This document shows, piece by piece, positions 1-51,763 of a stretch of DNA of 51,763 nucleotides (position 1 is its first letter; each line of letters begins with the position of its first letter). This DNA is from Candidatus Methanophagales archaeon (GTDB lineage Archaea; Halobacteriota; Syntropharchaeia; Alkanophagales; Methanospirareceae): NCBI GenBank assembly GCA_017883965.1, contig JAFNKG010000009.1, positions 1-51,763 on the forward strand. Direction: 5' to 3'. A program made the position numbers and the translations under genes. The notes below the pieces were generated by a model. The model was not told the origin of the DNA. It worked only from the letters and a program-made list of their open reading frames with translations, and searched no databases.

Positions 1-166
1 TACTTGAGCACAACATAAAGACATAAAAGACTAACTCCAGCTACTATTGATACTTTATTTTCGTCAGTTAGTTTCATAATTTATTTCACCTTCTTTTGTT
101 TATTAATCATTGTTTCTTTTTATGCTTTATCATTTTTCAAGCGGGCTCGCAATTTCGCATAACTTC

Positions 167-222
167 AGTATATCCGAACTCAAGTTCGTATATACTCCTC
201 TCTTAACAGTATATCTGAACTT
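167..222. promoter_or_regulatory. Near-perfect 30-bp palindrome (167-196) plus a third half-site (208-222) upstream of the CCA-adding enzyme gene
   Basis: AGTATATCCGAACTC/AAGTTCGTATATACT inverted repeat followed by direct half-site AGTATATCTGAACTT. Confidence 0.5.
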
Positions 223-296
223 CGCTATATTTAAATATTTCTATCACCAATTCATCTTTTAATTGCTATACGATTTTACGATTAATTTCCCATGCA

Positions 297-1697
297 ATGA
301 AGAAAGAGAACGAAGAGATAAAAAGGATATGTAAAGAGGTCATAAAGAGAATAAGACCTGATGAGGAAGAGAGAAGGCAAGTAAAAGCCGTAATAGACAG
401 TATAATCGCTAAGATAAACAAGAATGCGGCAGAGATGGGCATAGAAGCGCATGCAATCTCCGTTGGGTCAACCGCGAGAAATACATGGATACGTGGCGAA
501 GTGGACATAGATATATTCATCATGTTTCCTGCAGAGATGTCAGAAGCGGACTTAAAAGAGAAGGGGCTTGCACTCGCAAAAAGCATTTCCGATAGATACG
601 AGGAAAGATATGCCTCGCATCCCTATATCCACGCTTACTTTTACGATGCCGAAGGAAGAACGGAGCATGAAGCGGATTTGGTGCCCTGTTTCTCGGTAAA
701 AGACGCATCATCGTTGAAATCCGCAGTAGATAGAACTCCTTTTCATAACGAATACATCGTGAAGAGAATATCCAAGCTGGAAGAGGAAGTGCTACTGCTA
801 AAGCAATTCTTGAAATCATCGGGAATCTACGGCTCCGAGCAAAGAAGAAAAGGCTTCTCCGGTTATCTTTGCGAACTCCTCATCCTGAACTATTCTTCTT
901 TTGCAGAACTATTGAAGAACGCATCACAGTGGAAATATGGCGAAAGAATAGACATCGAAGGTCGGGGCAAATACAAAGGGGCTGGTAAAGACCCACTTAT
1001 TGTAATAGACCCCGTTGACCCAAACAGGAACGTAGCAGCAGCGGTATCGCTGGATTCTTTTTGCAGGTTAATAGATTCGGCGAGGGATTTTTTGGCGTGC
1101 CCTGACGCAAGTTTCTTCTCTTCTGCGAAGAAAAAAGAGATGAGCAGGGCTGAATTTGTGAAGCGCATAAAAGAAAGAGGAACAGAGTTCGTGATGGTCT
1201 TGTTTGAGGCGCCTGACGTGGTAGATGACATATTATTCCCGCAGTTAAGAAAAGCAGAAGCATCCGTCACAAATCTGATAGAAAGAAATGGATTTAAGGT
1301 ATATCGGAGTGACGTGTCCGTAGAAGGAAACAAAGCGTTTTTGATATTTGAGTTGCTCGTCTGGACTCTCCCGCAGGTAAAGAAGCATCTGGGTCCTCCT
1401 GTTACTTCGAAATATCATTCTGAGGAGTTTAAAAGCAAATACGCTTTTCGACCCTCATTTCGTATTGAAAACGGAAGATATATCGTGGAAGTAGAGAGAA
1501 AATATACTGATGTGGTTGGATTACTGAAGAACGAGCTGAGGTCATGTAGTTTGGGTAAACAAATATCAGAAGAGATAAATAAGGAGTATGAGGTTCTAAG
1601 GAACGAAGAGATAAAATTCTTTGAGGGCGTTGGCTATTTCTTCAGGGACTATTTTGTAACTGCTCAATATCTTGTAGACAGAAATCCTAAACACTAA
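297..1697 (+). CDS. cca: Archaeal CCA-adding tRNA nucleotidyltransferase
   Basis: GSTARNTWIRGEVDIDIFI nucleotidyltransferase motif; length and domain order of class I CCA enzyme. Confidence 0.93.
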   Translation: MKKENEEIKRICKEVIKRIRPDEEERRQVKAVIDSIIAKINKNAAEMGIEAHAISVGSTARNTWIRGEVDIDIFIMFPAEMSEADLKEKGLALAKSISDRYEERYASHPYIHAYFYDAEGRTEHEADLVPCFSVKDASSLKSAVDRTPFHNEYIVKRISKLEEEVLLLKQFLKSSGIYGSEQRRKGFSGYLCELLILNYSSFAELLKNASQWKYGERIDIEGRGKYKGAGKDPLIVIDPVDPNRNVAAAVSLDSFCRLIDSARDFLACPDASFFSSAKKKEMSRAEFVKRIKERGTEFVMVLFEAPDVVDDILFPQLRKAEASVTNLIERNGFKVYRSDVSVEGNKAFLIFELLVWTLPQVKKHLGPPVTSKYHSEEFKSKYAFRPSFRIENGRYIVEVERKYTDVVGLLKNELRSCSLGKQISEEINKEYEVLRNEEIKFFEGVGYFFRDYFVTAQYLVDRNPKH

Positions 1698-1912
1698 ATC
1701 CGAAATCCTAAACAAATCAAAATGACCGAAATTACAAATTCAAAACAAACCTTTCTTTAGAAAAGAAAGCTTTACCAAAGAAACTATTATTTTTAGTAAA
1801 GGTTTTTGCGAAGCAAAAAAGTTTGTTTTGGTATTTGAATTTAGGATTTTAAAATTGTTTAGAGCTTAGAAATTAGGATTTAGGATTTTCCACATTTTAT
1901 TAAGCAAATAGA
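1690..1912. repeat. Long imperfect inverted repeat rich in CCTAAAT/ATTTAGG motifs between convergent genes
   Basis: left arm aatcctaaac..ttcaaaacaaacc mirrored by ggttttt..gtttgtttt..tttgaatttaggatt; nested hairpin inside. Confidence 0.5.
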
Positions 1913-1944
1913 CTATTTTGGTGGGATTTGAGCTGAGCACAAGC

Positions 1945-3081
1945 TCAACATATCCTCACCTTCGCTTTCGCTTCCTTCACTGCATTGCTCAATATCTCGG
2001 TAGTTTCATCCATTGTGCGTCTATCTACCGGATATGGCACGCCATCTTTGCCTCCGAATGCGAAAGAGAACTTAACGGGGTCTCTCCAACTTGGCAGCTC
2101 GCCATATATCAACTCAGAAACAAGCGCTAAAGCTCGAACCGTTGCAGGTCCTACTCCTCTTATAGATAAAAACTGCTCATAGTTTTCCGGCTGATTCTCG
2201 TATGCCACACGAAGTGCGTCCCAGTTTACTCGTCTCGGCAACCGGTATATTATCTCTTCTTCTTTTGACTCACTGCTTTTGCCTTTGATTTTGCCTTTGA
2301 GTTCCTCTTCTGAAACCAAATCGAACTCAAAAAGAGTCCTTTGCCCGCTCCTTATACTTTTCCTTTTATTACCGCTGCCTCCAAGTTCTTTATAAAACCG
2401 CTTCAATTCGCTTGGGTCGGTCTTTGCAAGGTCAACAGATGCTACTCTGCATCCCCTGCTCTCTTTTGAAGTCATGTCCAGCACATTGTCGTGCAGGATA
2501 CCAACAATACCCTGATGCGGCTCCTCATCATACTTCTTTACCGATGAAGAGAGCCAGTGGTATCTCCTTGCATATCGGATGCGGGGATTCATTCCCTGCT
2601 GGATTACCGCCCATTCGCCTTTCTCTGTGATGAACATCGAATGATGATAGAGCTGATAGCCGTCCTGTATGCATGCGTTATCCACCTTTGCGGATATTCT
2701 GCTTGCGTATTTCAGCTCCTCCATCTTACCATCGCTGAGCCTTAACTTCTCACCCAGTGCATCTATATCCGATAATGTGTTTCTCGATGCTTTACCCTTT
2801 CCACCTGCAACACCAATACCAAATTCTTCGGAGTCAATAGCCGATTTCAAAACGCCGCACACTACCGTTGTGGTTCCGCTGCTATGCCAATCATAAGCCA
2901 ATGCACATGATAGCGATTGAAACCAGAGCGGGTCTGCCAATTTCTCTATCGCCCCATTCACGCCATATTCATCTATTATCGCCTCGAAGATAGCATGGGC
3001 TAAGTTTTTCATCCTCTTCACCAGCCAGTAAGGCGCTTTCCCACCGTGAAGTGGCAAATCTACCACGCCCTGCTTCTTCAA
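1945..3081 (-). CDS. DUF763 family protein
   Basis: N-terminal [26 protein letters not shown] typical of DUF763; helix-hairpin-helix-like [13 protein letters not shown]. Confidence 0.85.
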
Positions 3082-3608
3082 CGTACCAAACCCCTTCCCT
3101 TTTTACCTGCCGATGTTTTTCCTCTATAAACCCTTCGTTTATGCGAAGAGCTGCAAATCCAATTCAGGTTCTTATCTGATTTTATCTCTGGATTAGCAGG
3201 CTCAACGAGGATTATTTCATACCACTTCCTTTTTCCATCCTCGGCTACCCAATAAGAATTAAGAACCTCCATGTTTGGATATTTTCTTACAGTTCGCTCC
3301 TCGGCTATTCGCTGCAAGCTCTTTCCTGGTGTCCTTTTGTGCATGCCCATCCTTTTCGTTTTCCTGCCGTGCTTCGGTCTTGATTTCCTCCGCCCCCCTC
3401 TTCTTACCTTTGCTCTCACTACGATGATGCCGTGTTTCGCTTTATACCCTAACGAACGTGCTCTGTCCAATCTCGTCGGTCTTTCTAACCTTATAACTGC
3501 TGGCTCTCTTCTCCACTCTACCAATCTTTTCTGCCTGAGCTCTCCCACGTATGAAGCCCCGGGTCTCTTCCACGCCTCGCTTATATATCCATAAAAGGAC
3601 TTAGCCAT
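3078..3608 (-). CDS. rpl15e: 50S ribosomal protein L15e
   Basis: [16 protein letters not shown]...[23 protein letters not shown]. Confidence 0.95.
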
Positions 3609-3741
3609 TTTTCCTGTTCTCCCTGAAATGAACCCTTGAAAATAAATAGTATAGGAAGGAAAATAAAGATATATTCTATGATATTATTCTATTCAAAGCA
3701 CATTATAATAATACCGATACAGGTAGCAAGTAGCGCAGTAA

Positions 3742-4244
<503 letters not shown>

Positions 4245-4263
4245 AGCAAAAAGAGAGCCAACG

Positions 4264-4349
4264 GCCGAGGTAGCTTAGTGGACAAAAGCGCCGGCCTTGA
4301 GAGCCGGTGTCCCTCGCGGGACACAAGGGTTCAAATCCCTTCCTCGGCG
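4264..4349 (+). tRNA. tRNA-Ser (anticodon TGA)
   Basis: Acceptor GCCGAGG/CCTCGGC, anticodon stem CCGGC-CTTGAGA-GCCGG, long variable arm, T arm GGGTTCAAATCCC. Confidence 0.95.
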
Positions 4350-4400
4350 TTCTCTTGGGGCGTAAGGCGTAACTTAAACATATTAGGAGTAAAAGCTAAA

Positions 4401-4829
4401 ATGGAAGAATATGTTGACCTTTTGGATAGAGCTTTGAGGCAACTACCGAGGGGAAAGACCAACGACTCACGGTTCATTATTCCCACGCCAAAAGTGTTTA
4501 TGGAGGGAAAGACCACAATATTTGACAATTTTGATGCTATGTGCAACTACATAAACAGGGAAAGGGAGCACGTAATGAAATTTTTGCTGAACGAGCTGGG
4601 CACAGCAGGTAAGATAGCAGGCGATAGGGTAATTCTCCAGGGAAGATTTTCCTCGGATGAAGTAGAGCACCAAATTCAGAGATATATAGATGAATACGTG
4701 CTATGCTGGGAATGTAAGAAACCTGATACGCACTTTACGAAGATGGACCGTGTGTGGGTGCTGAAATGCGATGCATGCGGTGCGATTCGTCCTATCATAA
4801 AGCGAAAAGGGGGAACGGTCAAGAAGTGA
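4401..4829 (+). CDS. Translation initiation factor 2 subunit beta (start near ATG at ~4401; the ORF call at 4278 runs into the tRNA)
   Basis: aIF2-beta fold with C-terminal zinc ribbon CWECKKPDT...LKCDACGA. Confidence 0.92.
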   Translation: MEEYVDLLDRALRQLPRGKTNDSRFIIPTPKVFMEGKTTIFDNFDAMCNYINREREHVMKFLLNELGTAGKIAGDRVILQGRFSSDEVEHQIQRYIDEYVLCWECKKPDTHFTKMDRVWVLKCDACGAIRPIIKRKGGTVKK

Positions 4830-4874
4830 CTTTTGCATTTTGCAATTTTCAGTTTGCATTGTTATGTTGGACGC

Positions 4875-5828
4875 TCACAGTTCTGCTTCTATCCCTAATA
4901 TGTTTCTCTCGCCATAAAAAACATCCTTAGCAATTTCTGCACACCCTATTGCTGCGCTATACTTCGTTAATGGTCTGGTTTTAACGTCTAAGAGGCGGTC
5001 TATTCTCCTCTTTATTTCCTCTTTTTCACCCTCAGACCCTGTCAAGAAAACTTCACTGGTGGATGCACCGTAATCTTTCATAAGAACTCGCATCGCTGAA
5101 ATCTCCATGGCGGCAAACAAAGAAAGGGTGTCGAGAACCAACTCCTCATTCCTTACGCTTGCTTTTAGCCATTTCTTCCGCAAGACACCCGCATTTGAGA
5201 AAGCCTCGTTTGCGCTTAGCTTACCTTCTTCAATCTCTCTCAAAAGCTGAAGGTCAATTGGACCTTGATACAACCCCGGTGCAAAGATACAAGCATCTAT
5301 TGCTCCTATTATTATCCCCTTTGCAACAGCCATCGTAACGGTGTTAGAGCTGATGTCAGAGAAAATGAAGTTCGTAAATCCCTTTTTATATATGTGGTAT
5401 GCAACGCCCACCTTTTCAGGGCTTGCGCAATGCGAGAAGAACTTCATCCTGCGGTCTATTTTCTCGCTACCAGCATGTATTCCCGGTATCATTATCGTGG
5501 GAATGCCTGCGTTTTTTATCGCATCAAACACCTTTGTCCCACCGCCGACAATTGAACCGGCTTTTTCACCCTTTACCCCTCTGTTCCTCACCTTTTTTAT
5601 ATCTTTTATCGTAGAAAAGTCATCACCCATCGAATAAGTCAGTGCAACCAATTCTATTTCCTCTGCTTTTAGCTCTAATCCCTTCTCCACCTCTATTATT
5701 ATCTCCTCGCCGCTAATCTCTGCTGCTTTCTTCCTCGAAAGTTCAAAAACTCTTATTGCTCTTTCTTTCTCATCCTCTAACCCTGCAAATCTTATTCCGA
5801 TAGTCCCATGATCTACGCCCACAAACAT
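4875..5828 (-). CDS. Methanogenesis marker protein 12 family
   Basis: MFVGVDHGTIGIRFAG...MGDDFSTIKDIKKVRNRG...GTKVFDAI ASKHA-like family. Confidence 0.85.
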   Translation of the reverse strand: MFVGVDHGTIGIRFAGLEDEKERAIRVFELSRKKAAEISGEEIIIEVEKGLELKAEEIELVALTYSMGDDFSTIKDIKKVRNRGVKGEKAGSIVGGGTKVFDAIKNAGIPTIMIPGIHAGSEKIDRRMKFFSHCASPEKVGVAYHIYKKGFTNFIFSDISSNTVTMAVAKGIIIGAIDACIFAPGLYQGPIDLQLLREIEEGKLSANEAFSNAGVLRKKWLKASVRNEELVLDTLSLFAAMEISAMRVLMKDYGASTSEVFLTGSEGEKEEIKRRIDRLLDVKTRPLTKYSAAIGCAEIAKDVFYGERNILGIEAEL

Positions 5829-5894
5829 AAACCTTTCTTTAAAAAAGAAAGCTTTACCAAAGAAATATTTTAAAGGTGTTTTTATTCGGATTCT

Positions 5895-6350
5895 TCATTT
5901 GCCTTCTCTGCTTATTTCCACTATTTTTAAAGCTTGTCCCTTTTTGCATTCGCTCGTTGCATTGTCTGTTACTTCCAAGATAGTGCATCTATCTCCCTCC
6001 ATTAGACCTAATGGATGGCAGGAGTCAAACAGCTCACAATCGGTTTCTTCGCAATCCGGAGGCTCAAAAATAATTTTAGAGTTTTTGAAAGCATACTTCG
6101 CTTCCATCGCTACCGTTATAGGCGGTTCTATTACTTCTACCACAGATACGCCCTCTTCGTGAATGTAACAATCATGTTTTATTTCATTTCTTACTTTCTC
6201 TATCCTGTACATCCTGTCAACCTCAAGGTTCATGCAAGTATTTTTTAACCTGCACTCGTCACATTTCTTCGACGCACCTAAAAAAATGAACTCTTCGCCT
6301 TCATTCGCCCATTTAGCACCAATTAACGTTACTATTCGTCCTTCTTCCAT
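5895..6350 (-). CDS. UPF0179 family protein
   Basis: Cys-rich archaeal family; TLIGAKWANEGEEFIFLGASKKCDECRLKNTC. Confidence 0.85.
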   Translation of the reverse strand: MEEGRIVTLIGAKWANEGEEFIFLGASKKCDECRLKNTCMNLEVDRMYRIEKVRNEIKHDCYIHEEGVSVVEVIEPPITVAMEAKYAFKNSKIIFEPPDCEETDCELFDSCHPLGLMEGDRCTILEVTDNATSECKKGQALKIVEISREGK

Positions 6351-6379
6351 TTCTTCTTCCCTCTTTTTTAACTGGTTCC

Positions 6380-7456
6380 CTATTCTATCACTCCGGTAAC
6401 GACGGCAAGTCTTTCTGCTGCTTCATAAGTGAGTCCCGAATCGCCCAATATTGTATATCTACCGGGATTTATTTTGTGAGCGTAGGTCAGCGCTTCTATT
6501 ATATGTTCCTCTTCTATGCCCAAATCCTTTGCGGTTGTTGGAGCGCCTATCTCTTTCAGCACTTCTCGAATTTGTTGCCAGTTCTCTCCATACAGGTTTG
6601 TCATCATTATGGTGCCAACACCGCACTGCTCGCCATGTAAAGCCGGATTCTCAGCTATCATATCCAGAGCATGACTGAATTTGTGTTCAGAACCAGAAGC
6701 AGGGGCTGATGACCCTGCGATGCTTATTGCAACGCCACTGGAAACCAACGCCTTTACGACCGTCCAGGCAGATTTTTCATCCTTTTCCCTTATTTCCTTG
6801 ACGTTCTCCATTATCATATTCGCAGTCATCTCAGAAAGAGCCGCGGCGTAACTGCTGAATTCCGCATCCCTTAAGCGGTGTGCGAGCCGCCAATCCCGGA
6901 CAGCGGTGTAGTTGGCAAGAAGGTCGCCACAGCCAGCAGCAGTGAACCTGTAAGGAGCCGAAGATAATATCTTTGTATCCGCGACAACCGCCAGTGGTGA
7001 ATGTGCCTGTATGGAGACAGGACTGCCTCTGTCCTTATCCTTCATAGATGCTCTTGGCGACGCTATTCCATCGTGAGATGCGATAGTAGGTATAGAAATA
7101 AAAGGAATGCCGAGTTCAAAAGAGGCTATTTTACCCGTATCTATGATAGTTCCGCCACCGATGCCGAGCATGAACTCCGCTTTATCCTCCGATGCCATTT
7201 TTTTCACGCCTTCTATGTTTTCCCCGTTTATAGAACTCACTTCCATCAGGTTGACTTCGTATCCCTCATCAGATAAAATCTCACGCACTTTCTCACCTGC
7301 TATCTTTCTTGTGTGCCTACCTGTAACAATAAAAGCCTTTTTACCCACCTCTAAGTGCTTGCACACCGTGCCTATCTCCCGTAGGACACCATGACCAATC
7401 AAAACATCCCTCGGCAATTGCATCCATTTTACTTTTTCAAATATTTCCATTGTCAT
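6380..7456 (-). CDS. egsA: sn-glycerol-1-phosphate dehydrogenase
   Basis: LGIGGGTIIDTGKIAS...PTIASHDGIASPRAS...HGEQCGVGTIMM. Confidence 0.93.
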   Translation of the reverse strand: MTMEIFEKVKWMQLPRDVLIGHGVLREIGTVCKHLEVGKKAFIVTGRHTRKIAGEKVREILSDEGYEVNLMEVSSINGENIEGVKKMASEDKAEFMLGIGGGTIIDTGKIASFELGIPFISIPTIASHDGIASPRASMKDKDRGSPVSIQAHSPLAVVADTKILSSAPYRFTAAGCGDLLANYTAVRDWRLAHRLRDAEFSSYAAALSEMTANMIMENVKEIREKDEKSAWTVVKALVSSGVAISIAGSSAPASGSEHKFSHALDMIAENPALHGEQCGVGTIMMTNLYGENWQQIREVLKEIGAPTTAKDLGIEEEHIIEALTYAHKINPGRYTILGDSGLTYEAAERLAVVTGVIE

Positions 7457-8358
7457 TCTTCCACCACCTTCAACACCCCAACTTCAGGCTCATAGCATCT
7501 CCCCTCCACGATAAACTCATCAATTATTTCCTCTACCCACTCCTCTTTTAACCCTTTCTTCTTCAACTCTTTCATTAACTTTCCACGTCCCATACTTCTC
7601 TTTTCCGCATTATTTAATGTCTCTAATATCATCTCCCCTGTAGTTTTACTGTAATCTTGCCACATGCCCTTTACGGCGTTTATTGCCATACTCCCTAAGG
7701 CATCCAGTTTATCATCGTCAATCGCATAGTGTTCCAGCGCTTCCTTAAAAGCAAAAGCGCTTTCAGATAACTCCTTATTTTCCATTTTTAAAGAAACATT
7801 TAAGCGAAGTGGTTCTATCCTCTCCATTGTCCTCCATGCGGTGTTTATTATCCAACTATTTCTTACACTTTCCCCTACTGCTTCAACTTCTTCAGCCAGC
7901 ATGATAACGCTTTTTCTTTTCCCTGCCCCTTCACGCACATGCAGGTTGCCGATAAAAGCCATGAAAGCCCTTTTTTCTTCTGCATCTACATTCATAAATG
8001 TTCCCAATTGGATAACTTTATTTGTATAGATATTAAGAGTGGCAGTCAAGTCATTTATTTTTATCCTGACTATGTTCCCTCTTTTCTCCACTTCTTTTAC
8101 TTCTCCAACGCCAAAGAGTCTATTGCATCTCGCACACGTAGGAGTGACGAGGAAGGTCGTTCCATTTTCTTCTAAAAAGAAATCACTCTTCAACAACTCT
8201 TCAAAAAACACTCTACTGGTAGGAACCAGCGCATACTTCGTTTTTTTTTCTTGCATGAGACGAGTTAAATAGGGATAAAAATAATAATTAAAAAACTGTG
8301 ATGCCGCCATATCCAACAACGCCGGACCTATCACCAGTGACGTCACCGCTTGTTGCAT
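7453..8358 (-). CDS. Archaeal RPA-associated OB-fold protein (COG3390-like)
   Basis: Family resemblance: VPTSRVFFEELLKSDFFLEENGTTFLVTPTCARCNRLFGVGEV. Confidence 0.7.
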   Translation of the reverse strand: MQQAVTSLVIGPALLDMAASQFFNYYFYPYLTRLMQEKKTKYALVPTSRVFFEELLKSDFFLEENGTTFLVTPTCARCNRLFGVGEVKEVEKRGNIVRIKINDLTATLNIYTNKVIQLGTFMNVDAEEKRAFMAFIGNLHVREGAGKRKSVIMLAEEVEAVGESVRNSWIINTAWRTMERIEPLRLNVSLKMENKELSESAFAFKEALEHYAIDDDKLDALGSMAINAVKGMWQDYSKTTGEMILETLNNAEKRSMGRGKLMKELKKKGLKEEWVEEIIDEFIVEGRCYEPEVGVLKVVEE

Positions 8359-9088
8359 ATTTTATCAATTCCCCTTCCTTTGCACCGAGTTTTTTTGCCG
8401 CATGCATCATCGCTACTATCGGACCAATGCCACATGCTGTCGAGTTTCGTTCATACACCCGGTTGTAGAACTTCGCAACATCCAACGCTTTTATCGCTTC
8501 TATCACGTATTCATCTTTCTCTCTCGCTATTCTGTCAGGTTCATAATGAGTAAAATCTGAAGATGCAATCACAACCACTTTTTTCTTGATTTTAGAAATC
8601 GTGTTAGCGAGGTCTTCTCCTATCTCTTTCGCTGTATCCTCATCGCTTAAGCCAATACAAATAGGAACGAAGCGGAAATTCTTATTGAAGAGGAATTGAA
8701 GAAAAGGGAGTTGAACTTCTATGGAATGCTCGTATTTATGCGCATTTTCGTCTAAGTCAATAATCCGTTTTGGCAAAGCATCCACAAATGCTTCGTCCAC
8801 TTCTACTTCTCCTAAAGGTGTTACCCATGTGTCCTTGGAAACAGCTACAAGCGAGCCTATACCCTGATGATTGGGACCGACGATGACGAAGATGTCCGCC
8901 CTGGGAAGTTTAGCGTAAACACTCGCCGCTACACTGCCCGAATACATATACCCCGCGTGAGGAACTACAGCACCGAGAACATTCTCGTTCTCTTCTCTTG
9001 TTATACCAGAGAAGCAATCTCTTAGCTGTTTTTCCAATCGGTCCCTTTCTCCTTCATAAAAGGCACCCGCTACTGCCGCTCTTCTCAT
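8288..9088 (-). CDS. amrB: AmmeMemoRadiSam system protein B (MEMO1 family)
   Basis: MRRAAVAGAFYEGE...VVPHAGYMYSGSVAASVY...IASSDFTHYE. Confidence 0.93.
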   Translation of the reverse strand: MRRAAVAGAFYEGERDRLEKQLRDCFSGITREENENVLGAVVPHAGYMYSGSVAASVYAKLPRADIFVIVGPNHQGIGSLVAVSKDTWVTPLGEVEVDEAFVDALPKRIIDLDENAHKYEHSIEVQLPFLQFLFNKNFRFVPICIGLSDEDTAKEIGEDLANTISKIKKKVVVIASSDFTHYEPDRIAREKDEYVIEAIKALDVAKFYNRVYERNSTACGIGPIVAMMHAAKKLGAKEGELIKYATSGDVTGDRSGVVGYGGITVF

Positions 9089-9099
9089 TTTTTCACCTC

Positions 9100-9753
9100 C
9101 TATATCTCCGCTTCAAAATCATCCACACCATAATTGAATATGAATTCTTCTTCTTTACCTCCCCCCTCTCCTTCTCCTCCTTCTCTACGATGTCTTTCTC
9201 TTAACGTCTCTCCTGCAAGCAGCCAGTAAACAGTGGCAAGCGCTTTTCTACCCTTGTTATTCGTAGGAATGATAAAATCTATGTCAGAGGTAGAATTGTT
9301 TGTGTCACAAAGTGCCACGATAGGTATGCCAGCGTTTACACCTTCCCTCAAAGCCTGCTCATCGGTCATTGGGTCGGTCACGACCAGTATAGAAGGCTCC
9401 GCGAAGTACTCACATTCTGGATTCGTTAAAGTTCCTGGTATAAATCTTCCGACTATTGCTTCAGCGCCCGTAACCTTAGCGAACATGCTCACAGGATGAT
9501 GCCCATATTCTCTCGTGGATACAACCAGTATGGAGGAAGGCTCGTAATTTGCCAAAAACCGTGCCGCTATCCTCAGCCGTTCATCCATAGTTTTTATATC
9601 TAACAGATACAAGCCGTCCGGTCTTGCCTGGTAAATGAATCTCTTCATGTCGCCGGTTTTTTGCTGCGTTCCTATATGAACACCACTCGCCAAGTAATCA
9701 GGACCGGGTATTAATAATGACTCTGCCTTTTCCCTTTCCTTTTCTTGTGCCAT
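9100..9753 (-). CDS. rps2: 30S ribosomal protein S2
   Basis: [34 protein letters not shown]. Confidence 0.95.
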
Positions 9754-9794
9754 ATTTCTATTTACCTCTTTGTATTATTTTATCACTGAACTAA

Positions 9795-11849
<2,055 letters not shown>

Positions 11850-11884
11850 GGGTAGGGGCAGAGGGCAGAAAGGTGGTTTATGAG

Positions 11885-13615
11885 ATGATAAACCTCGACA
11901 TGGCACGGATTTTTGACGAGATTGCAGATATTTTGGAAGTGAAAGGAGAGAATCAGTTCAGGATAAGAGCGTATAGAAAAGCAGCCCGGACGATAGAAAC
12001 GCTTACGCAGGACTTGAAAGTGATAGCAGAGCGAGGTGGAGTTAGCGAATTAAAGAAAATACCGGGGGTGGGAGAAGGGATAGCGAAGAAGATGGTGGAG
12101 ATAGCAGAAACAGGGGATTGCAAGAAACACGTGGACTTAATGCGAGAAGTGCCACCGGGCTTGCTTGAACTCTTAGCCATTCCTCGTGTCGGTCCGAAGA
12201 CAATAGCAAAGGTGCATGAAGAGCTTGGGATAAATAGTATAGAGGAATTGGAGGAATCGGCTAAATCGCACAAGTTGGAAGGGCTCCCTGGATTGGGTGC
12301 TAAGGTAGAGGAGAATATATTGAAAGGGATAGAGCAATACAGGAGTTATAAAGGACGTGCATCGCTTTCTAAAGCGCTTCCTTATGCGGAATCAATAGTG
12401 AACGAGTTGAAGAAGTTAGATGCAGTGGAGCGGATAACGATTGCGGGCAGTTTGCGCAGAATGCGTGAGACGATAGGAGATATAGATATATTGGTAGCAT
12501 CGAAGCGACCGAAGGAGGTAATGGATGCGTTTACGAATCTTGAGGGCATCGAAGACGTGATAGGAAAGGGGGAAACGAAATCCTCGGTTACAATAAAAGG
12601 AATCAATGCAGATTTACGCGTGGTGGATGCCGTTTCATTTGGCGCTGCCGCTCATTATTTCACCGGCTCCAAGCATCATAACATAAGAATACGGGAATTA
12701 GGCGTGAAGAACGGGTTAAAGATAAATGAATACGGTATTTTCAGAGGCGATGAGAGGATAGGAGGGGAGGACGAGGGAGATGTGTTCGAGAGTGTTGGTC
12801 TCGCGTATATTCCACCGGAGTTAAGAGAAGACCGGGGTGAGGTAGATGCCGCTAAGGAGAACGGAATACCGAAATTGGTGGAAGAAAGCGATATAAAAGG
12901 CGATTTGCACGTGCATACGAAATGGAGCGACGGAAAGAACAGCATAGAAGCGATGGCGGAAACTGCTATTTCATCAGGTTATGAGTATATCGCAGTGGCA
13001 GACCATTCTCCTGCGGTAGGTATTGCCGGTGGGATGAATGATGAGAAAATAGCGAAACGGCAGGATGAGATAGACAGTGTAAACAAGAGATTTGAAGATG
13101 AAGGTGCTAATTTCAGGGTTTTATCCTCTGCGGAAGTGGATATAAAGTCAGATTTCTCTATGGATTTTCCCGATGAGATATTGAGGAAGTTGGATGTGGT
13201 CGTGGGTGCGGTTCACACTAAATTCTCTCAAGATAGAGACACGATGACGAAGCGAATCGTAACCGCAATGGAGAACCCTCACGTGGATATAATTGCGCAT
13301 CCCACAGGTCGTATTTTAGGAAAAAGGGACCCGTATGAGGTGGATATGGAGAAGCTTATGGAAGCGGCAAAGGATACTGGCACGATAATGGAATTGAATT
13401 CGTTCCCTGACAGGCTCGACCTTAACGATATACATTGCAAGATGGCGAAGGGTTATGGCGTTTTGGTGGCAATCTCAACGGATGCGCATGATGCGATGCA
13501 GATGGGTGCTGTGATAAGGTATGGCGTGGCAACTGCTCGACGTGGATGGCTTGAAGCTAAGGATGTGGTGAATACGAGGGGGTTGGATGGAGTGTTAAGA
13601 GTGCTGAAAAGATAA
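11885..13615 (+). CDS. polX: DNA polymerase X family protein with C-terminal PHP exonuclease domain
   Basis: HhH repeats, GSLRRMRETIGDIDILV pol beta motif, PHP motifs DLHVHTKWSDGKNS, AVADHSPAVGIAGG. Confidence 0.96.
   Translation: MINLDMARIFDEIADILEVKGENQFRIRAYRKAARTIETLTQDLKVIAERGGVSELKKIPGVGEGIAKKMVEIAETGDCKKHVDLMREVPPGLLELLAIPRVGPKTIAKVHEELGINSIEELEESAKSHKLEGLPGLGAKVEENILKGIEQYRSYKGRASLSKALPYAESIVNELKKLDAVERITIAGSLRRMRETIGDIDILVASKRPKEVMDAFTNLEGIEDVIGKGETKSSVTIKGINADLRVVDAVSFGAAAHYFTGSKHHNIRIRELGVKNGLKINEYGIFRGDERIGGEDEGDVFESVGLAYIPPELREDRGEVDAAKENGIPKLVEESDIKGDLHVHTKWSDGKNSIEAMAETAISSGYEYIAVADHSPAVGIAGGMNDEKIAKRQDEIDSVNKRFEDEGANFRVLSSAEVDIKSDFSMDFPDEILRKLDVVVGAVHTKFSQDRDTMTKRIVTAMENPHVDIIAHPTGRILGKRDPYEVDMEKLMEAAKDTGTIMELNSFPDRLDLNDIHCKMAKGYGVLVAISTDAHDAMQMGAVIRYGVATARRGWLEAKDVVNTRGLDGVLRVLKR
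13469..13615 (+). repeat. polX 3' end, duplicated copy 1 (inside intact gene)
   Basis: Aligns without gaps to 14612-14758, including a ~60-bp identical core. Confidence 0.95.
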
Positions 13616-13736
13616 GAAACTGAACCAGAAATTGTCTCTTAGTTAGCTACTAACAAGCAAGGAATAAGAAAAAGTATTGCGGATAGTGGTAATATAGTTA
13701 GGGATATAATGGAATAGGAGTAAGAAGTGGAGAGAT

Positions 13737-14492
13737 TTATCGGAATGAACAAGATTCTCTCTTTTGGCAAGAATTGCAAGCATTTATAAGGGGGAGGAAT
13801 TTATCTAATAAACCCTTATACCCTTCAAACTCCCTAATAACTCTTTCCTGCATATCGTAATCCTGATACTTATATGTGCTATGGAGTATCTCAAAAGTTT
13901 GTCCATCTGGTTGAATTTTTACAAATCGGCCATCTTTCACCTCTCCAAGTTTCCCCTCGCCCTCATCATACATAACAACTCCATCTACGTTAGAAAACTC
14001 GTGTCTTCTTCCTTCGCCGTTTTCAACTAAAACTTTGAGACTACCCCCTTTATGAACAGTTATATTACCGAATATTTCAAAAACAAAATCTTTCAGTTCC
14101 TTAAACCAATTACTTTGGATTCCTGGGGGCACAATGAATTCATTTCTTAAAGCTTTAGTTAGAGATTCTTCGATATCACTTATACAATCCTTTCCTTTAT
14201 CTTGGACAAGATGGATTATTCCTGCTTTTAAGAGTTTTAATTTTTCTTCGGGTGTTAGATATAGATATTTTTCATAAATAATAGCAGAGATACCCAATAA
14301 ATCATGAGTATGTTCTCTATGGTCTTTACCCCCAATCACGCGATCCATCCCTTCATGAATCTTTATACACGGATCTCCCAAGAGGATTTTACAAGCAATC
14401 CTGTGCTTTTCCCAGCATGTCATAATTCTAATTTCAAGGATGTGACTTATAAAGTTTTTGTTTGTAGCGGTTTTGGGACAAAAACATTCCAA
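13737..14492 (-). CDS. Orphan hypothetical protein (likely start at MTCWEKHRIACK)
   Basis: Single ORF between two copies of the polX 3' end; no recognised family. Confidence 0.6.
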   Translation of the reverse strand: MECFCPKTATNKNFISHILEIRIMTCWEKHRIACKILLGDPCIKIHEGMDRVIGGKDHREHTHDLLGISAIIYEKYLYLTPEEKLKLLKAGIIHLVQDKGKDCISDIEESLTKALRNEFIVPPGIQSNWFKELKDFVFEIFGNITVHKGGSLKVLVENGEGRRHEFSNVDGVVMYDEGEGKLGEVKDGRFVKIQPDGQTFEILHSTYKYQDYDMQERVIREFEGYKGLLDKFLPLINACNSCQKRESCSFR

Positions 14493-14611
14493 AAAGCAAA
14501 AATATCCCTATAAGTGGAGGAATCCACCCAAAGAGAGGCGATATATGAATTGTGCCCCAAAGCCGTGTGTAACGCTCTTGTAGAAAATTTTGATGAATTT
14601 AAGAGATTGTT

Positions 14612-14758
14612 GCCATCTCAACGGATGCGCATGATGCAATGCAGATGCGGGATGTGATATGGTATGGTGTGGCAACTGCTCGACGTGGATGGCTTGAAGC
14701 TAAGGATGTGGTGAATACGAGGGGGTTGGAAGAAGTGATAGAGGTGTTGGAGAGGTGA
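14612..14758 (+). pseudogene. Displaced duplicate of polX 3' end (last ~48 codons)
   Basis: ctcaacggatgcgcatgatgc...gtggcaactgctcgacgtggatggcttgaagctaaggatgtggtgaatacgagggggttgga...tga. Confidence 0.92.
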
Positions 14759-14826
14759 AGAACAAAGCTAATATATTTCTACGAATTAAGTCATATAAAT
14801 ACATAACAAGTGTTAGGTGGTAAAGA

Positions 14827-15030
14827 ATGAACACAGAAGAAGCCGTTGACAGGGGTATAGAATTTTTAGAGGATAAAGCGGGTTATTATACCCACAAATT
14901 GGAAAGTGTTAAATTAGAGGAAAACATTTGGGTTGTGAGATTTGATGTTGGCGCATTTGAAGAGAAGATAGCAGAAGTAAAAATAGATGACAAAACGGAA
15001 AGGATAACAGGATATGAACGACCTAAATAA
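14827..15030 (+). CDS. Small hypothetical protein (PepSY-like)
   Basis: ORF with start overlap into the next gene; WVVRFDVGAFEEKIAEVKIDDKTERI. Confidence 0.55.
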   Translation: MNTEEAVDRGIEFLEDKAGYYTHKLESVKLEENIWVVRFDVGAFEEKIAEVKIDDKTERITGYERPK

Positions 15031-15385
15031 GGTTCAAAGATACCTGAGAAGAAGAGATGAATATTATAATAATGCTTTAAAATATGCTGGAAAGGGAAAG
15101 TTTTCAAAAGCTTCTGAGCTCCTTTGGGGCGCTGTAACTCAATCGCTAAAGGCATTGGCAGCAATGCGGGATATAAATATAACCTCACATGCGTCATTCT
15201 TCAATTTTACACGTGATATTTCTAAAGAATTAAGAGATGAAGAATTTCACAAGTCATTTTTGTTTTTGAACGAGCTTCATAAAAATTTTTACGATGAAGT
15301 TATTGACCCAAAAGATTTTCAAATCTATCACAAAGAAGCAGAATCGTTTATACGGAAAATAGAAGAGATTGCCAAAAGAATTTAA
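15014..15385 (+). CDS. PaREP1 family protein
   Basis: RRRDEYYNNALKYAGKGKFSKASELLWGAVTQSLKALA resembles PaREP1/HEPN-like archaeal family. Confidence 0.75.
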   Translation: MNDLNKVQRYLRRRDEYYNNALKYAGKGKFSKASELLWGAVTQSLKALAAMRDINITSHASFFNFTRDISKELRDEEFHKSFLFLNELHKNFYDEVIDPKDFQIYHKEAESFIRKIEEIAKRI

Positions 15386-15699
15386 GATGCCCGCGCCAAA
15401 ATCTCTGCGATTCTACTGATTATATCGGCGCAAACAGTGCAGATTTCGATTTCTACGCCATAGCAGTTCACCGATTCGAAATACATAGCTTCTTTAGAAG
15501 AAGCACCAGCTAATTCCAGTTCTTCTTCTCGCAGTGCTAAACTCCGCAGTCCAAACCCTTCCTTTACCATATCCATTATCACTTCATCTATTGTTCGCTT
15601 ACAAATCCAGCAACGCATTTCATCACACATTTTTCGTCGTCCATCCAATGATTGCCTGTTGAGATATGCACTTATTACCTCATATTTGGCTTGGCTCAT
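15382..15699 (-). CDS. Hypothetical Cys-containing protein
   Basis: ORF only; CWICKRTIDEV. Confidence 0.55.
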   Translation of the reverse strand: MSQAKYEVISAYLNRQSLDGRRKMCDEMRCWICKRTIDEVIMDMVKEGFGLRSLALREEELELAGASSKEAMYFESVNCYGVEIEICTVCADIISRIAEILARAS

Positions 15700-15834
15700 A
15701 TCACGTAAAAGCTTTTCGATTCTTTATGCTTTTTTGAGATTATCTGGTGTTTTTTTATAAGAATCGGAAAATTTATATGGTAAAAGGTCTAAATTTCAAT
15801 GTATGGACACGCTAAAGCGTAGGAGGGACTTGCT

Positions 15835-16119
15835 TTGAAAATTCTTCTTGACGAGATGTATACAGGCATGAAAGATTATCTTGAAGCTTTGGGCTGGGAT
15901 ATTGAAACGGTTAACAGCGTAGCGTTGCAAGGCGCAGAAGACAATAAGATTATAGAATACGCTAAGGAAAACACATTGATAGTTGTGACTCAAGACGAAA
16001 AGCTGGCAGGCATAGCAGATCTAAAACAGGTCCAGTGCGTATTAATTTCTAAAAATATGCTTGCGAAAATGATCGATACTGAACTTAGAAAAAAATATCA
16101 AGACACATATAAACGTTAA
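15835..16119 (+). CDS. DUF5615 family PIN-like protein
   Basis: MKILLDEM...LGWDIETVNS...ADNKIIEYAKENTLIVVTQDEKLA; TTG start after AGGAGGGA. Confidence 0.75.
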   Translation: MKILLDEMYTGMKDYLEALGWDIETVNSVALQGAEDNKIIEYAKENTLIVVTQDEKLAGIADLKQVQCVLISKNMLAKMIDTELRKKYQDTYKR

Positions 16120-16149
16120 AGCAGTATTAGCAAAAAGTTATTATCTTGA

Positions 16150-16460
16150 ATTAAAGCAGTTGTAAACAAGGTCCCTAAAACGGATGCATCCGAATTTCAT
16201 TCGGGTATGGACTGGTTGGGGCTGAAACGATGTGGAAAACCTCTTCGGAAAGTGTATAGAGCGAGAAGGTGGGCAAATATTAGGAGCAAAAGATAGCTCC
16301 ACAGGGAACCGTCGGTTGGCCTGATTTTGAGAATGTTACGGGAGCTCGGTGCCGATGTAAAAATCCTGTTCTATGTGGACGGAAAGTGGGATGACCGCAC
16401 TCGGATATGGCTTGATTAGATAGATCTTATACCGTTCTGTCCAGTGCGGGGTTCGTCACT
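16150..16460 (+). ncRNA. Candidate structured non-coding RNA, unidentified (strand uncertain)
   Basis: Several local inverted repeats: ATCCGAA/TTCGGGT, GGAGC/GCTCC, TCGG-TG-CCGA, CCGCACT/AGTGCGG; no good ORF. Confidence 0.3.
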
Positions 16461-16518
16461 TTTCTTCCTTTTAAAATGTTCTTTTGGTAAAGCTTTTCTT
16501 TCTAAGAAAAGGTTTGAA

Positions 16519-17724
16519 TTAAAACGTTCTCAATTCCCCTCTAATCGCCATCTCCGTAATCTCCGCTATGTTTGAGAGCCAATCATCCATTATTCGTTCC
16601 ACCTTCTTTTCCGCTACTCCAGGGTTTACACCGCTCTTCGGGACAATCTGAGCAGTTGCCACCTTCGGGTCATCTATCCTTCTGCCTATCTCCGAAAGAA
16701 TTTTTATATACACCTCTTGAATTCCATCTACGCTATCCACGACATCGTTGGCTATTATATCGGCGAGCAAATTGTATATTTTACCGGTATGATTCACCGG
16801 ATTTTTCCCCGGTGTTCCTTCCATGCTTATAGGTCGGTTTGGCGTGATAAGCCCGTTGCACCTGTTACCACGACCCGCAGCTCCATCATCTCCCATTTCT
16901 GCTGAGGTCCCGGTCACGGTGATATAGACCGAGTCGGGAGTGTCTGCCATATTTACCAGGGTATTTACTTCCCGTGTTGTATATGCTTCCGCTACGTCGC
17001 TCATGAATTCCTTTAATCCGTTCTTTGCATCCTGATAGTGCTCGTAGTCATCCACGTATTTGGAGACGAAAGCATCGCCAACCGTTAATGTTATCTTATC
17101 CTTTTCTCTAAGCGCCATCACCTTCATATCCTCGCCTATCGCTTTCTCCTTATTGCGGTATTCCTTCATCACCCGGTTTTCCGCGTTAAGAGCTATGGAT
17201 TCAATCTCCGAAAGCGGAGCATGAGCAACGCCAAAGGAGGTATCATTCGCCATTGGTATTTCCCTATCCTTATCTCTAAAAACAGTTAAAAGGTCGAAAG
17301 AACCCAGTCCCAATTTGCTATCCACTATAACGTGGCTATCCACGTCCAAATTCCTTATGTTCCGCAGATATTCCTTCGCTGCTTTCACTGCTATTGTATC
17401 AACAGCGATTTCTTCGCCTTCAAATTCTCTCGTTGCTCGCCCGCCTAACAATACGTAAATAGGCGAAATAACCTCGCCGCCCCCATATCTCGGATTTGAC
17501 CTGCCGGCAACGAGCTGCACTTTATCTGTGTTGTGATGCAATACCATTCCACACTTTCTTTTATACTCTTTGCACAACGCTACACTAACTGCTTCTGCGA
17601 TACCATCGCATAAGCTGTCCGGATGCCCCAGACCTTTTCTTTCCACCATCTCTATCTCTTGCTCCTCAACAGGTTCCCTGCTTACGAACTCAACATTTAT
17701 ATTCCTCTTTATTGATTCACCCAT
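16519..17724 (-). CDS. mat: Archaeal-type S-adenosylmethionine synthetase
   Basis: [20 protein letters not shown]...[36 protein letters not shown]. Confidence 0.95.
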
Positions 17725-17782
17725 TTTTACGCTCCCGTCTCAAACTTTCCCCAAAGGAGAGTTTGTTATTAAAGTTTTCTTT

Positions 17783-18295
17783 TTAAAGAAAAGTTTTTAC
17801 TTTGTCGGAAATTATCGCACTGTTGCCAGCAGGGTCGTCTATTATTAAGGTCATGCTCGCTTCGCCAGACTTTATTTCCGCTATTCGGTTCAAAACATCC
17901 TCTGCACGCTTCTTTCTCGCACCTTCTACATCCCTGCTCAGCATCTTTACCACGTCTTCCACTCTCTTCAATACGCCTTCCACCGTAGAAATAAATGCCT
18001 CTCCTCTTTTTGGCTCTACGCTTACCCCCAACTCCGGTATCTCAATGGTTCCAAGCGAAGACCTTACAACGATTGCATTCAAATCCTCCGCAGAAGAAAT
18101 CACCATCTCGCATCTTCGCATCTTCTCCTCCGACATCACCTTTACATCGGTAGAGCGATACCCACACGAGGAACAAACAGCGGTAAAAATCATTATTTCA
18201 CCGAAGAAAGGAATTTCGTATGGTAAAAAATGCAATTCGCTTTCCGCTCCACAAATTGGACAGTTCTCTTTCACTTCACTGCAACTCCACTGCAC
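17783..18295 (-). CDS. ZPR1 zinc finger domain protein
   Basis: CPICGAESELHFLPYEIPFFGEIMIFTAVCSSCGYRSTDVK. Confidence 0.9.
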   Translation of the reverse strand: MQWSCSEVKENCPICGAESELHFLPYEIPFFGEIMIFTAVCSSCGYRSTDVKVMSEEKMRRCEMVISSAEDLNAIVVRSSLGTIEIPELGVSVEPKRGEAFISTVEGVLKRVEDVVKMLSRDVEGARKKRAEDVLNRIAEIKSGEASMTLIIDDPAGNSAIISDKVKTFL

Positions 18296-18306
18296 AGACA
18301 GCCGAA

Positions 18307-18693
18307 CTACTCCCCGCTCATTTTTTTCCGTTCTATCTTAGTTCCCATTGGTGCCACTATCACCTGGTAATCCCCAACGCCTGCGATGTCCCCCCCTACA
18401 TCTAATGCCGCCATCTTCAGGTCTTTTATCGCTTTCTCTACCAGAACTTTGTCCTGCTTCGCCAGTGATATGTCCAGAATCAATATATTGCCCGCGTATA
18501 TTTCCTTTTTCAATTCGGGAATATCGTATAAACCGGTCAATTCCGCGGTCTTTATGTACATCTTTACATCTTGTTCTTCCTTTAGCTCCGCCTCATATTC
18601 TTCTATGTCCAGATAATCCCCCTCATCCACTAATCCTTCCTTCTTCACAAATATCTTCCCTAAACCTTCTTTCATCCCCATTTTTTCTTTCAC
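18307..18693 (-). CDS. sepF: SepF-like cell division protein (archaeal)
   Basis: VKMYIKTAELTGLYDIPELKKEIYAGNILILDISLAKQDKVLVEKAIKDLKMAALDVGGDIAGVGD. Confidence 0.85.
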   Translation of the reverse strand: MKEKMGMKEGLGKIFVKKEGLVDEGDYLDIEEYEAELKEEQDVKMYIKTAELTGLYDIPELKKEIYAGNILILDISLAKQDKVLVEKAIKDLKMAALDVGGDIAGVGDYQVIVAPMGTKIERKKMSGE

Positions 18694-18758
18694 CCCATTA
18701 AATAATTATTATTCTCGTGTTCTAACATTAAAAATATAGGGGTAATCAATTAAAAGTA

Positions 18759-20015
18759 TTGCGCATGTATGGCATGAAGTTCAAAGTTGCGAGAAAGACA
18801 GAGGGATGCACGAATTGTGGATTCTGTGAGTTGATATGTCGTTCTCACGAGATTTGCATTGGATGTTCTGCGTGTGTGGATGCATGCCCGTATGAAGCAA
18901 GGGGCTTAGAAGAAATCTCAGAGTCAGAGCAAAGAGAAGCAGTAAAAATAAGGGTGAACCATGAGAAATACCGCGTGCCTGCACGAATATCTGTGTTAAG
19001 CGCACTTGAGTTTATAGGGTTCACTTCAGTTATATATAAAGAAGGGGAACCAGGCGATACAGAAATTATTGCTCCCTGTCGAACCGGGGGATGCTGGTCG
19101 TGTGCGGTTATTATAAATGGGGATTTGAAGCCAAGTTGCGTAACACCCGTGGAAGCGGGTATGGAGATAATAACGGATAAGGATGCGATAGAGAATAAAG
19201 AGCCAAAAAGAGTGGTTTCCGGGTTTCAGGGGCATGCAGTAGGCGGGGTAGGCACGCCTCATTGGATAAAGCCAAGAACTTTTGGGTTTATGCTTAAATT
19301 CATAGAAGTCGCGTGTTTTTCGCATGGCTGTATATTAAGGTGCCCCACATGCCAGAACTGGGGGATCACTTATTCGGCAGCCGAAGAGCCGCTGTCGCCT
19401 GTAGAAGCGGCGAGGCTAACGAGCTATGAAAGGAGGAGATGTGGCGTGGATAGGATGGCTATATCCGGTGGCGAATCCACACTGAACAGAAGATGGCTTT
19501 TGGAATACCTGAAGGAATTGAAGCGATTGAACAGGGATAAAAAAGCGCGATTGCACGTGGATACAAATGCAGTTGTGCTAACCGGGGATTACATAGACGC
19601 ACTCTTCCTCGCTGGCGCTACTGATATAGGGGCTGACGTAAAGGGCTTGGAGCTCGATACTTTCGTTAGAATCACGGGTATAAAAGAAAGCGAATTAGCG
19701 CAAAAACTTTTAGATACCGAATGGAAGGCTATTAAATACCTCGTAGAAAAATATTCTGATAAGATGTTTGTTGGCATAGGCATACCCTACAACGAGGCGC
19801 TGATTTCGCTTGATGAAATATATAAAATAGGGGAAAGGATAGCAGGATGGTCGCCGGATGTCCAGGTATGCGCCTTGGATTACCGACCTATGTTCAGGAG
19901 AATGGATGTAAGAAAACCATCTTATGAAGATATGCTCAAAGTAAAGGCGGTTTTAGAGGAGAGCGGTCTCAGGTGTGTGATTTGCCAAACTGAGTTCGGG
20001 AGGATAGGTCCGTGA
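18759..20015 (+). CDS. Radical SAM protein with N-terminal 4Fe-4S ferredoxin-like region (PflA/AmrS-like)
   Basis: CIGCSACVDACPYEA; HGCILRCPTCQNWGI; MAISGGEST. Confidence 0.85.
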   Translation: MRMYGMKFKVARKTEGCTNCGFCELICRSHEICIGCSACVDACPYEARGLEEISESEQREAVKIRVNHEKYRVPARISVLSALEFIGFTSVIYKEGEPGDTEIIAPCRTGGCWSCAVIINGDLKPSCVTPVEAGMEIITDKDAIENKEPKRVVSGFQGHAVGGVGTPHWIKPRTFGFMLKFIEVACFSHGCILRCPTCQNWGITYSAAEEPLSPVEAARLTSYERRRCGVDRMAISGGESTLNRRWLLEYLKELKRLNRDKKARLHVDTNAVVLTGDYIDALFLAGATDIGADVKGLELDTFVRITGIKESELAQKLLDTEWKAIKYLVEKYSDKMFVGIGIPYNEALISLDEIYKIGERIAGWSPDVQVCALDYRPMFRRMDVRKPSYEDMLKVKAVLEESGLRCVICQTEFGRIGP

Positions 20016-20188
20016 TTAATTGTTTTCCATCTCGCATTCCATGACATTAGATCGTTGAATTTTCGATATTTTTATTCACCGATTATTTTTTTTATGCACC
20101 TGCGACCTTTATATAGTAGTAATGGAAAGGTATAGGATAGAGAGGTAGATAAGAGAGAGGTTTAGACTTTTTTCTTGCATAATAAAAG

Positions 20189-21364
20189 ATGGAATATTTT
20201 AGAGAGTTAGGCATTATAACGCCTATTTTGAGAGCGATAGAAGACGAACAGTTTGAAAAGCCAACGGAGATACAGGAGAAATCGATTCCTTTAATCCTTG
20301 CGGGACAGGATGTTATAGCAGGGGCAGCGACAGGTTCTGGTAAGACGCTTGCTTTTGCTTCTGGCATTATTCAGAACGCGGAGAGAGGAGAAGGAATCCA
20401 GGCGCTGGTATTAACACCAACGCGAGAACTGGCACAGCAAGTTGCAACCGCGTTAGCGGATTTTTCAAGATACACGCCGTTGAAGATCGTTGCTGTTTTC
20501 GGCGGTGTGTCAATCAATCCGCAGATTGAGCAATTGAGGTACGCGGATGTTGTTATAGGAACGCCGGGCAGAATATTAGACCATATCGGACGAAGAACGA
20601 TTGATTTGCGCAGAGTAAATACGCTGGTACTGGATGAAGCAGACAGGATGCTGGATATGGGATTTATTGATGACGTGGAGCAGATAATACGAAAATGCCC
20701 GCGTGAAAGGCAGACGCTATTGTTTTCTGCTACCATTTCACGAGAGGTAGCGCGTCTTGCGCGGAAATACATGAACGAGCCTGTTCAGGTCGCGGCAGAG
20801 ACGTATGTGGACCCGAAGAAGTTAACGCAGTTTTACTATGACGTCCCGGATAATATGAAATTCTCGTTGTTGGTTCATTTATTGCGACACGAGAAAGCAG
20901 GGCTTGTCATGGTCTTCTGCAATACAAGGAAGAATACGGACTTTGTGGCAAACAACCTCAAAGCGGCGGGGATAGATGCGCTGGCTATTCATGGTGGGCT
21001 TACGCAGGATAGGAGAAACAAGGTGATGAAGCAATTTCATGGACAGAATGTCTCTGTGCTTGTCTGTACTGATGTCGCGGCACGAGGGCTTGATATTCCC
21101 GGTGTCTCGCATATTTACAATTACGATATTCCGAAAGACCGCAATGATTATATTCATCGCATAGGGCGAACCGCACGGGCGGGCAAAGAAGGAAGAGCGA
21201 TTAATATCCTTGCAAGCAGTGATTACGATAGCTTTAGACGAGTAATGAGACTCAAGGATGTGACTATAACAGAAGAGAAGCTGCCTGAGGTAAAGAAAGA
21301 GAGTATACGATGGAGAGAACGGCCGAAAACTGTTAGACCCGGGCATAGAGCTTATAGGCGATAA
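20189..21364 (+). CDS. DEAD-box RNA helicase
   Basis: AATGSGKT, PTRELAQQ, DEADRM, SAT, HRIGRTARAG. Confidence 0.97.
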   Translation: MEYFRELGIITPILRAIEDEQFEKPTEIQEKSIPLILAGQDVIAGAATGSGKTLAFASGIIQNAERGEGIQALVLTPTRELAQQVATALADFSRYTPLKIVAVFGGVSINPQIEQLRYADVVIGTPGRILDHIGRRTIDLRRVNTLVLDEADRMLDMGFIDDVEQIIRKCPRERQTLLFSATISREVARLARKYMNEPVQVAAETYVDPKKLTQFYYDVPDNMKFSLLVHLLRHEKAGLVMVFCNTRKNTDFVANNLKAAGIDALAIHGGLTQDRRNKVMKQFHGQNVSVLVCTDVAARGLDIPGVSHIYNYDIPKDRNDYIHRIGRTARAGKEGRAINILASSDYDSFRRVMRLKDVTITEEKLPEVKKESIRWRERPKTVRPGHRAYRR

Positions 21365-21409
21365 AGTATGGTGATAGCAGTATGTCCGCTGTTAGATGAA
21401 GTGCGTATT

Positions 21410-22011
21410 CTACCCAAATGCAAATTTGCGGCGCTTATCAGGGTCATCAAAACTAACCTCTTCCACCTCAAAATGTTCTGCGTCAAATTCTCCACCAAGC
21501 CACTCCAACATCTCTTCATATTCCTCATGATTGGGATTTTTGATGATTTCTAAAAGCTCTGCATATCCCCAGATGCCACCACAATCTTCAGGTGGGCATG
21601 CTCTTTTTCCTTTGATACATATCGGATAATCAACACCTTTCTCTCTGGGAAGTATCTTTTCCAATTGTATTTTGTGCTCCCATGTATCACCGAAATCATA
21701 TACATAATCTGCCGTGCGATTTTCCATAGAAAAATAGTCGGCTATTTTTTGTTTCCGTCCTGAAAGGACTTCTCTACCAAATGCTTCATCATCCGGAGCT
21801 GGGATTCCTATATTCTCCTTTAAACCAGTTGATGGATTGACTATTTCGAATTCATGGAGATGATAATCTGACCACCCCATAGCGTCTTGAATGGCGACAT
21901 GTAAGTCCCAAAATGTATAATTTCCGGGACCTGTATCCGCCGCCAAATCGGTGGTCTAATACCCTTTAGCGTAATTTTAAATTGGTACACCTTGTTGAAT
22001 TTCTTTTTCAT
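21410..22011 (-). pseudogene. Plasmid pRiA4b ORF-3 family protein, single-nucleotide frameshift near 21924-21932
   Basis: Frame 1 from ATG at 22011 reads MKKKFNKVYQFKITLKGIRPPIWRRIQVP; other frame continues GNYTFWDLHVAIQDAMGWSDYHLHEFEI. Confidence 0.9.
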
Positions 22012-22083
22012 TGTGATTTTTCCTTATCTTGATTGGAATGTTTTTATCTTTTATACTTTTTTGGTATTTGGAAGATGCATTTC

Positions 22084-22167
22084 GGCTAACGTTTTCGGTG
22101 TAAAAGAAGTTCGGCGAAGCCGAATTTGGACGGAGTGAAGTGTAGTCTTTTACACCGCGTTATACGC
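22084..22167 (-). repeat. attC-like site A
   Basis: minus: GCGTATAACGCGGTGTAAAAGA...CCAAATTCGGC-TTC-GCCGAACTTCTTTTACACCGAAAACGTTAGCC. Confidence 0.87.
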
Positions 22168-22200
22168 TGTGCCGTGCTGATATGAAATATCATTTCTAAA

Positions 22201-24384
22201 CTAAAAATCATCTCTTTCTTCTTCAATTTTTGCTCGCTCAATCTGTCGATCCAATGAGGATATATACTCATCAATCCATCGTTTTACGTTCTCGTTATCT
22301 TCTTCTCTTTTGAACTCAAGCAACTGTTGTTTTTTTTCCTGATAGTGTAAACTTGCTGGGCCACTCCAACCTTCTGTTGAAAAGTTTGCCATTAAATTCC
22401 TTCGCACATCTTCTCGTGTACCATATCGCATAAGCACTTCTCGTGCTAAGCAGATTTTTCCCTCCTCTCGAAAAAGTTTTTTAGGAACAAAACTGGCAAG
22501 ATACCATGCACGATTTTCCACATCTTCATCAACCCACCCCAAAATTTTCTCCAAATGGATCATCGGCAATGCTCCTTCCTCTCCCCTTTCAAAAAATCCG
22601 CGACCTCGCAGCCATTCTTTTATATGAAACGCCCGTGAATCTATTGGCGGACCTAAATATCTTGTGACCCGCATCCAGACCTCTTCAGGATATAGCCGTG
22701 TGATTTCGTTGAGCACAGCTTGAGTTTGTGAGCGGAAACCATCGAGGATGGTATCATCTTCCCCAAAGTGCTCAAGCATTTTGTCCGCAAGTTCTAGACT
22801 CTTTCTAGGATAAAGTTGCACAAAAGATTTCCCTATCTCAGTCCAATAATAGTCATCCATTTGATCACGTCTGCCTGCTTCAGGTTTTTGAAATAGTAAC
22901 TGATGCGTCAATAATTCCAGTGTTAGTTCTTCTGGCAAAGTGTGTTTAGACGCCCTACTAAGATAGTAAAAATGGTAAAAACCCAACGCAATAGAGACGG
23001 CGTAAGTGTCTGAACTATCAAGTAAAAACTTAATCCAGTTGTTGAAGACATGCTTGGACAGATTTAGAATATCGTTTCCCCAACCAAACATCCGAAAGTG
23101 ACTAATACCAACGATGCCTTTTTCTGCGAGATCGATGATACGCAAAAGCGCCTGATCAGTCATCCCTGATCGCCACGTCAATTCAGGGACCAAGACATTT
23201 AATTTTTTGTCTTTCGTAAGGGCATCCAGTTGCTTTTCCCACATCTCTTGTTTTTTCTCAAAGATGGCACGGAAATATCCATCAAGTAAATAGGCGCTTG
23301 CATTCTCGACTGCGTTTCGTTGCGCTTCGAGAAGTGTCGGCAAGAGCGAAAAATCTTTATCTCTCTTTCCCAGTTCATATCCAAAGCGGTAACCATTCTG
23401 TGCTTCGGTTGTCATCAGCCAGTTTAACTCTGGTTGCAACAAGTTGATATTTTCAACTGCTTGCCGGGCAAATTCTTCGATTCGCGGTTGTGCTTGGTCT
23501 ACCTGATTACCTTCTTCGTCAAATTTATCTTCAAAAACACGCATACCAACATAGCGTTTCATTAGTGATGAAAAATCGCCCCCGGTGAGTTCATCTTTAA
23601 GCTGTCCCCAACGCTGCAGGATTTGGGGTGGTAACTCCTTTCCATCATAATGGAGAATACGGATGACCTCGACAAGTACATTCTTTTTATCTACATAGGG
23701 TTTTTCTGTTAATTCGTTCACTGTGTCAATGACCATGTCTGCTAAGTTCTGAATTCTTCCCAATCCTCTGGAGCGATGAAGGAGAATACTAATCGCCTGT
23801 TGCTGTTCATCTTCCGGTAAATTATCTAATTGTTCACGTAGCAGTTGCCATACTTGCCGATATGCATCAAATAACTCTCCGTATGTTTTTGGCATCCAAA
23901 GCTGAGGTTCTTTTCGAAGTCCTTGTCGCTCAGCTCCAGTGTGGCGGACGAAATGCTGTGACTCCAATGCCTGATCGCAGGCACGCAAAGCGAGCACTCG
24001 TCGCTCTTTTGAGTTAGAGCCCAAAGCCTCTTTAAGAATTGGTAATCGTTCTTGTGGAGATGCTTCTGTCGGAGCAACGCGTCCATATCCAGAAGAAAAG
24101 AGTTCTGCAAAAACACCACTGGCGTTATTTGACCATGTTTCGTTCTCTGCTTCACCAAGAGCTAGGAGTAATCTTGCCGCATCTGCAAATAATTCTTTCC
24201 ACATTGCAATCTTTTCAAGCGCCCGAATTACTTCTCTACGACCTGTGGTAAATTGCAAAAGATCCTCTTTGGTCCATGTACCAACAGTTCTTTTGAGACA
24301 TTCTAATGCTGATTTTGGGTCAGCCTCAGCTAAAGCTAGAAATAAACGCGCCCCTTGTGTTGTTTTTAGATAATTAGTTTTCAT
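22201..24384 (-). CDS. C-terminal part of large STAND-type NTPase (second ORF; in-frame ATG at 24384; ORF track starts at 24480)
   Basis: Helical-repeat-like protein directly following the P-loop ORF, 11-nt overlap ATGAAAACTAA if ATG at 24384 is used. Confidence 0.6.
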   Translation of the reverse strand: MKTNYLKTTQGARLFLALAEADPKSALECLKRTVGTWTKEDLLQFTTGRREVIRALEKIAMWKELFADAARLLLALGEAENETWSNNASGVFAELFSSGYGRVAPTEASPQERLPILKEALGSNSKERRVLALRACDQALESQHFVRHTGAERQGLRKEPQLWMPKTYGELFDAYRQVWQLLREQLDNLPEDEQQQAISILLHRSRGLGRIQNLADMVIDTVNELTEKPYVDKKNVLVEVIRILHYDGKELPPQILQRWGQLKDELTGGDFSSLMKRYVGMRVFEDKFDEEGNQVDQAQPRIEEFARQAVENINLLQPELNWLMTTEAQNGYRFGYELGKRDKDFSLLPTLLEAQRNAVENASAYLLDGYFRAIFEKKQEMWEKQLDALTKDKKLNVLVPELTWRSGMTDQALLRIIDLAEKGIVGISHFRMFGWGNDILNLSKHVFNNWIKFLLDSSDTYAVSIALGFYHFYYLSRASKHTLPEELTLELLTHQLLFQKPEAGRRDQMDDYYWTEIGKSFVQLYPRKSLELADKMLEHFGEDDTILDGFRSQTQAVLNEITRLYPEEVWMRVTRYLGPPIDSRAFHIKEWLRGRGFFERGEEGALPMIHLEKILGWVDEDVENRAWYLASFVPKKLFREEGKICLAREVLMRYGTREDVRRNLMANFSTEGWSGPASLHYQEKKQQLLEFKREEDNENVKRWIDEYISSLDRQIERAKIEEERDDF

Positions 24385-25993
24385 TTTGGAACGGACCATT
24401 TTCTCCGAGAAGTTCTTTAACAATACGGGTGGCAACCTTAGATTCCGCCGCATATTTGAACATTTCATAAAACCATTCAAGTAGTGTTGGGGGTAAGTCT
24501 TCAGAAAAATCTTCTAAATTGAATGTAGAACCATAGGTATCCCACCACTCAGTCCACAGCTCAATATGGAGCAATTTAGGTGTGATATAGAGCCTATTTT
24601 CACCCTGAAGAATTTTTCGTGCTTTTAGCTTATTTATGATCTCTTGAAACCTTGACCAAGTGATTTGTGGATCTCCTTGATTGACTATTTCAGCTATGGC
24701 TTGCGCTTCGGCGACAACAGATCGCCCATAACCAAATCGTTTAAAAAGTGCGATGTGCCGGAGGACTAATCGTCTCTGTTGTACTTGTTGACTATCAGGA
24801 TCATCCCCACCTACAACATAGCGATCCCAGATATTAACTGTATCTGGAGGTTTCAACAAATCATCGGGATTATTTTTTAAATTCAATCCAATGACATGCG
24901 CCACTCTGGGAGAACCGCTACACAATTCTGGCCATCTATCCGCTTGATCTTTAGGAATATTATATCCCTGAATTATGCTGCTTACCTCTTCGTTGTCCAA
25001 CGGTGGTGTATCGAAGTAGTTTATGTTGCCAGCAGTATCATCGTATTCATTATAGATTGAGACGAGTTTAATTCTTGGACCGCGATATTTAAGTTTATTC
25101 CAGATATATGATCTACTATCTGGATCGCATTCATCAATAACTATGATTACAGAAAATTGATTGTCATCTCTTAAAATCTCGTTCATTAGGTCACTATCTC
25201 TAAACTTGCTAGCAGCATCGCAGTAAATAACAAGTGCTCGCAAATCGTCTGCGCGTGTTGCTTCTAAAACAAGTCTCGTTTTACCAATTCCAGCATCACC
25301 CCACACATGTATATGGACTGCCTCGCTGTTTTTACGCAGTTCATTTTGCATATTTGATATGAAATCTTTCTGCGCTTGTCCTGCTTTAAATTCTTTCTTC
25401 ATTTCACCATCTTGAGACCAACTTTTGTGTGTCTGAAATCTTGCTCTCTCTCGCTCATTGACTTGCAACGCTAATGATGGAAACGGTTTGAGGAAGCCAA
25501 TAAGGTTGTTTTGTCGCCATATTTCAATCTTTGCTTTATCGTATTTCTGATCAATGCTGGTCAATTTCCCCTTGAACTTATTGATGAGTTGGTCATCTTT
25601 GGTTTCTGGATTATCCCAACCAAATAGCACGACAACCAATGTTCCGTTTTTGTCTAAACAAGACTTGACTCGGATTTTAAGTTCGGTAGACCTGTCCTTA
25701 AACAAGATTTTTTTAATATGACTATCGTCGCTTAGAGAAAAGTTACCAGTTTTAATTTGGTAACGAGTCAGATCTTGTTTGATGATTCCCTGTCCACCGT
25801 TCACCTGCATATGTTGTACTTCGGCATCTATACCTCCATCTGCAACAGTAATTGCACTCGGTACATTGGTAAGATTTTTTCCGATTCCAAGAACAGTCGC
25901 TTCTGCCCAAAGCAATTCACGGAAAAAATCCACCGCTTCTTGGGGGCTCAGGCGTTCCAAATGTTCATTCTTGACGGTGAGAATTGTCTCCAT
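24374..25993 (-). CDS. STAND-like NTPase with N-terminal PD-(D/E)xK-like nuclease region (putative defence protein)
   Basis: GGIDAEVQ...RYQIKTG nuclease-like motif; Walker A GDAGIGKT; Walker B VIIVIDECD. Confidence 0.7.
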   Translation of the reverse strand: METILTVKNEHLERLSPQEAVDFFRELLWAEATVLGIGKNLTNVPSAITVADGGIDAEVQHMQVNGGQGIIKQDLTRYQIKTGNFSLSDDSHIKKILFKDRSTELKIRVKSCLDKNGTLVVVLFGWDNPETKDDQLINKFKGKLTSIDQKYDKAKIEIWRQNNLIGFLKPFPSLALQVNERERARFQTHKSWSQDGEMKKEFKAGQAQKDFISNMQNELRKNSEAVHIHVWGDAGIGKTRLVLEATRADDLRALVIYCDAASKFRDSDLMNEILRDDNQFSVIIVIDECDPDSRSYIWNKLKYRGPRIKLVSIYNEYDDTAGNINYFDTPPLDNEEVSSIIQGYNIPKDQADRWPELCSGSPRVAHVIGLNLKNNPDDLLKPPDTVNIWDRYVVGGDDPDSQQVQQRRLVLRHIALFKRFGYGRSVVAEAQAIAEIVNQGDPQITWSRFQEIINKLKARKILQGENRLYITPKLLHIELWTEWWDTYGSTFNLEDFSEDLPPTLLEWFYEMFKYAAESKVATRIVKELLGENGPFQNEN

Positions 25994-26037
25994 ATCCGTT
26001 TTCCCATTAACTTTTCCCTATTTTGACACGGGATTGC

Positions 26038-26133
26038 GTATAACGTTTCTCGCATATACGACGTTGCGATCGAATGGTGCAATGTCCCGATGGGCAAGCA
26101 CCGAAGGTGTGCAGCGTGTATGCCGTGTTATCT
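26038..26133 (-). repeat. attC-like site B
   Basis: minus: CAGATAACACGGCATACACGCTG...CGTCGTATATGCGAGAAACGTTATAC. Confidence 0.82.
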
Positions 26134-26156
26134 GACGTCTGACATCGTTGAAAATG

Positions 26157-26309
26157 TCACTCTTCCTTTAGTCTTGAAACTATTTTGTAGTTTCGTTTCT
26201 TTTCATTATTCCGCAAGTTTTGAAAGAAGATGTGCAGGTCATAATTTGCTTGTTTTGCAAGCTCTTCACCTGCTTTGCGGATATCTTGAACAATTGGGTC
26301 TTTCCACAT
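26157..26309 (-). CDS. Small partner protein of VapC-like module (likely antitoxin)
   Basis: MWKDPIVQDIRKAGEELAKQANYDLHIFFQNLRNNEKK immediately downstream of PIN gene. Confidence 0.65.
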   Translation of the reverse strand: MWKDPIVQDIRKAGEELAKQANYDLHIFFQNLRNNEKKRNYKIVSRLKEE

Positions 26310-26311
26310 AC

Positions 26312-26611
26312 TTACACCTCCATTAACTCTTCTGGTGTACAAATAATTACTTGAGCCATTTTCTCAACCTTGTCGTTTAATTCCAGATGAGGAAAATCTT
26401 TTAGCTCTTCCAACCTTCTTTTGGCAGCCTCTGGGTCACCAAAACTGGCTTCTTCAATTACAATTTCAGAGATGAAAACGTTGTATCGCCTCATAGCTAT
26501 AGGCCACCACTGTCGTGTAATCTCCTGATGAGCAAGAACTATGATATCTCGATTGGGTTTAGAAGTATAATAGCTTACAACTGTTGTCTCAAGATATATT
26601 GATTCTTTCAT
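26312..26611 (-). pseudogene. VapC-like PIN toxin with apparent internal in-frame deletion (~99 aa left)
   Basis: N-terminus MKESIYLETTVVSYYTSKPNRDIIVLAHQEITRQWW; VEKMAQV joined directly to C-terminal IICTPEELMEV; central PIN motifs absent. Confidence 0.7.
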
Positions 26612-26652
26612 TGAGATATCTTTTGTATTATCGCTATATAAAGCCAGATGGC

Positions 26653-26748
26653 AGATAACGGTTTGAGCATACCAGAAGTTGCCGTAGCGCAGCGAAGGCA
26701 ATTTGGGTGGAGCGACGAAGGAGCGGAACCTGGTATGCTCTGTTAGGC
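26653..26748 (-). repeat. attC-like site C
   Basis: minus: GCGCCTAACAGAGCATACCAGG...ACCCAAATTGCC...GGCAACTTCTGGTATGCTCAAACCGTTATCT. Confidence 0.87.
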
Positions 26749-26770
26749 GCTGTGCACTTCTTTCTCGATT

Positions 26771-27661
26771 TCATCTTTTTACCTCTGCCTGGACAAATCG
26801 CTCAATATCAAATTCTTTTACTGTTTTAAGTAAATCAAGGTCAACCAATTTTGAATAACGTTCTTGCATCTCCACTGAATCAATATCTTCAATAAGAGTA
26901 AGGGAGTATTGGAAAAGATAATCTTTCATATCTGCCGGATCCAAACCAAATATAAAGACAGGATTTTTCTTTTTAAGCATATATTTAGCGAGTCTTTTTA
27001 TACCATCATGGATGTATTTACCATTAATAAAACTCTTCAGGATATAACTAAAGACAATTTTACTCCCAGGAGCAGCCTGTGCTACATATTTGAATGTACT
27101 ATCATTCGCTTCTTTTGAGATATATTGTGTAACTGCTTCCCAGATAAAAAGAGTCTTAGAAGTCAAATTGTATCCTGCCTTTTTTAATTCAGCATCAAGA
27201 CTTTGCTTCTGAAAATCAATGGGAACATAAGCAACATGATCTGGAAGCTCTCCTAATATTTTTTTCATTTTTTTAATTTTCTTTTTTATTACTGTTGGAT
27301 GGTCAACTTCAAAGTAACGTATCTTTTCTATACCTGGAATATAATACGCACGGCAATCTATTCCAGAACCCAGGTTGACAACTGTCTCAACTTCCTTTTT
27401 TGTAAGACTATCTTTTAATATATCATCTACATAACGTTCGCGGCAAAAAAACCATCCCATGAATCCAGGAAAAGCTTTTTCTCTCGACTTTATAATGGAA
27501 TCACGTTTTTTAGGATTACGCATGAGAATAATAAAAAATCTATAAAGTAGTGGCAACAATTTTTCAGAATATGGGTCTTCAAAAAGTCGCTTTTCTTTTG
27601 GATATGACATCATTGCAGCTCTTGTCCAAGCAACACCGACTCCTGTTTTAATTGCTTTCAT
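26771..27661 (-). CDS. Class I SAM-dependent methyltransferase, leucine carboxyl methyltransferase-like family
   Basis: VVNLGSGIDCRAYYI; FEVDHPTVIKKK; LFIWEAVTQYI. Confidence 0.85.
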   Translation of the reverse strand: MKAIKTGVGVAWTRAAMMSYPKEKRLFEDPYSEKLLPLLYRFFIILMRNPKKRDSIIKSREKAFPGFMGWFFCRERYVDDILKDSLTKKEVETVVNLGSGIDCRAYYIPGIEKIRYFEVDHPTVIKKKIKKMKKILGELPDHVAYVPIDFQKQSLDAELKKAGYNLTSKTLFIWEAVTQYISKEANDSTFKYVAQAAPGSKIVFSYILKSFINGKYIHDGIKRLAKYMLKKKNPVFIFGLDPADMKDYLFQYSLTLIEDIDSVEMQERYSKLVDLDLLKTVKEFDIERFVQAEVKR

Positions 27662-27690
27662 AAATACCCTCCTCATTATATTAGCATGGC

Positions 27691-27775
27691 GCCTAACGTT
27701 CTCGGTGTATGCGAAGTTGCCCAGTAGGGCAATTTGGGTGAGCCCAAAGGGCGAACAGCATACACCGTGTTGTCC
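27691..27775 (-). repeat. attC-like site D
   Basis: minus: GGACAACACGGTGTATGCTGTTCGCCC...ACCCAAATTGCCC-TACT-GGGCAACTTCGCATACACCGAGAACGTTAGGC. Confidence 0.9.
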
Positions 27776-27847
27776 GAACCCGTAAGGGTTGAAGCGTAAG
27801 CGGAAAGTGCCAGAGCCCGCCTGAATTTCGACAGATCATAGTACAGT

Positions 27848-29116
27848 CTATTTCGTTTTATTCTGAATATATCTTTTCTGTAACCATTCTATGAACCTGT
27901 CAACCGATGCTAGTGTTTTTTGTCTTTCAGATTCTCCTGCTATGTCCATTCCGTGTGTATGCAGATACCCACTTCCATGAGAGATAGCAGCAATAAGGTA
28001 TACTTCACCAAATTCTGGTCTATTCCCCCTGATTAGAGGAATACACTCCTTCGTCTTTTCTGTTAGTGCACGAAATTCTGAAACTTTCTTTTCTCCACCA
28101 ATGTCAGTAAGCACACCAAATTTGTTGATGTCCTCCTCGGTTTGTGTTACATCCAATGGATATGGTCCAGAATGCTTATCTGTGTCGCCTGTGGTTTGGG
28201 CATGAAATTCTTTCCATAAGAGGGTACCACGAAAAGGTAATAGTTTTTTCATTTCTTCTACGTAGACAGCATCACCATATAGTCCAATTTTTGAGGGTAG
28301 ATAAACCTCTCCCTCTACTAAAGGAATCTTCTCTCCTTTATTTTTTACATCCCAACCATAGAACAATGGGAAACCTCCTGCGCATACAAATATTCCTCCG
28401 GTAAAGATATAGTCCTCAATGATACTGAAAATCACCTTTTTCTTAATATCAATTTCTGGATAAACCTCACCGAACGGATTAATTACTGCTGAGTATCTGT
28501 TAGATATCTGCGATGCTGAGATAAATTCAACATCATACTTTGCATTTCCATCATCTGTTTGTAATCTGCCGAGATGTTCATGCCATTCAGCGGATGAAAT
28601 AGAAGTCGATGGAGATTCGTTACATTGAACTTCATTACCTCTATCTTCTGAAACGTGGCCATTGAGAATAGCTATTTTAATCGGAAAACAAAGCTTTATG
28701 GATCTTTCGATAGTATCTAATAGCGTGAGCATTTCTTCTGTGTCACTCAAAGCATAATTTGCATCACGTTCTGAGAATGCTATTTTCGGCGGTAGACCTA
28801 GATTTTGAAATCCGTATCTAGTTAAATTACGAGATTGTTGCAACCAACGATCCGATATTACCATTGCTTTAGCAACTTTTTCCTTTAAATATGGTGTCTT
28901 TTGCCCTATTCTCTCCAACTCTGCGCCTATATAATGTTCCCGTTTATATTCGACATCCATGAACTCAAGCATCGATTTTCCCGCGAACTCAATACCCTCT
29001 TGGGTCCTGATAATGCATTCGGGGTATCTATAATGCAATTTCTGTTTCCTTGCCTCTCTTAGTGCACGTCTTGCTGTAGCTGAATAATAGAGAGCTTTTT
29101 CAATAGTTGTAACCAT
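27848..29116 (-). CDS. HEPN-like N-terminus fused to class I glutamine amidotransferase-like domain
   Basis: ALYYSATARRALREARKQKLHYRYPECIIRTQEGIEFAGKSMLEF (HEPN-like); KIAILNGH...YSAVINPFGEVYPE...IEDYIFTGGIFVCAGGFPLFYG. Confidence 0.55.
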   Translation of the reverse strand: MVTTIEKALYYSATARRALREARKQKLHYRYPECIIRTQEGIEFAGKSMLEFMDVEYKREHYIGAELERIGQKTPYLKEKVAKAMVISDRWLQQSRNLTRYGFQNLGLPPKIAFSERDANYALSDTEEMLTLLDTIERSIKLCFPIKIAILNGHVSEDRGNEVQCNESPSTSISSAEWHEHLGRLQTDDGNAKYDVEFISASQISNRYSAVINPFGEVYPEIDIKKKVIFSIIEDYIFTGGIFVCAGGFPLFYGWDVKNKGEKIPLVEGEVYLPSKIGLYGDAVYVEEMKKLLPFRGTLLWKEFHAQTTGDTDKHSGPYPLDVTQTEEDINKFGVLTDIGGEKKVSEFRALTEKTKECIPLIRGNRPEFGEVYLIAAISHGSGYLHTHGMDIAGESERQKTLASVDRFIEWLQKRYIQNKTK

Positions 29117-29202
29117 ATATTTGCACCACCATTTTCTTCCCAAAGTGAAGGTAATGAGATATTCTCTCTAATAGAGGGACGGGCTCTGGCATTTCGGACA
29201 AC

Positions 29203-29318
29203 TTCGGTATATCTGCAGTATTGCATATATCACTCCAATTTGGCATTATATCCGCATTGCGTATACCCTTCCATTTTGGTATTATATCCGCAATATTGCG
29301 TATATATATCCCTCTGAA
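29203..29318. repeat. About three imperfect tandem repeats (36-40 bp) abutting the first cassette start; possible attI-like region
   Basis: TTTGGCATTATATCCGCATTGCGTATACCCTTCCAT / TTTGGTATTATATCCGCAATATTGCGTATATATATCCCTCT / CTTCGGTATATCTGCAGTATTGCATATATCACTCCAA. Confidence 0.6.
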
Positions 29319-29350
29319 TGAACCTCCTATCTCCTTGATTTTCCTTCTTT

Positions 29351-29662
29351 TCATCCTTTTACACCTCCTCCGTTCTCTTTCTCAAACAAATTATCTAATG
29401 GGCTTTTTATCTTCCCTATATCCTTATTACTCACGTGAGTATATATTTCTGTCGTCTTCGAACTTTTGTGCCCCAATAGTTCTTGAATATACCTCAAATC
29501 TACGCCGCTTTCCAATAAATGTGTTGCAAAACTGTGCCTTAAAGAATGAACGCTAACTTCTTTCCCTATCTTTGCTTTTTCAGAAGCTTGCTCAAAAATT
29601 GCCTGAACTGTCCTCGTGGATATGTGCTTTTCAGGCTTTATTCCCTTCCAAAACATCCCCAA
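29351..29662 (-). pseudogene. 5'-truncated tyrosine recombinase/integrase (catalytic C-terminus only)
   Basis: [78 protein letters not shown]; box I arginine region missing. Confidence 0.88.
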
Positions 29663-29682
29663 AAACTTTTATCTTCCCTTCC

Positions 29683-30570
29683 TTACACCATCCCCAGCCC
29701 TTCCAGCACCCTCCTCAACTTCTCCACGTTCTCTTCACTCAACGCACCCAGCGGCAGCCGTACATGCCCTGCCGGCAGCCCCATCATCTCCGCTGCTTTC
29801 TTCACAGGTATCGGATTCGTCTCCAAGAACATCGCCTCAAACAGCGAAAACAGCCGTATAGTAATCTCCTTCGCCTTCTCCACTTCACCTTTCAACATCG
29901 CATCCACCATCTCGCACATCGGCTTCGGTGCGATATTTGCCGTTACCGAAATCACGCCCTTTCCACCTAAGCTCATTATAGGAAGCGTGAGGAAATCATC
30001 ACCTGCAACGACGGTGAAGTCCAACCCCTGTTCCGTGACCGACCTTATAATCGCTCCTACCTGTTTCAAATCGCCCGAAGCCTCCTTCACTCCTTTTATG
30101 TTCTCCACCTCTGCTGCAAGCTCTACCTGTGTTCCTGCACTTACATTTTGACCCGTTCTCGAAGGTATGTTATACAAAATCAAAGGAATCTCCACAGCAT
30201 TACCAATTCTCTTAAAATGCTCCTTTAGCCCTTTCACATTCGGTTTGTTGTAATAAGGCGTAATCAAGAGGCAAGCGTCAGCGCCCGCATCTTCCGCATA
30301 TTTCGTGAGCTCTATCGCCTCCTTTGTGTTATTCGACCCCGTCCCTGCTATCACCGGCACCTTTGAACAGTCCACCACCACATCTATCACTTCCTTATGC
30401 TCTTCATGCGAAAGCGTTGCGGATTCGCCAGTCGTGCCACACGGGACTATCCCCGCTACGCCGCCCTCTGTCACATATTCCACAAGTCCCCTCAAACCTT
30501 CCTTATCTATCTCGTCATCCTTTGTAAACGGCGTTATAAGCGCCGGATACACACCTTCTATCTCCATCAT
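29683..30570 (-). CDS. dapA: 4-hydroxy-tetrahydrodipicolinate synthase
   Basis: GVYPALITPFTKDDEID...GTTGESATLSHEEH...PLILYNIPSRTG. Confidence 0.95.
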   Translation of the reverse strand: MMEIEGVYPALITPFTKDDEIDKEGLRGLVEYVTEGGVAGIVPCGTTGESATLSHEEHKEVIDVVVDCSKVPVIAGTGSNNTKEAIELTKYAEDAGADACLLITPYYNKPNVKGLKEHFKRIGNAVEIPLILYNIPSRTGQNVSAGTQVELAAEVENIKGVKEASGDLKQVGAIIRSVTEQGLDFTVVAGDDFLTLPIMSLGGKGVISVTANIAPKPMCEMVDAMLKGEVEKAKEITIRLFSLFEAMFLETNPIPVKKAAEMMGLPAGHVRLPLGALSEENVEKLRRVLEGLGMV

Positions 30571-30755
30571 TTCGACTCACTCTTCTTTTTATGTGTTATA
30601 TATCCCGCTATTCTATTTCTTACTCCCTTGCTCTCTATATTAGTACGCTCCTCCACTATTTTCTTATTCACGTCGAAGTCATCAGTGAACTCCTGCACGT
30701 CCCTCAGCAACTGTTTCGCCAGCTTCTTTATATAGGTTGGTTTAATCGTGCCCAC
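30567..30755 (-). CDS. rps17e: 30S ribosomal protein S17e
   Basis: MGTIKPTYIKKLAKQLL...FDVNKKIVEERTNIESKGVRNRIAGYITHK. Confidence 0.93.
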   Translation of the reverse strand: MGTIKPTYIKKLAKQLLRDVQEFTDDFDVNKKIVEERTNIESKGVRNRIAGYITHKKKSESK

Positions 30756-30757
30756 TG

Positions 30758-30985
30758 CTAATCACTCTCTTCTTTTTCACTTTCTGTTTCCATCTCCTCT
30801 ATTTCTTCTCCCTTCTCTCTCACGTCACTCACGCCTATCATCAAAAACACTGCTCCGACTAACAACACGAATATGCCGATAACTCCCAATATAACCACTA
30901 GCACCTCTTCTTGGAAATACCATATTCCAGCTACACCTAAAGCAGCTAATACGAGTCCTAACAATATTTCTCCATATCCTTTCAT
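30758..30985 (-). CDS. Small membrane protein, hypothetical
   Basis: Two hydrophobic helices, acidic C-terminus. Confidence 0.55.
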   Translation of the reverse strand: MKGYGEILLGLVLAALGVAGIWYFQEEVLVVILGVIGIFVLLVGAVFLMIGVSDVREKGEEIEEMETESEKEESD

Positions 30986-30998
30986 TTTTTATACCTCT

Positions 30999-31469
30999 TC
31001 ACCTCCTCATAATAAATTCGGCAGTTTCAGGCTTGTATCTCCATTCCTCTGGTAAGACCTTCTCCCTTCTATAATACTTCACAAGCCTTCTTATCTTCGA
31101 TTCGGTTAACTGTAGCGCTCTTTTATTATGGATGTCTTTCTTATTCACTTCAATATGCTTTCTTATCCGAAGCGCTTTTCGCATCAAATTCAGGAGGTCT
31201 TCGGGTATCTCACCTGCGATATTCTTTTCCTTTAATATCCCCGTTATCTTTTTTCTCGTAACCAGTGCAACGCTCGGCACGCCGTAGCTGTCCCTCAGTA
31301 TTATTCCTATTTTACTCGTCGAAATCCCCTGATTATACAGCTCAGCCACCTTTTTCTCCACTTCTTCTGCTGTCATCTCCACCCATTCAGGCGCTGCTTT
31401 CCTGAGCTTGAAGCTAAATGGTCGCTTGGAACCCGATTTTCCTCTCCTTCTCGCATACATCCTCGCCAT
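30999..31469 (-). CDS. rps15: 30S ribosomal protein S15
   Basis: [17 protein letters not shown]...[13 protein letters not shown]. Confidence 0.95.
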
Positions 31470-31518
31470 TTTCCTTCTCCCAAAGCCCTCTATTTGTCTT
31501 TGCCTGATTACCTTATCT

Positions 31519-32787
31519 TCACTTCGTATATAAATATTTTAGGATATTTCTCGTCATCAACTTGAAGAGGCGCGGATGCTTTAAGAACTCACGAAATACG
31601 ACTGAGGGATAGTCCATATCTCCCTCCCTTTTTATGTGTTGCAATACCTTCTCTTGTGATAGCGTATGGAAAATCGTATCGAAGTCCTTGTCGCTAATTA
31701 CACACCTTAACCTGTGAACCTTCAACCCAAACGCTATTTCCTTCCCTATTTCCTTCTGCCATCGTCTTTCATACGAACTCAGCACCTTCATATCCCCCGT
31801 CAGACACGCTTTTGCTGCTGTCTCCCCTGCTATCTTACCACATTTCATTCCATAATACACACCACCGCCGGTGATTGGCTTGACCTGAGCCGCGGCATCT
31901 CCGACCAGCATTATCCCTGTCTCTTTATCTATTCTTACGGTTTGCCCTCGCCCTTGCCCTCGCAAGCCTGCACCTGTACCTACACCTACCGGAATAGGGA
32001 TTGTCCCGGCAGTAATATTTGAGCTGGTGCCTTTGTATTTCTTCGCTATAACCGGATGCTCCGCTAAATTTCTTTTTAAGAATAGCAAAGGATTGGGATG
32101 TGGTGAAAACCTTTTGTCTATGCAGAGACCGATTCGAGCAATGTTTTCAGCTCCAAGGGGAATAGCCCATGCGAAGAAGCCCGGTGCAATGTTTTTACCC
32201 ACGAAAATCTCTGCAAAAGCATCATCTATTTCATATTCTCCTTCTATTTGCACGCAGTTCAGGTAGTTTTTTGCGACGTTCAGCCCCGCCATTTTCGCCA
32301 CTGCGCTCTTCACACCATCAGCGCCAATGACTGCGCTCGCTCTTATTTCCTTTTCTCCATTCGCAGTGGCAGTGGCAATGGTTATCGTTAGCTTTGTCTC
32401 CCCCTCTCTTTTCTTTACACTTTTAACTTTGCTCCCCAAATTTATCTCTGCACCTTCCTTCTGCGCCTCTTTCGCCAATTCCTTATCAAAAATATCTCGT
32501 CTTATGGCAAAAGCCCTCTTATCCGGAGATTCTACCCTTAGTTCATACGAATGCGAGTGAACAACAGCCCCTTTTATTTCACAGTTTATGAATGATTTAC
32601 TATCGCTTATTTCGCTCTCTTCTACTGCTCTTTTGCTTATAAGCCCTGCACATTGAACTGGCACACCTATTTCTGCGTCCTCCTCTACAATCAGCGTAGA
32701 AGCGCCTTCCTTTGCCGCATATTTCGCAGCCATGCAGCCTGCCGGACCGCCCCCTACCACGACAACATCATATTCGAGCATAAACAT
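31519..32787 (-). CDS. Geranylgeranyl reductase family (digeranylgeranylglycerophospholipid reductase-like)
   Basis: [33 protein letters not shown]-like region; [20 protein letters not shown]. Confidence 0.9.
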
Positions 32788-32836
32788 AACAAATATCCAA
32801 TCCTTTTATATTTGAAAACACTAACATTGAAAAGAG

Positions 32837-33418
32837 ATGAAAGCGAAGAAAATAATAATAAAAGGGAAGGTTCACGACGTAGGTTATAGACTATTTCTGC
32901 TGACCGAGGCAGAAAGCATGTTCATTGAGAATTTCGATGCAAGGAATATTGTTGTAAATGGTGAACAACATTTGATTGTCAAGGTTGGTGGACCGGAAGA
33001 GAAGATTAACAGATTTGTGGAGTTTGCACACTCGAATTACCCTCCTGAGGCTTCGGTTCTTGCCGTAGATGTAGAGGACTATCCCGAAGAGATAAGGAGC
33101 ATTGATTCTTTCAGGCAGTCTTTTATGGTCTCACAGTTAGCGAAGATAGCGCAGGTAGGTGCGGGAATGCTTAGAAAACAAGATACGTCGCTGGAGAAGC
33201 AGGATATGATGCTGGATAGGCAGGATATGATGCTGGATAGGCAAGATATGATGCTGGAGAAGCAGGACGAAACGATAACTGCGATACGGGAGGAGAGCGA
33301 AAAGACAAGAGAAGTTATTAAAGGAAAGATTGAGGAAGATGTTGAATGGCTTAAAGCGGAAATTATTGAAATAAAAACGACCCTTGGCAAAGTAAAGGAG
33401 AGGGTTGGAATGGTTTGA
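32837..33418 (+). CDS. Acylphosphatase-like domain fused to heptad-repeat coiled coil
   Basis: [50 protein letters not shown]. Confidence 0.75.
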
Positions 33419-33438
33419 AAATCAAGGTGATGAAAATG

Positions 33439-33786
33439 AAGTCTAAGCAACCGAGAAAACAGAGGAAAGCGAGATATAATGCACCGTTTCATATAAGACA
33501 CAAGTTCATGAGTGCGCCTCTTTCCGAAGAACTGCGGGATAAATACGAGAAGAGAAGTTTTCCGCTGAGAAAAGGGGATACGGTAAAGGTGATGCGGGGA
33601 GATGATAAAGGTAAAGAAGGTAAAGTAAGGTCCATAGACATGAAGAAGGAAAAGATAACAGTGGAAGGCGTTGTTGTTTCAAGGTCTGATTTATCTGAAG
33701 TGCCGCGACCCATACATCCCTCGAATGTCGTGATAACTAAGTTAGAATTAAAGGATAAGGTAAGGGAAAGCGCATTGGGTAGATAA
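33439..33786 (+). CDS. rpl24: 50S ribosomal protein L24
   Basis: [40 protein letters not shown] (KOW). Confidence 0.95.
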
Positions 33787-33823
33787 TTGTGAAGACTTTT
33801 GCTTTGCTTTGTATTTTGCAATA

Positions 33824-34354
33824 TTATCCGCTTCTTCCCATCACTTCCTCATGTAGCGCTGTCGTTCTCCTTATAGAAGGATGGGATTCGCCTAATTTAT
33901 CTTTTAAATTCGCTATTGCGTGTTCTATGCTCGTTCTTCTCCAGCCATCAATCAAGTTGTCGGCATGCGCTACTATTTTCTCTTCCGTTGTCTCGGGCAT
34001 GAAATCCACAGGTGGTAATCCCACTTCTTTTGCTTCCTCTGCTGTTATTCCCGCACCTACGTGCCTTTGAATTATTCTCACCACTTTCTCTTCCAGCCCT
34101 AAATCCATCGCTATTTCTCCACCCACGAACCCATGGTCCACACCATGCGAACGAACTCTGCCTATGTCATGCAGCAAAGCCCCTCTAAAAACCAAATTTT
34201 CATCTACACGGTTATAATGATAATGACGGCGAACAATCTCCAATGCAAATTCAGCAACTACAATACAGTGTTTGATAACACCTTCGTCACACCCAACCCC
34301 CCGCAGTAACCTTATGCAATCGCTTCTTATCCTCTCCTTATCTTCTTCTTCCAC
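33824..34354 (-). CDS. HD domain phosphohydrolase
   Basis: HDIGRVRSHGVDHGFVGGEIA. Confidence 0.85.
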   Translation of the reverse strand: MEEEDKERIRSDCIRLLRGVGCDEGVIKHCIVVAEFALEIVRRHYHYNRVDENLVFRGALLHDIGRVRSHGVDHGFVGGEIAMDLGLEEKVVRIIQRHVGAGITAEEAKEVGLPPVDFMPETTEEKIVAHADNLIDGWRRTSIEHAIANLKDKLGESHPSIRRTTALHEEVMGRSG

Positions 34355-34836
34355 TTCTCTATCTCTTCTATCCTCTCCTCTAACTCTTTTATCAAATCAC
34401 CGTTATCAAAATGTTCAAAATTTGACTCGCATTCATCACACCAGAAGTCCTTCTCTATCGCTTCTTCAAATAAAACACGCTGACATTTGCACTGGTAAAA
34501 CACCCCTTTTCTTTCGTATTCAAGTTTACTTCTTAAATCCTTTAACCCGCCTTCCGCTTCTTCCTCCATTATCTTCTTGACGTTGTCACGATTGAAGCTC
34601 CACAAATATGTAATCCAGCCACTATTATCATCGCGTTCCGTCCTGTATTCCGCTATCCTGTTCTCATACAACGTGTACAGGACTTTTCTTACAGAAGTGA
34701 GTTTGGTATCGCTTAGCCTTGCTATTTCCTCATCGGTTATTTCGCCCTCAGGGACATTCGCCATTATCTTCACTCCATCTTCCCCTATCATCTTCCGGAA
34801 ATATTCCTTCACCACGGGATTATTTGACTCCAGCAT
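34327..34836 (-). CDS. tfe: Transcription factor E (TFIIE-alpha homolog)
   Basis: Winged helix EGEITDEEIARLSDTKLTSVRKVLYTLYENRIAEYRTERDDNSGWITYLW; Zn ribbon CKC..CDEC. Confidence 0.93.
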   Translation of the reverse strand: MLESNNPVVKEYFRKMIGEDGVKIMANVPEGEITDEEIARLSDTKLTSVRKVLYTLYENRIAEYRTERDDNSGWITYLWSFNRDNVKKIMEEEAEGGLKDLRSKLEYERKGVFYQCKCQRVLFEEAIEKDFWCDECESNFEHFDNGDLIKELEERIEEIEKWKKKIRRG

Positions 34837-34989
34837 CTATGACTCCTCCCCACATTTATTATAAATAGAACTTTAGATAAAATTAAACTTTCTCTTGTAA
34901 AGCACTCGTTTATCATCTCAGGGTAAATAAAAGAAAAACTTTTTTCTTTGGTAACGTTTTCCCTTTTTTGACGGGAGTAAAGTTTAAAG

Positions 34990-36009
34990 ATGGCAAAAGC
35001 AGTAATTCTTGCAGGTGGCTATGGAACAAGGCTCAGACCGCTTACGTTCACCACGCCGAAGGTTATGATTCCGCTGGTGAATAAGCCTGTAATCGGGTAT
35101 ATAGTAGATTATCTGGCAGGCTATGGCTTGAAGGACATCGTTATCACCACAAACTACCATAGAGAGCAAACGATAAATTATCTCAGTAGGAGAAATGATT
35201 TGAAGCTTTCATATCCTGAAGAACCCACGCCCTTAGGAACCGCAGGGTCGGTAAAAAACGCTGGAATTACTGATACAACCCTGATAATACAGGGCGACAA
35301 CATCACTGAGATAAACATAAGAAAGGTGATGAAAATTCACGAATCGCATGGCAGACTTGTGACCATTGCCCTTTTACCCGTGCCTGATCCGTCCTTATAC
35401 GGGATAGCCGAGATAGAATCCAACGGTAGGATAAGGAAATTTAAAGAGAAACCATCTCCGGGTGAGTGTTTCTCAAATCTTGCGAATACTGGCTTGTATA
35501 TTATAGAACCCAAAGCGATGGATTACGTTCCAGAAGGGAGCGCATTTGATTTCTCCAAAGACTTATTCCCCATACTCGTAGCGAAAAACGAGGTTTATGG
35601 GTGCGAGGTTGATGGATTCTGGACTGATGTCGGTAATATAGAGGGCTACATGGAAGCAAGCAGGTGGATACTGGAGAAAAAGGGATTTGAATGTGCAGAT
35701 ACCGCAGAGATAGAAGATAGTGAGATTCAGGGGAACGTTGCCATTGGCGAGTATGCAGTGGTAAAGGAGTCATTGATACGCGGTCCTGCTGTGATAGGCA
35801 ACCATGCAGAGCTAATAAAAAGCAAAATGCACGATTCTGTGGTATTCCCTAGGGTGAATTTGCGTGAAACCACGCTAAATAATAGCGTGATTGCTGAGGA
35901 TACTGTGATAAAAAAAGCGGAAATAACAGATTCTATCATTGGTGCAAGCTGTGAGATAAAAGCCTGTTGCAGAGGCGGGAATAAAAAAAGCGAAAACGCT
36001 TTCTTTTAG
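34990..36009 (+). CDS. NDP-sugar nucleotidyltransferase / sugar-phosphate nucleotidyltransferase
   Basis: AVILAGGYGTRLRPLTFTTPKVMIPLVNKPVI; C-terminal left-handed beta helix repeats. Confidence 0.93.
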   Translation: MAKAVILAGGYGTRLRPLTFTTPKVMIPLVNKPVIGYIVDYLAGYGLKDIVITTNYHREQTINYLSRRNDLKLSYPEEPTPLGTAGSVKNAGITDTTLIIQGDNITEINIRKVMKIHESHGRLVTIALLPVPDPSLYGIAEIESNGRIRKFKEKPSPGECFSNLANTGLYIIEPKAMDYVPEGSAFDFSKDLFPILVAKNEVYGCEVDGFWTDVGNIEGYMEASRWILEKKGFECADTAEIEDSEIQGNVAIGEYAVVKESLIRGPAVIGNHAELIKSKMHDSVVFPRVNLRETTLNNSVIAEDTVIKKAEITDSIIGASCEIKACCRGGNKKSENAFF

Positions 36010-36015
36010 ACCACT

Positions 36016-37284
36016 TCATAATTTGAAATCATCCAAATGAATATCCATGTCCACATCCACCACATCCAGTTCCTTCACTTCTGCCTCCGCTCCGAGCAAC
36101 TCGCTTAAACTCGGCTTCGTTCTTCCTCCGTCACCCGATACGAGTTCCTTTATATACAAGCCACCATCGCATTTTATTTCAAGAAAGGAAATTGGCGCTT
36201 CAAAAGAGACCAATCTTGCACTGTATATTTTTCTTTTCCTTACCAAATCTGCCCTTCTGTGCAATACTCGCGTTGGTGTTCTCTGTTTTATCACGGTACC
36301 ACTTAGCTTAGTTATAGCATCACGTAAATCCTCTTCTCTTATCTTCGTTTTTAGCTCCACTTCGACCCTGTAAGTCTTACCAGCCTTAACATCTTTTATC
36401 TTTGCTACCATCCCTCTTTTCACATATTGAAGATCTGTCACTTCTACTTTACCCTCGTTCTCTTCTTTCACTTTCTCCTCTAACACCCGCAAATCCAGTT
36501 TCCTCCGTCCTGGCTCCTTTATCTCTACCACAAAAGGGCGACCTGAACCGAGCATTCGAGCATCTATGTCCTCTCTCCCGCAACCGTGCAACACCATCTC
36601 TTCACCTTTGAACTCTTCCAATATAGAGCCACTTATCAGTTCCTCGACGGATTCCGCATACATCTTCCCGGTGAAATTGCACCTATCGCAGCCCCTGCCC
36701 CTGCACTCACGGCATAACCATCGCGTTTGTGGTATCCCTCTTTTGAACTTCCTGTATCTACCGTAAATGAAAACCGAGTTTACCTGCAACTCCACCTTTT
36801 CAGTCCACAAATTCAGTATTACCACGACCTCGGGCATTTCAAAATCGGCTATTTTCCCTGTCTCGCTTTCTATTCGCTTTCCTACTTCTCTATTCAACTC
36901 AGCCTTCAACGGCTCGGCATAAGAAGCACCTGCAATCTCCCACATCAACTCCTCGTTCTCCAGAAGCATCCCGCTTACTTTTGTGCCCACCAGGAAGGAA
37001 TCGAATTCGTATCCCTTCAGCGCTCCTAATGCTTTTGACACATACTCCTCTAAATTTTCAAATAGACCATTACATACCCAGCATTTACCTTCTTTTAGCT
37101 CCTCGCCTTTCTCTTTCAAAACTTCTTTCAGTATCTCACCTCTTTTCTCGTTTGATACCCCGGAAGAAATCTTTGCAAATTGTCTGCCAAGGCAATGGTC
37201 GCAGATAGGTCCTTCTTCTGTTATTTTTCGTGCTGTTTCTACTATATCTGCTTTTTCTAACTCTCCAAAGTTCTCTGCTCTCAT
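36016..37284 (-). CDS. pus10: tRNA pseudouridine synthase Pus10
   Basis: CDHCLGRQFAKI; FLVGTKVSGM; GRYRKFKRGIPQTRW; GSGRPFVVEIKEPGRR. Confidence 0.95.
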   Translation of the reverse strand: MRAENFGELEKADIVETARKITEEGPICDHCLGRQFAKISSGVSNEKRGEILKEVLKEKGEELKEGKCWVCNGLFENLEEYVSKALGALKGYEFDSFLVGTKVSGMLLENEELMWEIAGASYAEPLKAELNREVGKRIESETGKIADFEMPEVVVILNLWTEKVELQVNSVFIYGRYRKFKRGIPQTRWLCRECRGRGCDRCNFTGKMYAESVEELISGSILEEFKGEEMVLHGCGREDIDARMLGSGRPFVVEIKEPGRRKLDLRVLEEKVKEENEGKVEVTDLQYVKRGMVAKIKDVKAGKTYRVEVELKTKIREEDLRDAITKLSGTVIKQRTPTRVLHRRADLVRKRKIYSARLVSFEAPISFLEIKCDGGLYIKELVSGDGGRTKPSLSELLGAEAEVKELDVVDVDMDIHLDDFKL

Positions 37285-37303
37285 TTCTCGCCCGGTATTT
37301 TTG
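37264..37303. repeat. 40-bp direct repeat copy 1 (pus10 5' end and leader)
   Basis: tccaaagttctctgctctcatttctcgcccggtattttt... Confidence 0.9.
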
Positions 37304-37369
37304 ATTAGCTATATAGTAGATATACATTAAAGGACAATTATTAAGTGTTGAAGAGGGGAATTGGAAGAG

Positions 37370-37756
37370 ATGAGAAAAGAAGTTTCAAGGTTATGGGAGC
37401 AAGCATTAGAGGACCTTGATACTGCAAAGAAACTGTTAGAAGTGGAGAAATATTATGCCTCTGTATTCTTCTCCGAGCAGGCTGCGGAAAAAGCATTAAA
37501 GGCATTATTCATGGGAAAGAAGAAGAGAGCGGAGTTCACTCACGATTTGACGGAATTGGCTGAGAAACTTAACGCACCGGAAGATATATATGAAGCTGCG
37601 GCAGAACTAAGCCCTGACTATACCATAACAAGGTATCTAAATGCCGCAAATGCAGTTCCTGCAAAGTTATACACGAGAAAATCCGCTGAAGTTCATTTAA
37701 AATACGGAGAGGAGGTGATAGAATGGGTAAGAAGGGAATTAGCATCAGGGGTATAG
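37370..37756 (+). CDS. HEPN domain protein (MNT/HEPN module)
   Basis: RLWEQALEDLDTAKKLLEVEKYYASVFFSEQAAEKALKAL; RAEFTH Rx4H motif. Confidence 0.88.
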   Translation: MRKEVSRLWEQALEDLDTAKKLLEVEKYYASVFFSEQAAEKALKALFMGKKKRAEFTHDLTELAEKLNAPEDIYEAAAELSPDYTITRYLNAANAVPAKLYTRKSAEVHLKYGEEVIEWVRRELASGV

Positions 37757-38040
37757 AACACCTTAAGAAAGTGCTAAAAAATTCAAAATTTAAGATCGAA
37801 GCCGCTTTTCTTTTTGGGTCAAGGGCAGGAGATGAATTTTTAGAGGATAGTGATTGGGATTTAATGATAATATCTGATGATTTCAAGGGAATATCTTTCC
37901 CTGATAGAGCTACTTTTTTCCTGAAGGAAGTCCCGATTAGGAGAGCAGATATATTCTGCTACATAAACAGTGAGATTGTTGAGAGAAAAAATGAAATAGG
38001 AATCATAAGAGAGGCATTGAAAGGAATAAAAGTGATATAA
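37723..38040 (+). CDS. Minimal nucleotidyltransferase (MNT)
   Basis: FLFGSRAGDEFLEDSDWDLMII. Confidence 0.9.
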   Translation: MGKKGISIRGIEHLKKVLKNSKFKIEAAFLFGSRAGDEFLEDSDWDLMIISDDFKGISFPDRATFFLKEVPIRRADIFCYINSEIVERKNEIGIIREALKGIKVI

Positions 38041-38047
38041 AATTTTT

Positions 38048-38087
38048 TCCAAAGTTCTCAGCTCTCATTTCTCGCCTGGTATTTTTA
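38048..38087. repeat. 40-bp direct repeat copy 2 (displaced pus10 5' end)
   Basis: tccaaagttctcagctctcatttctcgcctggtattttt; about two mismatches to copy 1. Confidence 0.9.
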
Positions 38088-38487
38088 AAAGCCATGTAGG
38101 TATGTCCATGACCTGAGTTGGGTTAGGTTGATTATTTATATTTATATGCCTTTAAGGATGTAGTTAAAGTAACCATAAAAATTAGTAAAGGTAATTATGC
38201 AATTACCGCAGATAGATCCAAACCCTCCCTGATTGAAAAATTCTTCACTTCTCATCCCCATAGATTTTCTCTATCCTTTCATTTAATTTTCATATATTGT
38301 AAAAAAAAATTCCAATATGTAGTGAAGAACACGAAAAATCATTATAGGGTATATTTAAAGATTCAGAGCTTTAATATTAATTGAAATTTATTTTTAAGTG
38401 AGGAAAAAGCTTTTATAGAGGAAAGAAGAACATACATATGGTATAACCATCTATCCTCTTGTGCCAAGGTATCATAGAGGGATAATA

Positions 38488-38739
38488 ATGTCAGGTAAGA
38501 GAAGAACGAAGATAGAAGTAATAAGAGATGTGCTTGAGATAGCCAGAAAGGGCGGGGAAGTAAAAAAGACTGAAATAGTATACGGTGCAAATTTAAATTT
38601 CGAGAGGGCATCGAGGATACTAAAATGGCTAATAGAGGGTGGATTTATAGAGTCGAAATCAGATAAATACAAAACAACAGAGAAGGGAGAGGAGATTTTA
38701 AGAGAAATCGAAAAGCTCGCAGTTTTATTCAAGTCTTAG
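38488..38739 (+). CDS. Winged helix-turn-helix regulator (archaeal HTH_45-like)
   Basis: RTKIEVIRDVLEIARKGGEVKKTEIVYGANLNFERASRILKWLIEGGFI. Confidence 0.85.
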   Translation: MSGKRRTKIEVIRDVLEIARKGGEVKKTEIVYGANLNFERASRILKWLIEGGFIESKSDKYKTTEKGEEILREIEKLAVLFKS

Positions 38740-38912
38740 CTTAACTCGGATAGCTACAATTGCAGAATTTTTAGAGAAGTGTTTACGGAAAAATTGCTTT
38801 ATAGAAGTCCATTTTCCGCTCAAATCTTACATTAGGTTCTAATTTTTGATTCTAACCAGCTACTGCGGTTTTTTATAGGCACCCTCCAAATCCATTTAGT
38901 GCCGAAGATGAG

Positions 38913-39155
38913 ATGAGGGTAATAGAATGGCTGTGTGGAATATGGGCGCTTGGATTGGGTGCACGAATGACTTTAGAGCTGGTTTTATGTGATGGTTATA
39001 TACACGTTCCAAGAAATGCTATAAACATATTTTTTGATTTTGGGACGCTTGCAGTGCTTGGTATGCTTGTTACAGTGACTATAACTCGTGAATTAGTTAG
39101 AGAAGTGAGAAAGAGGGGGGACGCAAAAGAAAGAAAATTACAAGCAGGGATTTAG
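38913..39155 (+). CDS. Small membrane protein, hypothetical
   Basis: Two hydrophobic segments. Confidence 0.5.
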   Translation: MRVIEWLCGIWALGLGARMTLELVLCDGYIHVPRNAINIFFDFGTLAVLGMLVTVTITRELVREVRKRGDAKERKLQAGI

Positions 39156-39186
39156 GATTTTGCACTCGTTATTGAGCAAATAAGCA

Positions 39187-40428
39187 TCACAGATCATATA
39201 TATTGACCGCTATTCTTTCACCTTCCTCTATCCCTTCCTTATTCTCCTCTATTACTACGAACCCATCCGATTTCGTCATGCTGGATAATATACTGGAGCC
39301 ACTCACCCTTATGGGCTCTGCATAATACTCCTTTTCAGTGCAAAGCAGCTTTACACGCACAAAATCGGTTCTTCCCGCGGCTGACGGTATTTTTTTGCTC
39401 GCTATTGCAAAAATCTTCTCTCGTTCTTCCTTCATTCCATGCATCGCGTACAAAAAAGGTCGAACGAGCAATTCAAAAGCAGATATTGTCGCCACAGGAT
39501 AACCCGGGAGAACGAACACAGGCTTGTTATTGACGACACCGAAACCCGTTGGTTCGCCGGGTCGAATAGCAACGCCGTGAAATATGAGGGTTCCTAATTC
39601 TTCTACCGCATCAGCTAAAAAATCTTTTTTACCTACGGAACTCCCGCCACTTATTAACAAACCGTTGCAATCTTCCTCTAAGGACAAACTTATTGCGTTC
39701 TTTATCGCTTCGTAATCATCCCTTACTATGCCAATTCTATACGGTGTCGCAATTTTTCCCGTCAATGCCGCAAGCACATAACTGTTCACATCCGCTATCC
39801 CCTTTTCTCCTTCAAAAGACTCCTTTGGCTCTAAAAGCTCATCACCCGTGGAAATTATCCCTAACTTTGCTCTTTTATACACCTTCACCGTTCTTTTAAA
39901 AAGAGATGCGAGCATGCCTATGTCATGAGCTCTTAACAGCCTCCCTTCCTTCAGCACCCCTTCGCCCTTCTTCACATCCTCGCCCTTAAAAGAAACGTTT
40001 TTACCCGGTGTGACGGGTTTGAAAATTTCTAATTCAGTGCCTCGTTCCTTTGTATATTCAAGCATGACAACTGCATTGCTGCCCTCTGGCATTGGCATCC
40101 CGGTTTGTATGGGTAAATATTCCGCTTCTCTTATTTCCACCACGTTCTCATTCTCTTTTCCTCCTTCTCCTCCTCGCTCTCGGCTCTTCTTCCTTAAAAA
40201 GACCGGATTATCTGGAGATGCGCCGAAAGAATCCTCGCCCCTAATCGCATACCCGTCCATCGCCGCGCGGTCAAAAGGAGGGCTATCTATGGGTGAGTAA
40301 ACGTCTTCTGCTAAAACACGGTTCAAAGCATCGTCAAACCCGATTTCTTCTATTCCTGTCCTCTTTGCATAAGATAAAACTGCTTTTAACGCTTCATCCA
40401 ACGAAATAAGCTTACGGAAAAGTTTCAT
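39187..40428 (-). CDS. moeA: Molybdopterin molybdotransferase MoeA
   Basis: PIDSPPFDRAAMDGYAI; ISGGSSVGKKDF; VFVLPGYPVAT. Confidence 0.95.
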   Translation of the reverse strand: MKLFRKLISLDEALKAVLSYAKRTGIEEIGFDDALNRVLAEDVYSPIDSPPFDRAAMDGYAIRGEDSFGASPDNPVFLRKKSRERGGEGGKENENVVEIREAEYLPIQTGMPMPEGSNAVVMLEYTKERGTELEIFKPVTPGKNVSFKGEDVKKGEGVLKEGRLLRAHDIGMLASLFKRTVKVYKRAKLGIISTGDELLEPKESFEGEKGIADVNSYVLAALTGKIATPYRIGIVRDDYEAIKNAISLSLEEDCNGLLISGGSSVGKKDFLADAVEELGTLIFHGVAIRPGEPTGFGVVNNKPVFVLPGYPVATISAFELLVRPFLYAMHGMKEEREKIFAIASKKIPSAAGRTDFVRVKLLCTEKEYYAEPIRVSGSSILSSMTKSDGFVVIEENKEGIEEGERIAVNIYDL

Positions 40429-40430
40429 TT

Positions 40431-40919
40431 TTACCTGTTTTCCTCCAATCTATTCTCACCTCTCAAATACACCGTTGCTATTCCCGCCTTCGACAATTTC
40501 CTCCGCAACTCCTCGTCGTTTGTGAGGACTGCCGCCTTCTTCTTCAATGCCAGCTCTGCAATTACCACGTCAGCATTTCTTTCTCTTCCCTCTCCTTCCT
40601 CTTCTTCATTTATCGTCACCTTGCATCTATGGGGCTCTGCTCCACGACCCCGCAATCCCTGTAATGGCTTACCGGGCATTCGTTCTTGTTTGGATGCATG
40701 CACATACTTAAGAACTAAAGAATAACCAATCTTTGCCGCACTCTTCTCTTTGCCTTTCAAACCCGGTCTTTGTCTGAGCCTCCCCAGCTCGTTCAAGACT
40801 ACCCTCGGCACGATTATATGCTCATATCCCAGTCTATCCAGTTCCTGAAAAATATCAACGCCAAATTCTCCCGGTATAAGCAGTGCATTTGTGTCCACTA
40901 TCACTTCCTTTCTTACCAC
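40431..40919 (-). CDS. PIN domain protein (Fcf1/UPF0129-like archaeal)
   Basis: VIVDTNALLIPGEFGVDIFQELDRLGYEHIIVPRVVLNEL; DVVIAELALKKKAAVLTNDEELRRKL. Confidence 0.8.
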   Translation of the reverse strand: MVRKEVIVDTNALLIPGEFGVDIFQELDRLGYEHIIVPRVVLNELGRLRQRPGLKGKEKSAAKIGYSLVLKYVHASKQERMPGKPLQGLRGRGAEPHRCKVTINEEEEGEGRERNADVVIAELALKKKAAVLTNDEELRRKLSKAGIATVYLRGENRLEENR

Positions 40920-41014
40920 TTTTTCTTTATAAAAAAGACTAACCTGTTCTAATTTTTTTTAGCACAACCCTTCCTTTAAAAAAGTATGCTTCCTTTAAAA
41001 AGTATGAAAAAAAT

Positions 41015-42199
41015 ATGAAGAAGAACAAATATCTGAAAGGAATAAGCTCGAATATACTTTTACTGGGTGTTGTCAGTTTCCTGAACGATTTGAGCAGTGA
41101 AATAATAATCCCGATTCTACCGATGTTCATTACAGCTTTAGGCGGTGCAGGTTTGATTGTAGGATTAATCGGTGGATTACAGGACAGCATATCGAGTATC
41201 TTAAAGGTTCTTTCCGGATACTGGTCTGACAGAATAGGAAGAAGGAAAATATTTGTCTCTTCTGGCTATCTGACTTCCGCCACCTTCAAGTTGCTCCTGT
41301 CCTTCTCCGCGATATGGCAGCACATATTACTCTTCACCAGTTTTGAACGCGTGGGGAAAGGCTTGAGAACCGCACCAAGAGATGCGATTATCGCAGATTC
41401 CATGCCTGAAGCGAGAGGTATGGGATTTGGAATCCATCGAGCATTTGATACTTCTGGTGCGATCTCCGGAGGCATAGTTGCTCTTATTTTATATTGGTTT
41501 CTGGGTTTTGATTTCAGGTATATAATATTTATAGCGGCGCTTATCGCTTTTCTTTCTCTATCCCCACTTTATTTTGTAAAGGAAGCGAAAAGAGACCCGC
41601 AGGAGATGAACTTACAGATAAGCCTGAAAAAACTGCCTAAATCACTTAAGTTGTTCATCACGGTGGCTACCGTATTCGCATTAGCCAATTTCACCTACAT
41701 GTTTTTCATATTAAAGGCAGCGGATACTTTTATGCCAATGATATCAATGAAGAAGTCAGTCACCCTTGTTATCCTTTTATATGTCCTTTTTAACCTCTTC
41801 TATGCTGTGCTTGCCATTCCTTTTGGCACGCTGTCAGACAGAATAGGAAAGAGGAAAGTGCTTACTTTTGGCTACTTCCTGTTCTCGTTAACCTGTCTTG
41901 GATTTGCTTTTTCCAATACACTTGCCGCATTTTTTGTTTTATTCCCTCTTTATGGCGTGGTTTACGCGATGGTAGAAGGGAATCAGAGGGCTTTTGTTTC
42001 CGACCTGTCCACAGAAGATTTAAGGGCAACCGCTCTGGGCACTTTTCATACCTTGGTAGGCATAATTGCCTTACCAGCAAGTTTAATAGCGGGATTTTTA
42101 TGGACTATAACGCCCAGTTTGACCTTCTTCTTTGCCAGTTCGGTCAGCATCATATCAGTCATTCTATTTCTTGTTCTCCGGAAGTATTTCAAGGATTGA
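41015..42199 (+). CDS. MFS transporter
   Basis: 12-TM pattern; GGLQDSISSILKVLSGYWSDRIGRRK, GTLSDRIGKRKVL. Confidence 0.93.
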   Translation: MKKNKYLKGISSNILLLGVVSFLNDLSSEIIIPILPMFITALGGAGLIVGLIGGLQDSISSILKVLSGYWSDRIGRRKIFVSSGYLTSATFKLLLSFSAIWQHILLFTSFERVGKGLRTAPRDAIIADSMPEARGMGFGIHRAFDTSGAISGGIVALILYWFLGFDFRYIIFIAALIAFLSLSPLYFVKEAKRDPQEMNLQISLKKLPKSLKLFITVATVFALANFTYMFFILKAADTFMPMISMKKSVTLVILLYVLFNLFYAVLAIPFGTLSDRIGKRKVLTFGYFLFSLTCLGFAFSNTLAAFFVLFPLYGVVYAMVEGNQRAFVSDLSTEDLRATALGTFHTLVGIIALPASLIAGFLWTITPSLTFFFASSVSIISVILFLVLRKYFKD

Positions 42200-42277
42200 C
42201 GAAAAAAATCGTAAATTATTTATGTAAAGTTGAATTGGTTTAATGACAGAAACATTTAATGCTACAAGATAGAAGGG

Positions 42278-42715
42278 GTGAAGAAATTGACGAAAGAGGA
42301 AAATAGAACAGCAGGCGAAAGTGAAGAAGACGTTGCGGTCGTTTTAATAGGACACGGGAGCAAATTGCCGTATAACAGGGATGTATTGGAAGAGTTGAGA
42401 AGAAGAATGGAAACGCGGGGGATATTTAAAGCGGTAAAAGTCGCCTTTATGCAATTGAACTCGCCGAGTATTGAAGAGACATTGAGAACCCTTGCTAAAG
42501 ACGGAATGAAGAATATAGTGGCACTGCCTGTTTTTTTGGCAGATGGGGCGCACACCACAGAGGACATTCCGGAGAAGTTAAAAGTAACCTTCGAAGGAGC
42601 ATGGGCGGAGATAGGAAGGGACGTGAACATAGTTTACGGGAAGCCAATAGGAGTGGATGAACGGATTGTGGACATATTACTGGACCGGATAAAAGAAGCG
42701 AAGGAAGGGGAATGA
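42278..42715 (+). CDS. cfbA: Small CbiX-type sirohydrochlorin chelatase (CfbA candidate)
   Basis: VVLIGHGSKLPYNRDVLEELRRRM...VALPVFLADGAHTTEDIPEKL. Confidence 0.85.
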   Translation: MKKLTKEENRTAGESEEDVAVVLIGHGSKLPYNRDVLEELRRRMETRGIFKAVKVAFMQLNSPSIEETLRTLAKDGMKNIVALPVFLADGAHTTEDIPEKLKVTFEGAWAEIGRDVNIVYGKPIGVDERIVDILLDRIKEAKEGE

Positions 42716-42744
42716 TATAAGTTTCTTTGATCAAACATTCTTTT

Positions 42745-43695
42745 CTAAAGAAAGTTTGTGTGAACGTCTTTTCCAAGTTTGCCAACGGCATCGGCACGGC
42801 ATTGTCGGCAGTGTATCATCTGCCTCAGATACTCACTACATTTCTTTTGCATCTGCTGCTTCTCTTGCGGTGTTGGCGGCGTGATATGTGCGAACTTGTA
42901 TTGCGGGATGAGCGGTATGATATTATGCATATAAACACCCATCTCTCCTATTTCCCTGGCTATCTCAACGATATGCTTATCATTTACCGTGGGAATAAGA
43001 ACGGTGTTCACCTTCACCAGAATCTTCCGCTTCTTCGCCGCTTCTCGAATTCCTTCCAACTGGTTTTTTAGCAGTATTTCCGCACCCTCTTCTCCTTTGT
43101 ATATTTTACCCTTGTAATTGACAGACGAACAGATGTCCTTGCCAATAACAGGGTCTATTGCGTTAAGCGTCACGGTTATGGTGCTAATACCCAAATCCTC
43201 AATGTCCCCCATTCGGTCTGGCAGGAGCAAACCGTTCGTGCTCAGGCATCTCAAAAGGTATGGAAACTCTTCCTTTACGAGCCTGAACGTCTCGAATGTC
43301 TCCTCGTTGAACAGCGGCTCGCCAGGTCCTGCTACTGCCACGACCTTGATGTAATGCACCTTTTTCAACACTTCCCTTACCCTTTCCAACGCTTCCCGTG
43401 GCGTTAGCACCTTGCTCGTCACACCGGGTCGAGATTCATTCACGCAATCGAATTTCCGTATGCAGTAATTACACTGGATATTACACTTAGGAGCCACGGG
43501 TAGATGCATTCTGCCGAAGAAATGACAGGCTTTTTCACTGAAACAGGGGTGTTCTTGAATTTTCCTCAGTTGCGCGGGGTCCCATGGGATCTCCTCGCCT
43601 TCTACTTTTGTTACGGGTAGAGAAGCAGGAAACTTTTCACTCAGCATTTGCATCCGCCCCGCGCTTTTAATTGATTTCGCTGTGGTATCGTTCAT
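42745..43695 (-). CDS. nifB: NifB-family radical SAM protein
   Basis: HPCFSEKACHFFGRMHLPVAPKCNIQCNYCIRKFDCVNESRPGVTS. Confidence 0.92.
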   Translation of the reverse strand: MNDTTAKSIKSAGRMQMLSEKFPASLPVTKVEGEEIPWDPAQLRKIQEHPCFSEKACHFFGRMHLPVAPKCNIQCNYCIRKFDCVNESRPGVTSKVLTPREALERVREVLKKVHYIKVVAVAGPGEPLFNEETFETFRLVKEEFPYLLRCLSTNGLLLPDRMGDIEDLGISTITVTLNAIDPVIGKDICSSVNYKGKIYKGEEGAEILLKNQLEGIREAAKKRKILVKVNTVLIPTVNDKHIVEIAREIGEMGVYMHNIIPLIPQYKFAHITPPTPQEKQQMQKKCSEYLRQMIHCRQCRADAVGKLGKDVHTNFL

Positions 43696-43912
43696 CCTTT
43701 TTATTTCTTTCTAATTTTCCTTTTTAAGATTTGCTATTTTTGCGCAAGAGGCGCTGTAAGAAGCAAAAAACATCGCCGACAACTATCACCTTTTAGAATT
43801 TAGTTCACATATGCGAAGGTTTTTATAAATATAATCACATTTATATTTTTGGGGCATCTTTATTGAAATCATACTCCTTTTTCTTTTTCTGGAGTGAAAA
43901 AAAATAGTAGCG

Positions 43913-44677
43913 ATGCTGGAAATAAAAGATTTGACTGTGGAAGTGGAAGGGAAGGAAATTATAAAGGACTTGAACCTTAATATTGAACGAGGAGCGGTGC
44001 ATGTATTATTTGGACCTAATGGCTGTGGAAAGACGACACTTCTGATGACGATACTGGGTTTTCCAAATTATAAGGTCAAGAAAGGGAGTATAACGTTTAA
44101 AGGTGTGGATATAACCGATTTGCCAACCAACGAACGTGTGAAACTGGGAATGGGGATGTCTTTTCAGCACCCACCGGAAATAAGGGGCGTAAAGCTCGGC
44201 GATATGGTGAATATTGCGCGGGGACGAAAAGAGGAGAAAATAGACGAGAACGTGATAGAGCTTGGAAAAAGGGTTAATATCTCGCTTGATTTCTTGAACC
44301 GTGACGTGAACCTCGGATTTTCAGGCGGAGAAGTCAAAAGGTCGGAGATACTTCAAATGCTCGCACAATCTCCAGAGTTTGTCCTGCTTGACGAACCTGA
44401 TTCTGGCGTGGACGTCGAGAACATAGAGCTTATAGGCGATATAATAAATGAGCTCATGGATAGAAATAAAATGCCGAGTAAAAGAGGGCGGGCAGGGCTT
44501 ATAATTACTCACCTGGGGTTTATATTGCGCTACATAAATGCAGACCGAGCACATGTGATGCTTAACGGACGGATTGCTTGCACCGGGATGCTGGACGAGG
44601 TAACAAAGCACGTAATGGAAGAAGGGTTTGAAAGATGTGTCGAATTATGTGGTGAAAAAGGTGTGTGTGGTGAATGA
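43913..44677 (+). CDS. sufC: SufC-like ABC ATPase
   Basis: FGPNGCGKTTLL; GFSGGEVKRSEILQML; LLDEPDSGVDVEN. Confidence 0.93.
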   Translation: MLEIKDLTVEVEGKEIIKDLNLNIERGAVHVLFGPNGCGKTTLLMTILGFPNYKVKKGSITFKGVDITDLPTNERVKLGMGMSFQHPPEIRGVKLGDMVNIARGRKEEKIDENVIELGKRVNISLDFLNRDVNLGFSGGEVKRSEILQMLAQSPEFVLLDEPDSGVDVENIELIGDIINELMDRNKMPSKRGRAGLIITHLGFILRYINADRAHVMLNGRIACTGMLDEVTKHVMEEGFERCVELCGEKGVCGE

Positions 44678-45897
44678 GTAAAAAAGAGAGAATCGAGCAG
44701 GCGGAACATGCAAAGACGAAAAAAGCGGCTTTAGGCGAAGACGTGGAGATTGAAAAATACACTACCGGGACAAAAAATTACGATGCCCTCAACTCACTGG
44801 ACGAATTTCCGGAAGAATATAAACAAAATCTGCTCGATGCCGGTATTGAACCTTCCGGTAAGGAAAGGTCTGGTTCATTTTTACAGCGAGACCGTTCTGT
44901 GGTCTTTTCAAAGGTGAAATACAAGGGTTTGGAGCTTATGAGCACAACAGATGCGATGGCGAAGTATGATTGGCTTGAAGATTATCTATGGAAGGCGATT
45001 CCCGTGGATATGGATAAATACACCGCGGAGGTCGAATTAGCTCAGAGTCATGGATATTTTATCAAGTCTGAAGCGGGCTCAAAGGTAACGATGCCGGTGC
45101 AAGCGTGTCTGTTCATCACATCCGATAAAGTCAGGCAGAATGTGCATAATATCATAATTGCGGAAGAGAACTCGGAACTTCATATCATCACCGGCTGTTC
45201 TGTTTATCACGCGGTCAATTCTGCGCTTCATCTTGGAATTTCAGAGTTTTATGTAAAGAAAGGTGCGAAAATCACATTTACTATGATACACAACTGGGGC
45301 GGTGGCATTGAGGTCAGACCGAGAAGTGCAATGGTGATTGAGGACGATGGCGTCTTTATCAGCAACTTCATCTTAATGACGCCTGTGAAAACGCTTCAAA
45401 TGTATCCAACCGCATATTGCGTGGGAAGAAATGCAAGGGCGACCTTCCAGTCAATTGTCTATGCCCATGGCGATACGAAGATAGATTTGGGTTCGAGGGC
45501 TCAGCTTCAGGGCGAAGGGAGCAGGGCGGAAATCATCTCGAGGGTGATTGCTACCGACAATGCAAAGGTTGTCGCACGTGGTGACGTTATAGGAGAAGCG
45601 GCAAATGTGAAAGGGCATATTGAATGCCGCGGATTGATGCTCTCTGATAATGCGGAAGTAGATTCGATTCCAGAGCTCAAAGCGACACTTAAAGAGCTCG
45701 ACCTTTCGCATGAGGCTGCAGTTGGCAAGATTGCCGAAGAAGAAATTCAATACCTGATGGCAAGGGGCTTGAGCGAGGAAGAAGCTACTTCGGTGATTAT
45801 TCGCGGGTTTTTGAATGTGAACATCACGGGACTGCCTGATGCGCTTGCGAAGGAGACAAAGAAGATGTTTGATATGAGTTTAGAGAAGGTGATGTGA
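44674..45897 (+). CDS. sufB: SufB/SufD family Fe-S cluster assembly protein
   Basis: beta-helix core; SRAEIISRVIATDNAKVVARGDVIGEAANVKGHIECRGLMLSD. Confidence 0.93.
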   Translation: MSKKERIEQAEHAKTKKAALGEDVEIEKYTTGTKNYDALNSLDEFPEEYKQNLLDAGIEPSGKERSGSFLQRDRSVVFSKVKYKGLELMSTTDAMAKYDWLEDYLWKAIPVDMDKYTAEVELAQSHGYFIKSEAGSKVTMPVQACLFITSDKVRQNVHNIIIAEENSELHIITGCSVYHAVNSALHLGISEFYVKKGAKITFTMIHNWGGGIEVRPRSAMVIEDDGVFISNFILMTPVKTLQMYPTAYCVGRNARATFQSIVYAHGDTKIDLGSRAQLQGEGSRAEIISRVIATDNAKVVARGDVIGEAANVKGHIECRGLMLSDNAEVDSIPELKATLKELDLSHEAAVGKIAEEEIQYLMARGLSEEEATSVIIRGFLNVNITGLPDALAKETKKMFDMSLEKVM

Positions 45898-45935
45898 AGT
45901 AGAAATAGAGTTGCGTAAGGAGGTATTGAAAATTA

Positions 45936-46454
45936 ATGAACGACAGGCTGAAGGCGCTTGAGATCGCAATGAAACTGGAAGAAGACGGAAAGAAGTTTTA
46001 CATGGATGCTAGTGAGAAGGCTACCAGCGCCTTTGCTAAGGATATGTTCGGTTCTCTGGCAAAGGACGAAGACGTGCATCTGGAAAAGGTGAAGGAGATA
46101 TATCAAAAGCTAAAAGAAGAAAGGAAGTGGCCAAAAGTGGTGACTGTTATAGGTGACGTGGTAAAGACAAAAGCAATTTTTCCTGGGGATGCGAAAGACC
46201 TGAATATGACAGAGAAAGCTATTTCTGATAGCGTAAAAGTGCTGAAAATAGGTATGGAAATGGAAGCGAAGAGCATTGAGTTCTACAATGAGCTGGCAGA
46301 GAAAGCCACTGACCCTTTTGAAGCGAGGTTCTATCTCGCACTCGCACATGAGGAGCGAGGACATTATCTCAGTCTCTGGGATTATCGTGAGTATCTTGAG
46401 GACCCGGCGGGATGGTTTGGTATGAAAGAGGGATTCAGGTTGGATGCCGGTTGA
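45936..46454 (+). CDS. Ferritin-like/rubrerythrin-type protein
   Basis: ALEIAMKLEEDGKKFYMDASEKA...EKVKEIY; EARFYLALAHEERGHYLSL. Confidence 0.88.
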   Translation: MNDRLKALEIAMKLEEDGKKFYMDASEKATSAFAKDMFGSLAKDEDVHLEKVKEIYQKLKEERKWPKVVTVIGDVVKTKAIFPGDAKDLNMTEKAISDSVKVLKIGMEMEAKSIEFYNELAEKATDPFEARFYLALAHEERGHYLSLWDYREYLEDPAGWFGMKEGFRLDAG

Positions 46455-46460
46455 AAGCAA

Positions 46461-47084
46461 ATGGTTAAACTTTTTGGTGTTTCGGCAAGTCCAAGAATAG
46501 CCGCGACCGATTGGATAATTAACGAGGCGTTACGGTATTCAGAGGGAAGATGGAACGCAGAGACACGGTATTTCTCTGTTCGCGGCAAGAACCTCAATTT
46601 TTGTCTGCACTGCGACCACTGCATTAAAGAAGGAGGTTGTGTCCATGACGATGGAATGAGCGAGGTATATTCTGGGTTCGAGTGGGCAGATGCAGTCTTG
46701 ATTGGAACGCCAGTTTATCAAGGGACGCTCAGCGGTCAGGCAAAAGTGGTTCTCGACCGTATGCGAGCATTTGTAGCGAGAAAGCCTCATGCGCTCAGCG
46801 AAAAAGTAGGAGCGGCAGTTGCCGATGGTGGCGACCGTATAGGCGGGCAGGAACTCGCAATCAGGGCAATCACTGATTTTTATTTGATAAACGAGATGGT
46901 TCCCGTGGGAGGAGGAGCTTTCGGTGCAAATCTCGGTGCAACCTTCTGGTCGAAGGATAAAGGTGCAGCAGGCGTTAAAGGGGATAAGGAAGGCTTAAAA
47001 AGCCTTTATAAGACGGTAGATAGACTTATGGAGGTTTGTTTTATGATGAAAGGAGATGAAAAGGATACGTTCAATAAGAGGTAG
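46461..47084 (+). CDS. NADPH-dependent FMN reductase / flavodoxin-family protein
   Basis: GVSASPRIAATDWIINEAL; HCDHCIKEGGCVHDDGM; GTPVYQGTLSGQAKVVLDRM. Confidence 0.9.
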   Translation: MVKLFGVSASPRIAATDWIINEALRYSEGRWNAETRYFSVRGKNLNFCLHCDHCIKEGGCVHDDGMSEVYSGFEWADAVLIGTPVYQGTLSGQAKVVLDRMRAFVARKPHALSEKVGAAVADGGDRIGGQELAIRAITDFYLINEMVPVGGGAFGANLGATFWSKDKGAAGVKGDKEGLKSLYKTVDRLMEVCFMMKGDEKDTFNKR

Positions 47085-47110
47085 AAAATCCTAAATTCTA
47101 AGCACTAAAT

Positions 47111-47284
47111 GTGACCTGACATCACATCGTAGAGTCTATATCATTCTCCTGAAGTAACCGAGCCACTTTAGGAGATAAGGTGGATGGAGATTTATATCAA
47201 GAGCAACCAAAAGTCTGAAATATTCCACGATGTTTTGTCAGTTATTCCATTTTCATTTTACTCCATCATGTGCTGTCAGGTCAC
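47111..47284. mobile_element. MITE-like element, 174 bp, 17-bp terminal inverted repeats
   Basis: GTGACCTGACATCACAT...ATGTGCTGTCAGGTCAC (1 mismatch); flanks cactaaat/aactaaat look like a target duplication. Confidence 0.8.
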
Positions 47285-47327
47285 AACTAAATCCTAAACA
47301 ATATCAAAAATAAAATAAAATATAACT

Positions 47328-48764
47328 CTATGGGGTGAACTCCCTGAGACGTGTAGCTATTGGCACTAATTTTACCAATGGTATTAGGATTCCTCCACCC
47401 ATACTACTACCACCAGTTATCTTTTTTAGCCCACGAAAAATATCCTTTTTTACCTTAATCGTCAGACTAATACCCTGTATAACATGACCGTTCTCATCTT
47501 CGAGAAATACATTAATCATGCTTGTCCCAGTACCTTTTGGAAGAAGTGTAATCCATATCATATCGCCTAAGTCGAGTATTCTTGACATGCAACCTATAAC
47601 ATCTTCTTCGCCTTCGCTTGAGATAGGTAACTGTGCTACTTTGATATCAAAGCCATCTTTTCCCACCAAAGTTACATTGTACTCCGTTTCAGACGGCTCG
47701 AAGTTGGGGCTTATCACTCGGATCTTGAAATTTTTGCTATCGGGTGAATTGTTGTATAAGAAAATGAACAAGTCTGCTATTCTTTCGTTTGTGATGCTTT
47801 TCGTGCTAACATCAAAATAGACTTCTTTTTCTTTAAAAACAGATAGGTTGTCCACCAGATCAAACTGGAGCCTGTCAATGATCTTAGAGAACTGAGTAAT
47901 GGTTTTTTGCATTTTATCGATTATTTTTAGCAACCTTTCCTTGTTGAAGTACTCGTGGTTATTGATCGTGTCCTCATAGTGGTTTTCACCAATGATCTCA
48001 AGTAGCTCCCTTCTGAGTATAGCCTCAGTGATAGTGGCATTTGAATACAGATATAGACAGTAAAGTAATTTTTCTCTAGCTGTTACAACATCTATGCCCT
48101 TACTTAAGCTACTTTTCAAGTCCTCTGTATACTCGTCAAACTTGCTGAAAGTCACGGGGTCCATGAATGTTGTGACTGTATCTGTAAATATAAAATCAAT
48201 GTATGTGGGATGTGTTTGAGGCTCATATACATTGATTAAACCAGTGACCTCTGAGTTACTGTAATCAACCGCCCTTGTAAGAATGGCTAATCCAAATGCG
48301 ATCAATACCATGCCAAGGCCAGCATATCCTAGCGTTATGTTATTGGTAAGCAACATTCCCAGATATGTTCCAAGTGAGAGTATGGCGATTATGGTTATGA
48401 TCTCAATTTTAAATAAAGAAATGTTCAGGGCATTTTCAAGACTCTCAAATCCATGAAGACTGTCAAACGGCAATCCTCTCATTCTGTTAACTCTCTGCTC
48501 ACAAAGAAAGCTTCTTCTGGTAAGACTAACACCAAGAAAGATTACAATCACGTTGATCGTGTAAGCACACCATGCTCCAAACACCAATAAAAAGGGCAAC
48601 CTTGCCATTGGGTGAACATAGGCGTTTATGAGCAGTATCACGACAACAACTGGTAATATGTACATCAGCGCAGAGCCAACAGCATGGTTATACCTGAAAA
48701 ATATAAACTCTCTTTGTTTCAGCTTCTTTAGTTTTTCTTCCTCATGCTGAACTAAGCTTAGCAT
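47328..48764 (-). CDS. Multi-TM membrane protein, hypothetical
   Basis: Long ORF with N-terminal hydrophobic helices and large soluble C-terminal region. Confidence 0.65.
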   Translation of the reverse strand: MLSLVQHEEEKLKKLKQREFIFFRYNHAVGSALMYILPVVVVILLINAYVHPMARLPFLLVFGAWCAYTINVIVIFLGVSLTRRSFLCEQRVNRMRGLPFDSLHGFESLENALNISLFKIEIITIIAILSLGTYLGMLLTNNITLGYAGLGMVLIAFGLAILTRAVDYSNSEVTGLINVYEPQTHPTYIDFIFTDTVTTFMDPVTFSKFDEYTEDLKSSLSKGIDVVTAREKLLYCLYLYSNATITEAILRRELLEIIGENHYEDTINNHEYFNKERLLKIIDKMQKTITQFSKIIDRLQFDLVDNLSVFKEKEVYFDVSTKSITNERIADLFIFLYNNSPDSKNFKIRVISPNFEPSETEYNVTLVGKDGFDIKVAQLPISSEGEEDVIGCMSRILDLGDMIWITLLPKGTGTSMINVFLEDENGHVIQGISLTIKVKKDIFRGLKKITGGSSMGGGILIPLVKLVPIATRLREFTP

Positions 48765-48840
48765 TTTTCTTTAGCTGATTCTCTACATAACCAACAGCGC
48801 ATCACCAACACCTACTACTTCAGGGGTAAACTATCGCTTC

Positions 48841-49443
48841 TTATTTATACCTATCCTTGGAAAGTATCCTGACAAGAGGTTCTAATATCATTTCACGTAC
48901 AATACTCCGCATCCATTCGTGTTTTGATATTATATTTGCAATTGGTGGGCTTATAGCATAGTATAACTTTATAAAGCCTCTGCCAAGTATATGCTCCTTT
49001 AAAACATCATCTCTGACGTCTCTGAGTACATCAATTTTAGGCTCAAAAGGTGTTCCATAAGCGGCGGTAGCAATGAAACAACCCCTTTTTTTAGGGATAT
49101 GATCATAACAATAAATCTTATCTGTTTCTTCATCAGGATAAGCGTGGTCTTTGCATAATACCCCGTCACAAATGCCACAATACCCCCGAAGACATATCTC
49201 ACAAATAACTTTCTTGCAGTCTGGATCGATACATTTCCCCACTATCTTCCGTGCACTTATACTACGACCACATCTATCACAAGTTCTATATTCATCTTCT
49301 CTCCATTTTTCTTCTTTTTCTTCTTCTTCTTCTTTTTCAACCATATCTGTCCCCCTTACCCCCTTATTATAAGCTTTAACCACTCTATCCCGGAATAAAT
49401 TCGGGGCATCCTTTTTATTGCATGCCGTTAATATAATTTCCAA
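48841..49443 (-). CDS. CFI-box-CTERM domain protein with N-terminal zinc-binding region
   Basis: CDRCGRSISARK...CEICLRGYCGICDGVLCKDH; GCFIATAAYGTPFEPKIDVLRDVRDDVLKEH. Confidence 0.75.
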   Translation of the reverse strand: MEIILTACNKKDAPNLFRDRVVKAYNKGVRGTDMVEKEEEEEKEEKWREDEYRTCDRCGRSISARKIVGKCIDPDCKKVICEICLRGYCGICDGVLCKDHAYPDEETDKIYCYDHIPKKRGCFIATAAYGTPFEPKIDVLRDVRDDVLKEHILGRGFIKLYYAISPPIANIISKHEWMRSIVREMILEPLVRILSKDRYK

Positions 49444-49693
49444 ACATACCTTAAAAAGTTTCCTATTAATGTTAAAAAAGTTTCAAGTGTTTGAAATAAT
49501 TTTTGACTATAATTTGAAAGTAATCGCGCAATATTTTGTGGGCAGAAATAATACAAGCCAAGTAAATTTAGTAAGAATGAACAACTCCTTCTCGATGCTT
49601 ATTTCATATCGCTTCGCTTTTTACCTTCCTCTCCTTAAACTGTTAAATCATAAGTGATTTGATGCTTGGAATTTATGATTTTTATAAGTCCAC

Positions 49694-50260
49694 ATGAGAT
49701 TGAATAATTACAGTATGAGTATGAGAATAGCATGGGGGGTTACAGGAGCCGGAGATTATATGAACGAGACTGTGGCTCTGATGGAGGAAATCACAAAGAA
49801 GTACAACCTGGAGGTTCATGTCTATCTCTCTAAGGAGGCTGAGGTCGTTTTAAAGTTCTACAAGCTCTTGAACGAAGTTAAAGAGCGTTTTTCAAAGGTA
49901 AGTGTAGAAAAAGGACCTAATGCTCCTTTCCTATCAGGAAAACTACAGTCAGGTAAATACAAGTTCTTCTTGATCGCTCCCGCTACGGCAAATACCGTGG
50001 CAAAGATAGCACTCTGCATCGCAGATTCGCTGATTACTAATTCGGCTGCACAAGCCATGAAGGTGGACGTGCCCGTGTATATCTTTCCCGTGGACCAGAA
50101 AGAGGGCGAAGTAAAGACAAAGCTTCCCGACGGCAGGGACTTGACGATAAGGATTCGGAAAGAGGATGTGGAGAACGTAGCGAAGCTACGAAGAATGCAG
50201 GGTATCACGGTTCTAAGTCGAGTGGAGGAGATAGAAGATGCGGTGAAGGAAATATGCTGA
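49694..50260 (+). CDS. afpA: Archaeoflavoprotein AfpA / flavoprotein family
   Basis: MRIAWGVTGAGDYMNETVALMEEITKKYNLEVHVYLSKEAEVVLKFY; FFLIAPATANTVAKIA. Confidence 0.88.
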   Translation: MRLNNYSMSMRIAWGVTGAGDYMNETVALMEEITKKYNLEVHVYLSKEAEVVLKFYKLLNEVKERFSKVSVEKGPNAPFLSGKLQSGKYKFFLIAPATANTVAKIALCIADSLITNSAAQAMKVDVPVYIFPVDQKEGEVKTKLPDGRDLTIRIRKEDVENVAKLRRMQGITVLSRVEEIEDAVKEIC

Positions 50261-50280
50261 CATAGGTTGAATAATAAATT

Positions 50281-50445
50281 TCATTCCAAACTGTCCGGCT
50301 CAGAAAAATGCATGCTATCATATTTTATCAAGTTCCTCTTGTAAATCCTCTTGTTCCCTCCTTGACAAGGTCCGTCAAAACCAAGTTTGCGAAGTCGTCT
50401 CACCAATTCTATCCAGGAAACGGGAGAGAGCTTTGATTTAGACAC
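50281..50445 (-). pseudogene. Truncated/frameshifted HicA-like toxin (54 aa)
   Basis: Translated by eye: (V)SKSKLSPVSWIELVRRLRKLGFDGPCQGGNKRIYKRNLIKYDSMHFSEPDSLE; expected GGKH histidine region missing. Confidence 0.7.
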
Positions 50446-50692
50446 TGACTTCCACCTTTGACAATTCCTCTATTTTATACTCGCCTATTGATGGTAGGGG
50501 TAAACCCTTTCTCAGTCTTACTATAATCCATCCATCAATAACCTCAGCCAGATTCTTACGGCATTCTTCCAGCGTTTTGCCAGTCGCCCACACCCCTTCC
50601 AACTCTGGCACTTCTCCATAATATGGCTCTTCATCCGCAATAATCTCATACCTCGCTTTTGACATTGCCGCTTCGATATATTCTGTAATCAT
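50438..50692 (-). CDS. hicB: HicB-family antitoxin
   Basis: YEIIADEEPYYGEVPELEGVWATGKTLEECRKNLAEVIDGWIIVRLRKGLPLP. Confidence 0.9.
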   Translation of the reverse strand: MITEYIEAAMSKARYEIIADEEPYYGEVPELEGVWATGKTLEECRKNLAEVIDGWIIVRLRKGLPLPSIGEYKIEELSKVEVSV

Positions 50693-50788
50693 CTTCTATC
50701 CTCCGTTTAAGTTGCACGGTATTTTACTATATATATCAAGCTTTAAAAAAGAAAAAGGTTACTACGAACCCAGATAAAAGGACGGAAA

Positions 50789-51637
50789 TCACAGTTCTTT
50801 AACAAGTTCCCTCACCTTCCGAATATTCTCAACATCACCGCGTCGGTTATCAACAGGAGTCTCAAGTATCATCGGCAACACCCTAATGCGTTCTTCTTTG
50901 AGAATCACACGAAAACCATCTTCTCCGATATACCCAAGCCCAATATGCTCATGCCGGTCCCGTCGCGAGTTCAGACCCGCCTTTGCATCATTTAGATGGA
51001 TGAGCTTCAGACGTTCAAGACCAATGACCTCGTCAAAATGTTGCATCGTAGCATTCAGGCTCTTTTCAGTCCGTAATTCGTATCCCGCAACAAAGCCGTG
51101 GCAGGTGTCAAAGCAGATTCCTATTCGTTCCTTATGCTCAATACGGTCCATAATGTGTCGAATATCCTCGAAGGTCCCACCCATACTGTTCTTTGTCCCT
51201 GCGGTATTCTCCAAAAGCAGCATCACGCGGTTATCTACTTCACTGAATGCCGTGTTGATCGCATCTACTATCCTCTGAAAACCCTCTGCTTTTCCATATC
51301 CACGATGGCTACCAAGGTGCGTGACAAGATAAGGAATATGTAATAAGTCGCACCGCTTCAATTCCTCGATAAGAGCATCTACGGAGCGCTGATAAACCTC
51401 ATCAGCCGGTGCGGCAAGATTTGGAAGGTATGGCATGTGATCTATTGGCGGGAATATCCCGGAATGCTCAACCTTCTCAGTGAACCGCTTTATCTCAATC
51501 TCTGCAAGCTCCCGAATCTTCCATCCTCGTGGGTTTCTCGAAAATATCTGGAACGTATCACAATCCTTCTCTATTGCTCGGTCCACTGCCTTATCTATTG
51601 ACCCTGCGATTGAGACGTGAACGCCAACTCGAATCAT
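50789..51637 (-). CDS. nfo: Deoxyribonuclease IV (endonuclease IV)
   Basis: GVHVSIAGSIDKAVDRA; THLGSHRG; LLLENTAGTKNSMGG; CFDTCHGFVAGYEL; HLNDAKAGLNSRRDRHEHIGLG. Confidence 0.95.
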   Translation of the reverse strand: MIRVGVHVSIAGSIDKAVDRAIEKDCDTFQIFSRNPRGWKIRELAEIEIKRFTEKVEHSGIFPPIDHMPYLPNLAAPADEVYQRSVDALIEELKRCDLLHIPYLVTHLGSHRGYGKAEGFQRIVDAINTAFSEVDNRVMLLLENTAGTKNSMGGTFEDIRHIMDRIEHKERIGICFDTCHGFVAGYELRTEKSLNATMQHFDEVIGLERLKLIHLNDAKAGLNSRRDRHEHIGLGYIGEDGFRVILKEERIRVLPMILETPVDNRRGDVENIRKVRELVKEL

Positions 51638-51763
51638 TATCTTTTTACCTTTTTCTATTACTAAGAGAAGCGATATTCATAAATTACAATAGTACCATAT
51701 GACACCTAGTTACCCTTACCGTCTATATTCACCTCCTTTCTATTTAAATGAATACTTTCCGGG

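Follow-up and report, generated by a model that had tools for sequence, protein, structure and literature searches.

Canonical integrons, whether class 1 or sedentary chromosomal, place an attI site at the head of an array of cassettes that share one orientation, vary in content and are delimited by G^TT boundaries and by attC sites with an R''/L''/L'/R' layout. Their integrase, IntI, is held to have arisen from a Xer-like recombinase through the gain of the I2 helix, which has been reported from no other protein and with which canonical IntI reads extrahelical bases (PMC7790495). IntI1 reportedly needs I2 to capture cassettes (PMC7790495; PMC8138268), and Smyshlyaev et al. describe the integron insertion as not fully conserved in an integron-like subgroup, yet essential for function (PMC8138268). 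Integrons are also known from archaeal MAGs, as an earlier note on the DNA studied here rightly said: Ghaly et al. 2022 reported mostly CALINs, with attI downstream of intI, cassettes crossing between domains, and IntIs bearing the IntI-specific domain (PMC9668308). In the reverse integrons of Treponema, the integrase is transcribed towards attI and the cassettes, and is treated as an IntI and grouped with the IntIs (PMC3607928).

Here we describe an array on a contig of a methane-oxidising Candidatus Methanophagales archaeon, within a stretch of 51,763 nucleotides that we call the window. It shares with canonical integrons the array itself, the G^TT boundaries, the R''/L''/L'/R' layout, the attI at the head, the single orientation and the variable content. 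However, its integrase family lacks I2 and carries an additional N-terminal domain, the integrase runs in the same direction as the array, and the attC sites have 1- and 5-nt spacers and a 12-bp arm, where class-1 attCs have 5- and 6-nt spacers and a 7-bp L box with a bulge; a canonical class-1 attC model does not match them. Like the systems of Ghaly et al., it sits in an archaeal MAG, has attI downstream of the integrase and holds a cassette with a cross-domain match, but the family is set apart from those IntIs, by their description, in having no IntI-specific domain. It also shares the direction of transcription of the Treponema reverse integrons; that study found no integrons in termite-gut Treponema (PMC3607928), where relatives of the family occur. 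Finally, the recombinase core without I2 is that of XerA, XerC and XerD, which resolve dimers, and most full-length members of the family pass the NCBIfam XerA_Arch model; the family instead has attI and attC sites with cassettes, and groups with IntI. Literature searches for integrons found nothing for Methanophagales and incidental mentions only for ANME-1, whilst the literature searched, with most subscription journals and preprints outside its coverage, held no description of I2-less integrons. We are confident that this array belongs to a sedentary chromosomal integron of Methanophagales (ANME-1) with a decayed integrase of its own, and that the family of this integrase most likely recombines attI with attC.

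A cassette array and its attC sites

The integron resides on an archaeal chromosome, because the window contains genes for an archaeal L15e, an archaeal-type AdoMet synthetase and a CCA-adding enzyme. Elsewhere in the window, an NAD+-dependent DNA ligase gene (9804-11849), here in an archaeon, is followed by a PolX-like gene (11846-13615).

The four attC-like sites proposed in the earlier note, on the minus strand at 27691-27775 (site A), 26653-26748 (site B), 26038-26133 (site C) and 22084-22167 (site D), were all confirmed in the sequence. They have one geometry in common. The site contains an internal loop, large and confined to one side, together with an AAATT/AACTT asymmetry that is conserved. 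The inverted pairs described in them need one correction: the outer pair abuts R'', at 1 nt on one side and 5 nt on the other. When the entire window was scanned on both strands for the pattern AAC-(0-2 nt)-arm...arm-(3-6 nt)-GTT, the three best matches were sites A, B and D (arm scores 12, 11.3 and 10, against a chance expectation of 0.1 per strand at a score of at least 10 in 40 first-order Markov shuffles), all with 1 nt after AAC and 5 nt before GTT; mismatches in the imperfect arm of site C put its score under the cut-off. Across 15 Methanophagales sites, the outer 12-bp arm is 92.8% paired versus 66% in shuffles, and contains 47 compensatory cells versus 13, with far lower values when slid. 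Folded as single-stranded DNA, three of the four sites beat shuffles on either strand (z about -5 for site A and about -4 for site D), the exception being site C.

These same 15 sites, the four of the window included, were used to build a covariance model, R2. It matches each window site, as members of its own training set (E 4.9e-13 for site A, 5.5e-10 for site C and 1.9e-14 for site D, with site B also recovered), and has no match in four class-1 integron plasmids. A second model, R1, built from a narrow set of 12 class-1 attCs, recovers class-1 sites but has no match in the window, nor in five of the new arrays; because this set is narrow, we do not take its misses to prove that the sites would escape IntegronFinder. 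Rfam at its gathering threshold reported a single tRNA only.

The first bases of an integron cassette (GTTRRRY) and its terminal R'' box have a common origin in one attC, and the start and end of a cassette are therefore expected to be complementary. Indeed, over 8-10 bp every cassette start here is perfectly complementary to the R'' box of the same cassette, which is the G^TT boundary signature of integrons: GTTGTCCGAA/TTCGGACAAC in cassette 1, GTTAGGCGC/GCGCCTAAC in cassette 2, GTTATCTG/CAGATAAC in cassette 3 and GTTATACGC/GCGTATAAC in cassette 4. All cassettes lie on the minus strand, and their genes are co-oriented and mutually unrelated, just as had been claimed. Cassette 1 (27697-29202) carries a HEPN-domain protein gene (27848-29143; PF05168, 7.3e-09), cassette 2 (26659-27696) a SAM-dependent methyltransferase gene (TIGR00027; 26771-27676), and cassette 3 (26044-26658) a PIN-like gene (26312-26701) with a small second ORF. 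Cassette 4 (22090-26043) encodes a PD-Lambda-4-like defence protein, divided between an ORF at 24374-25993 and a second, overlapping one at 22201-24480, which match positions 3-385 and 559-1276 of the PADLOC model PDLC03991; these ORFs (22201-25993) are probably one anti-phage gene broken by a frameshift, a case of a defence gene carried as an archaeal cassette. Cassette 5 (21365-22089) holds a gene of the PRiA4_ORF3 family (21410-21946) and ends in a truncated fifth attC, an R''+L'' half at about 21380-21398 on the minus strand that was missing from the earlier list. Beyond this distal end of the array lies a DEAD-box helicase gene on the plus strand (20189-21364). As a separate observation, the flanks of cassette 1 (29182-29206 and 27769-27820) contain inverted copies, GTTGTCCGAA...TGCCAGAGCCCG, that are longer than the R boxes need.

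One cassette has a counterpart in another domain. Cassette 3 and the second cassette (6352-7093) of a Nitrospinae array, L081, are 82% identical at the DNA level along about 570 bp, and the match takes in the R'' sequence GACGTCAGATAAC; the archaeal copy has an internal deletion, with about 170 bp absent relative to its counterpart. The L081 contig looks like part of a bacterial (Nitrospinae) chromosome, because it carries genes for an L25-like ribosomal protein and a peptidyl-tRNA hydrolase, which appear bacterial from their translations alone.

An integrase remnant, attI and the dapA anchor

Directly downstream of dapA (29683-30570, minus strand; PF00701), which serves as the chromosomal anchor, lies a truncated integrase gene (29351-29662, minus strand) encoding the C-terminal 103 aa of a tyrosine recombinase (PF00589, 1.2e-23). 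This remnant matches both TIGR02249 (2.6e-30) and XerA_Arch (2.9e-27) under their cut-offs, and is 73-79% identical to full-length relatives; about 240 N-terminal residues are gone, including the first catalytic Arg/Lys region. An attI, recognised by its conservation, follows on the minus strand (29203-29340). It is made up of three palindromic repeats, each imperfect and about 30 bp long; the final one ends in GATATACCGAA, and cassette 1 starts with GTT exactly at this end. The earlier suggestion of a CALIN that has lost its integrase was therefore not borne out, since a truncated integrase and an attI head the array.

A search of the same genome for integrases, as the earlier note had proposed, recovered two further remnants: one on contig C70 has lost its middle, and one on contig C53 is reduced to the tail. 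Behind each lies a related attI, and the first cassette differs from locus to locus. No intact copy turned up in the assembly, which is 92.7% complete, and the arrays of this genome are therefore probably static, unless an integrase is encoded in the part that is missing. On C53 (L006, 358-1108), the integrase tail and attI are followed by a TIR-like first cassette, and a transposase-like fragment lies beside this locus at the contig end.

In related genomes, dapA is followed by an integrase and/or attI in G049, G004, G006, G024, G019 and the same-genus G023 (Methanophagales archaeon CSMAG_1265); the order dapA-integrase-attI is kept in G049, G004 and G006, and decayed in G023, G024 and G019. 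Neither element follows dapA in G007. In other Methanophagales, attI is conserved downstream of the integrase, with a different cassette next to it each time. Comparing cassette presence and absence between these loci, as had been recommended, reveals turnover at the level of sequence: cassettes 1, 2 and 4 vary, having attC-level matches at most, or none, in the loci compared, whilst cassette 5 is conserved, with a 90% identical copy in G023, where it sits beside the same helicase (94% identical) and where attC sites are also found.

An integrase family without I2

The window copy is too short to be judged for I2, but its full-length relatives are unambiguous in missing the IntI-specific insert of roughly 40 residues. 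The spacing from KDR to HxLRH is 59 aa in the family, versus 99-101 in five IntIs and 52-62 in XerA/XerC; in alignment with VchIntIA (PDB 2A3V), 26 residues of the family face 68, whereas XerA (4A8E) aligns without interruption. An alignment also shows that the family has no counterpart of the IntI region that bears the ALERKYP-type motif. The best relative reaches 239 bits against the TIGR02249 cut-off of 265, in a match that is broken at the missing insert, around model positions 180-234; the XerA_Arch (NF040815) cut-off is passed by most full-length relatives. In a tree of 41 rows, where IntI and Xer are sparsely represented and branches are long, the family groups with IntI, apart from XerA/XerC/XerD (support 100/99), and is sister to, and outside, a clade of the IntIs themselves (98/97). 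A predicted structure of the integrase (mean pLDDT 80, pTM 0.52) has 2A3V as its best PDB match, followed by XerA. A role in XerA chromosome-dimer resolution, raised by XerA_Arch being the best-scoring model, was rejected on the attI/attC context and the position in the tree.

Scanning a genome collection placed further members in a wide range of lineages, including Methanophagales, Archaeoglobi, Altarchaeum, Micrarchaeota, Nanohaloarchaeota, Undinarchaeales and Methanoperedenaceae among archaea, and also Nitrospinae, Nitrospirae, WOR-3, Atribacterota, Spirochaetes, Dehalococcoidia, Clostridia and others. Intact relatives lie upstream of, and co-oriented with, attI and chains of cassettes, five long in Brucepastera (a complete genome), four in Nitrospirae, and three each in Halanaerobacter and Acididesulfobacillus. 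At about 17 archaeal and bacterial loci, a GTT 79-145 nt past the integrase stop complements the first downstream R'' over 7-12 bp, mostly 9-10 bp, and adjacent site pairs are complementary over at least 9 bp in 15 of 26 cases, versus 4.8% of random pairs. R2 also matches many sites at integrase loci outside its training set, bacterial ones too, mostly on the integrase strand and downstream.

Sites and integrases also co-occur among genomes, most of which are MAGs. R2 sites were found in 51 of the 53 genomes of the order and in 56 of 197 in the phylum; they were present in all 19 phylum genomes with an integrase, full-length or fragment, versus 37 of the 178 others (Fisher p 3e-12), and none of the 141 site-less phylum genomes has an integrase of the family. 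Four further matches (G060, G069, G079 and G088) were set aside as XerA on their missing N-terminal part and their overlap with XerA calls. About a third of integrase loci with enough downstream DNA have no recognised sites, and many site-bearing Methanophagales genomes have no detected integrase. At loci L126-L139 of termite-gut Treponema, I2-less relatives occur with no recognised attC downstream, and the sites there may be of another type.

Readings, a proposed mechanism and implications

How, then, should the locus be classified? The earlier reading of an integron-type array in an archaeal chromosome holds for the array and its variability, but not for membership of the canonical IntI/attC system, because the class-1 model R1 finds no sites and the integrase family has no IntI-specific domain; in every other respect tested, the locus looks integron-like from its sequence. 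It is possible, if rather unlikely, that the family is the archaeal IntI clade of Ghaly et al. 2022 with its missing I2 overlooked, a reading that overlaps with our own. In that study too, attI lies immediately downstream of intI, two atypical Spirochaetota IntIs are the nearest relatives, and three of the six IntIs are too short or partial over the IntI-specific domain; however, the archaeal IntIs are stated to have this domain and were selected with its profile, and the main text mentions neither ANME-1 nor Methanophagales (PMC9668308).

We consider it improbable that the array is an ordinary CALIN, in which canonical attC cassettes were assembled by a canonical IntI acting in trans or since lost, and the neighbouring recombinase is unrelated. 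The R/L box architecture would fit, as would the lack of an intact integrase in the assembly, and many archaeal integrons are CALINs (PMC9668308). Yet cassette 1 begins exactly where attI ends, behind an integrase remnant, and the same layout recurs with an intact integrase in many genomes; the class-1 attC model is blank in the window, and no canonical IntI scores over the cut-off in the 53 genomes of the order or in six other genomes with arrays, so that none was found able to serve them. That the sites are instead palindromic REP/MITE-like repeats or Xer/dif-type modules is scarcely credible: they are palindromic, multi-copy and intergenic and the recombinase is Xer-like, but they are asymmetric, with a single orientation and fixed G^TT boundaries, cassette starts complement cassette ends, the arms covary while their sequence varies, and the cassette genes are unrelated. 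We therefore favour a decayed chromosomal integron over a stray CALIN, because an integrase remnant and attI head the array and the host is a member of the Methanophagales.

For such an integron, we posit by analogy with known integrons that the integrase would bind attI in double-stranded form, at its core and its palindromic repeats; attI lies about 80-150 bp past the integrase stop, with the repeats followed by ..GAA^GTT. Its partner would be an attC most likely acting as folded single-stranded DNA, a hairpin of the form AAC-N-12 bp arm ... arm-N5-GTT, and strand exchange at G^TT would insert a circular cassette next to attI. The family's integrase is the most likely catalyst of this attI x attC reaction. 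As I2 is reported to be necessary, an integrase that works on attC hairpins without it would have to select the strand by some other means; perhaps the internal loop and the AAATT/AACTT asymmetry could set the choice of strand.

On balance, we lean towards a second, ancient lineage of integrons that works without I2, is common to archaea and bacteria and occurs almost universally in ANME-1. If this is true, cassette recombination at folded sites either predates I2 or does not need it, and the lineage largely escapes the current detection of integrons, as this depends on the I2 domain. A widespread I2-less sister group of IntI, found on arrays of attI and hairpin sites, makes the question of I2 directly testable, and isolates exist in Halanaerobacter, Brucepastera and Acididesulfobacillus. 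Our results suggest that surveys requiring the IntI-specific domain miss a cross-domain system of gene exchange, present in nearly every ANME-1 genome examined.
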